From contig NZ_SUMD01000001.1 of the NCBI RefSeq assembly GCF_005049235.1, positions 372,001 to 436,000 of the forward strand: a DNA stretch of 64,000 nt, in the 5' to 3' direction. How positions within the stretch are numbered: position 1 is the stretch's first letter; each line of letters begins with the position of its first letter. Below the pieces are notes generated by a model that was not told where the DNA came from, ran no database searches, and worked only from the letters and a program-made list of their open reading frames with translations. Shown here piece by piece: positions 1 to 64,000 of the stretch. The DNA is from Rhodococcus oryzae. GTDB lineage: Bacteria; Actinomycetota; Actinomycetes; Mycobacteriales; Mycobacteriaceae. The translations under genes were made by a program, and so were the position numbers.

Positions 1-308
1 ACCTCACCCACGAGCTCGGCGTCAACCCGAGCGAGAAGCCCTCTCCGCTGGTGGCGGCCGGCTCCTCGTTCCTGATGTTCTGTGTCGGCGCGGTCATCCC
101 GCTGATCCCGTACCTGCTCGGGTTCGAGTCGCTCGTCGCCGGGCTGACCGTTGGCGGGATCGGCCTACTGATCGTCGGCGCGATCGCGGCGAGCTTCACT
201 GCGAAGTCGAAGGTCCGCGGTGCGCTCCGGCAGCTCGCCTTCGGCGTGATCGCCGTCGCCGCCACCTACCTGGTCGGCGCGCTGATCGGAGTCGGCATCC
301 CCGGTTGA
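1..308 (+). CDS. VIT1/CCC1 family transporter, C-terminal part (5' end outside window)
   Basis: The frame is open from base 3 and closes with TGA at 306-308, so only the last ~100 residues are present. The visible sequence has the VIT/CCC1 pattern: an ELGV-x-P-x-x-SP-x-VAAGSSF stretch followed by GAxIPLIPYLLG and three hydrophobic helices. The family moves Fe2+/Mn2+ across membranes. The last ~48 codons lie opposite the 3' end of the convergent MFS gene, an unusually long antisense overlap. Family assignment is confident; the metal is inferred from the family. Confidence 0.8.
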   Translation, partial: LTHELGVNPSEKPSPLVAAGSSFLMFCVGAVIPLIPYLLGFESLVAGLTVGGIGLLIVGAIAASFTAKSKVRGALRQLAFGVIAVAATYLVGALIGVGIPG

Positions 309-1490
309 CGCCTGCGGGATGGTCCGCGGCGCGACCAGCCAGAACGCGATCGGGAGCAGCATCAGCGCGCCGGTGACCGCGAAGGCCACCCCGTAGGACA
401 GGTACTGGGCCAACACCCCGGCCACCAGTGGACCGGCCACCACGCCGACGTCGGAGGCCATCTGGAAGGTGGCCAGTACCGGACCGCCCCTGGCCTTGGA
501 GCCGATCACGTCCGCGACCGCGGCCTGCTGGGCCGGGTTCATCAGCCCGGACCCCACGCCCGCGACGAGCGACAGCGCGAGGAACGCCAGCAGGTTCTCG
601 CTGTACCCGAGGAACATCGTCGCCGCGCCCGCAATCGCCAGCCCGGCCAGCACGAACGGCCGCCTGCCGCGCAGGTCCGACAGTCGTCCCGCCGGGATCT
701 GTACCAGCGCGTTGCCGATCGCGTACACGGTCAGTGCCACACCCGCCAGCGCGGTGCCCTCGCCCAGCGCCTCGACCACGAACAGCGGCACCATCGCGAC
801 CCGAACGCCGAACGACACCCAGCCGTTGGCGAAGTTCGACACCAGGGATGCGCGGTAGGTCGCCGAGGCCAGCGCCTCGCGCAGCGTCATCGTGACGACG
901 TGGCCGCCCGAATCCGGTGCGGCCAGCGCGGACTCACGCAGGCTCAGGAACACCACCGCCGCCGCGATCAGCAGCGCAACGGCATAGATCAGGAACGGAG
1001 CGCGCAACCCGAAGCCGGCGAGCGCGCCGCCGACGAGCGGCCCGCCGATGGTGCCGAACAGGAAAGACGTCGCGTACAGGCCCGACACCCGACCGCGGAT
1101 GCCCGGCGGCGTGATCCGGATCAGCAGGCCGAGCGCGGACACTGTGAACATGGTCGACCCGATGCCGCCGATCGCCCGGAACAGCAGCAGCTGCCAGTAG
1201 CCCTGCGCGAAGGCCACCGCACCGGACGAGACCGCGACGATCAGCAGCCCGGTGAGATACGTCGGGCGCTCCCCCAGCCGCTGCACCAGCGCCCCGCTTA
1301 GCGGCGCGAACAGCAGTCGCATCAGGGCGAACACGCTGATCACGGCGGTCGCCGCGGTGACCCCGACGTCGAAGCTGCGGGCGAACTGGGGCAGCGCAGG
1401 GGCGACGATGCCGAACCCGAGGGCGATGACGAAACTGGCCGAGACCAGGACCCAGATCTCGCGTGGCAGCTTATTTGCGGTGGTGTGCAT
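165..1490 (-). CDS. MFS-family drug/metabolite exporter
   Basis: A 441-residue major facilitator protein. I start it at ATG 1490 because the frame upstream is antisense to pgm and lacks membrane character. It opens with a cytoplasmic stub and a first helix (IWVLVSASFVIALGFGIVAPALP), then about 12 hydrophobic segments; the helix 2-3 loop (GERPTYLTG) and helix 8-9 loop (DLRGRRPFV) carry the MFS RxGRR-like signature. The hydrophobic core ends near WLVAPRT, and the protein then runs ~48 polar residues through the antisense of the VIT gene before its stop. It lies 34 bases downstream of pgm on the same strand and may be co-transcribed. Substrate unknown. Confidence 0.8.
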   Translation of the reverse strand: MHTTANKLPREIWVLVSASFVIALGFGIVAPALPQFARSFDVGVTAATAVISVFALMRLLFAPLSGALVQRLGERPTYLTGLLIVAVSSGAVAFAQGYWQLLLFRAIGGIGSTMFTVSALGLLIRITPPGIRGRVSGLYATSFLFGTIGGPLVGGALAGFGLRAPFLIYAVALLIAAAVVFLSLRESALAAPDSGGHVVTMTLREALASATYRASLVSNFANGWVSFGVRVAMVPLFVVEALGEGTALAGVALTVYAIGNALVQIPAGRLSDLRGRRPFVLAGLAIAGAATMFLGYSENLLAFLALSLVAGVGSGLMNPAQQAAVADVIGSKARGGPVLATFQMASDVGVVAGPLVAGVLAQYLSYGVAFAVTGALMLLPIAFWLVAPRTIPQASTGDADSDQRADQVGGGDGDHAEGELPERTADLRLRSEARRDRADDQ

Positions 1491-1524
1491 GATTGCCACC
1501 GATCCTAGCCAGCGGCGAAAACAG

Positions 1525-3168
1525 TCAGGCGTCTGCTCCCAAGGCCCGGGACACCAGCTCCCGCGCCTCCTCCTGCACCTGCGCGAGATGCTCCCTGCCC
1601 TTGAACGATTCGGCGTAGATCTTGTACTTGTCCTCGGTACCGGACGGCCGCGCGGCGAACCAGGCGTTCTCTGTGCAGACCTTGAGCCCGCCGAGCGCCG
1701 CACTGTTGCCGGGCGCCGCGGTGAGCGCTGCGGTGATCGGCTCGCCCGCCAGCTGGGTCGCGGTGACCTGCTCCGAGGACAGCGCCGCCAGGGCCTTCTT
1801 CTGCTCACGGGTGGCGGGCGCGTCGACCCGTGCGTACTCGGGGCTGCCGTACCGCTGCGCCAGCTCGGCATACCGGGCCGCGGGCGAGCGCCCGGTGACG
1901 GCGGTGATCTCGGACGCCAGCAGCGCCATGATGATGCCGTCCTTGTCCGTCGTCCACACCCGGCCGTCGGTGCGCAGGAACGAGGCTCCCGCGCTCTCCT
2001 CGCCGCCGAAGCCCAGCTCGCCAGTCAGCAGGCCCGGCACGAACCATTTGAAACCGACGGGTACCTCCACCAACTCCCGGCCGAGACCTGCCACCACCCG
2101 ATCGATCATCGACGAGCTCACCAAGGTCTTGCCGACCTTGGTGCCCGGCGCCCAGCCGGGCCGGTTCGCGTAGAGGTAGTCGATGGCCACCGCGAGATAG
2201 TGGTTCGGGTTCATCAACCCGCCGTCCGGGGTGACGATGCCGTGCCGGTCGGCGTCCGCGTCGTTGCCGGTGGCGATGTCGAACCGGTCCCGCGCGCCGA
2301 TCAGCGAGGCCATCGCGTCCGGGGACGAACAGTCCATCCTGATCTTGCCGTCGGTGTCGAGGGTCATGAACCGCCACGTCGCATCCACCAGTGGGTTCAC
2401 CACCGTCAGATCGAGGCGGTGACGCTCGGCGATCGCACCCCAATAGTCGACGCTGGCACCGCCGAGCGGATCGGCGCCGATCCGGATGCCTGCGTCGCGG
2501 ACCGCATCGAGGTCGACCACGTTCGGCAGGTCGTCGAGGTACGTGGCCAGGAAGTCGTAGGGACGGGCCGCGCTCTTGAGTGCCGCGGCAAGTGGGACCC
2601 GCTTGACCCCGGCCAGGCCTGCCGCGATCAGCTCGTTCGCGCGGGCCTCGATGGACGCGGTGGCGGTGCTGTCTGCGGGGCCACCGTGTGGCGGGTTGTA
2701 CTTGAAGCCGCCGTCGCGTGGCGGGTTGTGCGAGGGCGTCACCACGATGCCGTCTGCCGGTGCGGTCGTGCCAGAGGCGTTGTGCCGCAGGATCGCATGA
2801 CTGACCGCGGGGGTCGGGGTGTAGCGGCCGCCGGAATCGATGAGCACCACAACGTCATTGGCCGCGAGAACCTCGAGCGCGCTGGTCCAGGCGGGCTCGG
2901 AGAGTGCGTGGGTGTCGCGGCCGAGGAACAGCGGTCCGGTGATCGACTGACTCGCCCGGTACTCGGCGATGGCCTGCGTGGTGGCGAGGATGTGCGCCTC
3001 GTTGAAGGCCCCGTCCAGGCTGGATCCGCGGTGCCCGGAGGTACCGAACGCGACCCGCTCGTCCGGGTTCTCCGGGTCTGGGATCCGGCTGTAGTAGGCC
3101 GTCACCAGCTGCGCGAGGTCCTCGAGATCCTGCGGCTGGGCGAGCGTGCCTGCTCGGTCGTGCGCCAC
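1525..3168 (-). CDS. pgm: Phosphoglucomutase (alpha-D-glucose phosphate-specific)
   Basis: A 547-residue cytoplasmic enzyme interconverting glucose-1-phosphate and glucose-6-phosphate, linking glycolysis to glycogen, trehalose and cell-wall sugar synthesis. The phosphoserine loop TPSHNPP lies at residues ~144-150 (catalytic Ser146). The Mg2+ loop reads DADADRHG, the sugar-binding loop GFGGEESAG, and a C-terminal phosphate-binding region RPSGTED is present. Length is normal for the family. The start is GTG 3168, preceded by AGGAGG with a 6-base spacer. mgtE ends 114 bases upstream on the same strand. Confidence 0.95.
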
Positions 3169-3282
3169 GGCACGCCTCCTCGGGTCGGTGATTGTCGGTC
3201 AGCACCATTCGATCACGCGAGCACGTTGTATGCGACGGGGGATGGAACCGCCGTGAGGGCGGTTCCATCCCCATGTCGTGCT

Positions 3283-4659
3283 TCAGGCGATCAGATCGGC
3301 GAGGAACCAGTAGGCGAAACCGAAGTAGATGAACACGCCGACGAGGTCCATGATCGAGGTGATGAGCGGTGCGCTCAGGGTCGCGGGATCGGTGCCGATC
3401 TTGCGGGCGAGGAAGGGCAGCAGCGAGCCGAGCACACCGCCGACCACGGTGCAGGTGAGCATGCTCAGGCCGACGATGGCCAGGACCTCACCACCGATGT
3501 CACCCTTGGTGAAGTAGGTGAGAACGACCTCGAGGACGGCAATGGAGGCACCGAGCGCGAGCGCTACGCCTAGCTCACGACGGATGACGAATCCGATATC
3601 GCGCCAACGCAACTGCATCTGCCCCAACGCCATCGACCGAAGGACGAGGGTCGCCGACTGACTGCCGGTATTACCGCCCATATCGATGATCGGAGCGAGG
3701 AAGGCGGCCAGGATGATGACCTCGGCGAGAATGTCTTCTTGCGCCGCAACGAAATTGCTGGTGATCAGACCGAACACGGTCAACAGCCCGAGCCAGAAGA
3801 CCCGCGTTCCGTAGATGCGGAGGAACGAGGAGTCCTTCAGATCGAGATCCGGACCTCCGACCGCGGACGTTCCGCCGTAGCGGGCCAGCTGGGTCGCATC
3901 CTGTTCGCGATCGATGTCCATCGCATCATCGACGGTCACGATGCCGATCATGCGTTCGTCGCCATCGACAACCGGTACAGCGAGCATGTTGTAACGCCGG
4001 ATGTATTCGGTGGCTTTGTCATCCGGATCATTGCTACGCACGAGAACGGGGTCGGTCTGCATCAGCTCCTCAACCTTGGTGTCCGCGCGGTTGAGCACCA
4101 GCTCGCGCAGCGGGATCGTGCCACGGAGGCGACCGTCGCCGTCGATCACGTACACGACATTGATCGTTTCCTTGTCCGGCGCGCTCGTTCGCAGCTCCTG
4201 CAGCGAGTCGCCGACGGTCATTCCCGCGCTCACCGTGGCATAGGCCGAGGTGGTCACCGATCCCGCCGTGCCCTCGGGGTAGGCCGCCAGCCTCAGCACG
4301 TCCTCCCGCTCGGCCTGGGCCAGCAGTGGTATCAGTCGCTCACGGCCATCCGAACTCAGCCGGTTGTACAGGTCGGCGCGCTCATCCGGGGGTAGGTCCC
4401 CGATCAACGTCGCAGCAGGTCCAGACGGCGTGGCGGCCAGAACGGCATCCTGCTCGGCATCGAGTAGCTCGACGAACAGGCGCGCCTGCTCCCGGGACGG
4501 CAGTGTGAGCAGAAGTGCCGACACCTGCTGGGGAGCGGCATCACGCAGGACTTCCGCGATGTCGGCCGGTGGACACTCCCGGACCAACCGACGGAAGGCG
4601 TCCGGGTCCGGATTCTGTAGCAGCATCCGGACAGACACGATGATTTCTTCACGGTTCAT
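3283..4659 (-). CDS. mgtE: MgtE-type magnesium transporter
   Basis: A 458-residue inner-membrane Mg2+ channel/transporter. The N-terminal ~130 residues form the helical MgtE_N domain (repeats around LLQNPDPDAFRRLV). Residues ~135-255 hold two CBS domains (VSAGMTVGDSLQELR; MIGIVTVDDAMDI), and the C-terminal ~190 residues hold five membrane helices, with PIIDMGGNTGSQSATL in the pore region. In the family the cytosolic domains sense Mg2+ and gate the pore. ATG 4659 has GAGG upstream. The long leader carries an M-box riboswitch and a short Pro-rich ORF, so expression is very likely Mg2+-controlled. Confidence 0.95.
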   Translation of the reverse strand: MNREEIIVSVRMLLQNPDPDAFRRLVRECPPADIAEVLRDAAPQQVSALLLTLPSREQARLFVELLDAEQDAVLAATPSGPAATLIGDLPPDERADLYNRLSSDGRERLIPLLAQAEREDVLRLAAYPEGTAGSVTTSAYATVSAGMTVGDSLQELRTSAPDKETINVVYVIDGDGRLRGTIPLRELVLNRADTKVEELMQTDPVLVRSNDPDDKATEYIRRYNMLAVPVVDGDERMIGIVTVDDAMDIDREQDATQLARYGGTSAVGGPDLDLKDSSFLRIYGTRVFWLGLLTVFGLITSNFVAAQEDILAEVIILAAFLAPIIDMGGNTGSQSATLVLRSMALGQMQLRWRDIGFVIRRELGVALALGASIAVLEVVLTYFTKGDIGGEVLAIVGLSMLTCTVVGGVLGSLLPFLARKIGTDPATLSAPLITSIMDLVGVFIYFGFAYWFLADLIA

Positions 4660-4824
4660 GATGACCTCACTCGAATCGGCCGCTGGGTCTCAACAGCCGC
4701 GAAAAACCGCATGCCGCAACCGGGTTTCGGCAGACGGCAGCCCAAAAGGACCACCGATCGGCACGCAGAGGGTGACCGCCGACGCACGGACAGCGTCGGG
4801 GTGAAAGAACGGGAACCCGCGTCA

Positions 4825-4843
4825 GCCGCCCAGCATGGGCGGC
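4825..4843 (-). promoter_or_regulatory. 8-bp hairpin in the mgtE leader, just after the short ORF
   Basis: GCCGCCCA and TGGGCGGC form a perfect 8-bp stem with a 3-base loop, starting 7 bases after the stop of the Pro-rich short ORF. No U-run follows, so it is not a classical intrinsic terminator. It could be a pause site, a Rho-coupled attenuator element, or a stem that a ribosome stalled on the short ORF would disrupt. Its function is inferred. Confidence 0.5.
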
Positions 4844-4850
4844 CGTGAAC

Positions 4851-4928
4851 TCAGCGCCGCTGAGACGGCGTGGGAGTAGACGACGGAGGGTGATCGCAAG
4901 CCCCGGAACTACTCGGACTCGGACTCAT
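4851..4928 (-). CDS. Short Pro/Ser-rich upstream ORF in the mgtE leader (25 codons)
   Basis: ATG 4928 follows GGGAGGTGA (4933-4941), a near-perfect Shine-Dalgarno with ~6-base spacing, among the best in the window. The peptide starts MSPSPSSSGACDHPP and continues SSTPTPSQRR before TGA at 4851: 6 Pro and 8 Ser in 25 residues, including one Pro-Pro pair. It lies between the M-box aptamer and mgtE, on the same transcript. A proline-rich leader peptide tuning Mg2+ transporter expression is known from Salmonella mgtA (mgtL); a similar role here is inference. Confidence 0.6.
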   Translation of the reverse strand: MSPSPSSSGACDHPPSSTPTPSQRR

Positions 4929-4983
4929 GCCATCACCTCCCGGCGGTCGAGGCGCACGCGGGCGCCGATCGATGCAAGCGCGG

Positions 4984-5027
4984 GAGAAGGGCCGGACGAC
5001 AGAGGTCGCGGCTCAGCACCCCTTCTC
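4984..5027 (-). promoter_or_regulatory. Putative M-box expression platform (alternative pairing)
   Basis: On the RNA, GAGAAGGG at the 3' edge of the aptamer (5027-5020) is exactly complementary to CCCTTCTC 28 bases downstream (4991-4984). Forming this 8-bp helix would compete with closure of aptamer helix P1, as expected of a switching element. No U-tract follows the second arm, so a Rho-dependent or ribosome-coupled output is more likely than intrinsic termination. The pairing is seen; the switching is inferred. Confidence 0.45.
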
Positions 5028-5185
5028 GACAGAGCTTTGGCACTGCACGGCGTAACCCGCGATGCGGGAGCCACTTGGGCTCAACCCTTCGTCCGGGAGG
5101 AGCTGTCCTGACCCGGGGCGTCTCTCGACGTTTGGGGTCAGTGGCCTGTGTCCGTGCAGACGCCTCACCTAGCGAGGTGCATGCG
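5016..5185 (-). promoter_or_regulatory. M-box (ykoK) Mg2+ riboswitch aptamer
   Basis: Read on the minus strand, the segment carries the conserved M-box blocks in order: GCTAGGTGAGGC at the 5' side, CACGGACACAGGC, CTGACCCCAAACGTCGAGAGACG, the complementary CGGGTCAG, and finally CCGTGCAGTGCCAAAGCTCTG. TCTGCACGG and CCGTGCAG pair to form the long-range helix. This matches the family consensus I know from Bacillus and mycobacteria. M-boxes sense Mg2+ and lower expression of Mg2+ uptake genes when it is plentiful. mgtE is the gene downstream. Outer boundaries are approximate. Confidence 0.9.
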
Positions 5186-5281
5186 GCGAACAGCTAAACA
5201 GACATTCACCGGCGACGCAAACCTCCCCCTCCATGGATCCCTGAATACGTCTACGCCACAACACATTCCGCGTGGTTGCGA

Positions 5282-5647
5282 TCATACGAACAAGGCGTGA
5301 GCGACGGCGAACCCCAGCGCCGCGGCTGCGATCCCGGCCGCGACGCTGACCACGACGTTGGCCAGCGCGTACAGCCGGACCCCGTCCTCGACGAGCCGGA
5401 CCGTCTCGTAGCCGAAGGTGCTGTACGTCGTCAGCGCACCACAGAATCCGGTGCCAACGAGGGCCATCACCTCACCACCATGAGCGGCGCCGCCGACCAG
5501 AGCACCGAGGATCAGCGATCCGATCACGTTCACGGTGAGGGTCCCCCACGGGAACTCGCTGTCGGCGCGGGACCCGACGGCGCGGTCGAGCAGGAAGCGC
5601 GTTGGCGCGCCGACCATGCCGCCGAGGACGACCAGCACCACCGTCAC
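5282..5647 (-). CDS. crcB: CrcB/Fluc fluoride channel subunit (second copy)
   Basis: A 121-residue membrane protein with four predicted helices and the Fluc pattern: GAPTRFLLDR near the N-terminus, the PWGTLTVNVIGS Asn-containing segment, and GALTTYSTFGYET carrying the channel TxxST motif. Fluc proteins export toxic fluoride as dual-topology dimers; actinobacteria often encode two diverged copies that form heterodimers. GTG 5647 overlaps the stop of the DUF190 gene by 4 bases (GTGA), so translation is probably coupled. It is the last gene of the crcB-DUF190-crcB cluster. Confidence 0.92.
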   Translation of the reverse strand: MTVVLVVLGGMVGAPTRFLLDRAVGSRADSEFPWGTLTVNVIGSLILGALVGGAAHGGEVMALVGTGFCGALTTYSTFGYETVRLVEDGVRLYALANVVVSVAAGIAAAALGFAVAHALFV

Positions 5648-5982
5648 GGCCGGTCCTCGGTGAAGTGCACCCGCTCGACGCCCTCGAGTGTCACGGTGGC
5701 CTCGGTGAGAAGTTCACCGATGCCGTCCAGGAACCCGCGGATCCGCTCCTCGGTGTCCACCGCGACCACCAACAGCGGCAACCCATCGGCCAGGTCGAGG
5801 AGCCTCGTGGTGTGGATGTGCGCGGACGCGCCATACCCCTCGACTCCCCGCCACACACTCGCACCACTCAGCCCGGCGGCACGGGCGCGCTTGACGATCT
5901 CCTGGTACTTCGGCTTGTGATGCCAGAGGTCGTCCTGCCCGAGGATGATCGACAGCCGCATCTCCGTGCGCGAGTAAGACAT
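5644..5982 (-). CDS. DUF190 family protein in the fluoride-export operon
   Basis: A 112-residue cytosolic protein of the DUF190 family, a PII-like ferredoxin-fold group. Visible landmarks are RLSIILGQDDLWHHKP at the N-terminus, AGLSGASVWRGVEGYG, and DLPLLVVAVDTEERI-like residues in the middle. ATG 5982 has AAGGAAG 6 bases upstream. One base separates it from the stop of the upstream crcB, and its own stop overlaps the start of the second crcB. DUF190 genes are commonly linked with crcB; a regulatory role is inferred, the biochemical function is unknown. Confidence 0.85.
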   Translation of the reverse strand: MSYSRTEMRLSIILGQDDLWHHKPKYQEIVKRARAAGLSGASVWRGVEGYGASAHIHTTRLLDLADGLPLLVVAVDTEERIRGFLDGIGELLTEATVTLEGVERVHFTEDRP

Positions 5983-5983
5983 G

Positions 5984-6388
5984 TCAGCTTCCTTTCTCGG
6001 CGACGGCACCGGTGACGAGGCGTGCGCCCCACACCCCCACCAGGACGGCGGCGAGCGCCGCGATCACCGTCCCGAAGAGATAGCCGAACGCGATCGGATA
6101 GTTGCCGGACGCGAGCAGCCCCCGCACCTCGACCGCATAGGTCGAGAAGGTGGTGAAGCCGCCGAGCACCCCGACCCCGAGGAACGGTCGCAGCAACCGG
6201 TGCGCGGTCCAGACCTCGGTGATGAGCACCATGAGGATGCCGATCAGCAGGCAGCCGGTCACGTTGGTGATCAGCGTCGCCCACGGGATCTCCCTGGTCG
6301 GCATCGCGTGCGCGATGCCGTATCTCGCGAGCGCACCGATCCCGCCGCCGAGCGCGACCACCGCGAGCAGCGATCCCTCACCGCGCAT
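5984..6388 (-). CDS. crcB: CrcB/Fluc fluoride channel subunit (first copy)
   Basis: A 134-residue four-helix membrane protein: GGGIGALARYGI near the N-terminus, PWATLITNVTGCLLIG with the conserved Asn, and GGFTTFSTYAVE with the TTFST filter motif. I start at ATG 6388, which has AGGTGA 6 bases upstream; a GTG three codons earlier is possible. It follows the LON-domain gene (stop at 6398) closely, so all four genes from 7039 to 5282 may be one transcript. I see no fluoride riboswitch upstream. Confidence 0.92.
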   Translation of the reverse strand: MRGEGSLLAVVALGGGIGALARYGIAHAMPTREIPWATLITNVTGCLLIGILMVLITEVWTAHRLLRPFLGVGVLGGFTTFSTYAVEVRGLLASGNYPIAFGYLFGTVIAALAAVLVGVWGARLVTGAVAEKGS

Positions 6389-6397
6389 GCGAATCAC

Positions 6398-7039
6398 CTA
6401 CTCCGACAGCCTGAACCGCACCGCGGCGATCACGTCGCCGAGGGCCTCGACCAGGACCGTCAGCCTTTCGCCCGGACCGGGCGCCGACAGCAACCTCAGC
6501 CGATCCACCGCGACGAGCGGGAGGGTGGCCGCGAGGGCGTAGACGCGGTCGCCCATCTCTCCCGGCAACTCGTCCAACCTGGGAAACCCCGGCACGGGGA
6601 TGCCGCGCACCGCCGCGGACCGGCTCAGCAGCCCGCCGAGTTCGTCGACCAGCGTGCCGACCTCGTCGATCGAGTCCGGCTTGTAGTCCGTGCCCTCGTC
6701 GGGCCACGGTTCCACATCCGCCCGCGGGTAGGGATTGTCCGGCAGCCAGCGGCGCACCCGGATCCGGCCCTCGCCGACGCAGCCGAGCAGCAGTCGCCCG
6801 CCGGGCACCCGCTCGTAGTCGACTATCCGCGCCACGGTCCCGATGTCGGTGCGCTCGTCGCCGCCGCCCACCTCGTGGCCGCGGGTGATGAGGACCACGC
6901 CGAATCGCCGAAGGTCAGGGGACGAGGTCAGGTCTTCGACCATCTCGAGGTAGCGCGGCTCGAACACCTGCAGCGGCAGCAGTTCACCCGGGAGCAACAC
7001 GGACCCGAGCGGGAACATCGGCAGAGCATCCACGGTCAC
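6398..7039 (-). CDS. LON peptidase substrate-binding domain protein
   Basis: A ~213-residue protein made of the LON N-terminal (substrate-binding) domain only, without AAA+ or protease modules. Landmarks are LPMFPLGSVLLPGELLPLQVFEPRY at the start and GTVARIVDYERVPGGRLLLGCVGEGRIRV in the middle. Such stand-alone LON-domain proteins are widespread; their role is unclear. Start taken as GTG 7039; GTG 7033 is equally possible. It is the first gene of the minus-strand run into crcB-DUF190-crcB, with no obvious functional link to fluoride. Confidence 0.82.
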   Translation of the reverse strand: MTVDALPMFPLGSVLLPGELLPLQVFEPRYLEMVEDLTSSPDLRRFGVVLITRGHEVGGGDERTDIGTVARIVDYERVPGGRLLLGCVGEGRIRVRRWLPDNPYPRADVEPWPDEGTDYKPDSIDEVGTLVDELGGLLSRSAAVRGIPVPGFPRLDELPGEMGDRVYALAATLPLVAVDRLRLLSAPGPGERLTVLVEALGDVIAAVRFRLSE

Positions 7040-7153
7040 AGCATGCCCTCGATCCGGGTGTCGCGCCGATAACCGCGAAAGAGCGCGCCGATCTTCGCTA
7101 ATGTGAGCTACGTCATGGTGCCGGTTTCTCCCACCATTCATCGGAGGTTTTCG

Positions 7154-8356
7154 ATGAGAGTCACACTCAGAGATTCCGCTACGGCCCTCCTCGCGGCACT
7201 CGCGCTCGCCATCTCACCGGCGATCACCGCGCCGCCCGCGGCCGCGCAGGCCCAGCCGCTGATGCCCGCGCCCGACCCAGATCCGTTCTACTGGGCGTCA
7301 CCGGACCTCGCCGCCAGGGCGAACGGGGACATCCTCCGCAGCAGACCGGTCGACGTCTCCCGGTTCGGGAACGCGGACGGCTGGCAGGTCGCCTACCGCT
7401 CCACGAACTCGTCGGGCCACCCCGTTGCGGCCGTGACGACCGTCCTCGTCCCGCGCGGCGGGGTTGACCGGCCACTGCTGTCGTACCAAGCCATCATCAA
7501 CGCACTCGGGACCCGGTGCGGACCGTCGCACACATTGTTCAACGGACAGCTCCAAGAGGCCCCGGTCGTGAACCTCGCGCTGATGCGGGGCTGGGCGATC
7601 GCCCTGCCCGATCACCTCGGCCCGACCAGTGCCTATGGCGCCGCCAGGCTGGGTGGTCAGATCGTCCTCGACGGGGTGCGAGCGGTGCAACATCTGCCCG
7701 AGGCGAGGCTCGGACACAGCCCCGTCGGGCTCGCCGGCTACTCGGGCGGCGGGATGACCAGCGGCTGGGCGGGCGCCCTGGCGCCGACCTACGCCCCAGA
7801 GCTCCCCATCGTCGGCGTCGCGGCGGGCGGCGTCCCTGCGAACCTCAGCGAGCTCGCGAACGGGCTCGGGACCGCGCCGCATCCCCTGTTCGGCCTCGGC
7901 TTCGCCGCCACGCTCGGTCTCGAACGCGAGTACCCGTCCTCGATCCCGTTGGCCAGCGGCCTCACCGGCGCGGGCCTGGCCCTGCGCGACCGGATCGCCA
8001 ACGCCTGCTCCCAGGAGATCATCGACGCCGGGGCAAATCACAGCGCGGCAGAGGTGTCCGCCGATCCAGCCAAGATCAACGAGCCTGCCGTGCGGGCGAT
8101 CTTCGATCAGAACAGCCTGATGATGTTCCCCGGAGTCCCCCGGGCACCGGTGTACGTCTGGCACGGCAACGGCGATCAGCTGGCCCCCCTGGATTCGATC
8201 GCGGCAACCGTCGGCAGATACTGCGCGGCCGGTGTTCCGGTCCAGTTCAGCGTGTTCCCCGGAGACCACGGCCCGACCAGCATCGAGGGGCTACCGGGTG
8301 TACTCGGCTGGCTCGACGGCAGATTCGCCGGTCAGCCCGCGCCGAGCAACTGCTGA
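7154..8356 (+). CDS. Secreted lipase-like alpha/beta hydrolase (secretory lipase family)
   Basis: A 400-residue exported hydrolase of the fungal/actinobacterial secretory-lipase (LIP) family. ATG 7154 has GGAGG upstream. A signal peptide with a hydrophobic run ends near PPAAAQA (residues ~26-33). The nucleophile elbow GYSGG gives Ser197; HGNGDQLAP and PGDHGP supply the likely Asp and His of the triad. Family members hydrolyse triacylglycerol or esters outside the cell. A related but clearly diverged hydrolase lies 75 bases downstream in the same orientation. Confidence 0.88.
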   Translation: MRVTLRDSATALLAALALAISPAITAPPAAAQAQPLMPAPDPDPFYWASPDLAARANGDILRSRPVDVSRFGNADGWQVAYRSTNSSGHPVAAVTTVLVPRGGVDRPLLSYQAIINALGTRCGPSHTLFNGQLQEAPVVNLALMRGWAIALPDHLGPTSAYGAARLGGQIVLDGVRAVQHLPEARLGHSPVGLAGYSGGGMTSGWAGALAPTYAPELPIVGVAAGGVPANLSELANGLGTAPHPLFGLGFAATLGLEREYPSSIPLASGLTGAGLALRDRIANACSQEIIDAGANHSAAEVSADPAKINEPAVRAIFDQNSLMMFPGVPRAPVYVWHGNGDQLAPLDSIAATVGRYCAAGVPVQFSVFPGDHGPTSIEGLPGVLGWLDGRFAGQPAPSNC

Positions 8357-8431
8357 GGGTCGGCGGCGTGACGTCGGGTGCGCGATTCGTGGCTCCCCCA
8401 TCGGCGACTCGGCGCTGCTAGCGTCCGCTCA

Positions 8432-9565
8432 ATGCACTTCGGTCGATCGGTGTCGGTGATCGCGTCCGGACTCATCGCGGTCGGCGCCTTCGCTCCCACG
8501 GCTAACGCAACGGCTCCCCCGCCCGCCCCAGGAACGATCGTGAGCTCGTCCACCCTTCCCAGCGGCGACCTGATCGACGGCGCGGCCGAGGGATACCTCG
8601 TGACCTACAACACGACCGGGCAGGACGGCAGGCCCGCCGTCAGCACCGGGCAGGTCTTCGTTCCCGAGGGCACCGCGCCTGCGGGCGGCTGGCCCGTCGT
8701 GTCCTGGTCGCACGGCACCACCGGGGTCGGCGACCAGTGCGCACCGAGCGTGACCGGGAGCCTCACCACGACGGAGCTGCTGCTCGACTACCTTCGCCGG
8801 GGATACGCCGTGGTCGCCACCGACTACATCGGCCTCGGCTCGCCCGGCCTCCATCAGTACCTGGCCGGTCGCGCCGAGGGGCGGGCCGCGATCGACATCG
8901 TTCGCGCCGGACGCAACCTCCACCCCGACCTCTCGGCGTCCTGGGTGTCGGTCGGACACTCCCAGGGAGGGCAGGCCGCGCTCTTCGCCGGACACATGGC
9001 CGGCGAGTACGCCCCGGAGCTCGATCTCCGCGGAACCCTGTCCTACGCACCCGAATCGAACGTGGAGAACCTGCTGGCCGTGGCCGGCCCCTATGTACCG
9101 GCCCTCGACGTCCTGCAAGGGGCGAGCACCTACCTCGTGTACATCCTCGCGGGCCTGAACTCCGCCCGGCCGGACCTCGGGTTAGCCGGCTACCTGACCG
9201 AGTTCGGGGCGCGTGCGATGGCATCGGCGGAGCTCGGGTGCGGCGACGACCTCGCCATGTTGAGGGGGAAGTCGGTGGGTGAACTGTTCGCCAGGCCGTT
9301 GCTCGATCCGGCCGTCGTCACCGCACTCCAGGACTACATGGCGGTGCCCACCGCCGGCTGGGACCGGCCGATCATGATCGTGCACGGAACCGACGACCTG
9401 ACGGTCCCCATCCCGGTGAGCGTCGCCCTGCAACTGCAACTCGCAGCGGGCGGGGCCGACTTCCGGTTCATGGTCTATCCCGGCACGGACCACCGGAGCG
9501 TCGTACCCGCCTCGGACCGGGACACGACCGGCTTTCTCACCGCCCTGCTCCCCGCGCCGCGCTGA
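8432..9565 (+). CDS. Second secreted lipase-like alpha/beta hydrolase
   Basis: A 377-residue exported hydrolase from the same broad family as its upstream neighbour. The signal peptide (VIASGLIAVGAF...ANATA) is cleaved near residue 27. The nucleophile elbow GHSQG gives Ser177, the Asp is probably in HGTDDLTVP and the His in YPGTDHRSV. The oxyanion region WSHGTTG precedes it. The pair looks like an old tandem duplication or a two-enzyme lipid/ester-degrading unit. A strong hairpin terminator follows at 9603. Confidence 0.88.
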   Translation: MHFGRSVSVIASGLIAVGAFAPTANATAPPPAPGTIVSSSTLPSGDLIDGAAEGYLVTYNTTGQDGRPAVSTGQVFVPEGTAPAGGWPVVSWSHGTTGVGDQCAPSVTGSLTTTELLLDYLRRGYAVVATDYIGLGSPGLHQYLAGRAEGRAAIDIVRAGRNLHPDLSASWVSVGHSQGGQAALFAGHMAGEYAPELDLRGTLSYAPESNVENLLAVAGPYVPALDVLQGASTYLVYILAGLNSARPDLGLAGYLTEFGARAMASAELGCGDDLAMLRGKSVGELFARPLLDPAVVTALQDYMAVPTAGWDRPIMIVHGTDDLTVPIPVSVALQLQLAAGGADFRFMVYPGTDHRSVVPASDRDTTGFLTALLPAPR

Positions 9566-9602
9566 CCCGGCCGGGCTCGGCACACGGCACCGAACACAGC
9601 GA

Positions 9603-9632
9603 GGCCCCGCAGCCGACTTCGACTGCGGGGCC
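9603..9632. terminator. Hairpin terminator after the second lipase gene
   Basis: GGCCCCGCAG and CTGCGGGGCC form a perfect 10-bp stem with a 10-base loop, 37 bases after the lipase stop. It lies between convergent genes and could serve both strands. Flanking pyrimidines (CTCTC) are only a weak U-tract. Confidence 0.7.
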
Positions 9633-9661
9633 CTCTCAGCTGGCGTTGAGCGTGGGCACGC

Positions 9662-9772
9662 TCACGCAGAAAGCGATGCGACGCCTGCGACGCCCGCGAT
9701 CACCGCAACCAGCGCCGACACCAAGGTCGCCCCTGCCGCGACCATGGTGAGATCCTCTGCTGTCGATCCCAT
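9662..9772 (-). CDS. 36-residue single-pass membrane peptide
   Basis: ATG 9772 has AAGGAG 7 bases upstream, an excellent ribosome site. The peptide starts MGSTAEDLTMVAAG and continues with one uninterrupted small-residue hydrophobic helix rich in Ala, Val and Gly, ending SLSA. It is convergent with the lipases and beyond their terminator. I recognise no family. The strong ribosome site and the single membrane helix favour a real gene over chance. Possible roles (stress peptide, toxin-like peptide, membrane adaptor) are speculation. Confidence 0.5.
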   Translation of the reverse strand: MGSTAEDLTMVAAGATLVSALVAVIAGVAGVASLSA

Positions 9773-9993
9773 GTGATCACTCCTTCTCGACCGTGAAGCC
9801 TCGCTTCGCTGTGACGCCACCTCGGCGCTGCTGCATTTGTAGCCGAGCAAAAGCACCATCACCAAGCCCTGAACGCCCTGGGGCGCAATGCATTACAAGA
9901 AAGAAACCTGCCGGTAGGGTTCCGTAACCTAGCGTTACGAATCGGCAACACCGGGTCACGTCATGTGACCCAGGCAACAGCATGGGTGGCGAC

Positions 9994-10413
9994 ATGAAGC
10001 GCTTGATACTCCTCGGAATCACCGTTGGGCTGGCCGCACTCGGCCTCACCGCCTGCAGCGAAGACTCTGCACCGATAGAGACAGTCGCGGCGTCGGCCGA
10101 TCAGACGACTCCGGCACGGTCCACCGACCGAAATCTGGTCGACACACTCAACAGGGGCCGACAGCTCGGCGCGAAGGTTCAGGTCGACATGTACGTGCGG
10201 GAACTGAACAGCATCCTCGCCGCGACAGGCGAGACGATGAGCAGGGCTGACGCATTGGAGCTCGCCGGATCGCTCTGCAACTTCCTCGACGCCGGGAACT
10301 CACCCTACGACGCGGCGCAGGTACTCGAATCCGAGGGATTCCCGAAGGAGCATTCCGCAGCATTGGTACCGAAAGCGATCGCTGCGGCCTGCACCGAGCA
10401 CCTCACGGGCTAG
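9994..10413 (+). CDS. DUF732-like lipoprotein
   Basis: A 139-residue exported lipoprotein. ATG 9994 is chosen because it begins a clean signal (MKRLILLGITVGLAALGLTAC) with lipobox LTAC and lipidated Cys21. The mature part has the DUF732 pattern: LNSILAATGETMSR, then LAGSLCNFLDAGNSPYDAAQVLESEG, and a final Cys (AAACTEH) that may pair with the first. DUF732 proteins are abundant in mycobacteria and relatives; their function is unknown. A bidirectional terminator follows. Confidence 0.75.
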   Translation: MKRLILLGITVGLAALGLTACSEDSAPIETVAASADQTTPARSTDRNLVDTLNRGRQLGAKVQVDMYVRELNSILAATGETMSRADALELAGSLCNFLDAGNSPYDAAQVLESEGFPKEHSAALVPKAIAAACTEHLTG

Positions 10414-10458
10414 TGGCGCGCCGCCGCTGCCAGTCAGGGATAGGCGACTGCACAAAAA

Positions 10459-10496
10459 AGCCCGGTCAGGCTACCGATTGGTAGTCTGACCGGGCC
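10459..10496 (-). terminator. Intrinsic terminator of ssrA
   Basis: GCCCGGTCAG and CTGACCGGGC form the outer stem, continued by GCTACC/GGTAGT around a GATT loop. On the minus strand the hairpin is followed by TTTTTT, a textbook intrinsic terminator just past the 3' end of the tmRNA. It may also stop the convergent DUF732 transcript. Confidence 0.88.
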
Positions 10497-10500
10497 TTTG

Positions 10501-10868
10501 TGGAGCTGCCGGGAATCGAACCCGGGTCCTCCGCCGAATCGCTAGGGCTTCTCCGTGTGCAGTTCGCTAAGCCTCTACTCGGATCTCCCGGTCTCGCGAA
10601 CAAGCCGTGATGACGATCCCAGTCACTGTTTGATGTCCCGAACGACTCCGTGACCGAGCCGACCGGTAAAGCCCTCTAGCTGATGCCAGTACCCGACCCG
10701 AGGGCGAGATCGGACTGACAGACACGCTTCGCTACTTAGGCAGCGAGAGCGTAGTCGCGCTGATTGGAATCGGCGCTTATAGGTTTGCAGCGACGCTTAC
10801 GGTGGTCTCTTGCCTGCACCGACACGCTTCCCCTAACTCAACGTACAAAGTCGAAACCGTTCAGCCCC
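10501..10868 (-). ncRNA. ssrA: Transfer-messenger RNA (tmRNA)
   Basis: The 5' end begins GGGGCTGAACGGTTTCGAC and the 3' end closes with a T-arm (GGGTTCGATTCCCGGC) and acceptor CAGCTCC-A, pairing with the 5' GGGGCTG as a tRNA-like domain. The tag reading frame ends at 10736 and encodes ADSNQRDYALAA plus TAA, a typical actinobacterial degradation tag ending in ALAA. tmRNA with SmpB rescues ribosomes stalled on non-stop mRNA and tags the product for ClpXP. The gene for its partner SmpB lies 4.4 kb away. The CCA tail is not encoded. Confidence 0.96.
10736..10774 (-). other. tmRNA tag-peptide coding segment
   Basis: On the minus strand this codes Ala-Asp-Ser-Asn-Gln-Arg-Asp-Tyr-Ala-Leu-Ala-Ala followed by TAA. 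The mycobacterial tag I know is ADSHQRDYALAA; Asn at position 4 is the only difference, which places the host close to, but outside, Mycobacterium. Confidence 0.9.
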
Positions 10869-10875
10869 GTACGTA

Positions 10876-10892
10876 CCCAGCACCATGCTGGG
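10876..10892 (-). other. Small inverted repeat just upstream of ssrA
   Basis: CCCAGCA and TGCTGGG (7-bp arms, 3-base gap) end 7 bases before the mature 5' end of tmRNA. It could be a precursor stem removed by RNase P or a promoter-proximal operator. No clear -10/-35 pair could be assigned. The rest of 10893-11027 is AT-richer and shows no gene. Confidence 0.3.
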
Positions 10893-11027
10893 ACCACATA
10901 CTGTAACGCCCCGGCGCCGCGAAATCATCCCATTAAATTCTGCGGCGTTTCATCTGGACGTCTGTCCAAAATCAACTACCCTTCTCAGCAAAATAGTTAG
11001 CTGATTGATCGGGGAAGTCGAAGCCAC

Positions 11028-13112
11028 ATGACACATCAACCAGGGCGTACACGCCGTCGATGGGTAAACGCGCTGGCCGCCACGCTGGCGCTGGTCCTGG
11101 CCGGCGGTGGGATCGCGGCGTCTCAGCCCTCGTCCGACCCGATCGGCCCCGGTGATCCCGTCTTCGGACTGGCGAACGGCTGCTACGCCCTCAAGTCGGA
11201 GCAGAGTGGGAAGTTCGTCCGCCGCGCCGACGGCGGCTACCGCGCCGACGCCGACACGGTCGGCGGTGCCGAGGCGTTCCGCACGCATGCGGCGCAGCTG
11301 GGCCGGTTCATGTTCTACGGCAAGGGCGGCGACATGCTCGCCCACGACGGCAAGAGCGCGGTGGTCTCGACCCGCGACGCGCTGCCGACCACCGACTGGA
11401 CGCTGACGCACACCGACGGCACCTACGCGGTCACCGCGACGGACAACGGAAGCCAGCTCACCGCCGCGAACGGTGGGCTGGAGCTCACCGACCCCGGCGT
11501 CAATCCCGCGGGCGGACGATTCGTCCTCACCCCGGCCGAAGGCTGCGCGACCTTCCCCGACTCCGAGGTGAACGCGACCGGTAAGCCGCTCTCCGGCACC
11601 GGACCGAACGGCGAGGTGCGCGGGTTCATCGACGCGCACGTCCACCTCGACGCCAACCTGTTCATCGGCGGCCAGGTGCACTGCGGCACCCCCTTCGACC
11701 CGCAAGGCATCACCGTCGCGCTGCGCGACTGCGCCGACCACGGCAAGGACGGGATGCCCGCGCTGCTCGAGAACATCCTGTCGCACGGCAGCCCGGTCGC
11801 GGAGCACGACACCGTCGGCTGGCCGACCTTCGAGGACTGGCCGGACGCCGACTCGCTGACCCACGAGCAGACCTACTACCGGTGGGTGGAGCGGGCCTGG
11901 CGCGGCGGACTGCGCATCTTCACCAACCTGTTGGTGAACAACCGGGTCCTCTGCGACATCTACCCGCTCAAGAACCGCTCCTGCAACGACATGGACACCA
12001 TCCGCGCGCAGGCCGAGCAGGTCCGGCAGATGCAGGACTACATCGACGCCCAGTACGGCGGCCCCGGACGCGGCTGGTTCCGGATCGTCCGGTCTCCCGA
12101 GGAGGTCCGCAAGGTCGCGAGCGAGGGCAAGCTCGCGGTGACGATCGGCATCGAGACCTCCGAACCGTTCGGGTGCTCGCAGCGCAACGACGTGCCCCAG
12201 TGCACCGAGGCCGATGTCGACCGAGGCCTCGACGAGGTCTACGCGATGGGCGTTCGGCAGATGATCGTCACGCACAAGTTCGACAACGCCTTCGGCGGCG
12301 TCCGCTTCGACGGCGGCATCCAGGGCATCGCCGTCAACGCGGGCAACTTCCTCAGCACCGGCAAGTTCTGGGAGGCCGAACCCTGCAAGGGCCCGGTGCA
12401 CGACAACCCGCTGCTCTCCTTCGGCGACGCACCGGCCGAGGTGATGTCCGCGCTCCCGCCCGGTGTCACCACGCCGGTCTACCCGTCCGGTCCCCTGTGC
12501 AACACCCGCGGCCTGACAAAGCTCGGCGAGCACATGGTCCGCGGCATGATGGATCGCGGCATGATCGTCGACGTCGACCACATGAGCGTCAAGACCGCCG
12601 AGGACACCCTCCGGATCCTCGAGGAGGCCAAGTACTCCGGTGTGGTCTCGAGCCACAGTTGGACCGACCCGCTGAACTACGAGCGGATCTACGCGCTCGG
12701 CGGCTTCGTCGCCGCCTACGCCTCGGGACTCAACTCCGACCCGAAGAAGGAGAACTTCGTCACCGCCTGGCGCAAGGCAAGGGCGGACCGCAGCGAGGAC
12801 TACTACTACGGCTTCGGCTACGGCGCGGACACCAACGGCTTCGGCCCGCAGGCGCGCCCGCGTGAGGACGCCGACACCAACCCGCTGCACTATCCGTACA
12901 AGACCTTCGACGGCGGCACGACGATGGATCGCCAGCGCACCGGCGAGCGCGTCTTCGACCTCAACAAGGACGGCGTCGCGCAGTACGGGCTGATCCCCGA
13001 CTGGATCGCGGACATGCGGATCGCCGCCGGGGACGACGGCGACCAGATCATCGAGGACATGAGCCGCGGTGCCGAGGCCTACCTGCAGATGTGGGAGCGC
13101 GTCGCGAAGTAA
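11028..13112 (+). CDS. Secreted M19 (membrane dipeptidase)-like metallohydrolase with N-terminal beta-rich domain
   Basis: A 694-residue exported protein. Residues 1-33 look like a signal peptide (WVNALAATLALVLAGGGIAAS). Residues ~45-175 form a Gly/Thr-rich beta domain starting CYALKSEQSGKFV, reminiscent of fascin/beta-trefoil folds that bind sugars or actin. From ~198 a TIM-barrel amidohydrolase begins with DAHVHLD (metal-binding His204 and His206), continues through IGIETSEPF, IVDVDHMSVK (second metal site) and SSHSW, and resembles renal dipeptidase/M19. Family members cleave dipeptides or related amide/ester bonds; substrate unknown. It stands alone between ssrA and the EF-G-like gene. Confidence 0.72.
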   Translation: MTHQPGRTRRRWVNALAATLALVLAGGGIAASQPSSDPIGPGDPVFGLANGCYALKSEQSGKFVRRADGGYRADADTVGGAEAFRTHAAQLGRFMFYGKGGDMLAHDGKSAVVSTRDALPTTDWTLTHTDGTYAVTATDNGSQLTAANGGLELTDPGVNPAGGRFVLTPAEGCATFPDSEVNATGKPLSGTGPNGEVRGFIDAHVHLDANLFIGGQVHCGTPFDPQGITVALRDCADHGKDGMPALLENILSHGSPVAEHDTVGWPTFEDWPDADSLTHEQTYYRWVERAWRGGLRIFTNLLVNNRVLCDIYPLKNRSCNDMDTIRAQAEQVRQMQDYIDAQYGGPGRGWFRIVRSPEEVRKVASEGKLAVTIGIETSEPFGCSQRNDVPQCTEADVDRGLDEVYAMGVRQMIVTHKFDNAFGGVRFDGGIQGIAVNAGNFLSTGKFWEAEPCKGPVHDNPLLSFGDAPAEVMSALPPGVTTPVYPSGPLCNTRGLTKLGEHMVRGMMDRGMIVDVDHMSVKTAEDTLRILEEAKYSGVVSSHSWTDPLNYERIYALGGFVAAYASGLNSDPKKENFVTAWRKARADRSEDYYYGFGYGADTNGFGPQARPREDADTNPLHYPYKTFDGGTTMDRQRTGERVFDLNKDGVAQYGLIPDWIADMRIAAGDDGDQIIEDMSRGAEAYLQMWERVAK

Positions 13113-13203
13113 GTTGTTGCACCCTCGATAGGTCATTCCTCCGGCTGCGACGGGCCGACCCGCCTAGAATCGGGTCAGCCCGTCGCTGCGGGAGGAGACA
13201 TCG

Positions 13204-15249
13204 ATGGCCGACCGGATGACGGTTCGCGCGGGCAACGCCCCACCCGCCTCGCGTCCCGAGCAGCTGCGCAACGTGGTCCTGATCGGGTGCAGCGGCGCGG
13301 GCAAGACCACCCTGGCCGAGTCGCTCGCGTTCGCCGCCGGGGCCATCGGCCGCGCCGGCCGGATCCCGGACGGCAACACGGTCTCCGACTACGAGGAGAT
13401 CGAGCACCAACAGCAACGATCGGTCCAGCTCGCGGTCCTGCCGTTGGAGTGGAACGGCTGCAAGGTCAATCTCCTCGACCCGCCGGGCCATCCCGACTTC
13501 GGCGCCGAGTTGCGGGCCGGTCTGCACGCCGCCGACGCCGCCGTCTTCGTGGTCTCGGCCACCGATCCTGTGACCACCCCCACCCGCGCGCTGTGGCGCG
13601 AATGTGCCGCGGCAGGCATCCCCCGCGCCATCGTGGTGGCCAAACTCGACGTGGCCCGCGGCAGCTTCGACGAGATCCTCACCGCCTGTCACGACGCGTT
13701 CGGCCTCGGCACCGACACGCTGCGGCCGGTCTACCTCCCGGTCTTCGCCGACGGCAGGCCCAGCGGGTCGCTCGGCCTGCTCACCGGGCGCAGCTACGGC
13801 GAACCCGGCGCCTGCCCCGATGCCGACGCGGCGCGCGAGAGCCTCGTCGAGGCCATCTCCGGCCAGGACGACGGCCTCATGGAGCGCTACCTCGCGGGCG
13901 AACCGCTCGACGAGGAGGCGCTGACCGACGGCCTGCGCCGGGAGATCGTCGACTGTGCCCTGCACCCCGCCCTCGCCGTCACCGACAACGGCGTCGGCGC
14001 GGCGGAACTGCTCGACCTCATCACCGGCGCGTTCCCGGATCCCACCCACCGGCGCGGACCCGCGCCCGCGGCCGACCCCGAGGCCCCGCTCGCCGCTCAG
14101 GTCATCCGGATCACCGGCGACGCCTACGTCGGCCGCATCAGCCTCGTGCGTGTCTTCTCCGGGACGCTGCTCCCCGACACCCACGTCCACGTCGCAGGCG
14201 CGGCAGCCACCTCCGGTGAGAGCACCGACGAGAAGGTCACCACCCTCACCGGCCCGTTCGGCAAGCTGCAGCGACCGGTGCCCGAGGCGGTCGCGGGCGA
14301 CATCGTCTGCCTGCCCAAGCTGACCGTGCACATCGGCGACACCATCGGCGACACCGAGAAGCCTGCCCCGCTGGAGGCGTGGGCGCTGCCGGTGCCGCTG
14401 CTGCCGGTCGGCGTCGAGGCGCACAGCAAGACCGACGAGGACAAGCTCTCCCAGGCGCTGACCCGGCTGACCACCGAGGACCCGGCCCTGCGGCTGGAAC
14501 AGAACCCGGACACCCACCAACTGGTCCTGTGGTGCACGGGCGACGCGCACGCCGAGGTGGCGCTCGACCGGTTGCGTAACCGGCACGGCGTCCACGTGGA
14601 CACCGTGCCGTACCAGGTGGCACTGCGGGAGACGTTCGGCGGCAACGCGTCCGGGCACGGCCGGCTGGTCAAGCAGTCCGGCGGCCACGGCCAGTACGCG
14701 ATCTGCGACCTCGAGGTCGAACCACTACCGACCGGATCCGGATTCGAGTTCCGCGAACACGTGGTGGGCGGTGCGGTCCCGAAGGGCTTCATCCCGTCGG
14801 TGGAGAAGGGCGTGCGCGCCCAACTGGAGAAGGGCGTCGCGACCGGTCACCCGCTCGTGGACGTGCGGGTGACCCTCGTCGACGGGAAGGCGCACTCGGT
14901 GGACTCCTCCGACGCCGCTTTCCAGACCGCCGCGAGCCTCGCCCTCCGCGACGCCGCGGGGCACACCTCGATCCGACTGCTCGAACCGGTCGCGGCCGTC
15001 GCCGTGACGCTCCCCGACGACTATCTCGGCGCCGTTCTCAGTGACCTGTCGGCCAGGCGTGGCCGGGTCCTCGGGACCGAGGTGAAGGGTCCGGGGCTGT
15101 CGCTGCTGCGGGCCGAGGTGCCGGAGATCGAGCTCGCCCGCTACCCGGTCGAGCTCAACTCGCTCGTGCACGGCAACGCCGAGTTCTCCCGCTGCCACCT
15201 GCGCTACGAGCTGATGCCCGACGCGCTGGCGGCCCAGGTCGCTCGCTAG
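13204..15249 (+). CDS. Elongation factor G-like GTPase (EF-G2/FusA2 type)
   Basis: A 681-residue translational GTPase with all five EF-G domains but diverged from true EF-G. The P-loop is GCSGAGKT (28-35), the G3 motif DPPGHPD, and the usual NKxD reads AKLD, an altered guanine-specificity loop. C-terminal domains IV-V are present ([29 protein letters not shown]). It is not beside rpsL-rpsG-tuf, consistent with the paralogue present in mycobacteria (Rv0120c type). Its role is unproven, perhaps a stress or ribosome-recycling factor. Its TAG stop shares the CTAG with the stop of smpB. Confidence 0.88.
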
Positions 15250-15722
15250 CGGCTCATGCCCTTCACGCGGCGCCCGAGCTCACGGGTGACCTCCCGCTCG
15301 GCCGTCCGTCGCGCGAGGTCCTGACGCTTGTCATAGTCCTGCTTGCCCTTGGCGAGAGCGAGCTCCACCTTGACCTTGCCGTCGGAGAAGTACATCGAGA
15401 GCGGGACCAGCGTCTGGTTACCCTCCCTTGTCTTGCCGACCAGGTGCTCGATCTCGCGCTTGTGCAGCAACAGCTTCCTGGTTCGCCGCGGCGAATGGTT
15501 GGTCCAACTGCCCTGGGTGTACTCGGGGATGTGCAGTCCGCGCAGCCACACCTCGCCGTCGTCGACGGTGGCGAAGGCGTCGACCAGCGACGCCTTGCCC
15601 TCGCGCAGGCTCTTCACCTCGGTGCCGACCAGCGCCACGCCCGCCTCGTAGACGTCGATGATCGAATAGTTGTGTCGCGCCTTGCGGTTGGTCGCGATGA
15701 CCTTGCGGCCCTTTTCCTTCAC
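15246..15722 (-). CDS. smpB: SsrA-binding protein SmpB
   Basis: A 158-residue cytosolic partner of tmRNA; it delivers tmRNA to stalled ribosomes and mimics the anticodon arm. Landmarks are [54 protein letters not shown] and the basic C-terminal tail ([24 protein letters not shown]) that enters the mRNA channel. Start is GTG 15722. It follows ftsX by 67 bases on the same strand, the same order as in mycobacteria. Convergent with the EF-G-like gene, sharing CTAG. Confidence 0.97.
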
Positions 15723-15789
15723 GTTCGGGCCCCTTCAGTCCGCGCAGTGATCGAGTTCTGTCCCCAGGATATGCCCGGGGCGCAACCGA

Positions 15790-16695
15790 TTACTCACGGA
15801 CGTAGAGCCGCAGCGTGATGTAGGCGGTGATCGCGGCCATGCCGACACCGGTGAGCACCAGGAACGGCGACACCAGCAGCACGTCGCTGTTCGAGATCCG
15901 GGCGACGATGTTCGCGTCGTAGACGTCGGTGAGCACGTCGTCGATGAACAGGTTCTTCGCGGTGAACAATCCGGCGATCGCCAGCACGGCACCGATCAGC
16001 GCGGCGACCACGGCCTCCAAGAGGAACGGAAGCTGGGTGTACCAGCGGGTCGCGCCGACGAGCCGCATGATCCCGACCTCGGTGCGACGGGTGAACGCGG
16101 CGATCTGCACCATGTTCGCGATCAGCAGGATCGAGGCGATCGCCTGCACGATGGCGATCGCGAAGGCCGCGTTCCGGATTCCGTTCAGCACGCTGAACAA
16201 CCGCTCGACCAGATCACGCTGGTTGAGCACGCTCTGCACACCAGGTCGGGCACCGAACGAATCGTTGATCACCCCGAATCGCTCCGGGTCGCTGAGCTTG
16301 ATCTTGAACGAGGCGGGCAGCGAGTCCTCGCTCACCATCGACGCGAGCTCGGGCTGGTCCTTGAAAACCCGCTCCTTGGCGTCCGCCACCGCGTCCGCCC
16401 GGTTGAGGTACTGCACGGACACCACCGACGGGGTGCTCTCGAGATCACTGCGCAGGGCCGAGCAGATGTCCTGATTGCAGTCGGGGTCGGAGATGGACAC
16501 GTCGTCGGTGAGGAAGATCTGCACCTCGACCCGATCGAGGAAGATCTGCTGCGTCTTGCCCGCCATCTGGACGACGAGCAGTCCGCCACCGAACAGGGCG
16601 AGCGAGATCGCGGTCGTCAGGATCATCGCGATGGTCATCGTGATGTTGCGGCGCAGGCCTGTGAAAACCTCGCTGAAGATGAAGCTGGCGCGCAT
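15790..16695 (-). CDS. ftsX: Cell-division permease FtsX
   Basis: A 301-residue membrane protein with an N-terminal helix (ITMTIAMILTTAISLALFGGGLLVV), a ~150-residue extracytoplasmic domain beginning GKTQQIFLDRVEVQIFL with two Cys (CNQDIC), and three C-terminal helices. FtsEX at the divisome transmits ATP hydrolysis by FtsE to activate peptidoglycan hydrolases outside (RipC in mycobacteria). It lies 53 bases after ftsE, same operon. Confidence 0.96.
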   Translation of the reverse strand: MRASFIFSEVFTGLRRNITMTIAMILTTAISLALFGGGLLVVQMAGKTQQIFLDRVEVQIFLTDDVSISDPDCNQDICSALRSDLESTPSVVSVQYLNRADAVADAKERVFKDQPELASMVSEDSLPASFKIKLSDPERFGVINDSFGARPGVQSVLNQRDLVERLFSVLNGIRNAAFAIAIVQAIASILLIANMVQIAAFTRRTEVGIMRLVGATRWYTQLPFLLEAVVAALIGAVLAIAGLFTAKNLFIDDVLTDVYDANIVARISNSDVLLVSPFLVLTGVGMAAITAYITLRLYVRE

Positions 16696-16748
16696 CGGAA
16701 AGTCTTGTCCTTCGTATGTCGGGGTGAACGGCGAGGGGTCGGGGGTAC

Positions 16749-17438
16749 CTAACGCCCCACGCCGTAGACACCGCGGGCCTCGTCGCGCACCACGCGTCCG
16801 AGGTCGAGTTCGACCACCCGGCGCCGCATCGAGTCGACGATGTGGTGGTCATGGGTGGCCATCAGCACGGTGGTTCCGGTGCGGTTGATCCGTTCGAGCA
16901 GCAGCATGATGTCGCCGGTGGTGTCGGGGTCGAGGTTGCCGGTGGGCTCGTCGGCGAGCAGCACCAGCGGCCGGTTCACGAATGCCCGCGCGATGGCGAC
17001 GCGCTGCTGCTCACCGCCGGAGAGTTCGGTGGGCAGTCGGTCCGCCTTGCCGGACAGGCCGACCAGATCCAGCACCTCCGGAACGGTGCGATCGATCACG
17101 TTGCGCGGCTTGCCGATCACCTCGAGGGCGAAGGCCACGTTCTCGGTCACGGTCTTCTGCTGCAGCAGCCGGAAGTCCTGGAACACGCAGCCGATGCTCT
17201 GCCGCAGCTTCGGTACCCGGCGCGCGGACAGCCGGTTCACATGGAAGTCCCCGACCTTGATGTCGCCCGAGGTGGGGGTGTCCTCCTTGAGCAGCAGCCG
17301 CATGAAGGTGGACTTCCCGGACCCCGAAGGGCCGATCAGGAAGACGAACTCGCCCTTGTCCACCGAGACATTCACCTTGTCCAGTGCAGGCCTCGACGAG
17401 GTCTTGTAGGACTTGGACACATTCTCCACGCTGATCAC
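16749..17438 (-). CDS. ftsE: Cell-division ATP-binding protein FtsE
   Basis: A 229-residue ABC ATPase: Walker [10 protein letters not shown] (~36-44), Q-loop CVFQDFRLL, signature [14 protein letters not shown], Walker [14 protein letters not shown] and H-loop ATHDH. It sits on the cytoplasmic face of FtsX at the septum. Length and motifs are normal. It opens the ftsE-ftsX-smpB run; 65 bases separate it from the Pro-rich membrane protein upstream. Confidence 0.97.
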
Positions 17439-17503
17439 GGGGAGCCAGTTTAGCCGTTATCCGACGGTGACCTTGGGTTTCGACGGACCCGCAGGTCCAG
17501 GCC

Positions 17504-17944
17504 CTACGGGGTGGGTGTGGGCGGTGTGGTCGACGTCTCCGGGGTGGCCGTCACGACCCCCTCCGGCAGCTCCACGCCGGACGGGACGGGCAGCCACGGC
17601 GGCAGCACCACGGCGGGCGGCGGGGTGGTCGTGACCGGCTGTTGGGAGGTAGCCGAGGGCGTCGCACTGGTGGTGGTGCTGCTGCTGGGCGGCTGGGTGG
17701 ACGTGCTCGGCTCCGAGCGCTTCGGGGTCGGCGACCGGATCTCCGAGGGCGCCGGCGCCACGGGCCCGTATTCATCTGTTTTGGGCGGATCCGGATTGAG
17801 GTATCCGTGCAGCATCGCCGTGGCGACGAACGCCACGGAGAGCGCGACCGTGGAGGTCCTGGCGCGGCCGAGTGTCTTCGGCACCGACCAGCGCCGCTCG
17901 TGCTTGTCGGCCGGTTCCGTCTTCTTCGCGCGTTCGGCGGTCAT
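17504..17944 (-). CDS. Pro/Thr/Ser-rich single-pass membrane protein
   Basis: A 146-residue protein with a charged cytosolic N-terminus (AKKTEPADKHERRW), one membrane helix (TVALSVAFVATAMLHGYL) and a ~90-residue extracytoplasmic tail dominated by Pro, Ser and Thr, typical of a wall-spanning linker and possible O-mannosylation target. Its ATG overlaps the stop of mscS by 4 bases. The equivalent slot between ftsE and mscS in M. tuberculosis is also a Pro-rich protein (Rv3103c by my recollection). Function unknown; its place beside ftsEX suggests an envelope role. Confidence 0.75.
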   Translation of the reverse strand: MTAERAKKTEPADKHERRWSVPKTLGRARTSTVALSVAFVATAMLHGYLNPDPPKTDEYGPVAPAPSEIRSPTPKRSEPSTSTQPPSSSTTTSATPSATSQQPVTTTPPPAVVLPPWLPVPSGVELPEGVVTATPETSTTPPTPTP

Positions 17945-18831
17945 GCGTTGTCCCCGATCTGATCGGCCGCCAACTCCGGGCCCACCAGGATGCCCTCCCG
18001 GCGCAGCGCCTCGGCGACCCGCACCCGCAGCTCGCGCCCCACCTGGAACTGCTTGCCGGGCAGGGTGCGCGCGACCATCCGGATGTTGACGGTGTCCAGC
18101 TCGAGGCTCTCCACGCCCATCACCGACGGCTCGTCCAGGAGCAGCGGTTCGAGATCGACGTCCGCGAACGCCTCCCGGCCGACGCCGCGCAGCACATCGT
18201 TGACGTGGTTGATGTCCGCGGTGGCGGGAATCGGGACGTCGACCACGGCCCGCGCCCAGTCCTTGGACAGGTTGACGGCCTTGACGATCTGCCCGTTGGG
18301 CACGGTGATGACCTCGCCGTCGGAGGACCGCAGCCGCGTCACCCGCAGGGTCACGTCCTCGACCGTCCCGTAGGCGTCCTCCGACGAACCGGTGATGGCG
18401 ATCCGCGCGACGTCACCGAAGCCGTACTGCCGCTCGGCGATGATGAAGAAGCCGGCCAGGATGTCCTGCACCACACGCTGCGCGCCGAAACCGAGCGCGG
18501 CACCGAGCACGGTCGCGGGCGCGACCAGGCTCGCCACCGAGAAGCCGAGGCGTTGCAGCACCTCGATGGTGACCAGGGTGTAGACGATGATGATGAGCAC
18601 CCAGGTGATCACCTGCGCCAGGGCGTGCCGGTGCTTGGTCGCCTCCGAACGGACCAGCGCGTCGCCCTGGTGGTAGTTCAGGTCGATCCGGTCGGTGACC
18701 TTGTTCCCCAACCAGGAGAGGAACCGCCCGACCAGCAGCCCGCCGATGACATAGAGCACGATCTCCAGGCCGCTGGACTTCAGCCAAACTTCGAATCCGG
18801 TATCCGGGACCAGTTTGAACGCCGTGAACAC
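17941..18831 (-). CDS. Small-conductance mechanosensitive channel (MscS family)
   Basis: A 296-residue MscS-type channel protecting against hypo-osmotic shock. It shows helix 1 (LEIVLYVIGGLLVGRF), helix 2 (VITWVLIIIVYTLVTIEVL), the pore helix SVASLVAPATVLGAALGFGAQRVVQDILAGFFII, then the cytosolic beta domain (GTVEDVTLRVTRLRSSDGEVITVPNGQIV). Start is GTG 18831, 4 bases after the prfB stop, so it is co-transcribed with prfB. Confidence 0.92.
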   Translation of the reverse strand: MFTAFKLVPDTGFEVWLKSSGLEIVLYVIGGLLVGRFLSWLGNKVTDRIDLNYHQGDALVRSEATKHRHALAQVITWVLIIIVYTLVTIEVLQRLGFSVASLVAPATVLGAALGFGAQRVVQDILAGFFIIAERQYGFGDVARIAITGSSEDAYGTVEDVTLRVTRLRSSDGEVITVPNGQIVKAVNLSKDWARAVVDVPIPATADINHVNDVLRGVGREAFADVDLEPLLLDEPSVMGVESLELDTVNIRMVARTLPGKQFQVGRELRVRVAEALRREGILVGPELAADQIGDNA

Positions 18832-18835
18832 CGGC

Positions 18836-19939
18836 TCAGACCTGCTCCGCGCTCATCCGCCAGCGGATGCCGGATTCGAGGAAGCCGTCGATGTCGCCGT
18901 CGAGCACCGCGGACGGGTTGTTGACCTCGTACTCGGTGCGCAGGTCCTTGACCATCTGATAGGGGTGCAGCACGTAGGAACGCATCTGGTTGCCCCAGGA
19001 GCTGCCGCCGTCGCCCTTGAGCGCGTCCATCTCGGCCCGCTCCTCGCGGCGCTTGACCTCGAGCAGCTTGGCCTGCAGCACCCGCATGGCCGAGACCTTG
19101 TTCTGCAGCTGCGACTTCTCGTTCTGACAGGTCACCACGATGCCGGTGGGGATGTGCGTCAGCCGCACCGCGGAGTCGGTGGTGTTGACCGACTGGCCGC
19201 CGGGGCCGGACGAGCGGTAGACGTCGACGCGGACGTCGTTCTCGTTGACCTCGATGTGGTCGGTGGTCTCGACCACCGGCAGCACCTCGACCTCGGCGAA
19301 GGAGGTCTGCCTGCGGCCCTGGTTGTCGAACGGGCTGATCCGCACCAGGCGGTGGGTGCCCATCTCCACGGAGAGGGTTCCGTACGTGTAGGGCGCCTTC
19401 ACCGCGAAGGTCGCACTCTTGATACCGGCCTCTTCGGCGTAGGAGACGTCGTAGACCTCGACGCCGTAGCCGTGCTTCTCGGCCCAGCGGATGTACATGC
19501 GCATCAGCATCTCGGCCCAGTCCGCGGCGTCGATGCCGCCCGCGCCGGACCGGATGTTGACCAGCGCGTCACGCTCGTCGTACTCACCCGAGAGCATGGT
19601 CTTGACTTCCATCGCCGCGATGTCCTCGCGCAGCGACGCACGCTCGGCGTCCGCATCGGCGACGGCGTCGGCACCCTCGTCCTCGGCCAGCTCATAGAGC
19701 ACCGGCATGTCGTCGAGGCGTCCGCGCAGGCCCTCGACCCGGCGCAGCTCGGACTGCGCATGGGAGAGCTGGCTGGTCACCTGCTGGGCGTGCTCCTGGT
19801 TGTTCCACAACTCCGGATCTGCCGCCTGGTGCTCGAGTTCATCGATGCGCCGGCGCAGCTCCTCGACGTCCAGCACCCGCTCGACGGTGGTGAGGGTGGT
19901 GTTGAGCTCGGCCAGGTCTGCGGAAACGTCGGGATGCAC
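18836..19939 (-). CDS. prfB: Peptide chain release factor 2
   Basis: A 367-residue class I release factor decoding UGA and UAA. The catalytic GGQ lies in [18 protein letters not shown]. The usual prfB +1 programmed frameshift (in-frame UGA near codon 25) is absent: the frame runs uninterrupted from the start through [20 protein letters not shown], as is usual in actinobacteria. Start taken as GTG 19939 (VHPDVSADL); a TTG three codons upstream is possible. It heads the prfB-mscS-(Pro-rich)-ftsE-ftsX-smpB series. Confidence 0.96.
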
Positions 19940-19988
19940 AAGAATCAAGGTTACCGGTGCCCGCAGGGGACTGCCGCCGCGGTCGCCC

Positions 19989-21017
19989 TCAGGTGACCGC
20001 GCCGGGCCAGCCCGGCGACGCGACGACCACTGGGCCGGGCCGGCCGTCGACGCGGAACTCCGCCGTCCGGATCACCGCGTTCCGCCGGAAGTCGAGCGCA
20101 TGGATCCGGACCGTCGGGCCGTCCACCTCGATCCGCAGGCCCTGGTTCTCCTGCCGGTCGAGGGGCGCCTCGCCGCCGCGGCCGTCCGGGCCGAAGCCGG
20201 TCTGCACGGCGCCGGTGTTGACCGCCGCGAACCCGTCCGGGTGCCCGCCCGGCGCGGTCCGCCTGGTCAGCCAGTCCTCGCGATAGAGGCTCCAATGGGT
20301 GTGTCCGCTCAGCAGCAGCGCGTTGGGGAACCCGGCCAGCAGGGCCAGCAGCTCGTCGGATTCCGCATAGTCACTGCTGTAGATCCTCGGGGCCTGGGTG
20401 AGCGGATCGGTGAAGGTCCCCGACACCGTGCCCGGCAGCGCGTGATGGCTCATCACCAGCACCGGGCGCTGCCGCGGGCACTCCTCGAGCGTGTCCCGCA
20501 GCCAGTCCAGCTGGGTGCGGCCGAGGATCACGCAGTGTCCGCCCGCCTCGCTGCCGTCCGTGGTGCCGAGCCGGATCACCGGCACCCCGCCGACCTCGTG
20601 CGCGGAGAACAGTCCCGGCATCGCCGAGTGCCGCAGGAACCGCTCGACCGACACCTCGCTCGATTCACCGTTGTAGAACTCGTGGTTGCCGATCGTGTAA
20701 AGCGCGTCCGGATGCTCGCCGAGGCGCAACCGGTCGAACAGTTCCTCGTACTCGTGCTCGCGGCCGTTCGGGGTGAGATCACCGTTGACGAGTAGCGCGT
20801 CCGCCCGGCCGAACGCCTCGAGTCCGTCGAGCGCACGGTCGAGGTCGGCGAGGTCGCCCTGGATGTCGGAGATCACGTCGAACCAGACGGCCGTCGAGGG
20901 CTTCTGCCTCGGCGGGGCAGCCGTGCCCGGCGTGTGCGCGGTCATACCGACGAATTCTGCCGCGGCCAGACCCGCCAGCGCGCCACCTCCGAGGAGAACA
21001 CTGCGCCGCGTCAGCAT
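19989..21017 (-). CDS. Tat-exported calcineurin-like metallophosphoesterase
   Basis: A 342-residue exported phosphoesterase. ATG 21017 is chosen because it begins a twin-arginine signal ([19 protein letters not shown]). Metallophosphoesterase motifs are [14 protein letters not shown] (D-x-x), VNGDLTPNG (GD), GNHEFYNG (GNH), VMSHHALP and SGHTHWSLY (GHxH). Cofactor-loaded enzymes commonly use Tat. Substrate unknown; relatives act on nucleotides, phospholipids or phosphodiesters. It is divergent from hisN, with ~106 bases between the starts. Confidence 0.85.
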
Positions 21018-21123
21018 CACGATCCCGATCGTCGCAGTCACGGCGAAACGGCCGCCCGCCTCGCGCTGAATGCGCGGTGAATCGCCGAGGAAGTCCGGAC
21101 CCGGGTCGAGTACCGTCTTCGCC

Positions 21124-21897
21124 GTGACCGATCTCGAACTCGCACTGCGCATCGCCGATGAGGCCGACACCATCACCATGGCCCGCTTCGGCGCGCTCGA
21201 TCTGAAGGTCGACGACAAGCCCGACCTCACCCCGGTCTCGGACGCGGACCTCGCGGTCGAGCGGGCGGTTCGGGCGGTGCTCGCGGCGGAGCGGCCCGAC
21301 GACGCGGTCCTCGGCGAGGAGTTCGGCGGCGATGCGACGTTCGAGGGCAGGCAGTGGGTGGTCGACCCGATCGACGGCACCAAGAACTTCGTCCGCGGCG
21401 TACCGGTGTGGGCCACGCTGATCGCGCTGCTGCAGGACGGGATTCCCGTCGTCGGCGTCATCAGCGCACCGGCATTGAAGCGCCGCTGGTGGGCCGCCGA
21501 GGGTGCGGGCGCGCACGCGTCATTCGATGGCGGCGAGCCCACCCGGATCTCGGCGTCCGCGGTGGACCGGTTGGAGTCGGCGAGCCTGAGCTTCGCGAGC
21601 CTGAGCGGCTGGCGTGACCGCGGGATCCGCGACCAGTTCATCGCGCTCACCGACGAGGTGTGGCGGGTCCGCGGCTACGGCGACTTCTACTCCTACTGCC
21701 TCCTGGCCGAGGGCGCGCTCGAGATCGCCGCCGAACCCGAGGTCTCGCTGTGGGACCTGGCGCCGTTGGACATCCTGGTGCGCGAGGCAGGCGGACGCTT
21801 CACCGCCCTCGACGGCAGCGCTGGCCCGCACGGCGGCAGCGCGGTGGCGAGCAACGGTCTGCTGCATGATGCGGTGTTGGGGCGGCTGGGAATGTAG
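21124..21897 (+). CDS. hisN: Histidinol-phosphatase / inositol monophosphatase family
   Basis: A 257-residue Mg2+-dependent phosphatase. Motifs: LGEEFGGD (metal Glu), [15 protein letters not shown] (the DPIDGT metal site) and [26 protein letters not shown] and [12 protein letters not shown] are typical of HisN, the eighth step of histidine synthesis in actinobacteria; it is the counterpart of mycobacterial Rv3137. Start is GTG 21124 ([11 protein letters not shown]). Specificity for histidinol phosphate over inositol phosphate is inferred from motifs and synteny. Confidence 0.88.
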
Positions 21898-21916
21898 CAG
21901 TCGAACACTGCGTAGC

Positions 21917-22282
21917 TCAGGGTCCGCCCGAGAGCGAGTAGGCGATGTATCGATCGCCCCACTTCAGGAAGGCGCTCGTCGTGGCCTCACCGCGGACTTC
22001 ATCGTTCTGCCACTGATAGATGCCGTGCACGGATGGCAAGAAGCCCGCTCGCTCCAGCGTCCAGGTCCCGGTGTGCGTGGGACCGTACCGCTGATCCAGT
22101 TCCTCGCGACTGAACTCGGCGTTGCCCAGAAGGTAGGTCCTGCCGAGTGACTCAATGCTCTCCGGCGGAGTGAAGACGTTGACACTGCGGTAGACAAGCA
22201 TTGTGTAGAGCAGACCCGCCCCGAAGATCGCCGTGAGCGTCAGGGCCCCTACGCGCAGCGCTCGACGAGCTGGGAATGGCAT
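21917..22282 (-). CDS. Hypothetical membrane-anchored protein
   Basis: A 121-residue protein with a short basic N-terminus (PFPARRALR), one membrane helix (ALTLTAIFGAGLLYTMLVYRSV) and an ~85-residue extracytoplasmic domain rich in aromatic residues (GTWTLERAGFLPSVHGIYQWQND; FLKWGDRYIAYSL). I recognise no family. Base composition is slightly less GC-extreme than its neighbours. It is convergent with hisN. Confidence 0.6.
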   Translation of the reverse strand: MPFPARRALRVGALTLTAIFGAGLLYTMLVYRSVNVFTPPESIESLGRTYLLGNAEFSREELDQRYGPTHTGTWTLERAGFLPSVHGIYQWQNDEVRGEATTSAFLKWGDRYIAYSLSGGP

Positions 22283-22377
22283 GGCTCACAGTACAACCCG
22301 TAGGTCAGGCTGGATGGTCGCACTCACAACTGCGCAGACCCATCCGATTGGGGGCAAAGCGGCGCTATGGTTCGACG

Positions 22378-23172
22378 ATGCGTCATGCGATCTACGTGCC
22401 GCTCTTCGGCGCACTGGCTGACCCGCACGCGATCACCGACATTGCACAGGCCGCCGAAGAATCGGGCTGGGATGGGCTCTTCGTTTGGGATCATGTCCTG
22501 AGTCCCATTTCGGGCGAGTGGGACATCGCGGATCCCTGGGTGGTGTTGGCCGCTGCGGCGACGGTGACCAGCCGGATCAAGTTGGGGCCGATGGTGACAC
22601 CACTGCCACGACGGCGGGTCATCAAACTGGCACGAGAGACGGTGACCCTCGACCACCTGAGTCGTGGTCGCCTGATCGTGGGTTTGGGCACAGGCAGCGA
22701 TGCCGGACGGGAGTACTCGGCCTTCGGTGATGTCGCCGATCCTCGTCAGCGTGGCCGAGCGCTCGATGAAGGCGCCGAAGTTCTGGCCGCATTGTGGGCC
22801 GGCGAGACCGTCACCCACCGTGGGCTCCTGGTGGCCGAAGAGGTGCACATCCTCCCCCGGCCGGTCCAGCAGCCACGGATTCCGCTGTGGTTCGGCACCG
22901 AGCGCACTTCGGGCCGCCCGATAGAGCGAGCCGCACGATACGACGGAATCTTCCCACTCGAAATAGATGCGGCAGGGGTTGCGCGCATCGTGGAGAGAAT
23001 CGAGACCGTGCGTGGTTCGTCTGGGGCGTTCGATATCGCAGTGGTAGCTCGTCCTGGCGTCGACCTCGAGGCCCTCAGCAGGGCCGGCGCCACATGGGCG
23101 ATGCACGCCTTTTGGCCAGGACATACCCCGGAACAGGTGCTGCGAGTGATAGATCGAGGCACCCCCGACTGA
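22378..23172 (+). CDS. LLM-class flavin-dependent oxidoreductase
   Basis: A 264-residue luciferase-like monooxygenase-fold protein. ATG 22378 begins RHAIYVPLFGALADPH. Family features: EESGWDGLFVWDHV, AAATVTSRIKLGPMVTPLPRRR, LARETVTLDHLSRGRLIVGLGTG and RPVQQPRIPLWFG. It could use FMN or F420; actinobacterial members are often F420-dependent. Substrate unknown. Monocistronic, between the hypothetical membrane protein and the DUF222 gene. Confidence 0.88.
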   Translation: MRHAIYVPLFGALADPHAITDIAQAAEESGWDGLFVWDHVLSPISGEWDIADPWVVLAAAATVTSRIKLGPMVTPLPRRRVIKLARETVTLDHLSRGRLIVGLGTGSDAGREYSAFGDVADPRQRGRALDEGAEVLAALWAGETVTHRGLLVAEEVHILPRPVQQPRIPLWFGTERTSGRPIERAARYDGIFPLEIDAAGVARIVERIETVRGSSGAFDIAVVARPGVDLEALSRAGATWAMHAFWPGHTPEQVLRVIDRGTPD

Positions 23173-23219
23173 ATCCCCTCGGAATCATCTTGTCGGTGGT
23201 CCCACGTAGACTCGTACAC

Positions 23220-25157
23220 ATGTTCGATACCGGGGGGTTTCGGGGTGGCGCAGGTGAGGGCGCCCGCGGCGTCGAGCGCCCTGTGGATTTCGAGGACGGT
23301 GCGGCCGCGTTGTCGGCGTTGCGCGAGTACGGGCGGGCGGAGAACATCGCCGCCGCGCACAAGGTGCTCACGGCGGCGGCGTTTGCGCGGCGGCAGTTCG
23401 CGCACGAGGTGGATTTGTTCGGGGAGGAGTTCGCCTATCGGGCGGGTCGGTCGGCGGAGATGGAGACCTCGCTCGCTCTCGGGGTGAGTGCGTTCACCGC
23501 GGAACGGTATGTGGCGGTGGGCAATGCGTTGGATCTGCGGTTGCCGTTGATTCGTGCGGTGTTCGTGTCGGGGCGGGTGGACTTTCCGCGGGTGTTCGCG
23601 ATCGTCGACGCGACCGCGGAGATCTCCGACGCGACACTCGCCCTCATGGAGGGCCACCTCGCGGACGCCGCGCTGTATCTGACGCCGAAGAAGTTGGTGG
23701 CGGAGGTGATGCGGGAGCTGATCCGCATCAACCCCGCCGAGGCGGAGGAACTGCGGAAGCGAAAAGAACGACATAGCCGTCGGGTGTCGGTGACGGCGGA
23801 CCTGCACGGCATGGCCCAGGTGTACGCCACCCTCACGGCCGCCGAGGGTCGGACCCTCGACAGTCTCATTCTGGAGATAGCCGGCACCGTCTGTCGCGAG
23901 GACCCGCGCACGGTCGACAACCTGCGCACCGATGCGTTCATGGCACTGGTGCACGGCGAGACCTACCTCCATTGCCAGTGCGGGCGGGACGACTGCCCGA
24001 CCGCGCTCCTACCGCGACCCGAGCGGCCGAAACCCGAGGTACACATCCACATCGACCTGGAGAGCCTGCTTCGGCTGGCGGATCGCCCCGGACATCTGGA
24101 GGGGCACGGGCCGATCGATCCGGAGTTGGCGCGGTTGCTCGCCGGGGATGCGACGTGGCAGGCGGTGATCACCGACGCAAGACGAATCCAGGCTGAGCGA
24201 AGTGCAGCTGGCGGCGATGAGGGCGAGAACGGCAGCGACGTCGAGTCGGAGAGCAACGAGCCACAACATCAACCATGGGTAGGCGGTGAACCGCCCGACC
24301 GTGTGCCCGACTGCCCACCACGAGAAACGAAGGGCGACAGCGGTTCAGGGGACAGCTCTGCCTCATCCCCACCGCCCGGAGTTCCGGCCCGCTATCGACT
24401 GCGCCGCCGCCGCGCTGGGCAACTACCGCCGCAGCAAGATGCGCCCCCACGATCGGATGCCGGCCCACGAGAGCCGCGGATCACCGACATCCTCGACGCG
24501 ATCACGGCGAACCCGGCCCTGCTCGACGGCCAACACCCCGACGGGCACGGCGGATACGCCCACCCACCCCGCGGCGCCCTGACCTACCGGCCCAGCAACG
24601 CCGTCCGCACGGCGGTCTTCGACAAATACGACACCTGCACCTTCCCCGGCTGCACCGTCAAGGCCCGGGACTGCCAGTTCGACCACATCGTCGAATTCGA
24701 CCCCGACAACCCCTACGCGGGCGGCTGGACCATCGAGAGCAACGGCGAACCCGCCTGCATCTGGCACCACCAGGCCAAGACCGATCGCCTCTTCCGCGTC
24801 GTCCGCCTCGACGGCGACGTGATCGCCTGGGTCGGCGCGCACGGCGCAATCGGAGTCACCCTGCCGCTACCGGTCGCACAACGCCCAAGCGCCCGTACCA
24901 AGAAACCCGCGGCTCGGCCAACCTCAAGGCCGCCACTTGCACCCCCGCCGCCGCCCGAACCACCCGACCTCGGAATCTACGAACCGACCTGGTGGGAAAC
25001 ACACATGCACCCCACCGACCTACCCCCGACGCTCCCAGAGCTCGCCACCATCACCGACCCGGCCCACCTCGCACGCTGCGCACAACTGCGCGCCCACCAC
25101 GCCGAACACCTCGCGATCCTGGGCGAACGTCTCCGATACCAACCCCCGCCGTTCTAG
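23220..25157 (+). CDS. DUF222 / HNH endonuclease domain protein (13E12 repeat family)
   Basis: A 645-residue protein of the large actinobacterial 13E12/DUF222 family. The N-terminal ~300 residues are the helical DUF222 region (ALSALREYGRAENIAAAHKVL; LTPKKLVAEVMRELIRINP). A charged low-complexity linker (~325-400) follows, then an HNH nuclease module: TCTFPGCTVKARDCQFDHIVEF ... IESNGEPACIWHHQAKT, with Cys pairs and catalytic His. The last ~90 residues are Pro-rich. ATG 23220 is preferred to longer in-frame starts that overlap the LLM gene. These repeats are multicopy in many genomes and may move, but no mobility gene is adjacent. Its TAG shares CTAG with the DUF1304 gene. Confidence 0.85.
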   Translation: MFDTGGFRGGAGEGARGVERPVDFEDGAAALSALREYGRAENIAAAHKVLTAAAFARRQFAHEVDLFGEEFAYRAGRSAEMETSLALGVSAFTAERYVAVGNALDLRLPLIRAVFVSGRVDFPRVFAIVDATAEISDATLALMEGHLADAALYLTPKKLVAEVMRELIRINPAEAEELRKRKERHSRRVSVTADLHGMAQVYATLTAAEGRTLDSLILEIAGTVCREDPRTVDNLRTDAFMALVHGETYLHCQCGRDDCPTALLPRPERPKPEVHIHIDLESLLRLADRPGHLEGHGPIDPELARLLAGDATWQAVITDARRIQAERSAAGGDEGENGSDVESESNEPQHQPWVGGEPPDRVPDCPPRETKGDSGSGDSSASSPPPGVPARYRLRRRRAGQLPPQQDAPPRSDAGPREPRITDILDAITANPALLDGQHPDGHGGYAHPPRGALTYRPSNAVRTAVFDKYDTCTFPGCTVKARDCQFDHIVEFDPDNPYAGGWTIESNGEPACIWHHQAKTDRLFRVVRLDGDVIAWVGAHGAIGVTLPLPVAQRPSARTKKPAARPTSRPPLAPPPPPEPPDLGIYEPTWWETHMHPTDLPPTLPELATITDPAHLARCAQLRAHHAEHLAILGERLRYQPPPF

Positions 25158-25522
25158 AACACGGCCGCGGTGATCAGCGCGAGCAGCGGGGTGATCCCCT
25201 GAACCACCGCAGGCCGCAGGTACTTTGCGCCCGTCGATGCGAGGACCACCGCGGCACCGATGATGCTCACGCAGCAGAAGACGACGATGGCATGCCCGGC
25301 GTCACCCCCGATGATCAGGCCGACCACGATGCCGATCGCGAGGAAGAGGTTGTAGAAACCCTGGTTGTACGCCAACGGACGGGCGACATCCGCGTCCCGC
25401 TGGCTGGTCAGGCCGAAGCGTTTCCAGACCTCCGGGCGCGTCCACCACACGCTCTCCATGGCAAAGATCACGACGTGTAGCGCAGCAGCGAGACCAGCGA
25501 ATATCTGGGCGATGACCGGCAT
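25154..25522 (-). CDS. DUF1304 family membrane protein
   Basis: A 122-residue protein with four predicted helices, matching DUF1304: HVVIFAMESVWWTRPEVWKRFGL, then YNQGFYNLFLAIGI and the C-terminal helices. The conserved ESVWW and NQGFYN motifs identify the family; function unknown. ATG 25522 is preferred to an upstream ATG because it begins directly at the first helix. Convergent with the DUF222 gene. Confidence 0.85.
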   Translation of the reverse strand: MPVIAQIFAGLAAALHVVIFAMESVWWTRPEVWKRFGLTSQRDADVARPLAYNQGFYNLFLAIGIVVGLIIGGDAGHAIVVFCCVSIIGAAVVLASTGAKYLRPAVVQGITPLLALITAAVF

Positions 25523-25667
25523 GACAGAACGATGCCACACCGGCACCGGCGTCGCGCGCTAACACAGCACGACTGCCCTGACAAGGCCCGCAGGGAGGAG
25601 CCGAATCGCCGGAACACCGGCCTACGGACGGGCGGCACGCGCTCCACCGCCCCGAAGACTCGAAGGC

Positions 25668-27164
25668 ATGAACGTCGTCTCCAGGCGCGCCTTCCTGATG
25701 GGGCTCGCCGCCACCCCGATCGCCCTGTCCGCCGGATGCGCAGCCGGCCAGTCGAGCCCGGCGGGCACTTCCTCCCGGCCGCTGCCCATCCCGCCGCTCG
25801 CGACCGCCACCACCGACGCGGCGGGTACTCGGCATTTCACCCTCACCGCAGGGGCGGGCAGCTCGGAGATCCTGGCAGGCAAGTCGACCGCGACGTGGGG
25901 GTTCAACGGTTCGATGCTGGGTCCGACCATCCGCGCCCGCCGCGGCGAGTCGGTCGCGTTCACCATCGACAACGGCCTGCCCGAGGCCACCACGGTGCAC
26001 TGGCACGGGATGCACGTGCCCGCCCGGTTCGACGGCGGACCGCACCAGACCATCGAGCCCGGCGCGCGCTGGGAGTCGGCCTGGACGGTGAACCAGCCGG
26101 GCGCGACCCTCTGGTATCACCCGCACCCGCACGGCTCCACCGAGAAGCACGTCTACCGCGGCCTGGCCGGGCTGTTCCTGGTCGACGACGAGGTCACCGA
26201 CGCGGTCGATCTGCCCAAGACCTATGGGGTGGACGACATCCCGCTGATCATCCAGGACAAGCGCTTCACCGCCGACGGCACCCTCGACGAGTCCGACCCC
26301 ACCGACATCGGGCTGCTGGGCGACACCATCGTCACCAACGGGATCGCCGGCGCCCACCTACCGGTCAGCACCGAGCGGGTTCGGCTGCGGATCCTCAACG
26401 GTTCCTCGGGCCGGATGTACAACCTCGGCTTCGCCGATGATCGCGAGTTCCATCTGGTCGCGAGCGACGGCGGGCTGCTGGCGGCGCCGGTACCGCTCAC
26501 CCGGGTCCGGCTCAGCCCCGGTGAGCGGGCCGAGATCGTGGTGGCCGTGAGCGGTTCGAACGCGCTGCTGCGCGCGTTGCCCCACGAGGACCACGCCGGA
26601 CTGGACCGCGGCGACGCGGCCGCGTTCGGGGTGCAGGACAGCTTCGACATCCTCGAGCTGCGACCCAGCGAGAACCCGACCGGCTCACCCGCACTGCCCG
26701 CATCGCTGGCGACCATCGCACCGCTCGACCCCACGGGCGCGGCCGTGGAGCGCAGCTTCGAGCTCCAGTGGTTCATGATCAATGGCGCCCAGATGGACAT
26801 GAACCGCATCGACTTCTCCCCCACCGTCGACACCACCGAGGTGTGGACGGTGCGCAATGTCGACAACTGGCCGCACAACTTCCACGTGCACGACGTGCAG
26901 TTCCAGATCATCGACATCGACGGCAGCCCGCCGCCCCCGGCGCTGGCCGGCTGGAAGGACACCGTCTACACGCCGCCGGGCGTTCGGTTCCGGCTGGCGC
27001 TGCGCTTCACCGAGTACACCGACCCGACCTTTCCGTACATGTACCACTGCCATCTGCTGCTGCACGAGGATCAGGGCATGATGGGGCAGTTCCTCGTCCT
27101 CGAACCGGGTCAGAAGCCCGCTCCGATGGCGATGGACATGTCACACCAGGGGCACGGCGGCTAG
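25668..27164 (+). CDS. Tat-exported multicopper oxidase (lipoprotein)
   Basis: A 498-residue three-domain multicopper oxidase. The signal has twin arginines (SRRAFLMGLAA) and a lipobox-like LSAGC at Cys24, suggesting a Tat-exported lipoprotein. The copper motifs are all present: HWHGMH (111), YHPHPHGS (151-155), HNFHVHDVQF and YHCHLLLHEDQGMM, the last giving the type 1 Cys with an axial Met. Relatives include CueO/bilirubin-oxidase-like enzymes that oxidise Cu(I), metals or phenols. A small gene follows 15 bases downstream. Confidence 0.92.
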   Translation: MNVVSRRAFLMGLAATPIALSAGCAAGQSSPAGTSSRPLPIPPLATATTDAAGTRHFTLTAGAGSSEILAGKSTATWGFNGSMLGPTIRARRGESVAFTIDNGLPEATTVHWHGMHVPARFDGGPHQTIEPGARWESAWTVNQPGATLWYHPHPHGSTEKHVYRGLAGLFLVDDEVTDAVDLPKTYGVDDIPLIIQDKRFTADGTLDESDPTDIGLLGDTIVTNGIAGAHLPVSTERVRLRILNGSSGRMYNLGFADDREFHLVASDGGLLAAPVPLTRVRLSPGERAEIVVAVSGSNALLRALPHEDHAGLDRGDAAAFGVQDSFDILELRPSENPTGSPALPASLATIAPLDPTGAAVERSFELQWFMINGAQMDMNRIDFSPTVDTTEVWTVRNVDNWPHNFHVHDVQFQIIDIDGSPPPPALAGWKDTVYTPPGVRFRLALRFTEYTDPTFPYMYHCHLLLHEDQGMMGQFLVLEPGQKPAPMAMDMSHQGHGG

Positions 27165-27179
27165 CGGTTGGGAGGCCTG

Positions 27180-27506
27180 ATGGAACCGGACGAGGTCGAT
27201 TTCGCGCACACCGACGCGGCCGACCGGAAGCGGCGCGAGAAGGCCACCGAGCTGGCCCGGTTCGCATGGGACCGGGCCATCAGCGGGGCCGAGCTCCTCG
27301 AACTGCCCGACGACCGGCTGCGCAAGCTCGCGAGGGCGGCAGGCGCGAACCCGCCGAGCACCAGGGAGACCTGGACCGTAGTAGCCGATCTGCTCGACCA
27401 GAAGTCGGCCTGGGCCGCCGCGAACCCCGATCACCCGCAGGCCTCCCCGGCGCACGCCGACGAGAAGATCATGTGGGTCAAGCGGCCCATCCCGCCCTGG
27501 ACCTAG
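27180..27506 (+). CDS. Small hypothetical protein coupled to the multicopper oxidase
   Basis: A 108-residue soluble protein starting at ATG 27180 with GGGAGG upstream, only 15 bases after the oxidase, so very likely co-transcribed. It is charged and helical (AADRKRREKATELARFAWDRAISGAELLEL) and ends IMWVKRPIPPWT. No Cys and only three His, so it is unlikely to be a copper chaperone of known type. I do not recognise the family. Its stop shares CTAG with the convergent DUF4173-type gene. Confidence 0.7.
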   Translation: MEPDEVDFAHTDAADRKRREKATELARFAWDRAISGAELLELPDDRLRKLARAAGANPPSTRETWTVVADLLDQKSAWAAANPDHPQASPAHADEKIMWVKRPIPPWT

Positions 27507-29017
27507 CCCAGCGAGGAAAGGTCGGTGCACTCCCCTACCGGCCTCGCCCGCAGGATCTCGCGTGCACGTACCCGCGCGTGGTTGTACTCGAACAACCCTG
27601 TGTCGTCGCCGACGTCCATCCCGAGCAGCGCGCACGAGCGTGCGGGCTCGGGCAGCCGGTCGAGGGCGGGCACCGCATCGACGGACAGGCCGCGCAGGTA
27701 CCCGACGTCGATGTTCCCGGTGTCGGCGTACCGCTGCACGTTCCGCTCCGCGATGTAGCCATCCGGGTTGAACACGGCGAACCCGAGCAGCCCCACTGCC
27801 ACCGATGCCAGCACCGCCCGCGGCAGCCACCGCCCCGACATCCGCACCCCGGCCACCATCAGCAACACGAAGACCACACCGAGCCACAGCTCCGTCGCCA
27901 TCACGCTCACGCGCAGCCGGGTGAAGCCGAACTCGTTCTCGTACAGCGACATCCGATGCACCGCCGACGCGACGATCACGAGGGTGAGGACGCAGAGCGC
28001 TCCGAGGAGCAGGCGGGCGCTCACCCGGTCCCCCTGGTCCTGCCTGTCCACCTTCCGGACGGCGACCGCTATGACGGCCAGGGTGAGGACGGTGACCGCG
28101 GTGAGCTGCCAGAAGCCCTGCCGCGCGTAATCGGCGTAGGTCAGATCGTCCGTGTCCTGTACGTGCTCGTCCCCGCCGAACAGCACCCGTACCTGCACCG
28201 CGACGAAGACCGCGAACAGCAGGTCCAGCAGCGCCAGCGGCACCGCCCACTCCCACCGCGCGACCGGGCGCCCGGGTCGGGGCGCCAGTGCATCTAAACG
28301 CGGGGTCCGCCGCCGCAGGTAGGCCCCTGCGAGTGCCGTGCCCATGACGAGGAAACCGAGAATCAGGCGACCTACCGGATTCGTCACCTGCACGTCGGGA
28401 ACCACCGCGCCGAACAGCTCGGCGAACTCGGGGTCGGCGCTGACGAAGAGGGAACCGAACACCAGGATCAGCACGACGCTGATCGCCGTCACGGCGGCCA
28501 CCCGGCCCGGTTTCACGCCCCGCCCGGTCCGGAACCTGGCACGGCCACGCCGCACCCAGCAGGTCACGCGCACGGGGGTGAGCCAGACCGCGGTCGACGC
28601 CAGCGCGAGGCCCGTCCACGTCCAGCCGCCGACAAGGGCGACCGATCCGACGACCCAGCTCGCCACCACGCACAGCGTGACCAGCCACTCGGCGCCGCGC
28701 ACCGCCGCCACCGCGAGCAGGGCGAGGGCGCCGAGGGCCGCGCCGACCTGCAGCCTCGTCGGACGCGGACGAACGGTCGCGAACGCGGTGGCCGCCACGG
28801 CCGCTCCGGTCAGGAGGTAGGCGATGCTCACCACCGTCACCTGCAGTGTGAGGGTGGCGATGGCGCCGGCACCCAGCGCGGCGGCCAGGGTCGCGCGGGG
28901 GGCCATCGACGTGTGGTCGTGCCGCCACATCCCGCGTGGCCAGCGCCAAGGGCGGCCGCCCCGCACCATTTCGGGGCGCGCCGCCGTCATCGCTCGGTCC
29001 ATCGTCTCTGCGCTCAT
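27503..29017 (-). CDS. DUF4153/DUF4173-type polytopic membrane protein
   Basis: A 504-residue protein with roughly 12 membrane helices. The C-terminal soluble tail carries the family signature NPDGYIAERNVQRYADTGNIDVGYLRGLSVDAVPAL. ATG 29017 has AGGAGG 5 bases upstream, which decides the start over an earlier in-frame codon. Function unknown. It lies 101 bases downstream of the histidine kinase gene on the same strand and may be a target or partner of that two-component system. Confidence 0.8.
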   Translation of the reverse strand: MSAETMDRAMTAARPEMVRGGRPWRWPRGMWRHDHTSMAPRATLAAALGAGAIATLTLQVTVVSIAYLLTGAAVAATAFATVRPRPTRLQVGAALGALALLAVAAVRGAEWLVTLCVVASWVVGSVALVGGWTWTGLALASTAVWLTPVRVTCWVRRGRARFRTGRGVKPGRVAAVTAISVVLILVFGSLFVSADPEFAELFGAVVPDVQVTNPVGRLILGFLVMGTALAGAYLRRRTPRLDALAPRPGRPVARWEWAVPLALLDLLFAVFVAVQVRVLFGGDEHVQDTDDLTYADYARQGFWQLTAVTVLTLAVIAVAVRKVDRQDQGDRVSARLLLGALCVLTLVIVASAVHRMSLYENEFGFTRLRVSVMATELWLGVVFVLLMVAGVRMSGRWLPRAVLASVAVGLLGFAVFNPDGYIAERNVQRYADTGNIDVGYLRGLSVDAVPALDRLPEPARSCALLGMDVGDDTGLFEYNHARVRAREILRARPVGECTDLSSLG

Positions 29018-29118
29018 CTGGTCCTCCTGATCCGCGCCCACCCGGCATGCGGGCAGGCGTCATCACGGGACCGGCCGGGAAGGCCGGACCCCAAGGGAAT
29101 TCGCTTTTGTCTGTCGGG

Positions 29119-30108
29119 TCAGGTCTGCGGAATCGATACCCGGATGCAGCAGCCCGGACCGGTGTCGAGTACCTCGATCCGGCCGCTGTGCAGCTCGACC
29201 GCCCAGCGTGCGATCGCGAGCCCGAGGCCGGTCCCGCCGTCCGGCGCGCCGCCGCGGGTGAAGCGCTCGAACACCCGGGACCGGTCGGCCGCCGGGATGC
29301 CGGGGCCGTCGTCGTGCACGTCGAGGATCAGCTGGCCCGAGTCCTGGTCGACCCGGACGCGGACCCGCACGGGCGCATCAGGCGAACCGTGCCGCGCCGC
29401 GTTGTCGAGGAGGTTGGCGATCACCTGATGGAGTCGGGCCGTGTCCGCGACTGCGCGCAGCCCCGCCGGTGTCACCTCCACCCGGGCAGGCAACGGACCG
29501 CTTGGGCCTGCGGCCTGCCGGATCACCTCGTCCAGGAACGGCTCGATCTCGAAAGTGGTGCGCTGCAACGGCACCGCGCCGCCCTCCAGCCGGGACAGAT
29601 CCAGCAGGTCCGCAACCAGGCTGCCCAGCCGTTCGGTCTGGGCGAGCGCCGACCGCATCGTCTGCTGATCGGGCGTCTCGACGCCGTCTACCACGTTCTC
29701 CAGCACCGCCTGCAGGGCCGCGATAGGGGTCCGCAGCTCGTGTGAGACGTTGCCGATCAGCTCACGGCGGTATCGGTCGTCGGCCTCGAGATCCTCCGCC
29801 ATCTGGTTGAACGCCGTCGCCAGCTGACCGATCTCGTCCCGCGACGTCGAACGCACCCGGCGCGAATAGTCGCCGGTCGCCATCGCCCGCGCCGCGGCGG
29901 TCATCTCCCGCAGCGGCGACGTCATGCCGTGCGCGAGCACCTGGGTCACCGCGAGCGCGGCGAGGAGGGCGGCGAGCAACGCGAACCGGAACTGCCACTG
30001 CGCGGTGATCCAGAAGGTCAGCGACGCGAGGAACAGCGAGGCCACCACCAGCAGGCCGGTCTTGGCCTTGAACGAACGCAACGGGTCCAGCGGCCTCGGC
30101 CAGTTCAC
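29119..30108 (-). CDS. Sensor histidine kinase (OmpR-system type, short sensor)
   Basis: A 329-residue kinase with two N-terminal helices (~17-36 and ~42-59) separated by only a few residues, so there is almost no extracytoplasmic sensor. HAMP spans ~60-112, the phosphoacceptor box SHELRTP has His123, and the ATPase domain shows NLLDNAARHG, DVHDDGPGIP and GGTGLGLAIARW. Such intramembrane-sensing kinases often respond to envelope stress. ATG 30108 overlaps the stop of the response regulator by 4 bases. Confidence 0.92.
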   Translation of the reverse strand: MNWPRPLDPLRSFKAKTGLLVVASLFLASLTFWITAQWQFRFALLAALLAALAVTQVLAHGMTSPLREMTAAARAMATGDYSRRVRSTSRDEIGQLATAFNQMAEDLEADDRYRRELIGNVSHELRTPIAALQAVLENVVDGVETPDQQTMRSALAQTERLGSLVADLLDLSRLEGGAVPLQRTTFEIEPFLDEVIRQAAGPSGPLPARVEVTPAGLRAVADTARLHQVIANLLDNAARHGSPDAPVRVRVRVDQDSGQLILDVHDDGPGIPAADRSRVFERFTRGGAPDGGTGLGLAIARWAVELHSGRIEVLDTGPGCCIRVSIPQT

Positions 30109-30782
30109 CTCGGCACCTCCAGTGCGTAACCGACCCCGTGCACGGTGCGGATCATGTCGCCGCCCAGCTTGCGGCGCAACGCCTTCACGTGGCTGTCGAC
30201 GGTGCGGCTACTGGCCGACTCGCCCCAGCCCCAGACCTGCTCGAGCAGCGTTTCGCGGGCGATCGCCGCGCGCGGACGCAGGGCCAGGTGCGCCAGCAGG
30301 TCGAACTCGGTCCGGGTCAGGTGGACCTCCTCGGACCCGAGCCGGACCCGCCGAGCGGTGAGGTCGATCGTCACCTCGCCGACGGCGAGGGTCTCGGGCT
30401 GCTCCGGCACGGCACGCTCTGAACGGCGCAGCAGCGCGGCCACTCGAGCGACCAGGATCCGCATGCTGAACGGCTTGCTGAGGTAGTCGTCCGCGCCCAC
30501 CCCGAGCCCGATCACCATGTCCGTCTCGTCGGCGCGGGCGGTCAGCATCAGCACCGGAACCGGCCGGGTGGCCTGGATGCGCCTGCACACCTCGAGCCCG
30601 TCGAAACCCGGCAGCATGACGTCAAGCACCACCGCGTCCGGGTCGAAGCTCGCGCACGCCGACACAGCGCCCGGCCCGTCCGCCGCCGTCTCGACCTCGT
30701 ACCCCTCCGCGCGCAACCGCGCGGCAATCGACTCGGAGATCGTGCGTTCGTCGTCGACGACGAGCACTCTTCGCTGGGTCAT
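30105..30782 (-). CDS. OmpR/PhoB-family response regulator
   Basis: A 225-residue DNA-binding regulator. The receiver has the acidic pair VDDE, phospho-acceptor Asp54 (VVLDVMLPG) and Lys in YLSKPF. The C-terminal winged helix ends with TVDSHVKALRRKLGGDMIRTVHGVGYAL. ATG 30782 begins TQRRVLVVDD. Partner of the downstream kinase. Targets unknown; the DUF4173-type gene next in line is a candidate. Confidence 0.93.
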   Translation of the reverse strand: MTQRRVLVVDDERTISESIAARLRAEGYEVETAADGPGAVSACASFDPDAVVLDVMLPGFDGLEVCRRIQATRPVPVLMLTARADETDMVIGLGVGADDYLSKPFSMRILVARVAALLRRSERAVPEQPETLAVGEVTIDLTARRVRLGSEEVHLTRTEFDLLAHLALRPRAAIARETLLEQVWGWGESASSRTVDSHVKALRRKLGGDMIRTVHGVGYALEVPR

Positions 30783-30859
30783 GCATCGACTGTATGGGCC
30801 GTGTGTGGGGATGCCCGGCAGGAGTTGTGAAGGTTGTGTGCAGGTTTGCGGGCCGCGGC

Positions 30860-31492
30860 TCAGCCGCGTTTGTGCGAGTAGACCGCAAGCCGGACCCGGT
30901 TGTCGCATCCGGTCTTGTCCATCAGGTTGGCGATGTGCGTCTTCACGGTCGTCACCCCGAGGTGCAGCCGGTCGGCGATCTCCTGATTGCTCAGCCCCTC
31001 ACCGACGAGTGCCAGCACCTCCTGCTCGCGCGCCGTCAGCGCGACGCCCACGTCCCCGGACGGTTGCGGGCCGGTGTCGAGCGCGCGGTCGACCAGCCGC
31101 CGCAGCAACGCGGGCGAGAACAGCATGTCGCCGTCGACGATGCCGTGGATCGCACTCAACAGATCAGTGGGCGCGGTGTCCTTGACCAGGAACCCCGCCG
31201 CCCCCGCCGCCAGCGCGGGATAGAGGTGGTCGTCATCGTCGAAGGTGGTGAGCACCAACACCTTCGCCTCCGGCCGCGACCCCAGGATCTGGCGGGTCGC
31301 CTCGATGCCGTCCAGCCCCGGCATCCGCAGGTCCATGAGTATCAGGTCCGGCGACAACTCTGCGGCCAGCCGGACCGCCTCGACCCCGTTCGCCGCCTCG
31401 CCGACCACCTCGAGGTCTTCGGTCGATTCGCACAGCATCCGCAGCCCGGCGCGGACCAGGCGCTGGTCGTCGACGATCAGCAATCGGATCAC
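30860..31492 (-). CDS. NarL/LuxR-family response regulator
   Basis: A 210-residue regulator with receiver Asp54 (LILMDLRMPG), the switch Lys in FLVKDTAP, and a C-terminal LuxR helix-turn-helix (LTAREQEVLALVGEGLSNQEIADRL). The GTG start at 31492 overlaps the kinase stop by 4 bases (GTGA). It ends 77 bases before the second, unrelated two-component system. Confidence 0.93.
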   Translation of the reverse strand: MIRLLIVDDQRLVRAGLRMLCESTEDLEVVGEAANGVEAVRLAAELSPDLILMDLRMPGLDGIEATRQILGSRPEAKVLVLTTFDDDDHLYPALAAGAAGFLVKDTAPTDLLSAIHGIVDGDMLFSPALLRRLVDRALDTGPQPSGDVGVALTAREQEVLALVGEGLSNQEIADRLHLGVTTVKTHIANLMDKTGCDNRVRLAVYSHKRG

Positions 31493-32670
31493 TTCTCCCC
31501 CTCCACGGCGGTGACGGCGACGCCGGGGAGCCAGGCATCGACCTCCCACCCTCGCTCCGTCGGGCCGACGTCGAGGGTGCCGCCGACGAGTTCGACGCGC
31601 TCGCCCATCCCGATGATCCCGTGCCCGGCCGGATTCGGGGCGCCCGCGTCGTGGCCGGAGTCGGTGACCCGGACAGCGATGCCCCCACTTCGGCGTGCCA
31701 CCGTCACCGCGACCGCCCCGCCGGGGTCCACGTGCTTCATGACATTGGTCAGCGATTCCTGCACCACCCGCAGCAACGTGAGCCTGCCGATCGCATCCAG
31801 CCCGCCCAGGTCCGGGTCCACCTCCGAAGAGACCGTGTATCCCGCCGCCCGGGTGCGCTCGATCGCGGCATCGATCTCGGTGGGCACCGCGTCGGACTCG
31901 ACCAGCGCGACCTCGCCCAGGGCCGGATCCCGCAACGCCACCAACAGCCTGCGGATGTCGGCGAGCGCATCGGAGGCCGTCGCGTGCACGTCGTCGAGCA
32001 CCCCGTGGACCCGTGGATCCGCGTCCGCGAGTACGTGCCGCGCGACCCCGATCCGCAGCACGATCGATGCCATGTGGTGCGCGACGAGGTCGTGCAGTTC
32101 CCTCGCCAGTGCGCTGCGTTCGGCGGCCCTGGCGTGGAGTTCGGCTTCGGCCCTGCGTGATTCGGCGGCCACGGCCTGTGCCCGGTAGGTCACCGCGAGG
32201 TCCCGTTGCGCTCGCAGGTACAGCCCGAGCAGCAGGGGTAGGCCCACATACGCCACAGTCGAGACCGCGCTCGCGGGGCGCCAGAAGTCCGTATGGCTGT
32301 CGACCCAGATCCCGGCGAGCACCGCACCGGTCCAGCAAACGGTCGCGGTGACCACCTGCCAGGTCCGATGTGTGCGCATCGCGACCTCGGCCAGCGACAC
32401 CGCCCCCAGATACGGGACCAGCTCGGACAGCCCCCACGCGTCCGCCGCGAACAGCGGAACCGCCAGCGCGGACAGCACGACAGAGACGGGTAGCGGCCAC
32501 CGGTCGCCCACGACGAAGGCCGCGGCCGCGGCCACGGACAGCAGCCAGTAGGCGGCCGGCACCTGGTACTCGCCCGGGAAGTCGCTCGCGAGCAGCATCA
32601 GCGGCACCAGAACCAGGGGCGCACAGCGCACCAGCGGGCGCAGGTCGCGACGCGGTCGGATCTCGATCAC
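31489..32670 (-). CDS. NarL-system sensor histidine kinase (HisKA_3)
   Basis: A 393-residue kinase with about five or six N-terminal helices, a coiled linker (~160-185), a HisKA_3 dimerisation domain with His193 (ALARELHDLVAHHM) and a C-terminal ATPase (VVQESLTNVMKHV; GHGIIGMGERV). Start is GTG 32670. Actinobacterial kinases of this type often sense envelope or antibiotic stress. It is translationally coupled to its regulator. Confidence 0.92.
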   Translation of the reverse strand: MIEIRPRRDLRPLVRCAPLVLVPLMLLASDFPGEYQVPAAYWLLSVAAAAAFVVGDRWPLPVSVVLSALAVPLFAADAWGLSELVPYLGAVSLAEVAMRTHRTWQVVTATVCWTGAVLAGIWVDSHTDFWRPASAVSTVAYVGLPLLLGLYLRAQRDLAVTYRAQAVAAESRRAEAELHARAAERSALARELHDLVAHHMASIVLRIGVARHVLADADPRVHGVLDDVHATASDALADIRRLLVALRDPALGEVALVESDAVPTEIDAAIERTRAAGYTVSSEVDPDLGGLDAIGRLTLLRVVQESLTNVMKHVDPGGAVAVTVARRSGGIAVRVTDSGHDAGAPNPAGHGIIGMGERVELVGGTLDVGPTERGWEVDAWLPGVAVTAVEGEK

Positions 32671-32706
32671 GACTCAACGGTAGGTGAGCCGATGGTCGGA
32701 AACCTC

Positions 32707-33591
32707 CTACCTGGGGAGGAGTCCGTAGACGCGTCGCGCGTTCGTCTCGAACAGGGCGGACCGAGCGTCGGCATCGAATTGCGCCGCCGCCGCTCGGTAT
32801 CCGTCGTACAGCCGGTCGAACTCGCCGTACATGCGGTCAACCGGGAAGTTGCTCGCGAACATCGCCCGCCGCGGACCGAAGACCTCCAGGCACCGAAGCA
32901 CCCAGGGTCGCTGGACCGCCCCGTCCAGGGTGTGCAGCGCCATGCCGAGCCCCGAGATCTTGCACTGCACGTTCGCGCGCTCACCGAGCAGACCGAGCGC
33001 GGCCGACCAGTCATCGAAATCCGCTGCGGCAATGGGCCATCCGGCGTGCTCGAGCACCACGACCAGATCCTCGTGGCCGCGCAGCGCCTCGGACCAGCCC
33101 GGCATGGAGCGAGGATGGGCGACGAGGTCGAACACCAGCGAGTGCCGCCGCAGGTAGTCGAGCAGCGGCACGGTCACCTCGGAATCCGGGCGGAGCCCAC
33201 GCAGCACCCGGATCCCACGGAAGAGCGGGTTGCGTCGTTGCGCGTCGAGCTCGGCCCGGATCGAGGGCCAGCCGGCGGCGGGGTCGACTGTGCCGATCGC
33301 CGCGGCGGGCCAACCGTCCGCGCGCGCGAGCTCCCCGATCCACTCCAGTTCGTCGAGATGTGTTCCGGTTCGGCTGACGGCCGAGACATGTACGATCGCG
33401 CGGATCTCATAGCCGGCGGAGTCGATGAGATAATCGGCCGCGGTGTAGTCGTGTGCCAATCGGCGCAGGTCACCGAGTGTCGAGGGCCTCGCGTCGCCCC
33501 GCTCCTGCATCAGCGGATACCACGGCCGTCTCGACGGCAGCCAGTGATGCACATGCGGGTCCACGATCGCGATGGCCTGGTTGTCCGCCAT
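32707..33591 (-). CDS. Amidohydrolase-2 family metal-dependent hydrolase
   Basis: A 294-residue TIM-barrel hydrolase of the lactonase/dicarboxylate-lactonase-like branch. It begins AIVDPHVHHW (metal His pair), with HPRSMPGW and VLEHAGWPI in the middle and FASNFPVDRM near the end, the usual NFPVD motif. ATG 33591 is preferred because it leads directly into the barrel. Substrate unknown. Divergent from fadE24, with 164 bases between the starts. Confidence 0.85.
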   Translation of the reverse strand: MADNQAIAIVDPHVHHWLPSRRPWYPLMQERGDARPSTLGDLRRLAHDYTAADYLIDSAGYEIRAIVHVSAVSRTGTHLDELEWIGELARADGWPAAAIGTVDPAAGWPSIRAELDAQRRNPLFRGIRVLRGLRPDSEVTVPLLDYLRRHSLVFDLVAHPRSMPGWSEALRGHEDLVVVLEHAGWPIAAADFDDWSAALGLLGERANVQCKISGLGMALHTLDGAVQRPWVLRCLEVFGPRRAMFASNFPVDRMYGEFDRLYDGYRAAAAQFDADARSALFETNARRVYGLLPR

Positions 33592-33695
33592 ATCCCCAGC
33601 CTGGCCCGCGGGGGTGTCGACGATCAAGCGGGGTCACCGCGGACCGGGAGACCGGGCGGGTGACCGTGATCACTCTGATGAAATTCTCGACTTCC

Positions 33696-33717
33696 TATCT
33701 TACTCCGGAGTAAGATA
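33696..33717. promoter_or_regulatory. Perfect 22-bp palindromic operator upstream of fadE24
   Basis: TATCTTACTCC is followed immediately by its exact complement GGAGTAAGATA, centred between 33706 and 33707, 39 bases before the fadE24 ATG. A perfect 11+11 dyad of this kind is typical of a TetR-family operator, and this class often controls fatty-acid degradation. No regulator gene is adjacent, so it must be controlled in trans. It may also affect the divergent amidohydrolase. Confidence 0.75.
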
Positions 33718-33755
33718 ACGGGTGTCCACGACCGAACACCGAGAAACTGGTGATC

Positions 33756-35162
33756 ATGAGTAAGCAAGACAGCGTTGTGAGAGCAAACGGCGCCAAGCGT
33801 GAGCCCCGCGACACCTCCGCCGTAGGCCTGAACCCGGTGAAGCGGGACGCGATGGGAGCAGCCATGCGCGTGCTCACCAAGATCACCGGCTCGGAGCTCG
33901 CCGAGAAGTACAACCTCCGCCAGACCATCGACCGGGTCACCTACGAGGGCACCAAGACCGGCTTCAAGACGCTCGGAGCGGCGACCCGGACGTTCACGAA
34001 GGTCTCGGGCGGCGGCCAGCCGAAGCGCCTGCCCACGGCCGAGGCCAAGAACGCCGACTACTTCGACATCACCCCGAACGACGAGCAGAAGATGATCGTC
34101 GAGACGGTCCGCGATTTCGCGGGCGAGATCCTGCGCCCCGCCGCGCACGACGCGGACGCGGCCGCCGCCTCGCCCGCCGACCTGGTCGCGCGCGCCGCGG
34201 AGCTCGGCATCACCCTCATCAACGTGCCCGAGGAGCTCGACGGCGCGGCCAGCGAGCGCGGCGCGGTCACCAACTCCCTCGTCGCCGAGGCGCTCGCGCA
34301 CGGCGACATGGGCCTGGCCTTGCCGATCCTCGCGCCCAGCGGCGTCGCGGTCGCCCTGACCCAGTGGGGCACCGACAGCCAGCAGCAGACCTACCTCCCG
34401 GCCTTCACCGGCGAGAAGGTGCCGAACGCGGCAGTTGTGGTCAACGAGCCCCGTGCGCTGTTCGACCCGTTCGCGTTGCAGACCAAGGCGGTTCGCTCGC
34501 CCAGCGGCTACAAGCTCAACGGCGTCAAGTCCTTCGTGCCCGCCGCCGCGGACTCCGAGCTGTTCCTCGTCGCGGCCGAGCTGGACGGAAAGCAGGCCTT
34601 CTTCATCGTCGAGTCCGACGCCAAGGGGCTAGTCGTGGAGGCGGACCCCAGCATGGGGCTGCGCGCCGCCGGCCTCGGCCGGCTGATCCTCACCGACGTC
34701 TCGGTGCCCGAGTCCGCGATCCTCGGCGACGGTGACGCCGCCCAGCGTGCCAACGACTACGCCAACGCCATCCGCCTGGCCCGCCTCGGCTGGGCCTCGA
34801 TGGCGGTCGGCACCAGCCAGGCCGTTCTGGACTACGTGATCCCCTACGTCAACGAGCGCGAGGCGTTCGGCGAGCCGATCAGCCATCGCCAGGCGGTGGC
34901 CTTCATGGTCGCCAACATCGCCATCGAGCTCGACGGCCTGCGACTGGTCACCCTCCGCGGCGCCTCCCGCGCCGAGCAGGGTCTGTCCTTCGCGCGCGAG
35001 TCGGCGCTGGCCCGCAAGCTCGCCTCGGAGAAGGGCATGCAGATCGGCCTCGACGGTGTGCAGCTGCTCGGCGGCCACGGCTTCACCAAGGAGCACCCGG
35101 TCGAGCGCTGGTACCGCGACCTGCGAGCCATCGGCGTTGCCGAGGGCATCGTCCTCATCTGA
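33756..35162 (+). CDS. fadE24: Acyl-CoA dehydrogenase subunit, FadE24-like
   Basis: A 468-residue acyl-CoA dehydrogenase-fold protein with ~100 extra N-terminal residues (KREPRDTSAVGLNPVKRD ... KRLPTAEAKNADYFD). The flavoprotein fold is clear (VETVRDFAGEILRPAA; LNGVKSFVPAAAD; GVQLLGGHGFTKEHPVERWYRDLRA), but the C-terminus stops right after AEGIVLI, where catalytic members have EGT and more helix. It is probably the non-catalytic or structural half of a heteromeric enzyme with the next gene, as in mycobacterial alpha2beta2 FadE pairs. Name rests on synteny with hisN and the fadE23 neighbour. Confidence 0.8.
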   Translation: MSKQDSVVRANGAKREPRDTSAVGLNPVKRDAMGAAMRVLTKITGSELAEKYNLRQTIDRVTYEGTKTGFKTLGAATRTFTKVSGGGQPKRLPTAEAKNADYFDITPNDEQKMIVETVRDFAGEILRPAAHDADAAAASPADLVARAAELGITLINVPEELDGAASERGAVTNSLVAEALAHGDMGLALPILAPSGVAVALTQWGTDSQQQTYLPAFTGEKVPNAAVVVNEPRALFDPFALQTKAVRSPSGYKLNGVKSFVPAAADSELFLVAAELDGKQAFFIVESDAKGLVVEADPSMGLRAAGLGRLILTDVSVPESAILGDGDAAQRANDYANAIRLARLGWASMAVGTSQAVLDYVIPYVNEREAFGEPISHRQAVAFMVANIAIELDGLRLVTLRGASRAEQGLSFARESALARKLASEKGMQIGLDGVQLLGGHGFTKEHPVERWYRDLRAIGVAEGIVLI

Positions 35163-35193
35163 CGCCGCTGCTGCTGTCCACTAGGAGACTTTG

Positions 35194-36402
35194 ATGATCA
35201 ACCTCGAACTTCCCAAGAAGCTCAAAGCCTCTGCGAACCAGGCACACCAGGTCGCAGCGGAGATCTTCCGGCCCATTTCGCGCAAGTACGATCTGGCCGA
35301 GCACGAATACCCCGTTGAACTCGACACCATGGCGGCCATGATCGAGGGCCTCAACGACTCCGGCGGTGACGTCGGTGGCGCCGCCGGTGGCCGGTCGGAG
35401 GCCTCCACCGAGCTGCTCGGCAACTCCAACGGCGGCAACATGGCCGCGCTGCTGAACGCGCTCGAGACCTCGTGGGGCGATGTCGGCCTGATGCTCTCGA
35501 TTCCCTACCAGGGACTCGGCAACGCGGCGATCGCCGCGGTGTCGACCGATGAGCAGCTCGAGCGCTTCGGCAAGGTCTGGGCCTCGATGGCCATCACCGA
35601 GCCCAGCTTCGGCTCCGACTCCGCAGCCGTCACCACCACCGCCATCCTCGACGGCGACGAATGGGTTCTCAACGGCGAGAAGATCTTCGTCACCGCGGGC
35701 GAGCGCTCCACCCACGTCGTGGTGTGGGCCTCGGTCGACAAGTCGAAGGGCCGCGCCGCGATCAAGTCGTTCGTGGTGCCGCGGGACGCCCCTGGCCTGT
35801 CCGTCGCGCGTCTCGAGCACAAGCTCGGCATCAAGGCGTCGGACACCGCCGTGCTGCTGCTGCAGGACTGCCGGATCCCCAAGGACAACATCCTCGGCAG
35901 CCCCGAGGTGAACGTGGAGCAGGGCTTCGCGGGCGTCATGCAGACCTTCGACAACACCCGCCCGCTGGTGGCCGCCATGGCCGTCGGCGTCGGCCGGGCC
36001 GCACTCGAGGAACTGCGCGGCATCCTGGCCGAGGCGGGTGTCGAGGTCTCGTACGACACCCCCGCCTACAACCAGCACGCAGCGGCCGCCGAGTTCCTCC
36101 GCCTCGAGGCGGACTGGGAGGCGTCCTACCTGCTGTCACTGCGGGCAGCGTGGATGGCCGACAACAAGAAGCCGAACTCGCTCGAGGCGTCGATGTCCAA
36201 GGCGAAGGCGGGACGCACCGGCACCGACGTGACGCTCAAGGCCGTCGAGCTGGCAGGCAGCCTGGGATACTCGCAGCACACGCTCCTGGAGAAGTGGGGC
36301 CGTGACTCGAAGATCCTCGACATCTTCGAGGGAACCCAGCAGATCCAGCAGCTGATCGTGGCGCGGCGCGTGCTCGGAAAGTCGTCCGCCGAGCTCAAGT
36401 AG
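35194..36402 (+). CDS. fadE23: Acyl-CoA dehydrogenase subunit, FadE23-like
   Basis: A 402-residue FAD-dependent dehydrogenase. ATG 35194 has AGGAG 6 bases upstream. FAD/substrate motifs: MAITEPSFGSDSAAVTTTA, WVLNGEKIFVTAGERS, and C-terminal EKWGRDSKILDIFEGTQQIQQL with the catalytic-position Glu in EGT. It lies 31 bases after fadE24 and is followed by a terminator, so the two form a bicistron under the 22-bp palindrome. Probably beta-oxidation of a specialised acyl-CoA; substrate unknown. Confidence 0.88.
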   Translation: MINLELPKKLKASANQAHQVAAEIFRPISRKYDLAEHEYPVELDTMAAMIEGLNDSGGDVGGAAGGRSEASTELLGNSNGGNMAALLNALETSWGDVGLMLSIPYQGLGNAAIAAVSTDEQLERFGKVWASMAITEPSFGSDSAAVTTTAILDGDEWVLNGEKIFVTAGERSTHVVVWASVDKSKGRAAIKSFVVPRDAPGLSVARLEHKLGIKASDTAVLLLQDCRIPKDNILGSPEVNVEQGFAGVMQTFDNTRPLVAAMAVGVGRAALEELRGILAEAGVEVSYDTPAYNQHAAAAEFLRLEADWEASYLLSLRAAWMADNKKPNSLEASMSKAKAGRTGTDVTLKAVELAGSLGYSQHTLLEKWGRDSKILDIFEGTQQIQQLIVARRVLGKSSAELK

Positions 36403-36428
36403 TCTGCACTGCAAGCATTTTCACGCCC

Positions 36429-36467
36429 AATCCGCCCCCGTCGCATTCGTAGCGGCGGGGGCGGATT
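36429..36467 (+). terminator. Hairpin terminator after fadE23
   Basis: AATCCGCCCCCG and CGGGGGCGGATT form a perfect 12-bp stem, 26 bases after the fadE23 stop. Only a short pyrimidine run follows, common for high-GC terminators. Between it and the next start (36611) I see only a 7-bp inverted repeat, CCCCACT-C-AGTGGGG, at 36574-36588. Confidence 0.75.
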
Positions 36468-36610
36468 CGTCGTCCCGGGCCTCCGAGTCGCCACCGGTCG
36501 GGTTGATGTCATACCCCAGTCTGATGACAGGGCAAGTCCGCAACAGCAACCATGTCCGTCCAGACACGAATTACCCCACTCAGTGGGGCAGACGGGAGAG
36601 GGAAATCGCC

Positions 36611-36925
36611 ATGTCGGACATCACCACGTTCGGATTTGTCGGGATCATCGCCTGCGCAGCCATTCTCGGTTACGCAGTGGCACAAGCCTTCGCGTCGAGA
36701 TCGGGCCGCAGATACTGGGCCGTCAGCGGCGCAGTGATCGGACTTGGGATGCTCGCGTTGACGGCATTTGTCGCGAACCCCGGCGAGGTGAAGCCGGACG
36801 GCGTGCTTTACGAGCCATTCTTCGTGTTCGGGCCTCTCGGGTACCTGCTGATGCTCACTGGAGCCGGAGCGGTCGTGGTTCGGTTGGTTCGCCGGCTCAC
36901 CCACCGCATGCCGGCCGCCGACTAG
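36611..36925 (+). CDS. Small hypothetical membrane protein
   Basis: A 104-residue protein starting at ATG 36611 (GGGAGAGG upstream). Three membrane helices are apparent: FGFVGIIACAAILGYAVAQAF, WAVSGAVIGLGMLALTAFVA and PLGYLLMLTGAGAVVVRLV, with a basic C-terminus. No family recognised. The inverted repeat 22 bases upstream of the start could be an operator. Confidence 0.6.
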   Translation: MSDITTFGFVGIIACAAILGYAVAQAFASRSGRRYWAVSGAVIGLGMLALTAFVANPGEVKPDGVLYEPFFVFGPLGYLLMLTGAGAVVVRLVRRLTHRMPAAD

Positions 36926-37080
36926 ACCTCACATGCCGCGACCAAGGCCGGCGCTGGGGGGGCGGATTCGCTCCTGAACGAGTTCAATGTCGATCAAACA
37001 ACGGACGCCCACTAGGCAATCTCGCACTGCCAAAGTGATTGATTAACAACCATTTCCGCGCGATTACCCCCGGGAATCCG

Positions 37081-37086
37081 GATAAT
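37081..37086 (+). promoter_or_regulatory. Candidate -10 element of the whiB4-like gene
   Basis: GATAAT is a good -10 hexamer, placing transcription start near 37093 and giving a leader of under 20 bases before GTG 37110. No good -35 is seen at the usual distance, consistent with an activator-dependent or extended -10 promoter. Confidence 0.35.
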
Positions 37087-37109
37087 CGAATAGGGCATGA
37101 TTCGACTAC

Positions 37110-37457
37110 GTGACGCGTTCATCGAATGGTGCCCGACTGGCGCTGGGGATCAACGTCCCCGGCGACTTCGACTCGCCACGCCCCGCAGAGCAATGCATCT
37201 GGGTGGAACGCGCGCTGTGCCGCACCGAGAACCCCGATCAGATGTTCGTTCGCGGCGCCGCCCAGCGTGAGGCGGCCGCGTTGTGCCGGCGGTGCCCCGT
37301 CATCGTTCAGTGCGGCATCGAGGCACTCGACAACGCCATCGAATACGGCGTGTGGGGCGGGATGACAGAGCGTCAGCGGCGGGCCTTGCTCAAGCGTCAC
37401 CCCAACGTCGAGTCGTGGGCCGATCTGATGGAGATCGACTCCACCGGCCCTACGTGA
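37110..37457 (+). CDS. whiB4: WhiB-family iron-sulfur regulator, WhiB4-like
   Basis: A 115-residue WhiB protein. The four cluster cysteines are Cys37 (ALCRTENPDQMF), Cys59, Cys62 (LCRRCPV) and Cys68 (QCGIEAL), with GVWGGMTERQRRALLKRHP after them; an extra Cys29 is present. The WVxxALCRTxxPDxxFVRGAAQR block and GVWGGMTERQRRALLKxHP are characteristic of WhiB4, a redox-sensing nucleoid-associated regulator in M. tuberculosis. Start is GTG 37110; no good ribosome site is visible and the leader may be very short. Monocistronic. Confidence 0.88.
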   Translation: MTRSSNGARLALGINVPGDFDSPRPAEQCIWVERALCRTENPDQMFVRGAAQREAAALCRRCPVIVQCGIEALDNAIEYGVWGGMTERQRRALLKRHPNVESWADLMEIDSTGPT

Positions 37458-37819
37458 CGAGCGCGATGCCGACGCTCGGGCGGCCGGACCCAGAAGGTGT
37501 CCGGGGCGACCGCCCCCACCCCCACGAACTTCGTCGTGGAGCGAACTCGGCACGTTGATGTCGTGAGTCTGGGTCGTCAGCCCCTGCGGAGCGGCGATGT
37601 CACCGCAGCGGCACCGGCCGCGAAAGCCGTGACCGGTGCATCCCCTCAGTTGAAAACCAGAAACCTACCAATCTGTCGGTTTTGCACCCGGGTTCCGTCA
37701 CAGCGCCGCCTTCACAGCTCCCTCGCGCCGTTCGAAACCAGTCACCGGGCGACCCGCCCCGCACTAGGCTGAGGACCATCCACTCACCGGATCGATTCTG
37801 GGCTCAGGGGGCAATTCCA
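37458..37819. other. Intergenic region before the acyl-CoA synthetase, with a candidate operator
   Basis: No gene is supported here. At 37661-37682, AAACCTAC and GTCGGTTT form an inverted repeat (7 of 8 positions match, 6-base spacer), a shape compatible with a TetR-family operator, about 140 bases upstream of the synthetase start. The remainder is GC-rich without clear hairpins or coding signal. Confidence 0.35.
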
Positions 37820-39445
37820 ATGCCGGGTGTTCTGACGAAGACGATCGATACGCTCGGGGCGGCGCGGGTGATGGTGCGCGCGGGTCTCGTCCCGTTCCCC
37901 CGGGTCGACCGGGGCATCGCGGCCATCCTCGCGGTCCGCAAGTACGGCCCCTTCGCCGGGCCGATCCACGCGCACGCCGAGGCTGGACTCGACGCGGTCG
38001 CGATCATCGACGAACGCGGGCAACTGACCTACGCCCAACTCGAGCAGCAGTCCAACGCCCTGGTGCGGGCATGGGAGGCGAACGGCATCGCTCCGGGGTC
38101 GGTCATGGGCGCCATGTGCCGCAACCATCGCGGCCTGGTCCTCACGATGCTCGCCGCCGCGAAGCTGGGCGCCAAGCTGGTCCTGATGAACACCGGCTTC
38201 GCTCCCCCGCAGCTGGTGGATGTCGCTGCCCGCGAACAGGTTCGGTCGTTCGTGTATGACGAGGAGTTCGCCGACGTCGCCGCGGCCCTACCCTCGGACG
38301 TGCGGCTCTTCCTGTCCTGGGGCGAGGACACCGGGCAAGGGGCCCGCACGCTCGACGATCTCATCTCCGGTCAGCCCACCAGCGCCGTCCCCCATCCGGC
38401 CACGCACGGCAGCTTCGTGCTGCTCACCAGCGGCACCACCGGAACCCCGAAGGGCGCACCGCGCGAGCGCACCTCGCCGCTGGCATCCGCCCAGTTCCTC
38501 GACCGGGTGCCGCTGCGTCCCGGCCAGACCATGGTGATGGCGGCGCCCGCCTTCCACGGCACCGGCATGTCCCAGTTCGCGATCGCGCTTGCGCTCGGCC
38601 AGACGGTCGTCATGCAGCGCAAGTTCGACCCCGAGGGCAGCGTCCGCCTCGTCGCCGAGCAACGGGCCGACGTCCTCGTCGTGGTCCCGACCATGCTGCA
38701 GCGGATCATCGACCTCGGCCCCGAGATCCTGTCGAAGTACGACACCACCAACCTCAAGATCATCTTCGCCGCGGGGTCCGCCATCTCCCCCGATCTGAGC
38801 AGGCGCACCACGGGAGCCTTCGGACACGTGCTGCACAACCTGTACGGCTCGACCGAAGTCGCGGTCGCGACGGTCGCCACGCCTGCCGACCTCGCCGTGG
38901 CACCCGGCACTGCGGGCAGAGCGCCGGTGACCTGTCACGTCGAGCTCTACGACGACGCGGGGGTGCGGATCACCGAACCCGAGTCGGTCGGCCGGATCTT
39001 CGTCTCCAGTGGACTGAGCTTCAGCGGATACACCGACGGCCGCGACAAGGAGCGGATCAACGGGCTGCTCGCCACCGGCGACGTCGGGCATTTCGACAAG
39101 GACGGGCTGCTCTTCGTCGACGGCCGCGACGACGACATGATCGTCTCGGGAGGCGAGAACGTCTACCCCCTCGAGGTCGAGAACCTGCTCTACGAGCGCC
39201 CCGATGTGCTGGAGGTGGCGGTGATCGGCGTCGACGATGCCGAGTTCGGCCACCGGCTCAAGGCATTCGTGGTGCCGACCCCGGACTCCACACCCGACGA
39301 TCAGGTGCTCAAGGCCTACGTGAAGGAGCACCTCGCCCGCTACAAGGTGCCCCGCGAAGTGGTCTTCCTCGAGGAGCTGCCCCGCAATGCCACCGGAAAG
39401 TTGCTCCGGCGGGTCCTGATCGAGATGGAAACCCCGAAGGACTAG
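37820..39445 (+). CDS. Fatty-acyl-CoA synthetase (FadD-type AMP-forming ligase)
   Basis: A 541-residue adenylate-forming enzyme activating a carboxylic acid as the acyl-CoA through acyl-AMP. ATG 37820 follows AGGGGG. Motifs: LLTSGTTGTPKGAPR (phosphate loop), LYGSTEVAVAT (adenine/aromatic), TGDVGHFDKDGLLFVDGRDDDMIVSGGENVYP (hinge) and YKVPREVVFLEELPRNATGKLLRR with the catalytic Lys. Chain length is not readable from sequence. It lies near the FadE pair and may feed the same degradation route. The stop shares CTAG with the convergent amidotransferase. Confidence 0.92.
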   Translation: MPGVLTKTIDTLGAARVMVRAGLVPFPRVDRGIAAILAVRKYGPFAGPIHAHAEAGLDAVAIIDERGQLTYAQLEQQSNALVRAWEANGIAPGSVMGAMCRNHRGLVLTMLAAAKLGAKLVLMNTGFAPPQLVDVAAREQVRSFVYDEEFADVAAALPSDVRLFLSWGEDTGQGARTLDDLISGQPTSAVPHPATHGSFVLLTSGTTGTPKGAPRERTSPLASAQFLDRVPLRPGQTMVMAAPAFHGTGMSQFAIALALGQTVVMQRKFDPEGSVRLVAEQRADVLVVVPTMLQRIIDLGPEILSKYDTTNLKIIFAAGSAISPDLSRRTTGAFGHVLHNLYGSTEVAVATVATPADLAVAPGTAGRAPVTCHVELYDDAGVRITEPESVGRIFVSSGLSFSGYTDGRDKERINGLLATGDVGHFDKDGLLFVDGRDDDMIVSGGENVYPLEVENLLYERPDVLEVAVIGVDDAEFGHRLKAFVVPTPDSTPDDQVLKAYVKEHLARYKVPREVVFLEELPRNATGKLLRRVLIEMETPKD

Positions 39446-40101
39446 CCGAGGAAGGCGCCGATGACGGTGCGGCCGACGGCCTCGATCTCTGCCAGCTGAT
39501 CCGCATCGGGCGCGGTGCCCGCAGGCATGTGTTCGCGCAGCACGGGCAGCTCGGCAGCCGTGAGCTCGACATGGAACTGCAGGCCGTAGGCGTTGTCCCC
39601 GACCCGGAAGGCCTGGTGCGGATAGGACGCGCTGCCCGCGAGCAGCACAGCTCCCTCCGGCAGGTCGAAGGTGTCGCCGTGCCAATGCACCACCGGCATC
39701 TCGCCGACGAGACCGCCAAAGACCTTGTCCGACTTGGCAGCACCTGTGAGGGTGACCGTCCCGGCACCGAATTCCCCTGTGGGGCCCTCGAATACGTTGG
39801 CACCAAGGGCTGCTGCGAGGAGCTGGGCACCGAGGCACACCCCGATCACCGGGACGCCGAGATCGAGGCAGTCACGGATCAGCGCACGTTCGGCCGCCAG
39901 GTGGGGGTGGCCGGCGTCGTCGAGCGCATTCATCGGACCACCCATGACCACCAGTCCGGCGCACTCGGACACCTCCGGGAGGCTGTCTCCGTCGAAGGGC
40001 TCGCAGACCGAGTAGCCGATCCCCCGTGCGCTGAGCACGGTCCCGATCAGGGCCGGCCCCTCGAAGGCGACATGCTTGATGATCCACCAGGTTTGAGTCA
40101 C
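39442..40101 (-). CDS. Class I glutamine amidotransferase (GMP-synthase-like)
   Basis: A 219-residue stand-alone class I amidotransferase. The nucleophile Cys89 lies in GVCLGAQLLA and the catalytic His in YGLQFHVEL; VVMGGPMNALDD gives the oxyanion region. Such GuaA-N-like proteins release ammonia from glutamine or hydrolyse gamma-glutamyl bonds; no synthetase partner is adjacent. Start taken as GTG 40101; an ATG at 40128 is possible. Convergent with the FadD gene. Confidence 0.87.
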   Translation of the reverse strand: MTQTWWIIKHVAFEGPALIGTVLSARGIGYSVCEPFDGDSLPEVSECAGLVVMGGPMNALDDAGHPHLAAERALIRDCLDLGVPVIGVCLGAQLLAAALGANVFEGPTGEFGAGTVTLTGAAKSDKVFGGLVGEMPVVHWHGDTFDLPEGAVLLAGSASYPHQAFRVGDNAYGLQFHVELTAAELPVLREHMPAGTAPDADQLAEIEAVGRTVIGAFLG

Positions 40102-40140
40102 CGGCCAAGACTGGCACAACAGTGACATCACCGAGAAACG

Positions 40141-40172
40141 ACGAAAGCCCGGTCCGAAGACCGGGCTTTCGT
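40141..40172 (-). terminator. Terminator of tRNA-fMet copy 1
   Basis: ACGAAAGCCCGGTC and GACCGGGCTTTCGT form a perfect 14-bp stem with a 4-base loop, beginning 4 bases beyond the 3' end of the tRNA on the minus strand. The same hairpin follows tRNA copy 2. Confidence 0.8.
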
Positions 40173-40176
40173 TCAT

Positions 40177-40253
40177 TGGTAGCGGGGACAGGATTTGAAC
40201 CTGCGACCTCTGGGTTATGAGCCCAGCGAGCTACCGAGCTGCTCCACCCCGCG
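40177..40253 (-). tRNA. Initiator tRNA-fMet(CAT), copy 1
   Basis: The minus strand gives a 77-base cloverleaf: acceptor CGCGGGG paired to CCCCGC with a C1:U72 mismatch, the hallmark of initiator tRNAs; anticodon loop CTCATAA (CAT) on a GGG:CCC anticodon stem, also initiator-specific; T-arm GCAGGTTCAAATCCTGT; encoded CCA. Copy 2 is identical in the tRNA body. Confidence 0.95.
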
Positions 40254-40267
40254 CTGCACTGATAACT

Positions 40268-40606
40268 CTACACGAGAATTGGGGCACTCCCGACCACAGC
40301 CGAATCCAACGGATCGGCGGCCCGATCCAGCGACTCCCAGGTCGACTCGTAGCGCCTGCGCGTCACCTCGTCCGCGTCCTGCAAGAGGGCATCCAGGAGC
40401 AACTTGGGTTCGCGTCGCCACGCCTCCACGACTCCCGCCACCTCCTTGTCGGAGAACACACCCGAGCGGGCTACTGCGGTGATCCACTCCTCGAACACAC
40501 CACATCGGATCCGCTCGACAGCACCCCGATCGAAGCCGCCCTCGACGAAATCGTGAGAGAACATCGCGGCGACGTAGTCACCATGAACCAACTGTTCGGT
40601 CTTCAT
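40268..40606 (-). CDS. Hypothetical protein between the two initiator tRNAs
   Basis: A 112-residue soluble acidic protein: TEQLVHGDYVAAMFSHDFVEGG, then IRCGVFEEWITAVARSGVFSD and a helical C-terminal half (EAWRREPKLLLDALLQDADEVTRRRYESTWESLD). I start at ATG 40606 with GAAGGTG upstream; an earlier start at 40699 is possible. It lies wholly between two copies of the tRNA-fMet cassette and ends 14 bases from copy 1. No family recognised. It may be cargo carried along when the tRNA cassette duplicated. Confidence 0.55.
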   Translation of the reverse strand: MKTEQLVHGDYVAAMFSHDFVEGGFDRGAVERIRCGVFEEWITAVARSGVFSDKEVAGVVEAWRREPKLLLDALLQDADEVTRRRYESTWESLDRAADPLDSAVVGSAPILV

Positions 40607-40730
40607 GGGGTGAGCACCTTCCCTGGTGTGGCTGGCGAGACGTTTCACAGCCTGCCGCCTACCGGCCCCGATGACGACGGGAGTACTACCCAGGTACATA
40701 CCTGTTTTCGCATCGGGAACCCCGGAAACG

Positions 40731-40762
40731 ACGAAAGCCCGGTCCGAGGACCGGGCTTTCGT
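40731..40762 (-). terminator. Terminator of tRNA-fMet copy 2
   Basis: Same 14-bp stem (ACGAAAGCCCGGTC/GACCGGGCTTTCGT) as after copy 1, with loop CGAG in place of CGAA. It lies 32 bases upstream of the earliest start of the hypothetical gene, so that gene would need its own promoter or readthrough. Confidence 0.8.
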
Positions 40763-40766
40763 TCTT

Positions 40767-40843
40767 TGGTAGCGGGGACAGGATTTGAACCTGCGACCTC
40801 TGGGTTATGAGCCCAGCGAGCTACCGAGCTGCTCCACCCCGCG
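40767..40843 (-). tRNA. Initiator tRNA-fMet(CAT), copy 2
   Basis: Identical in sequence to copy 1 over the 77-base tRNA, including the C1:U72 mismatch, the CAT anticodon and the encoded CCA. Confidence 0.95.
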
Positions 40844-41879
<1,036 letters not shown>

Positions 41880-41890
41880 TCCAGCTCCAC

Positions 41891-41936
41891 AGCAAAGGGG
41901 CCCTGCCATCCGGTCGGATGGCAGGGCCCCTTTGCT
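41891..41936. terminator. Bidirectional terminator between rpf and the UPF0182 gene
   Basis: A perfect 21-bp stem with a GGTC loop: AGCAAAGGGGCCCTGCCATC then C, mirrored exactly. Left arm 41891-41911, right arm 41916-41936. The A-run side and CCCCTTTGCT side can serve both convergent transcripts. It is the longest perfect hairpin I noticed. Confidence 0.88.
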
Positions 41937-41947
41937 GTCGTGCGCTG

Positions 41948-44866
41948 TTACTTGGGTAGCCCCTGGTAGGCGTCGACCGCCTTCTGCAGCCGGTCGAGCG
42001 CCGCACCGTACGCCGCGAAGTCGCCGCTCTGCTGCGCCGTCTTGACCGCCCCGAGCGCTGCGTCGACTTCGGTCAGCGCGGCGTCGACGTTACCGCTCGG
42101 TGCCGGCGGCGGGACCGCGGTCGGCCCGCCCGGCGGCTGCGCCTGCTGCTCCCCATCCGTCGCAGGCGGCGCCCCACCCGGCGCAGTCGCCACAGAGGCC
42201 GCCCCCGAACCGAACACCTGATCCAGTGCCTCCGCCAGTGTCGGCGCATAGCCGACGCGGATGCCCTTCGTGTCGGTGAAGCTCACCAGCACCGCGGTGA
42301 GCTGCGGGAAGGCATTCGTCGAATTCCGTTGGGTGTACAAGGGTTCGACGTACAGGATGCCGCCCTCGGCGATCGGCAGCGTCAACAGATTGCCGTACTG
42401 GATCTTGTTCGACTGCTTGATCAGCGACAGCGCGCTGGCCACCGTCTGATTCGACGTCATCGCGGTCTGTGCCTGCTGCGGGCCCTGCGTCTGTGTCTCC
42501 GTCGGCAACTGCAGCACGGTGAACTTGCCGTAGTCCTTTGGATCCGACGCGACCGAGATATACGCGGCCAGCAACTCCCGGTTGTAGCCCTCCATCGGGC
42601 TCGTCAGCTTGAACTCGGGCTTTGCCGTCTCCTCGTTGCCGAGCAACACGTAATACGGCGGCTGGTTCTTGTCCGTCTCCACCGTGGGGTCGCTGGGCAC
42701 CGACCAGAAGTTGTTGTTCGTGAAGAACTCGCTCGGGTCGTCCACGTGGTACTTGGCGAGCATCTCCCGCTGCACCTTGAACAGGTCCTCGGGGTACCGG
42801 AAATGCGCCCGCAGGTCGTCGGTGACCGCGCTGTTGGGCTGGACGGTGCCAGGGAACACACCCATCCAGGCCTTGAGAACGGGGTCCTGCTCGTCCACCT
42901 GGTACAAGGTCACCGTTCCGTCGTAGGCGTCGACGGTGGCCTTGACCGAGTTCCGGATGTACGAGACCTCCTTCTTCGGCAGCAGCCGTCCGGTGGCCTG
43001 GTCCACGCTGTCCTCGACCAGTCCGTCGAGCGAGGAGCGCTGCGCGTACGGGTAGTTGTCGAGCGTGGTGTAGGCGTCGACGATCCACTGCATCCGACCC
43101 TCGACCACCGCGGGGTAGATGGTGCCGTCGGTGGTCAGCCAGGGCGCGACCTGGTTCACCCGGTCACGAGGGTCGCGGTTGTAGATGATCTTCGAATCGT
43201 CGCCGATCGCACCGGAGAAGAGGATGTTGCGCTCGGTGTACTTGGCCGCGAATGCCAGCCGGTTCACCCAGTTACCGATCCCGACACCACCGGCGCCGGT
43301 GTAGGTGTACTTCGAGTCGTCCGTGTCGTACTCGCGAGGCTCGCCGCCCGCGGCACCGACGATGGCGTAGTCGGCGTCCGACTTGGCGATCACCTCGCCG
43401 TAGTAGATCCGCGGATTGTCCACCCGCAGAGCCGGATCCGACGGCTGCGTCTTGAGGTCGCTGACGCTGTAGATCGGGTAGCCGCCGGTGTTGTTCTGGC
43501 TGTCCCCCGAAACCTTGGTCACCTGGTTGGCAGGCGCGGCGACGAAACCGTTGCCGTGCGTGTACACGGTGTGCTTGTTGATCCAGTCGGTCTGGTTGCC
43601 GCTCAGGCTGGCGGGTGAGAGCTCGCGGGCCGCCACCACGAAGTCGCGCAGCTGACCGTTCATCTCGTACCGGTCGATGTTGAGCGCCTTCGGGAAGGCA
43701 TAGAAGTTCTTCAACTGTTGCTGCGCGGTGAAGGTCGGCGACAGGATGTTCGGGTCGAGCAGCCGGGTGTTCGCGATGGTCGTCACGTCCGCGGGCACGT
43801 CCTGCGGCTGCTTCGTCGCGACGCCGGTGTAGTCGACGTATTCGACGGTGTCGTCGGTGATCCCGTACGCCTGCCTGGTCGCCTGGATGTTGCGCTCGAT
43901 ATACGGACTCTCCTTCTGCGCGGCGTTCGGCTTCACCGAGAACTGCTCGACCACCAACGGGTAGACGGCGCCGATCAGGATCGACGAGAGCACCAGCAGC
44001 GCGGCGGCCATCGCGGGGATCCGGATGTCACGCAGGAAGATCGCGGCGAAAAAGGCGAGCGCACAGACGATCGCGATCGCCATCAGGATCAGCTTGGCGG
44101 GCATCACCGCGTTGGTGTCGGTGAAACCGGCGCCGGTGAAGGTGGGCTCCTTGCGGCTGCTCGAGAGCAGCGAGTACCGGTCCAGCCAGTAGGCGACTGC
44201 CTTGAGCAGCACGAAAGTGCCCGCCAGCAACGCGAGCTGGACGGTCGCCGCCTTGGTCAGCGCGCCATCCCGGCCGCTCAGCCGCAGCCCGCCGAAGATG
44301 TAGTGCGTCACCAGGTTCGCGAAGAAGGCGATGATGACCGCGACGAACAGCCAGTTCAGCACGAGCCGGTAGAACGGCAGATCGAAGGAGTAGAAGCCGA
44401 TGTCGAGGCCGAACTGGGGGTCCTTGATACCGAACGACTCACCGTTGAGGAACAGCTGAACCGTCACCCAGTTCGACTGCGCGACCAGGCCGGCGAGCAG
44501 TCCCATCGCGACCGGGATGCCGATGCCGAAGGGCTTCAGCCGTCCCATCACCGTGGTCCGATACCGGGCGATCGGGTCGTTGGGCCCGGCGACCGGCACG
44601 AACACCGGACGCGAGCGGTAGGCCAGCAGCAACGCGAGGAACACCGCCCCACCGACCAGCAACGCGACCGCCAGGAACAGCAGGAGCCTGGTGACGAGCA
44701 CCGTGGTGAAGACGGTCCGGAATCCGACCTCGCCGAACCACAACCAATTGGTATAGGTGTCGATCAGCCGGGGACCGATCAACAACAGTGCCGCGGCTAC
44801 GAGCGCCAGTACCAGCAGCACTCGACTTCGACGGGACAACGACGGTAAGCCGGTGGGGGGCCGCAT
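41948..44866 (-). CDS. UPF0182 family large membrane protein
   Basis: A 972-residue protein of the UPF0182 family (mycobacterial Rv3193c type). The N-terminal ~330 residues hold about seven membrane helices (VLLVLALVAAALLLIGPRLI; TRLLLFLAVALLVGGAVFLALLLAY). A large extracytoplasmic domain follows (PYIERNIQATRQAYGI; THGNGFVAAPANQVT; WMGVFPGTVQP), then a Pro/Gly-rich tail and a final helix-rich segment. ATG 44866 (RPPTGLPSLSRRSR) is chosen because the positively charged lead-in abuts the first helix. Function unknown but strongly conserved. Confidence 0.88.
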   Translation of the reverse strand: MRPPTGLPSLSRRSRVLLVLALVAAALLLIGPRLIDTYTNWLWFGEVGFRTVFTTVLVTRLLLFLAVALLVGGAVFLALLLAYRSRPVFVPVAGPNDPIARYRTTVMGRLKPFGIGIPVAMGLLAGLVAQSNWVTVQLFLNGESFGIKDPQFGLDIGFYSFDLPFYRLVLNWLFVAVIIAFFANLVTHYIFGGLRLSGRDGALTKAATVQLALLAGTFVLLKAVAYWLDRYSLLSSSRKEPTFTGAGFTDTNAVMPAKLILMAIAIVCALAFFAAIFLRDIRIPAMAAALLVLSSILIGAVYPLVVEQFSVKPNAAQKESPYIERNIQATRQAYGITDDTVEYVDYTGVATKQPQDVPADVTTIANTRLLDPNILSPTFTAQQQLKNFYAFPKALNIDRYEMNGQLRDFVVAARELSPASLSGNQTDWINKHTVYTHGNGFVAAPANQVTKVSGDSQNNTGGYPIYSVSDLKTQPSDPALRVDNPRIYYGEVIAKSDADYAIVGAAGGEPREYDTDDSKYTYTGAGGVGIGNWVNRLAFAAKYTERNILFSGAIGDDSKIIYNRDPRDRVNQVAPWLTTDGTIYPAVVEGRMQWIVDAYTTLDNYPYAQRSSLDGLVEDSVDQATGRLLPKKEVSYIRNSVKATVDAYDGTVTLYQVDEQDPVLKAWMGVFPGTVQPNSAVTDDLRAHFRYPEDLFKVQREMLAKYHVDDPSEFFTNNNFWSVPSDPTVETDKNQPPYYVLLGNEETAKPEFKLTSPMEGYNRELLAAYISVASDPKDYGKFTVLQLPTETQTQGPQQAQTAMTSNQTVASALSLIKQSNKIQYGNLLTLPIAEGGILYVEPLYTQRNSTNAFPQLTAVLVSFTDTKGIRVGYAPTLAEALDQVFGSGAASVATAPGGAPPATDGEQQAQPPGGPTAVPPPAPSGNVDAALTEVDAALGAVKTAQQSGDFAAYGAALDRLQKAVDAYQGLPK

Positions 44867-44954
44867 GCCCACGGTCCACTCTCCAGTGATTCGGGCGGCG
44901 CACAGGCGCCGCGGTGGTTGTGACCACTCTACGTGTGGGTGGGAGGATGGGACC

Positions 44955-45572
44955 GTGAGCGATAGCAATGGCGTGTACTACGGCCACCCGGCCGACTTCT
45001 CCGTCGACGCACTCCCCCGGTGCATCCGCGAGGTGTCGGACTTCGTCGACGCGGGCGGATGGGGTCAACCGCCGGTGATGTTCGCCCTCGTCCCCACCGC
45101 GGTCCTGGCCGCCGCGGAGCCCGACCTCATCGATCAGCTCGAGGACGGCGCCGAGCTGACGCCGGTCGAGCAGGAGCCGTTCCCGGAGGACATCGGTGGC
45201 GGCACCCCCGCGCTCGACGAGTTCCTGTCCACCACCAGCTGGCCCGCGGAGGTCGTCGGGTGCGCCCTGGTACAGGAGATCGTGGTGTTGCCGCCGACGG
45301 CCGAGTCCGATCTCGACAGCGCGGTGGCGCCGGTGGTGACCGACGAGCACGCCGCCGACGAGATCGCCCGCGCCACCGCGAACGCCCACCCCGAACGCCG
45401 CGAGGCACGGCTCATCGCCGCGGTGCTGCGGGACGGCCCGTCCGTCTGCGTGCTCCAGCTCAAGCCGGAGGACGACGACCTCGACGCGGAACCCGAGCTG
45501 CTCACCTACGAGGACCTCGCGCCGAACCTGGTGAACGCGCTGTACGCGACGTTCGACGCGCCCGACGACTAG
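44955..45572 (+). CDS. PPA1309 family protein
   Basis: A 205-residue acidic cytosolic protein conserved across actinobacteria. It begins at GTG 44955 (SDSNGVYYGHPADFSVDALPRCIREV) and has PPVMFALVPTAVLAAAEPDL, then EVVGCALVQEIVVLPP and RREARLIAAVLRDGPSVCVLQLK. Function unknown. It is divergent from UPF0182 by 88 bases and shares CTAG with the PDZ protease gene. The block context suggests an envelope or quality-control role, but this is not shown. Confidence 0.75.
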   Translation: MSDSNGVYYGHPADFSVDALPRCIREVSDFVDAGGWGQPPVMFALVPTAVLAAAEPDLIDQLEDGAELTPVEQEPFPEDIGGGTPALDEFLSTTSWPAEVVGCALVQEIVVLPPTAESDLDSAVAPVVTDEHAADEIARATANAHPERREARLIAAVLRDGPSVCVLQLKPEDDDLDAEPELLTYEDLAPNLVNALYATFDAPDD

Positions 45573-46591
45573 CAGGCGGGCGCGTCGCCGCCGGAGTTCA
45601 GCGATTCGAGCGCGGACACCGCGCCGTCGAGGTTGTCAACCTTCACCAGCCGCAGACCCTCGGGTACCCGCTGACGGGCCTCGTCGCAGTTCTTCGACGG
45701 CACCAGGAAGGTGGTCGCCCCGGCCTCGCGGGCGGCGAGCAGCTTGTACGGGATGCCGCCGATCGGGCCGACCTCTCCGTCGGAGTCGATGGTGCCGGTG
45801 CCCGCTACGAACCCGCCGCCACTCAGTTCACCGGGCGAGAGCTTGTCGATCACCGCGAGGGTGAACATCAGTCCCGCCGACGGCCCGCCCACCTCGGCCA
45901 GGTTGAAGTCGACCGTGAACGGGACCTCGGGCTTCTCCTGCGGGGTGATCCCCAGGTAGCCGTGGTCCGTGGCTCCCGGCCGCGCGCCGAGCGTCACCGG
46001 CACGGTCATCTCCTGGCCGTCGCGACGCAGCAGCACGCTGACCTCGCTGCCGGGTTCGAGCTCGGCGACCGCCCGCTGTACCTCACCGACGGTCTGGACC
46101 TGCGTGCCGTTGATGGCGAGCAACTGGTCGCCCGGCCGCAGCGCGTCCTTGGCCGGTCCGTCCTCGGCGACGTCGACCACCTCGAGCGCGACGGGCAGGT
46201 CCAGGTAGTGCAGCGCGGCGAGCTCCGCGGAATCCTCCGACTGCGCGAAGTCCGCCTCGTTCTCCTGCTTGACCTCGTCCTTGCTCTTGTCCGGCGGGTA
46301 CACCTCGGAGCGCGGTACCAGGCCGTAGCGCCCGCTGATCCAGTTCCCGAAGGCCTCGAAGATGTTGAGTCCGTCACGGACCGAGACGGTGGTCATGTTC
46401 AGGTTGCCCGTCGTCGGATCGATCTCGGTCCCCTCGATCTCGACCACGGGCTTGCCCTCGGCCTCGCCGAGGGTGTTGAAGGTGGGTCCGGGTCCGAGGG
46501 CCACGAACGGCACGGTCACCGCGGTCCCGAGAGTGAAGAGCGCCACCACCGGCACCAGCGCAGCGGCAAGGGTCACCATCCGTCGATTCAC
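45569..46591 (-). CDS. Membrane-anchored PDZ and Lon-like serine protease (YlbL type)
   Basis: A 340-residue protein, matching Rv3194c in length. A single N-terminal helix (MVTLAAALVPVVALFTLGTAV) anchors it, a PDZ domain spans ~125-205 (LRPGDQLLAINGTQVQTV), and the C-terminal ~130 residues are a Lon-type protease domain with Ser238 in GGPSAGLMF and Lys283 in GGIPYKLLAA, the Ser-Lys dyad. It probably cleaves extracytoplasmic or membrane proteins. GTG 46591 is taken as start; ATG 46579 is possible. Confidence 0.9.
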   Translation of the reverse strand: MNRRMVTLAAALVPVVALFTLGTAVTVPFVALGPGPTFNTLGEAEGKPVVEIEGTEIDPTTGNLNMTTVSVRDGLNIFEAFGNWISGRYGLVPRSEVYPPDKSKDEVKQENEADFAQSEDSAELAALHYLDLPVALEVVDVAEDGPAKDALRPGDQLLAINGTQVQTVGEVQRAVAELEPGSEVSVLLRRDGQEMTVPVTLGARPGATDHGYLGITPQEKPEVPFTVDFNLAEVGGPSAGLMFTLAVIDKLSPGELSGGGFVAGTGTIDSDGEVGPIGGIPYKLLAAREAGATTFLVPSKNCDEARQRVPEGLRLVKVDNLDGAVSALESLNSGGDAPAC

Positions 46592-46681
46592 CCGGCCCAG
46601 CGTAGAGGGCGGCCCGGCTTGTTCGCGCTGAGCGTCATCTCCGCCGCCACCAACCCCCACGATGCCTTGTACCGTTGAGCC

Positions 46682-48055
46682 ATGAGCAATCCGCCGTTTG
46701 GTTTCTCGAATTCCGACGACGATCCCGACCGTGACAAGAGTCGGGACGGCGAGGGTTCGCCCGGTCCGGGCGGGACCCCGTTCGGCTTCACCCCCGAGGG
46801 CTTCGACCCCACTCAGCTCGGCCAGATGCTCACGCAGTTCGGGCAGATGCTCAGCGGCATGGGTGGCGCGATGGGCACCGGCGGTAGCGGCCCCGTCAAC
46901 TACGACCTCGCCAAGAAGCTCGCCCTCCAGCAGCTCGGCTCCGTTGCCCCGATCTCGAGCGGCACCGGCACCGCGGTCGCCGACGCCGCCCACCTCGCGG
47001 AGGTGTGGCTGGACGGCGCCACCACCCTGCCCGCAGGCGCGACCAAGGCGGTCGCCTGGACGGCAGCCGACTGGCTCGAAAACACCCTCGACACCTGGAA
47101 GCGCCTGTGCGACCCGGTGGCCGAACAGATCTCGGGCATGTGGGCGACCGGTCTCCCCGAGGAGGCCAAGCAGATGGCGGGCCCGATGATGGGCATGCTC
47201 GGACAGATGGGCGGGTTGGCGTTCGGCTCTCAGCTGGGCCAGGCGCTCGGCCAGCTCTCCTCCGAGGTGCTGACCTCCACCGACGTCGGGCTCCCACTCG
47301 GCCCCAGTGGGGTCGCGGCGCTGCTCCCGACGGCGATCGAGAAGTTCAGCGAGGGACTGGAGCAGCCCGATCGCGAGATCCTGGTGTTCCTCGCCGCACG
47401 CGAGGCGGCGCACCACCGCCTGTACGTCCACGTGCCGTGGCTCCGGCAGCGGCTGCTGGCCACCGTCGAGGAATACGCGCGCGGCATCCGGATGGACTTC
47501 TCCGCGATCGAGGAGGCCGCCCAGGGCATCGACCCGAGCGCGCTGACCGATCCGTCGAAGATCGAGGAGATCCTCCAGCAGGGCGCCTTCGAACCGCAGA
47601 CGACGCCCGAGCAGAAGCAGGCCCTCGAACGCCTCGAGACGATGCTCGCCCTCATCGAGGGCTGGGTGGAGACCGTCGTGTCCGAGGCGCTCGGTGACCG
47701 GCTGCCCGGGGTGGCCGCGCTGTCCGAGACGCTCCGCCGTCGCCGCGCCACCGGCGGTCCCGCGGAGCAGACGTTCGCCACCCTCGTCGGTCTGGAACTA
47801 CGGCCCCGCAAGGTCCGCGAGGCGTCACGCCTGTGGCACCTGCTCACCGAGAGCGCCGGGATCGAGGGCCGGGACGGGGTGTGGGCGCACCCCGATCTGC
47901 TGCCGGACTCCTCCGATCTGGACAGCCCCGCCGGATTCGTCGACCGTGTGGTCGGCGGCGGCACCAGCGCCTTCGACGACCCGATCGCGCAGCTCGAGGC
48001 GACCGAGGCCCGCGAGCGCGAGCAGGGCGGGGACACCGACCGCCCGACGGAGTAG
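46682..48055 (+). CDS. Rv3195-type putative zinc metalloprotease/hydrolase
   Basis: A 457-residue protein of the actinobacterial family once labelled coenzyme F420 biosynthesis-associated. The N-terminus is Gly/Met-rich and low complexity (GGAMGTGGSGPVN). The core has REAAHHRLYVHVPWL, a zincin-like His-His segment rather than a strict HExxH, plus long helices. The C-terminus (LRPRKVREASRLWHLLTE; DGVWAHPDLLPDSSDL) is typical of the family. Catalysis is not proven here. Divergent from the PDZ protease by 90 bases. Confidence 0.8.
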   Translation: MSNPPFGFSNSDDDPDRDKSRDGEGSPGPGGTPFGFTPEGFDPTQLGQMLTQFGQMLSGMGGAMGTGGSGPVNYDLAKKLALQQLGSVAPISSGTGTAVADAAHLAEVWLDGATTLPAGATKAVAWTAADWLENTLDTWKRLCDPVAEQISGMWATGLPEEAKQMAGPMMGMLGQMGGLAFGSQLGQALGQLSSEVLTSTDVGLPLGPSGVAALLPTAIEKFSEGLEQPDREILVFLAAREAAHHRLYVHVPWLRQRLLATVEEYARGIRMDFSAIEEAAQGIDPSALTDPSKIEEILQQGAFEPQTTPEQKQALERLETMLALIEGWVETVVSEALGDRLPGVAALSETLRRRRATGGPAEQTFATLVGLELRPRKVREASRLWHLLTESAGIEGRDGVWAHPDLLPDSSDLDSPAGFVDRVVGGGTSAFDDPIAQLEATEAREREQGGDTDRPTE

Positions 48056-48152
48056 CCGGCCGGACGAAAACCCAGGCCATCGGCGCCGCGCCCCTGTGGA
48101 TAACCGGGTGCGCGGCGCTCGTCTGCGGCGCCGCACCTGCAAGGGTCGGGAC

Positions 48153-49043
48153 ATGACACCGGCCTCGGCACTGAGCGCGGGCCCGCGGCTCGACCCGCGG
48201 ATCCCGATCCTGGTTCGGCCCAGCGGCACCGTCCAATTGGGCTGGGACCCCGAGCGCGCCCTGCTGCTCACCGTGCCGACCGGGGTCGCCCCGCCTACGG
48301 TGGCCGCGCTGCTGCGGCTGCTCGACGGCCAGCACAGTCGCGACGAGATCCTCAGGCGGGCACGGGAGATCGGGCTGACCGCCGCCGACATCGAGACCCT
48401 GCTGGCCGAGTTGGCCGGGGCCGCGCTGTTGATGCCCGCGACGCCTGCACCCCGCTGCGTCACTGCCGTGCACGTGCACGGCCGGGGGCCGCTCTCCGAC
48501 GGCATCGCGGGCTCTCTCGCCGATGGCAGGGTGCGGCTGACCAGATCGGTACCGTTCGGCGGCACCGGGGCCCCGCGCATCGACCGGGCGGCCCTCGTGG
48601 TCCTGGCCGACGAACTGGTTCCCGATCCGGGGTTCGTGGCCGGGCTCGTCGAGGCGCGGATGCCACACCTGCAGGTCCGGCTCCGCGACGGGGCCGGCAT
48701 CGTGGGACCACTGGTGCTGCCCGGCCGCACCAGCTGCCTGCGCTGCGCCGACCTCACCAGGACCTCGCGCGACCACGAGTGGCCGCACCTGGCCGCGCAG
48801 CTGCTCGGCGCGGTCGGGCACGCGGACCCGGCGGCGATCCTGGCCACCACCGCGCTCGCGCTCGCGGAGCTGAACGTGCTGATCGCCGCGCAACCCGCGC
48901 GCTCACCCGCCTGCCTCGACACCACCCTGGAACTGAACCTGACGACGTATCGACTGGTCAGGAGGACGTGGCCGCGACATCCGGACTGCGGATGCCGCCG
49001 CCGTGCCGGACATGTGGGCGAACCGGCGAATCGTCAGCCATGA
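48153..49043 (+). CDS. TOMM leader-binding / cyclodehydratase-like protein without a YcaO partner
   Basis: A 296-residue protein resembling the ThiF-like, precursor-binding half of thiazole/oxazole (TOMM) cyclodehydratases. A winged-helix-like N-terminal region (residues ~35-95: RLLDGQHSRDEILRRAREIGL) suits peptide binding. A probable zinc site is formed by Cys195, Cys198 (SCLRC) and Cys279, Cys281 (DCGC). No YcaO gene or short precursor is nearby. Its TGA overlaps the ABC1 kinase ATG by 3 bases, implying coupled translation. Confidence 0.7.
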   Translation: MTPASALSAGPRLDPRIPILVRPSGTVQLGWDPERALLLTVPTGVAPPTVAALLRLLDGQHSRDEILRRAREIGLTAADIETLLAELAGAALLMPATPAPRCVTAVHVHGRGPLSDGIAGSLADGRVRLTRSVPFGGTGAPRIDRAALVVLADELVPDPGFVAGLVEARMPHLQVRLRDGAGIVGPLVLPGRTSCLRCADLTRTSRDHEWPHLAAQLLGAVGHADPAAILATTALALAELNVLIAAQPARSPACLDTTLELNLTTYRLVRRTWPRHPDCGCRRRAGHVGEPANRQP

Positions 49044-50380
49044 TGGTGAGCGTGTCAGACATCCCCCGCAGCAGTTCCGCCCGCACCGCCAAACTGGCGA
49101 GCATTCCGCTCGGGATCGCGGGGCGCGCTGCGGTCGGGTTCGGCCGCAAGCTGGTCGGCGGCGACCGCGAGGAGATCGACGCCAAGCTGACCCAGCAGGC
49201 CGCCGAACAGTTGTTCACCGTGCTCGGCGAGCTCAAGGGCGGCGCGATGAAGCTCGGGCAGGCGCTGAGCGTGATGGAGGCCGCCGTCCCGGAGGAGTTC
49301 GCGGAGCCATACCGGGAGGCGCTGACGAAGTTGCAGGCGGAGGCGCCACCGTTGCCCGCCAAGAAGGTGCACCGGGTGCTCGGCGAGCAGCTCGGCAGCA
49401 AGTGGCGCGACCGGTTCGCATCCTTCGACGACGTTCCGACGGCCTCGGCGAGCATCGGGCAGGTGCACCGCGCCGTGTGGTCCGACGGCCGCGACGTCGC
49501 GGTGAAGGTGCAGTACCCGGGTGCGGACGAGGCCCTACGTGCCGACCTGCGCACGCTGTCCCGCTTCGCCGGGATGTTCAGCTCGGTGATCCCGGGTGCG
49601 GACGTCAAGCCTGTTCTCGAGGAGCTCACCGCCCGCACCGAGGACGAGCTGGACTACCGCATCGAGGCGAACAACCAACGAGCCTTCGCCTCCGAGTTCG
49701 CCGGCGACCCCAAGTTCGCGATCCCGAAGGTGGTCGCGAGTTCGCCGAAGGTGGTGATCACCGAATGGATGTCGGCGACACCGCTGTCGACGATCATCGC
49801 AGGCGGCACCGCCGAGCAGCGCAACAGCGCGGGCGCCCTGCTCGCCGAGTTCCACTTCGCCTCGCCCGCCCGGGTGGGACTGCTGCACAGCGATCCTCAC
49901 CCCGGCAATTTCATGATGCTCGAGGACGGCAGGCTCGGCATCATCGACTACGGCGCCTGCGCGCCGATGCCAGGCGGGCTGCCCCCTGTGCTCGGCAGGA
50001 TGGTGCGGCTCGCGCTCGAGGAACGGTTCGACGAACTGACGGAACTACTGCGCGCCAACGGATTCGTGCTGCCCGGCCGCAAGGTCACCGATCAGGAGAT
50101 CGCCGACTATCTCCGTCCGTTCACCGACCCCATCCACACCGAGTCCTTCCACTTCACCAGGGCCTGGCTGCAGAAGGCGGCCGGGACCGCGACGGACTTC
50201 TCGTCCGCACAGTTCCGGACCGCACGGGCACTGAACATGCCCGCCGAGTACGTGATGATCTTCCGGGTGCTGCTCGGCTCGGTCGGCATCTGCGCGCAGC
50301 TCGACGCCTACGCGCCGTACATGGAGATCCTCACGAAATGGCTGCCCGGCTTCACCGAGGACGTGCTGGAAACGGAGTAG
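49040..50380 (+). CDS. ABC1/UbiB-family atypical kinase
   Basis: A 446-residue ABC1-type ATPase/kinase. Hallmarks: KLGQ (71-74), ASIGQVHRA replacing the Gly-rich loop, the ATP-binding Lys in DVAVKVQYPG (156), HSDPHPGNFMM (catalytic loop) and IIDYGA (metal Asp). Family members support quinone or lipid metabolism; the mycobacterial orthologue (Rv3197) has been linked to macrolide tolerance and to neighbouring whiB7. ATG 49040 overlaps the upstream stop. Confidence 0.9.
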   Translation: MMVSVSDIPRSSSARTAKLASIPLGIAGRAAVGFGRKLVGGDREEIDAKLTQQAAEQLFTVLGELKGGAMKLGQALSVMEAAVPEEFAEPYREALTKLQAEAPPLPAKKVHRVLGEQLGSKWRDRFASFDDVPTASASIGQVHRAVWSDGRDVAVKVQYPGADEALRADLRTLSRFAGMFSSVIPGADVKPVLEELTARTEDELDYRIEANNQRAFASEFAGDPKFAIPKVVASSPKVVITEWMSATPLSTIIAGGTAEQRNSAGALLAEFHFASPARVGLLHSDPHPGNFMMLEDGRLGIIDYGACAPMPGGLPPVLGRMVRLALEERFDELTELLRANGFVLPGRKVTDQEIADYLRPFTDPIHTESFHFTRAWLQKAAGTATDFSSAQFRTARALNMPAEYVMIFRVLLGSVGICAQLDAYAPYMEILTKWLPGFTEDVLETE

Positions 50381-50401
50381 CCGCCCGACGGCCGGTCGCT
50401 G

Positions 50402-51019
50402 TCACCCTGCACCGGCCCGCGTCCGCATCCGATCCACCGCTGGCGCGACCCACGTGCGCAGGTAGCTCCGCAATTCGGCACCGCTGCGGGGCGGCCGGCC
50501 GGGGTCGATGACGAACGACTGCGCGATGCGGAGCATGTGCTCGACCAGTTCGTCGAGATCGGCGCCGTTCAGACCTGCCTCCGCCCAGTCGACGGCGAAC
50601 CGGTCGAGGATCGACCGGCCGAACGTCAGCGCTGCGTCGGATGTGACTCCCGCCGACAGGGCGCTGGCTCGCCCGGGCGCGAGCACCATGTTCAGGTACT
50701 TCTCCTCCGGTATCTGTTCCAGCGTGTAGGCAATGCTCTCGACGACGGCATCCGCGGGGTCACGGATCCCGCCGAGGTGTGCGGCGAGGAAGTCCAGGAA
50801 AGGACCGGCCTGGGCGATCGCGGTGGCGCCGAGCAGTGCCTCGGCAGTCGGGAAGTACCGGTAGACAGTCTGTCGGGTGACCCCGAGTTCGCGGGCGACT
50901 TCGGTGATGCTGACGTCGCCGCCGGACCGGTCGAGTGCCTTGCGGGCGGCAGCGAGAATGCGGGCGATCGCCTCGTCGTCGTCGGCCGGTGCCGCGCCCG
51001 ACCAGCCGTGTGTCCGCAT
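50402..51019 (-). CDS. TetR-family transcriptional regulator
   Basis: A 205-residue repressor. The N-terminal helix-turn-helix reads VSITEVARELGVTRQTVYRYFPTAEALL; the C-terminal ligand domain is helical and ends with a variable arm. It is divergent from the Rieske oxygenase gene, and a near-perfect inverted repeat lies between them at 51122-51151. It most likely represses the oxygenase and itself and is released by the substrate or a product. Confidence 0.9.
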   Translation of the reverse strand: MRTHGWSGAAPADDDEAIARILAAARKALDRSGGDVSITEVARELGVTRQTVYRYFPTAEALLGATAIAQAGPFLDFLAAHLGGIRDPADAVVESIAYTLEQIPEEKYLNMVLAPGRASALSAGVTSDAALTFGRSILDRFAVDWAEAGLNGADLDELVEHMLRIAQSFVIDPGRPPRSGAELRSYLRTWVAPAVDRMRTRAGAG

Positions 51020-51121
51020 CGGCCCTTCTTCCTCCCGCTCGCGATTGTCGGTCGAACCCTACCCGCGCGCGGGCGCCAGGAGCCGGCCCGAGCACCCGCA
51101 CACCAATCCGAAGCAAAATTA

Positions 51122-51151
51122 GACCGTACAAGTGGACGTCATTGTATGGTC
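51122..51151. promoter_or_regulatory. TetR-type operator between tetR and the Rieske oxygenase
   Basis: GACCGTACAA (51122-51131) and TTGTATGGTC (51142-51151) are inverted repeats matching at 9 of 10 positions with a 10-base spacer. It lies 103 bases from the tetR start and 55 bases before the oxygenase start, the expected place for autoregulation and repression. Confidence 0.7.
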
Positions 51152-51205
51152 AAGACGCGGCCGACCCGACTGGAGGCCGTCCTCGACCCGGAAAAGGACC
51201 AGACG

Positions 51206-52378
51206 ATGACCATGCAGCCCGAAACCCGTCGACCGGGACTCACGGCCGACCTCACCCGCCGCGCACTGCGGCACGTCCTCGACGGCACGACCGATATGGC
51301 CGTGTCACCACTGCGCGTACCGATGCACTACTACCGAGACCCGAAGACCACCGAGTTCGAAGAGGCACAGCTCCTGCGACGCACCCCGCTCGCGATCGTG
51401 CCCAGCGCCCAGGTGGGACGGCCCAACGACTACGTAGTGCGGAGCGTCCTCGGCGACTCACTCCTGGTCACCCGTGACAGCGGCGGAACCGCGCACGTGT
51501 TCCTCAACTACTGCCGACACCGCGGCGCGATGCCGGCCTGCGGCTCCGGCAATGCCGCTCGCTTCACCTGCCCCTATCACGCGTGGACGTACAAGAACAC
51601 CGGAAATCTGGTCGGCATGCCCGGCAAGGAGGGCTTTACCGGCATGGACCGTGCCGACTACGGACTGGTGGAACTGCCGAACCAGGAGCGCCACGGATTC
51701 ATCTGGGCGGTATTGACGGCAGACGAATCCATCGACGTGGACGCACATCTCGGCGACTTGGGCCCGGAACTGGCACAGTTCGACTACGCCTCCTACGGCT
51801 ACCACGACGAGCGGGAGTTCGAGTCGGACGTGAGCTGGAAGGGTGCGCTCGAGGCCTTCGCCGAGAGCTACCACTTCCCGTTCGTCCACTCCGAGAGCGT
51901 GATCGGCCAGAACACAGTCGCGAACACCTCGATCCACGATGCGTTCGGCCGCCACCATCGAATGGGCTTCCCGTTCAACTGGATCCGCGACCTGGACACC
52001 AACCCGCAGGGAATGTGGGACCCGGCAATGAACTTGGGCGTGGTCTATTGGATCTATCCCAACCTGATTCTCGCGAACAGCCCGGTCGGTGTCGAGGTAC
52101 TCGAGATGCTCCCGGCCGGGTCCCCGACACGATGCGCAGTCCGCCACAGCTGGATGGCGCGCATCCCCGCCACCACCGATGAACAGCGAGACCTGTACGA
52201 CACCGTCTTCGCGCAGGTTCACGGCGCCGTCCGCGACGAGGACTTCGCAATGCTGCCACAGTGCGGCGAGGGGGTGCGCCGGAGCCAGCACGACCACATG
52301 ATCATCGGTCGCAACGAGATCGGCGTCCAGCACATGATCAAGACCTTCGCCGCCGAACTCGGCGTGGCGATCGACTGA
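51206..52378 (+). CDS. Rieske non-heme iron oxygenase, alpha subunit
   Basis: A 390-residue ring-hydroxylating-type oxygenase. The Rieske 2Fe-2S site is Cys103-x-His105 (NYCRHRG) and Cys122-x2-His125 (CPYHAWTY). The catalytic domain has EAFAESYHFPFVHSE with iron-ligand His residues and a later WIYPN segment. ATG 51206 has AAGGA upstream; ATG 51146 would add 20 unrelated residues and overlap the operator. No ferredoxin, reductase or small subunit is nearby, so electron donors must be encoded elsewhere. Substrate unknown. Confidence 0.88.
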   Translation: MTMQPETRRPGLTADLTRRALRHVLDGTTDMAVSPLRVPMHYYRDPKTTEFEEAQLLRRTPLAIVPSAQVGRPNDYVVRSVLGDSLLVTRDSGGTAHVFLNYCRHRGAMPACGSGNAARFTCPYHAWTYKNTGNLVGMPGKEGFTGMDRADYGLVELPNQERHGFIWAVLTADESIDVDAHLGDLGPELAQFDYASYGYHDEREFESDVSWKGALEAFAESYHFPFVHSESVIGQNTVANTSIHDAFGRHHRMGFPFNWIRDLDTNPQGMWDPAMNLGVVYWIYPNLILANSPVGVEVLEMLPAGSPTRCAVRHSWMARIPATTDEQRDLYDTVFAQVHGAVRDEDFAMLPQCGEGVRRSQHDHMIIGRNEIGVQHMIKTFAAELGVAID

Positions 52379-52401
52379 GACGACCCACTGTTGGACGACA
52401 C

Positions 52402-52539
52402 AGGCCCGTCCCGACGCTCCTGCTCGAGCATCAGGGCCGCAAGTCCGGCACCGTTTGCCGCACCCCGTTGCTCTACATCGGGAACGGGCCGGACATCGTT
52501 GTTGTCGCGTCGCAGGGTGGGTTGCCGAAACATCGGGTC
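52402..52539 (+). pseudogene. Fragment of a deazaflavin (F420)-dependent nitroreductase
   Basis: In one frame this stretch reads RPVPTLLLEHQGRKSG then TVCRTPLLYIGNGPDI and VVVASQGGLPKHRV. That is the N-terminal core of the Ddn/F420-dependent nitroreductase family, where LLLxHxGRKSGxxRxTPLLY and VVVASxGGxPxHP are conserved. The frame has no good start and passes into the exonuclease gene, and the rest of the domain is missing. It is a decayed remnant left by a deletion or by the insertion of neighbouring DNA. Confidence 0.7.
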
Positions 52540-52581
52540 TCCCGGGCGACGGCGTGGACCGACTGCCTACACTGGGCGCTC

Positions 52582-53496
52582 GTGCGGATCGCGACCTTCA
52601 ACGTCAACGGCATCCGGGCCGCGCAGCGGCGGGGATTCGAGCAGTGGCTGCGCGAGCGCGACCCCGATGTGGTGGCCGTGCAGGAGATGCGGTCCCGCGC
52701 GGCCACCATCCCGTCCGGGGTGTTCGGCCCCTATCACCTCGCCTACGACGAGGGCGTGCTGGCAGGCCGCAACGGCGTCGCGGTCCTGACCCGGCACGTA
52801 CCCGCAGCGGTGCGGACGTGGAGCGGCACCGCAATGCTGCGCGCGCCCGGCGAAACCCACACCCACACAGTTGAACTCGACCCGGTCCCGCTGGCGCGCG
52901 GCCTGCGCGAGTTCGCCGACCAGGGGCGGTACATCGAGGTCGACCTCGCCGACGCTCCGATCACCGTCGCGTCGCTGTACCTGCCGAAGGGCGGCCTCCC
53001 CGCCCATCTGCAGAAGCCCGGACGAATGCGGGAGGCCCCGGACGGCGGCGCCCGTTACGAGCGCAAGATGCGCTTCCTGGACGGGTTCGCGCGACAGCTG
53101 ACGCGCTCGCGCCGCGACGCCAGGGCACGCGGACGAGAACTGCTGCTCATGGGCGATCTCAACATCGCGCACACCCGACACGATGTGCGGAACTGGCGGC
53201 GCAGCAACCAGGTCGAGGGCTACCTCCCCGAGGAACGCGAGTGGTTCGGTTCGATCCTGTCCCCCCGCACCCTCGTCGACGTCGTCCGAGATCGGTGCCC
53301 GGACACCGACGGGCCGTACTCGTGGTGGTCGTGGCTGGGGCAGTCGTTCGCCGACGACACCGGTTGGCGCATCGACTACCACCTCGCGACCCCCCGGCTC
53401 GCCCGGGCGGCCGTCGCGGCGGGCACCGACCGTGAACCCGCCGCGGACCTCCGGATGAGCGATCACGCCCCGGTCGTCGTCGACTACGAACTCTGA
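52582..53496 (+). CDS. xthA: Exonuclease III family AP endonuclease
   Basis: A 304-residue DNA-repair nuclease cleaving at abasic sites. Motifs: RIATFNVNGIRAA, VVAVQEMRS (metal Glu), GRYIEVDL, LLMGDLNIAHTRHD (GDxN) and MSDHAPVVVDYEL (catalytic SDH). Start is GTG 52582. It is convergent with whiB7, 20 bases apart. Confidence 0.92.
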   Translation: MRIATFNVNGIRAAQRRGFEQWLRERDPDVVAVQEMRSRAATIPSGVFGPYHLAYDEGVLAGRNGVAVLTRHVPAAVRTWSGTAMLRAPGETHTHTVELDPVPLARGLREFADQGRYIEVDLADAPITVASLYLPKGGLPAHLQKPGRMREAPDGGARYERKMRFLDGFARQLTRSRRDARARGRELLLMGDLNIAHTRHDVRNWRRSNQVEGYLPEEREWFGSILSPRTLVDVVRDRCPDTDGPYSWWSWLGQSFADDTGWRIDYHLATPRLARAAVAAGTDREPAADLRMSDHAPVVVDYEL

Positions 53497-53516
53497 GTCC
53501 GCCGCCCTGCCGCCCG

Positions 53517-53831
53517 TCAGGCGCAGACGGCCACCTTCCTCGGGCGACCGCGGGGACGCTTGCGCGCGATGACGACACCCTGATCGAGGATCTCGCCACC
53601 CCACACGCCCCACGGTTCGGCGCGGTCCAGAGCCGCGCTGAGGCAGCGGGCACGGACCGGGCACTGTGCGCACAGTGTCTTCGCCTGCTCGAGCTCGGCG
53701 GGGGTCTCACCGAACCAGAGATCGGGATTGTCGGCTCGGCACGGCAGTTCGCGTCGCGCGGGTGCGATCACGGTCGGCTCGCTGATGGCGGTCACGGTCC
53801 GGAAATCGTCTCGGCATGTCGCGGTAGACAC
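53517..53831 (-). CDS. whiB7: Antibiotic-resistance regulator WhiB7
   Basis: A 104-residue WhiB protein. The 4Fe-4S ligands are Cys31, Cys54, Cys57 and Cys63 (LCAQCPVRARC). EPWGVWGGEI (73-81) binds the primary sigma factor and RGRPRK (94-99) is the C-terminal AT-hook that identifies WhiB7. It activates intrinsic resistance genes and itself when translation is inhibited. Start GTG 53831 has AAGGAG 6 bases upstream. The leader holds an AT-element promoter, a long uORF and an intrinsic attenuator. Confidence 0.95.
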   Translation of the reverse strand: MSTATCRDDFRTVTAISEPTVIAPARRELPCRADNPDLWFGETPAELEQAKTLCAQCPVRARCLSAALDRAEPWGVWGGEILDQGVVIARKRPRGRPRKVAVCA

Positions 53832-53907
53832 GTCGTTCTCCTTAAAGCTCTGCGATGGATTCAGGTCGTGGTGCGAACCGAAAGCCGGGCTTTGGAGCAA
53901 CGAGCTC

Positions 53908-53945
53908 AAAAACAAAGGCCACGGTCCGCTGGTGCGTCCGTGGCC
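53908..53945 (-). promoter_or_regulatory. Intrinsic attenuator in the whiB7 leader
   Basis: GGCCACGG and CCGTGGCC form a perfect 8-bp stem (53938-53945 with 53917-53924) followed on the minus strand by TTTGTTTTTG, a Rho-independent terminator. It sits about 80 bases before the whiB7 start and 15 bases after the stop of the leader ORF. The known whiB7 mechanism terminates transcription here unless ribosomes stall in the leader. Confidence 0.88.
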
Positions 53946-53960
53946 AAGAGGAAGGAGTTC

Positions 53961-54137
53961 CTACCGAATGGTGATTCGGCTTCTACTCCGGGGCACGGAC
54001 GAAAGCGCTGCTGCGTGTGCGCGATGGCGGACGACGCGCTTCGGCGCCACCGCCCACGTAGCTGCGGGCAGGTGAACGGCGCCTGCGACACGAGTGGTCG
54101 CCGCGTACGCGTTCGCGCTGCGGTTCCAATCGATCAT
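53961..54137 (-). CDS. whiB7 leader ORF (58 codons)
   Basis: ATG 54137 follows GGGAGGTGA with a 7-base spacer. The peptide begins MIDWNRSANAYAATTRV and is rich in Ala, Arg and His, ending SRSRITIR before TAG. It lies between the promoter and the attenuator on the whiB7 transcript. In the established whiB7 system, translation of a leader ORF is sensed: slowed ribosomes prevent the terminator from forming. Peptide sequence probably matters less than ribosome movement. Confidence 0.7.
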   Translation of the reverse strand: MIDWNRSANAYAATTRVAGAVHLPAATWAVAPKRVVRHRAHAAALSSVPRSRSRITIR

Positions 54138-54236
54138 CTGCCGTTCACCTCCCTTTTCGTTCGTGCCGTCCCGCCGGTACCGGGGCACCTGCGGGCTTGT
54201 CGCGACGGCAAGCCGGAGCTCACTGCGTCGGAGACC

Positions 54237-54276
54237 AGGGTATGCGGTCACCTCGGAACCGCACAACCTATTTTTG
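54237..54276 (-). promoter_or_regulatory. whiB7 promoter with AT-rich WhiB7 element
   Basis: On the minus strand the order is CAAAAATA (54276-54269), two bases, -35-like TTGTGC (54266-54261), an 18-base spacer and -10 TACCCT (54242-54237). An AT-rich stretch touching the -35 is the defining mark of WhiB7-activated promoters, where the AT-hook binds. It implies autoactivation. The element lies just 9 bases beyond the uvrD2 stop. Confidence 0.78.
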
Positions 54277-54284
54277 ACCTGGGG

Positions 54285-56411
54285 TTATCCCGATTCATCT
54301 GCGCTCACGGGCACTTCACCCCGCACCACCGCGAGCACGTCGGCACCGAAGCGCTCGAGCTTCTTCGCGCCGATGCCCGGGATCGACACCAGTCCGCGGT
54401 CGTCCTGCGGCTGTTGTTCCGCAATCGCGGTCAGCGTGTTGTCGCTGAACACCACGTAGGCGGGCACCTTGAGCTCCTTCGACTTCGCGGAACGCCACGC
54501 CTTGAGCGCGTCGAAAAGCGCGAGGTCCAGATTCGACGGGCAGTCCTCGCACCGGCCGAGCATCGTCGCGTTGGTCCCGAGGAGTTGCTTGCCGCACACC
54601 CGGCACCGCGGGCGCTTCTTCTGGGGCGCGGGCTCCGCGATCCGGGACGCGGGCGAGTCCTCGGGAATGAGACCGTGCAGGAACCGAGACCGACGCCTGG
54701 ACTTTCGGCCGCCCGCGTTGCGGGCCAGGGCCCAGGACAGCTGCAGGTGCTCGCGCGCCCGCGTGACCCCGACGTAGAGCAGCCGGCGTTCCTCCTCGAC
54801 GGCCGCCTCGTCGTCGGGTGACTTGCTGTCACCGAGCGCGTGGGCGATCGGCAGGGTGCCGTCCGCGAGCCCGACCAGGAACACCGCGTCCCATTCGAGC
54901 CCCTTCGCCGCGTGCAGCGAGGCGAGCGTGACGCCCTGCACCGTCGGTGGGTGCCGGGCCTCCGCACGGGCGGCCAGATCCTTGAGCAGGCCGTCGAGGT
55001 CGAGTTCCGGCTCGTGCACCAGAAGGTCCTCGGTGAGCGCGACGAGCGCACCGAGCGAGGCCCAGCGCTCTCGGGCCTGGGCGCCGACGGGTTCGGAGTC
55101 CGTCAGCCCCAGCGGTACCAGGATCGCGCGGACCAACGTGATCAGTTCCTTGCCGCTGCCCGCCTCCGGCGGCAGGTCGTCGCGGCCGGCGGCCTGCCGG
55201 AGCGCGGACACGGCCTGGCGCACCTCTGGCCTGGTGAAGAAGCCCTCGCCCCCGCGCACCTGGAACGGTATGTCCAGCTCGGTCAGCGCCTGCTCGTGTG
55301 CCTCGGACTGCGCGTTGATGCGGTAGAGCACCGCGATCTCCGCGGCCGGGGTTCCGCCCGCGATGAGCTTCTGGATCGCCTTCGCGACTCCCGCGGCCTC
55401 GGCGGGCTCGTCGTCGAACTCGACGAACTCCGGCGCCGGACCCGGGGGGCGCTGCCCGATCAGCTTGAGCCGGGTGCCCGCGATCCGGCCGCGCGCGGCG
55501 CCGATGACCTGATTAGCCAGCGACACGACTTCCGGCGTCGAGCGGTAGTCACGCTCGAGGCGGACCACCGCAGCGTCGGGGAAGCGCCGGGAGAAGTCCA
55601 GCAGGTACCGCGGCGTGGCACCGGTGAACGAGTAGATGGTCTGGTTCGCATCCCCGACGACGGTGAGGTCGTCGCGCTCGCCCAGCCAGGCGTCGAGCAC
55701 CCGCTGCTGCAGCGGCGTCACGTCCTGGTACTCGTCCACCACGAAGCAGCGATACCGGTCGCGGAACTCCTCGGCGACCGTGGAGTGCTCCTCCAGCGCG
55801 GCGGCGGTGTGCAGGAGGAGGTCGTCGAAGTCGAGGAGCATCGCGCCGTCGCGGACCTTGAGCGCCTCGTAGGCCGCGTAGACGTCGGACACCTTCGCCG
55901 CGTCCGCGGGCGGTTCCCGTCGCGTCCGCGCGGCCGCCGCCGGATAGTCCTCCGGCGCGATCAGCGATGCCTTCGACCACTCGATCTCGCCCGCCAGGTC
56001 GCGGACGGATTCGGTGCTGGTGGACAGGCCGACCCGGTTGGCCGCCTGCGCGACGATCGCGAACTTGCGGTCGAGCAGGTCCCACTGGGTGTCGCCGACG
56101 ACCTGAGGCCAGAAGTAGCGGAGCTGACGCAACGCAGCGGCGTGGAAGGTGCGGGCCTGCACCTGGTTGGCGCCGTCGCCGATGCCAAGGGTGCGCAGCC
56201 GCGCCCGCATCTCGCCCGCGGCCCGCGCCGTGAACGTCACCGCGAGTACCTGTCCGGCGGAGACGTGCCCACCCGCGACTAGGTGCGCGATCCGGCGGGT
56301 GATCGTCCTGGTCTTGCCCGTACCCGCGCCTGCCAGCACGCATACCGGCCCTCGTGGCGCGAGCACCGCGGCCGACTGCTGGGGGTCCAGGCCCGTATCG
56401 TCCGCTGACAT
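54285..56411 (-). CDS. uvrD2: UvrD2-type superfamily I DNA helicase
   Basis: A 708-residue 3'-to-5' helicase. Walker A is GAGTGKT (28-34), motif [10 protein letters not shown], motif [18 protein letters not shown], and motif [12 protein letters not shown] tetracysteine cluster (CRVCGKQ ... CEDCPS) links to a C-terminal HRDC domain ([43 protein letters not shown]), the architecture of mycobacterial UvrD2, an essential helicase there. ATG 56411 is preferred on N-terminal similarity. whiB7 follows on the same strand with its own promoter. Confidence 0.95.
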
Positions 56412-56510
56412 GGCGTCCATCATGGCAGGGCGCACCGACAGCGCCGCATCGAGTCGTCCGGATCACAACCGGCGTGGAACAGAGCCGACGGCCGTGGTGT
56501 TATATCCGCC

Positions 56511-56768
56511 GTGACCGCTACAGAGACCGCCACCGACCTGACCATCTACTCCACCACCTGGTGCGGGTACTGCCGACGCCTCAAGAAGCAGCTCGACGAG
56601 TCCGGCATCACCTATGTCGAGATCGACATCGAGGACGATCCGGCGTCCGCCGACTTCGTCGGCAGCGTCAACGGCGGCAACCACGTGGTCCCGACCGTGA
56701 AGTACGCCGACGGCAGCACGGCAACCAATCCGACGCTGGTTCAGGTCAAGCAGACGCTCGGCCGCTAG
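56511..56768 (+). CDS. mrx1: Mycoredoxin-1-like glutaredoxin-fold protein
   Basis: An 85-residue thioredoxin-fold protein with CGYC (Cys18, Cys21) in IYSTTWCGYCRRLKK, TVP-type cis-Pro in HVVPTVKYADG and a C-terminal helix. Mycoredoxins reduce mycothiol-protein mixed disulfides, replacing glutaredoxin in actinobacteria. Position beside uvrD2 and nudC matches mycobacteria (Rv3198A). Start GTG 56511. Its stop abuts that of nudC with no base between. Confidence 0.93.
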   Translation: MTATETATDLTIYSTTWCGYCRRLKKQLDESGITYVEIDIEDDPASADFVGSVNGGNHVVPTVKYADGSTATNPTLVQVKQTLGR

Positions 56769-57668
56769 CTAGGCCTTGGCCCACGCCTCGAGCATCCCGC
56801 GGGCGATCGACACGGACCCCGGCACCAGGAGCCGGGCGTCCGTGTCCGCGGACCAGTCCCCCACCTCCAGGGCGGCCAGGACCTCGTCCCGGCCGAACCA
56901 GTGCGCCTCGGCGATCTCGCCGTCGGCGAACGTGATCGGGGCGTCGGGATCGCCCACTGCGGAGAACCCGATCATCACCGACCTCGGGAACGGCCACGGC
57001 TGACTGCCCAGGTACCGGACGTCGCTGACCACCAGCCCGACCTCTTCGGCGATCTCCCTCATCACGCAGGCCTCCAGCGACTCGCCCGCCTCGACGAACC
57101 CGGCGAGGACCGAGAAGCGCCGCTCGGGCCAGTTCCCGTTCCGCGCCAGCAACACCCGGTCGGCGCCGTCGTGGACCAGGCAGATCACCGCGGGATCTGT
57201 GCGCGGGAACTCCTCGTGACCGGTACTGGTGCTGTGCCGCGACCAGCCGGAGATCGTCGGCGTCGTCGCGGCCCCGTCGACGGGGCTGAACCCGGCGCTG
57301 TCGTGCCAGTTCAGGATGGCGATGGCCGTCGTCAGCAGACCGGCGCTGGTATCTGCCAACCGGTCCCCGACGAACCTGAGGTCACCCAGCTCGCCGGTCA
57401 GCGCGGCCACCCGGATCGCCCACAGGTGCCTGCCGTCGCGGCGGCCGAGAAAGACCGCGCCGGAGACCGGTTCGGGCCCGAGTTCGGTCGAGGGGTCGAG
57501 GACCAGCTCGGAGCCGTCCAGCCGGACCTGACCGCGGTGGTTGACCCGGAGCACCAACGAGTCGGCCCAACCGGCGCGCAAAGCCTCACTGTCCGAGCGC
57601 AATTCCTCGGCTCGGTCCAGCGCCGACCGCGACAGCATCGGCACGTCGGTCATTTCGAAGTTGGCCAC
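56769..57668 (-). CDS. nudC: NADH pyrophosphatase, NudC-type Nudix hydrolase
   Basis: A 299-residue Nudix enzyme splitting NAD(H) to NMN(H) and AMP and able to de-NAD-cap RNA in the family. The Nudix box is GFVEAGESLEACVMREIAEEVGLVV with the NudC-specific SQPWPFPRS just after it. The family's four-Cys zinc site appears absent, as in mycobacterial NudC. GTG 57668 is taken as the start; ATG 57653 is possible. Convergent with mrx1. Confidence 0.93.
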   Translation of the reverse strand: MANFEMTDVPMLSRSALDRAEELRSDSEALRAGWADSLVLRVNHRGQVRLDGSELVLDPSTELGPEPVSGAVFLGRRDGRHLWAIRVAALTGELGDLRFVGDRLADTSAGLLTTAIAILNWHDSAGFSPVDGAATTPTISGWSRHSTSTGHEEFPRTDPAVICLVHDGADRVLLARNGNWPERRFSVLAGFVEAGESLEACVMREIAEEVGLVVSDVRYLGSQPWPFPRSVMIGFSAVGDPDAPITFADGEIAEAHWFGRDEVLAALEVGDWSADTDARLLVPGSVSIARGMLEAWAKA

Positions 57669-57691
57669 GACCCCAACCCTAGGTGTCGCGG

Positions 57692-58762
57692 CTAATTGCT
57701 CACGCGGCGGATATAGAGCAGGCGGTCGTTCTCCTCGACGGCGTCGACCTCGGGGCTGCCGACCCGGACCAGGCGGCCCTCGCGCACCACCCCGAGCACG
57801 ATGTCGGACAGGTGCCGCGGCGAGCCGCCGATCTCGTCGCGTTCGACCTCGCGCTCGGCAATCGCGAACCCGGCCTCGGGGGTGAGCAGGTCCTCGACCA
57901 TCTCGACGACGGTCGGGGTGGTCCTGGCGATGCCGAGCAGTCGTCCGGCGGTCTCCGAGGAGACGACCACCGAGTCCGCGCCGGACTGACGCAGCAGGTG
58001 CGCGTTGTCCGTCTCCCGGATGGAGGCGACGATCTTCGCCTTCGGGGCGAGTTCTCGGGCGGTGAGGGTGACAAGGACCGCGGTGTCGTCGCGATTGGTC
58101 GCGACGATGATCGCCGCCGCGTGCTGGGCGCCGGCCAGCCGCAGCACATCCGACTTCGTGGCCGACCCGTGTACGGTCACCAACCCGAGGCTGGCGGCGG
58201 ACTCCAGCACCGCGGCGTCGGTGTCGACGACCACGATGTCGGAGGCCGAGACGCCGTCCCCGAGCATCGCTTCGACCGCGGTGCGGCCCTTGGTGCCGTA
58301 TCCGACGACGACGGTGTGATTGCGCACGGCATGCCTCCAACGCTGGATCTTGAATGCCTGGCGGGAACGCTCCGTGAGTACCGAGAGCGTGGTGCCGACC
58401 AGGATGATGAGGAAGAGCACCCGCAGCGGCGTGATGACCACGACGTTCACGAATCGAGCGCTCGGGGTGATCGGGGTGATGTCACCGTAGCCGGTGGTCG
58501 AGAGCGAAACCGTCGCGTAGTAGAGGCAGTCCAGGAAGGACAGCTCGTTCTCCTGGGCGTCCCGATACCCGTCACGATCGAGGTAGATGACAATGACGGC
58601 GGCCATCAACACCACAACGGCCATCAGGACCCGCCGGTAGATCGCGCTCGCGGGACTGCGCATCACCTCGGGGATCCGCAGCACCCCCACCAACGCGAAG
58701 TCCGGCCGATCGGTCAGTGCCGCCTCCTGGTTGCGTAGCCGTGCACGCAATTTACCGGCCAT
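57692..58762 (-). CDS. Two-helix K+ channel with RCK (TrkA-N/TrkA-C) domain
   Basis: A 356-residue potassium channel. After a basic N-terminus, helix 1 (VLMAVVVLMAAVIVIYL), the pore loop and filter TTGYGD, and helix 2 (VLFLIILVGTTLSVL) form the pore. The cytosolic part has a Rossmann TrkA-N domain (VVVGYGTKGRTAVEAML) and a TrkA-C domain (GRLVRVGSPEVDAVEENDRLLYI). Counterpart of Rv3200c. It precedes nudC on the same strand with 23 bases between them. Confidence 0.92.
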   Translation of the reverse strand: MAGKLRARLRNQEAALTDRPDFALVGVLRIPEVMRSPASAIYRRVLMAVVVLMAAVIVIYLDRDGYRDAQENELSFLDCLYYATVSLSTTGYGDITPITPSARFVNVVVITPLRVLFLIILVGTTLSVLTERSRQAFKIQRWRHAVRNHTVVVGYGTKGRTAVEAMLGDGVSASDIVVVDTDAAVLESAASLGLVTVHGSATKSDVLRLAGAQHAAAIIVATNRDDTAVLVTLTARELAPKAKIVASIRETDNAHLLRQSGADSVVVSSETAGRLLGIARTTPTVVEMVEDLLTPEAGFAIAEREVERDEIGGSPRHLSDIVLGVVREGRLVRVGSPEVDAVEENDRLLYIRRVSN

Positions 58763-58881
58763 GACGTGTTCTCCAGTTCGCTGACATCGGCTGGCAGCCT
58801 AACCCCCTATCCGGCACCTGAGCCGGACAACCACGCGCGGCGCGTCTGGCGCGCCCGGTTCCGGTGGGGCAGGCTGGCGGC

Positions 58882-59262
58882 ATGAAGATCTCGCCTGCCA
58901 CCGGACTCGCCGCCATCCTGCTGGGAACGGGCACGCTGCATTTCGTCAGCCCCGAGCCGTTCGACAGCATCGTCCCGCGCGCGTTGCCGGGCAGTGCCCG
59001 CACCTACACCCACCTCTCCGGTGCGGCGGAGCTCGCGATCGGGGCGGCCATCGCGGTGCCGCGGACGAGGCGGCTCGGCGGCGGGCTGGCCGCGGCGCTG
59101 TTTGTCGCGGTCTTCCCCGCGAACGTGCAGATGGCCGCGGACTGGCTCGGGCGTAGCTCGACGCCGCTGCCGCTCAAGGCGATTGCGGTCGCTCGCCTGC
59201 CACTGCAGATTCCGCTGATCCTCGCGGCCATGAAGGTCCGCAAGGGGGACGTCGGCGCCTAA
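58882..59262 (+). CDS. DoxX-like small membrane protein
   Basis: A 126-residue protein with four helices in the DoxX/DoxD style: ATGLAAILLGTGTLHFVSPEPFDSIVP, HLSGAAELAIGAAIAVPRTRRLGGGLAAALFVAVFPANVQM and a last helix (LPLQIPLILAAM). ATG 58882 (KISPATGL) is preferred over an in-frame codon 6 upstream. Function unknown. Convergent with adnB; stop codons overlap in CTAA. Confidence 0.8.
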   Translation: MKISPATGLAAILLGTGTLHFVSPEPFDSIVPRALPGSARTYTHLSGAAELAIGAAIAVPRTRRLGGGLAAALFVAVFPANVQMAADWLGRSSTPLPLKAIAVARLPLQIPLILAAMKVRKGDVGA

Positions 59263-62200
59263 CTGGGCTCTGCGCTCGCCCCCGCCGAGTCGATCAGGCG
59301 GGCGAGCGCGTCGCCGTCGGGCAGCTCGGTCGGCGCGATGGTCCGTCCGCTGCGCACATAGTGGAACGCCGCGCGGACCTTGCCCAACGGCACGGGCGGA
59401 CCTCCCCTGGCGGCAGACCGTGCCGACATCAGCTCCGACCACGCCAGCCGGTAGGCCGCGAGCTGCATCACCACCGCCCGCTCGTTGGCAGCCGACGGCT
59501 CGGCACCCGTCTTCCAGTCGATCACGGTCCAACCGCCGTCCTGGTCGGCGAAGACCGCGTCGATGCGACCCCTGATCACCGTGCCCGCGATCGACGTCTC
59601 GAACGGGACCTCCACCTCGACCGGGCTGCGGTTCGCCCACTCCGAGCGCAGGAAGGCGTCCTGCAGCCCTTCCAGGTCGGTGTCGCCGACAGCCCCGGTG
59701 TCCGCGGCGCCCGGCAGCTCGTCCAGATCCAGCAGCCGGGTGGCGCCGAACCTGCGCTCGATCCAGGCGTGAAATGCGGTTCCCCTGCGCGCCAGCGGAT
59801 TCGGTGGATACGGCAGCGGACGACGCAGCCGGGCCGCGAGCGCATCGGGCGCGGCGGCCAGTTCCACCAACTGGCTCACCGACAGTTGCGCGGGGAGCGC
59901 GACCTCGGCGCGCGTCAACGCCCGCTGCGTGCGCTCGGCCAGCAGCACGTCCACGTCGGCGGCCCAGCCCTCCGGGTCCGCCTCCTCGTCGTCCTCGTTG
60001 TCGTCTTCGTCTTCGGGGCCGAGCGCGATGAGTTCGGCCAGCACCAGCTCCGCGCCACGTTCCACCGGATCACGCCTGCTCCCCAGCGGATCGCTCGGCC
60101 ACTGCGCGGTCACCGGCTCCGCGGTGAGCGGATTCTCCGCGTCCTCGTCCGGGGCCTGCGCCCACAGCTCCACCGTCCCGATCGGTTCGGTCGGGTCGGC
60201 ACTGTCGACGAGTTCGCGCATCTCCAGCAGGAACTCCGAAGGACCCCTCGGCGCGCTGCCCGTCTCCGACCAGTGATGGCCGGACAGATACAGCGCCCGC
60301 TCGGTACGGGTCAGCGCCACGTAGAACAGACGCCTGTCCTCGTCGAGCCTGCGCCGACCCAGTGCGGCCTTGTGGTCGGCGAGGGCGTCCTCGAGGTCCT
60401 TGCGGTTGAACAGCTGCTCGAGATCGAGCACCGGGACACCGTCCGCGCCATCGCCGTCCCGGGCCCGGTCGCCGCGGAGCGCGGGTGGCAGCTCACCGAC
60501 GGCTCCCAGCCAGCTGCCCGAGGCGGTCTTCGACGGGAAGACACCCTCCACCAGGTGGGGCACCGCGACGACCTGCCACTCGAGCCCCTTCGCCGAGTGC
60601 ACCGTCAGGACCTGCACCCGATCCGGCGCGACCTCGACCTCGCCGGGAGCCAGGCCCTTCTCGATCGTTTCGGCGGCCGCCAAGAAGGCCAGCAGACCGG
60701 TCAACGTCGCCGTGGAATTGCGGGAGTACCCGGCGACCGCGTCCGCGAAGGCGTCCAGATGCTCGCGGCCCGCACCACCGTCGCCGGTGAAGCGCAGCCG
60801 GGCCTGCGCCTCGATGCCGATCCCCAGCACCCGCTCCACCTCGGCCACCAGCTCCGTGAGCGGCTGACCGATGCGTTCGCGCAGCGAGACCAGCTCGGCC
60901 GCCAACGCCCCGATCCGGGCGTAACCGAGGGGTGAATAGCGCTGCGGCCCACCGGGGTCCGAGATCGCGTCGGCCAGACCGGCGAGCTCGGCGTGCTCGC
61001 CGGGGAGCGCGGCCTCGAGCGCCTGGTCGAGGCTGACCGCATCGGTCACCGCTCCCCCGGTGCCGTGTGTCGACCCGATCGCCAGCTCGCGCGCGCGGCG
61101 CCACAGCGCGGCCAGGTCCGCGGCCCCGATCTGCCACCGGGCCCCGGTCAGGATCCGCATCGCCGCGCTGCCCGCCAACGGGTCGGCGACCATCCGCAGC
61201 ATGGCGATGACGTCCGCCACCTCGGGTGTGTGCAGCAATCCGCCGAGCCCGACCACCTCCACCGGCAGACCGTGGCGGCGCAGCGCGGCGGCGATCGGCG
61301 CGGCGTCGGCGTTGCGGCGGATCAGGACGGCCGCGGTGGGCGGGGCCTGGCCGGCGGCGGCCGCGGCGGCGTACTCCTCGGCGATCCGGGCCGCGAGCCA
61401 GTCCCGCTCGCGCTCGACGTCCTCGGTGACCGCGAGCCGGATGTCACCCGCGACCGCACCGGGCCGCGGTCGCAGCTGCTGCACGGGAACCCCACGCTCG
61501 CGCAACGATTCCGAGGCCGCGTTCGCGAGGGTCAGCGCCTCGGGCGGGTTCCGCCAGCTGGTGAGGAGCTCGAGGCGCGGCGCGGGATCGCCGCCCGGCA
61601 GCGGGAAGTCGGTGGCGAACCTGGGCAGGTTGGCCGCCGACGCGCCCCGCCAGCCGTAGATGGACTGCATCGGGTCGCCGACGGCGGTCAGCGCGAGGTC
61701 GCCGTCCTCGCCGCCGCCGAACAGCGAGGACAGCAGCACCCGCTGGGCGTGCCCGGTGTCCTGGTATTCGTCGAGCAGCACCACCCGGAAGCGCCGCCGC
61801 TCAGAGCTGCCCACCTCGGGATGCTCGGAGGCGACCCGGGCGGCCAGCGACATCTGGCTGCCGAAATCGAGAGCGCCCTCCCGCCTGAGCGTCTCGGAGA
61901 CCCGCTGCACCAGCGGCAGTAGCGCGACCCGCTCGTGCTGGGTCTCGAGGATGTCGAGCAGTTCCTTCTTCGGCCCGCCGCGCTGCTTAGGGCCTGCTGG
62001 CAGCGTGTGGATCAGCTTGTCCAGCTCGGTGTGCGCCTCGCGCAGGTCTTCCGGCTCCACCAGATGCTCGGCCAGCTGCCCGGACAGCGCCAGCACCGCC
62101 TCGGTGAGCGAGGTGGGCGTGCGGTCGGTCTCCAGGTCGCCGTCCCATGAGCTGACCACCCGGTGCGCGAGCTGCCACAGCTCGGTCTCCGACAGCAGTT

Positions 62201-62648
62201 CGGCGGACGGCTCGATGGGCAGCAGCAGCCCGTGCTCGGACAGCAACCGACCGGCGTAGGAGTGGTACGTGCTCACCTCCGGCTCCCCACCGAGGATCCG
62301 CCCGCGCAGATCCCCGCTCGGATCGAGCTTGCGCAACAGGGCCGAACCGGCAAGGCGAGCAAGGCGTTGCCGGATCCGGGTGGTGAGCTGCTGGGCGGCC
62401 TTGCGGGTGAAGGTGAGCCCGAGGACCTGCTCGGGGTCGACGAGGCCGTTGGCCACCAGCCAGACCACCCTGGCCGCCATCGTCTCGGTCTTGCCCGCGC
62501 CCGCGCCCGCGACCACCAGAGTCGGCCCGAGCGGCGCCGCGATCACGGCTGCCTGCTCGGCGGTCGGCGGATGCTGGCCGAGCGCTACCGCCAGATCGGC
62601 CGGGCTCACCCGGGCCCCGCTCCTCCATGTCTCGGTGTCCCGCATCAT
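59259..62648 (-). CDS. adnB: AdnB: helicase-nuclease subunit of the AdnAB double-strand-break resection machine
   Basis: An 1129-residue subunit with an N-terminal UvrD-like motor (Walker A GAGAGKT at 48-54; VVLLDEYQDT; VGDPMQSIYGWRGA; YVALTRTERALYL) and a C-terminal RecB-family nuclease (RGTAFHAWIERRFG; RGRIDAVFADQDGGWTVIDWKTG with the D-x-K core). AdnAB resects DNA ends for recombination in mycobacteria, replacing RecBCD. An acidic linker (GPEDEDDNEDDEEADPEG) separates modules. ATG 62648 overlaps the adnA stop by 4 bases. Confidence 0.93.
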   Translation of the reverse strand: MMRDTETWRSGARVSPADLAVALGQHPPTAEQAAVIAAPLGPTLVVAGAGAGKTETMAARVVWLVANGLVDPEQVLGLTFTRKAAQQLTTRIRQRLARLAGSALLRKLDPSGDLRGRILGGEPEVSTYHSYAGRLLSEHGLLLPIEPSAELLSETELWQLAHRVVSSWDGDLETDRTPTSLTEAVLALSGQLAEHLVEPEDLREAHTELDKLIHTLPAGPKQRGGPKKELLDILETQHERVALLPLVQRVSETLRREGALDFGSQMSLAARVASEHPEVGSSERRRFRVVLLDEYQDTGHAQRVLLSSLFGGGEDGDLALTAVGDPMQSIYGWRGASAANLPRFATDFPLPGGDPAPRLELLTSWRNPPEALTLANAASESLRERGVPVQQLRPRPGAVAGDIRLAVTEDVERERDWLAARIAEEYAAAAAAGQAPPTAAVLIRRNADAAPIAAALRRHGLPVEVVGLGGLLHTPEVADVIAMLRMVADPLAGSAAMRILTGARWQIGAADLAALWRRARELAIGSTHGTGGAVTDAVSLDQALEAALPGEHAELAGLADAISDPGGPQRYSPLGYARIGALAAELVSLRERIGQPLTELVAEVERVLGIGIEAQARLRFTGDGGAGREHLDAFADAVAGYSRNSTATLTGLLAFLAAAETIEKGLAPGEVEVAPDRVQVLTVHSAKGLEWQVVAVPHLVEGVFPSKTASGSWLGAVGELPPALRGDRARDGDGADGVPVLDLEQLFNRKDLEDALADHKAALGRRRLDEDRRLFYVALTRTERALYLSGHHWSETGSAPRGPSEFLLEMRELVDSADPTEPIGTVELWAQAPDEDAENPLTAEPVTAQWPSDPLGSRRDPVERGAELVLAELIALGPEDEDDNEDDEEADPEGWAADVDVLLAERTQRALTRAEVALPAQLSVSQLVELAAAPDALAARLRRPLPYPPNPLARRGTAFHAWIERRFGATRLLDLDELPGAADTGAVGDTDLEGLQDAFLRSEWANRSPVEVEVPFETSIAGTVIRGRIDAVFADQDGGWTVIDWKTGAEPSAANERAVVMQLAAYRLAWSELMSARSAARGGPPVPLGKVRAAFHYVRSGRTIAPTELPDGDALARLIDSAGASAEPS

Positions 62649-64000
62649 CCCTCGGTCACCTGCCGTCCGGTTTCCTGCGCCGGGCAGCTCGACCGGGCGG
62701 GGCAGTGCCTGCACCCGTCGTTCGGTTGCGCCCGGAACCCGGGGCCCTTGGTGGCCGCGGCCGCGTCGTGCACCACGGTGAGCCACTCCTGTTCGCCGCC
62801 CTCGCCGAGCGGGGACTGCAGTCGCTGGGTGGCGCCCTCCTTCTTGTTGGGTTTCGCCACGAACACCAGGCGCGCCCCACCCGGCTCCGAGGGTGGCTCG
62901 CCCTCGATCGCGCCTGCCAGCGCCGCCACCTGATAGGTCGCCAGCTGCGCATGCTGCTGCGCGGCCTCCTTGCTGACCGGGCTGCGCGCGGTCTTCACGT
63001 CCACGATCACCGGCCTGCCCTCGGTGTCGCGTTCGAGGCGGTCGATCCGGCCGCGCAGCCGGATCTCGGGTCCGCCCTCCTCCCGCGGCTCGAGAACGCC
63101 GTCGACGGCGACCTCCACGCCGACCTCGGTGAGTTCGCCGCGCGAGAGCCGCAGCCACTCGGAGAAGCTGTCGAGCATCTGACCGGTGCGGTCCATCTCC
63201 CGTCTCGAGTACCACTGCGAGCCGAGGTCGACAGCGTCCCAGGCGGTGGCGAGCGCCTTACGCACCTGGTCGGGCGGCAGCTTGCCCGCCACGGCCTGGA
63301 CCAGGGTGTGCACCAGGGTCCCGGTCACCGCATGGGTGTTCTCGCCGTCGGTGCCGCCGTTGCGTTCGAGTGCCCACCGCAACGGGCATGTGCTCAGCTG
63401 CTCGATCGTCGAGGGTGACAGCGGGACCGGCCCGTCGTCCGGCTCCCACAGCGGGGCGTCGGTGCTCATCCCGCCCACACCCCACCAGTTCTGCGGATGC
63501 GCGCCGCGCACCCCGTCCCTTGCCAGCCGGGCGAGTTGCCGAGCCGCCCTGGCCTGACGCTGCGGATCGCTGCGGGCGAGGTCCGGATCGCACACGGCCC
63601 GACGGAGTTCCGCGACCAGCGACGGCAACGACAGCACCCGTCCAGCGGGCACCGACTGTTCCACCACCGCCTCCCCGGCCCCGTCATCGCTCTCGACGCG
63701 ACCGATGAGCTCGTCCACGAACCGCGAGGGCACCAGGTCCGCATCCCCGGTCGCCGACTCGACGGCGGTGATCAGCAGGGACCGGCGGGCCCGACTGCAG
63801 GCGAGCAGGAACAGTCGCCGCTCCTCGGCCAGCAGCGGGGCGGTCCGCGAGAGCTGCGACTCGCTGGTCGGGGAGGCGTCGCCGACGCCCGCGGTGAGGT
63901 CGACAAGCACCTCGGTCCCCAGCAGGGTGCCGCGGGCGCGCAGGCCCGGCCACAGCCCCTCCTGGACCCCGGCGACGGCCACCACATCCCATTCCCGGCC
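62645..64000 (-). CDS. adnA: AdnA helicase-nuclease subunit, C-terminal part (5' end outside window)
   Basis: The last ~450 residues of AdnA; the frame is open to the window edge (GREWDVVAVAGVQEGLWP). The helicase end (LFLLACSRARRSLLITA) is followed by a RecB-like nuclease (RGRIDRLERDTEGRPVIVDVKTARS). Cys in LSTCPLRWALE and three C-terminal Cys in GCRHCPARSSC have the spacing of an AddB-type iron-sulfur cluster that clasps the nuclease domain. Upstream partner of adnB, translationally coupled. Confidence 0.9.
   Translation of the reverse strand, partial: GREWDVVAVAGVQEGLWPGLRARGTLLGTEVLVDLTAGVGDASPTSESQLSRTAPLLAEERRLFLLACSRARRSLLITAVESATGDADLVPSRFVDELIGRVESDDGAGEAVVEQSVPAGRVLSLPSLVAELRRAVCDPDLARSDPQRQARAARQLARLARDGVRGAHPQNWWGVGGMSTDAPLWEPDDGPVPLSPSTIEQLSTCPLRWALERNGGTDGENTHAVTGTLVHTLVQAVAGKLPPDQVRKALATAWDAVDLGSQWYSRREMDRTGQMLDSFSEWLRLSRGELTEVGVEVAVDGVLEPREEGGPEIRLRGRIDRLERDTEGRPVIVDVKTARSPVSKEAAQQHAQLATYQVAALAGAIEGEPPSEPGGARLVFVAKPNKKEGATQRLQSPLGEGGEQEWLTVVHDAAAATKGPGFRAQPNDGCRHCPARSSCPAQETGRQVTEG

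Follow-up and report, generated by a model that had tools for sequence, protein, structure and literature searches.

An M-box riboswitch and a conserved short upstream frame before mgtE of Rhodococcus oryzae, probably parts of a Mg2+ switch rather than a proline sensor

The closest described system is the leader of pe20 in Mycobacterium tuberculosis (Mtb), where lacZ fusions assayed in M. smegmatis and depletion of Rho support control of a conserved upstream open reading frame (uORF) by an Mbox, through an anti-Shine-Dalgarno (anti-SD) platform and Rho termination (D'Halluin et al., RNA 2026, PMC12810186). The same arrangement was proposed for rv1535, an mgtE-type class of M-boxes was named in mycobacteria, and the peptide was called mycobacteria-specific, with the suggestion that it might act on PE20-PPE31 or in a transporter (PMC12810186). 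Our literature search on M-boxes with a leader peptide or uORF in actinobacteria, on mgtE and on Rv1805A gave nothing beyond that paper, which makes outdated the view of the first-pass annotation of our locus that no case of this arrangement had been described. The main mapped RNA end in Mtb lies upstream of the uORF, and the authors read termination as independent of uORF translation (PMC12810186). An end at that place could also arise by trimming of the RNA as far as the aptamer.

MgtL, from the enterobacterial mgtL/mgtA leader, has been linked to proline, and we know of no M-box aptamer in the mgtL leader. That leader is like our locus in being Mg2+-controlled, in its short Pro-containing ORF and in the part played by Rho, which is presumed for our locus (PMC11282234), but the EPDP motif of MgtL is absent in the window (the whole 64,000-nucleotide stretch of R. 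oryzae DNA analysed here) and translation of mgtL represses. The ykoK leader of Bacillus subtilis has an aptamer of the same family but differs in its intrinsic terminator (PMC12810186), whereas a consensus scan of positions 4600-5350 of the window found none. The B12 riboswitch of Mtb ppe2 likewise acts on a short upstream ORF, but PPE2 is reported to be translated mainly by termination-reinitiation (PMC11260477), whereas in the window 191 nt lie between the uORF stop and mgtE, a gap that makes direct translational coupling unlikely.

All features of the window's leader lie on the minus strand. The M-box (Mg2+) riboswitch aptamer was matched by RF00380 at 5183-5013 with 145.9 bits (E 4.4e-33; gathering score 44), 2-3 nt off the limits first claimed for an M-box upstream of mgtE, and directly upstream of it lies a cluster (5282-6397) in which two crcB genes flank a DUF190 gene. 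The 3′ end of the aptamer, GAGAAGGG (5020-5027), can pair as anti-anti-SD with the pyrimidine-rich alpha (anti-SD) segment CCCTTCTCCCG (4981-4991), 4991-4984 being a perfect 8-bp complement of 5027-5020. There follow the hairpin H2 (GGCGC-CCGCGT-GCGCC, 4951-4966), at a fixed distance 5′ of the ribosome site, the uORF ribosome site GGGAGGTGAT itself (4932-4941) and the uORF MSPSPSSSGACDHPPSSTPTPSQRR (4851-4928), whose 25 codons with 6 Pro and 8 Ser were confirmed by translation and whose codon 1-10 block (4899-4928) carries AGT Ser at codons 2, 4, 6 and 7 and TCC at codon 8. A C-rich, G-poor stretch, a candidate Rho loading site, runs across the uORF body (4833-4910), and an 8-bp hairpin (4843-4825) is present where the first-pass annotation had placed it, beginning 7 bases past the uORF stop; beyond it lies mgtE (3283-4659), which encodes a Mg2+ channel/transporter with Pfam MgtE_N, CBS and MgtE domains. 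The claim of a strong ribosome site also held; its string GGAGGTGAT occurs twice in the window against 0.43 expected; the 8-mer GGAGGTGA occurs five times against 2.5 expected, and 15 of 100 shuffles reach five.

Scans of the family and the order gave 152 M-box places, of which 149 belong to the family and 3 to the rest of the order (one of the 152, L200, scores under the Rfam cut-off). Behind 129 of them we found a uORF with a strong SD, defined by an SD match of at least 7 nt, a start 40-170 nt past the aptamer and a length of 15-45 aa, compared with a mean of 0.4 and a maximum of 2 in 60 shuffled sets, 3 on the antisense strand and 0 in a stretch farther downstream. At least one M-box-uORF was present in 16 of the 20 sampled genera having an M-box. 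In 394 genomes of the class a scan turned up another 11 M-boxes, from other orders, all of them with an SD match of at least 8 nt and a frame (e.g., MSPGHSPRLS and MSSGSSPQP); 8 of the 11 fall inside the same limits, and outside them are two 47-aa frames and one interrupted by N. Judged from sequence, the short ORF is a member of a conserved element, and because the element occurs at 129/152 places in the family and order and at 8/11 elsewhere in the class, it is not mycobacteria-specific.

The 23 M-boxes that miss this definition are, as read by eye, a mixture: frames starting with ATT (L148, L163, L165), starts lost or frames shortened (L117, L121, L136), SDs at the aptamer end (L110, L177, L178), frames beyond the limits (L022, L023, L170, L180; L023, with its uORF 313 nt away, was left out of most family counts, which then cover 133 of 134), an mgtC-like ORF directly behind the aptamer (L118, L162 and three of the four M-boxes of genus g19, all four of which miss) and a few loci without a clear frame. 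In L110, L177 and L178 the SD at the aptamer's very end is followed by a 12-codon ORF, MSDGPSISGTRR (seen by eye), which resembles a shorter form of the module. The uORFs of genus g22 (L109, L168, L170-L173, L185) form a type of their own, in which TTA, AAT and TCA codons encode a conserved VPLANRS block, and an mgtC-like ORF follows in those of its loci whose downstream gene was listed. A further candidate frame, uORF1, with a GTG at the aptamer end, stops at the uORF start in 46 of 102 leaders compared with 40.9 in shuffles (maximum 48), which is not significant.

To compare the window with these leaders, we used a covariance model, R1, built from 57 other leaders with both the aptamer and the window excluded (class-A rows more than 86% alike or with less than 40 nt before the SD were dropped, and 57 of 88 were kept). 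Within the 64 kb it matches best at 4970-4911, exactly the uORF start region with its ribosome site (E 3.7e-8, next best 0.0028, both E-values being rough), and by this match the window leader is a non-mycobacterial member of the pe20-type M-box-uORF module. With the Mtb pe20/rv1535 leaders (uORF2/Rv1805A) it has in common the M-box, the proposed exchange among aptamer end, anti-SD and SD, the strong SD, the conserved uORF N-terminus and the long gap (PMC12810186); it differs in genus, in the gene, which is mgtE and not pe20, and, by the model alignment, in lacking two N-terminal codons. Rv1805A is probably of the class-A type, judging by its layout, its Pro7 and the PE/PPE genes next to it. 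In the R1 alignment MSP--SPSSS stands under MSPGDSPYPS, with a 6-nt gap of the aligner's choosing in the window and two codons of the N-terminal block missing; position 7 of the window uORF is Ser, and with the gap so placed Ser4-Pro5 falls under Ser6-Pro7, the place of the published Pro7, with the AGU codon kept. It might be argued that the uORF is idle here and that the aptamer alone controls mgtE, given this diverged N-terminal block, the 191-nt gap and the loss of the start codon or frame in some relatives, but the strong SD, the recognition of the start region by a model trained without this leader and the AGT kept at codons 2, 4, 6 and 7 make this very unlikely.

Among 36 chosen further loci, R1 matched 19 at the uORF start with E of at most 0.01 (L200 partly), and a twentieth match, given on L001, belongs to the adjoining M-box L004. 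Most type-B loci escaped the model (L003, L005 and L007; L010 was weak), as did L109 (the sole type-D leader given), L209-L211 and others of the 36, so that for types B and D the layout is common to them but homology is not demonstrated. The three loci with ATT starts keep the SD and the N-terminal block (R1 E 4e-14 to 8e-9), and they may have a non-AUG or a decayed start. L001 and L004, in the window's own genome (C12 304631-305222), are back-to-back M-boxes separated by about 240 nt and followed by one uORF each, the two being of different types, and L024/L029 form the same kind of pair, again with differing uORF types.

The pairing between aptamer and alpha is visible across the family. When 35 different aptamer ends were cross-swapped, an end with its own alpha gave -13.91 kcal/mol versus -12.57 kcal/mol with those of others (z -3.7; 1 of 5000 permutations), and the window's own pairing ranks 6 of 35. 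The commonest form of the end is GAGAGGGG (75/152), and the window's form, GAGAAGGG, has a perfect complement in the window alpha CCCTTCTC. The same cross-swap of alpha against the start region gave no signal (z -0.5; 1495/5000), and a single-sequence test of three-way alpha/aptamer/SD pairing gave a mean z of -0.27, with 7 of 132 leaders at p of at most 0.05. The SD anchor of that three-way test was wrong in GTGAGGG leaders; the hairpin and cross-swap tests reported here use a GGAGG anchor.

When the aptamer strand is left out, the window's leader has a minimum-energy fold that would mask the SD, as TCCCG (4985-4981) is paired to CGGGA (4942-4938), on the border of the ribosome site, but 195 of 200 shuffles were at least as stable (z 1.7, i.e., less stable than shuffles), and with the aptamer strand the ribosome-site region was still paired (z 2.4, again less stable than shuffles). 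Across 129 leaders the predicted openness of the SD was 0.225 with the strand withheld, 0.295 with the strand freed and 0.253 with a shuffled strand, the freed value lying above the withheld one in 85 and above the shuffled one in 73. For the window the response is slight (0.137 with the strand withheld, 0.203 with it freed and 0.195 with it shuffled), and class B moves the other way, its openness falling from 0.320 to 0.293. The aptamer arm of the anti-SD exchange is thus supported by covariation, and the SD arm weakly, by predicted folding.

RNAalifold gave no usable consensus for whole class-A leaders (E 0.0 with 88 rows; -0.5 with 76 rows), and for H2 we therefore compared fixed registers and took the best of them to the test. 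With the window left out, the 57 relatives had 80.6% of cells paired versus 73.8% in shuffles and 33 double changes versus 15.0 (0 of 500 for each), while two of the five measures did not stand out (pairs with a double change, 83/500; further pair types, 106/500); related rows may beat such shuffles without structure. The best register in 94 leaders had 73.8% paired compared with a mean of 57.3 and a maximum of 64.3, and 93 double changes compared with 38. The 41 non-mycobacterial leaders alone stayed within their shuffles (65.4% paired, mean 57.5, maximum 71.2; 21 double changes, mean 13.9, maximum 29), and classes B, C and D favoured another register, with none beating its shuffles.

The short frame itself, whose absence in relatives would have counted against the first-pass reading, proved to be conserved. 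With no length criterion applied, 127 of 130 frames are 16-36 codons long, whereas the number of frames in that range is 41 on average and 58 at most with shuffled tails, and 47 and 35 in the two other reading frames. In 79 close pairs (which overlap and are not independent), substitutions at codon positions 1/2/3 numbered 18/27/56 in the first ten codons and 133/148/135 from codon 11 on, the latter without codon-position bias; a column-wise count is weaker, with third positions making up 23/51 in codons 2-10 (p 0.10) and 52/160 later (p 0.87). Codons 2-10 look selected. The conserved N-terminal residues, together with a homologue outside an M-box, Rv0115A (PMC12810186), would fit a small protein that acts in trans, as a regulator or transporter part of the kind proposed for Rv1805A. 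We consider this improbable, because no codon-position bias is found past codon 10, because a narrow DNA pattern (SD plus DSPYP) occurs at 12 places in 251 family genomes and in all 12 directly behind an M-box, and because frames of the same layout precede unrelated genes: seven of nine ORFs tested behind M-boxes had a Pfam match, to MgtC, Nramp, PPE, PE, P-type ATPase, MgtE and ABC permease, and two had none. The authors of the Mtb study, too, saw no visible difference in biofilm (PMC12810186).

A codon rule is seen in the same block. Across 133 uORFs, Ser is AGU in 251 of 364 cases at codons 2-10 versus 8 of 340 later, against a background of 54/1087 in 41 long window ORFs with a gene-like GC pattern, and of the AGT triplets 251 are in the reading frame and 10 outside it. 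This is not accounted for by an A/T-rich open start, because TCA and TCT together make up 11 of the 364. In the 80 leaders with the core motif, Ser is AGT in 78/80 and Tyr is TAT in 52/52, while the preceding codon and the Asp codon vary, and a choice as strict was not seen for Asp or Gly. The rule extends to other orders, where 10 of the 11 frames (L203, with N runs, was omitted) have AGT in 17/31 cases at codons 2-10 versus 3/23 later. A stem inside the AGU block was searched for by eye alone. The words "serine" and "AGT" are absent from the main text of PMC12810186, and among the matches listed in a literature search on AGU codons none concerned the rule.

One account of the rule is that the uORF is a second sensor, in which elongation through the first ten codons (AGU Ser, Pro and, in most relatives, Asp) would read Mg2+ or translation stress and feed back on the leader fold or on Rho, like the early drop-off of MgtL in enterobacteria. 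The AGU excess, the strictness of AGT and TAT beside neighbours with varying third bases and the composition of the block (Pro 22% and Asp/Glu 17% of residues 2-9 in the family, 10% and 5% later) all point that way, and drop-off at EPDP in MgtL is a precedent (PMC11282234). However, the window uORF has no Asp or Glu before residue 12, so that the early acidic/Pro motif of the MgtL type is absent; the Asp and Gly codons do not follow the rule; translation of MgtL represses, whereas the Mtb-type model links a translated uORF to expression; and a conserved RNA motif would yield the same codon pattern. In B. subtilis, moreover, it is TCN Ser codons and not AGC/AGT that slow ribosomes on biofilm induction (PMC3862929, PMC11925247), and AGU might instead avoid pausing and keep uORF translation steady. 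A second sensor is thus a tentative reading that we regard as unlikely. The same doubt applies to its wider form, that actinobacterial M-boxes are two-stage, with the aptamer gating the uORF start and the AGU/UAU codons reporting elongation before Rho decides; if this were true, the short frame would serve as a codon sensor throughout the class and not as a mycobacterial peptide.

The 6 Pro and 8 Ser among the 25 codons had led the first-pass annotation to suggest proline sensing, and an attenuator responding to proline or serine charging would recall the proline link of MgtL. A Ser-Pro pair with an AGU Ser codon recurs in relatives, where Pro codons form no conserved run, and Pro and Ser codons farther along sit in the C-rich stretch, where selection on amino acids is not visible. 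From codon 11 to the stop the family has 38% C and 25% G, the strongest such bias among the leader segments compared, and the simplest account of the window's later Pro/Ser richness is that CCN and TCN codons are what a C-rich stretch encodes. Behind the uORF there is neither a terminator-like site in the scanned stretch nor a general hairpin in the relatives: the stretch after the uORF folds no better than shuffles (z -0.74; 43/200 as good), and 4 of 133 leaders, the window among them, have a perfect stem of 8 bp or longer no more than 45 nt past the stop, versus 0.7 expected from shuffles, so the hairpin is slightly above chance and not a general feature of relatives. A charging attenuator is therefore highly improbable.

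The C-rich stretch would serve Rho, for which the genome carries the gene. The C/G ratio of the uORF body, 1.524, is at the 94th percentile of the window, but the stretch before the SD (5019-4942) is equally C-rich with 1.522 (1.20 there in the family), so Rho could load there too.

Visible in the leader are the aptamer, the uORF and its conservation, H2, the covariation of aptamer strand and alpha, and the C-rich body. We propose, at a probability of roughly 0.58, that this leader is a Mg2+ OFF-switch which acts through translation of the short uORF and through Rho. At high Mg2+ the aptamer would fold and retain its 3′ strand (5027-5020), leaving alpha (4991-4981) free to mask the uORF ribosome site; with no ribosomes on the uORF its C-rich, G-poor body would be naked, Rho would load and transcription would stop before mgtE. 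At low Mg2+ the aptamer 3′ strand would pair with alpha, the uORF would be translated, and ribosomes would cover the C-rich stretch so that RNA polymerase gets to mgtE. The direction of this switch is presumed from B. subtilis ykoK and Mtb pe20 as described in PMC12810186; the involvement of Rho and the shielding by ribosomes are likewise presumed for our leader. The uORF would work chiefly through its translation over a fixed length, and the peptide would have no job of its own, since unrelated downstream genes together with selection in the first ten codons alone suggest that the act of translating matters. The alpha-SD arm, the fold stability in the window, the equally C-rich stretch before the SD, the position of the main Mtb RNA end upstream of the uORF and the 23 misses among 152 all count against the mechanism, and the AGU rule, which this Rho-shield model does not explain, is the most interesting residue. 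Of the dual control that the first-pass annotation had put forward, RNA ion sensing joined to a translated short ORF stands, on the evidence of relatives, and proline sensing does not; the tiny frame is probably part of a Mg2+ switch rather than a proline sensor.

The gene behind the leader has a separate history. The window MgtE was found in only one of 151 family genomes, its own (E of at most 1e-60); the best of 48 loci in GTDB genomes, from which near relatives may be left out, was that of a Burkholderiaceae MAG with 56% identity, and the third-position GC of mgtE is 0.79 compared with 0.86-0.90 in four neighbouring ORFs. It is likely that mgtE was acquired behind a native M-box-uORF leader, and an acquired mgtE fits a leader that travels independently of the gene. 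About 140 nt before a proteobacterial mgtE (L030) there is a short ORF, MDPEPCRRSSVSRHYFQILH, that resembles the EPDP start of MgtL; such an MgtL-like start was present upstream in 1 of the 48 mgtE loci.

The instance described here is of the kind described in 2026, and what is new is the wide conservation of the M-box-uORF in the class, together with the codon rule. Its presence in 16 of 20 sampled genera, before unrelated genes and with selection visible only in codons 1-10, counts against the mycobacteria-specific peptide of the Mtb paper (PMC12810186). A single-species finding thereby becomes a module of many genera in the class, and this changes what to look for.
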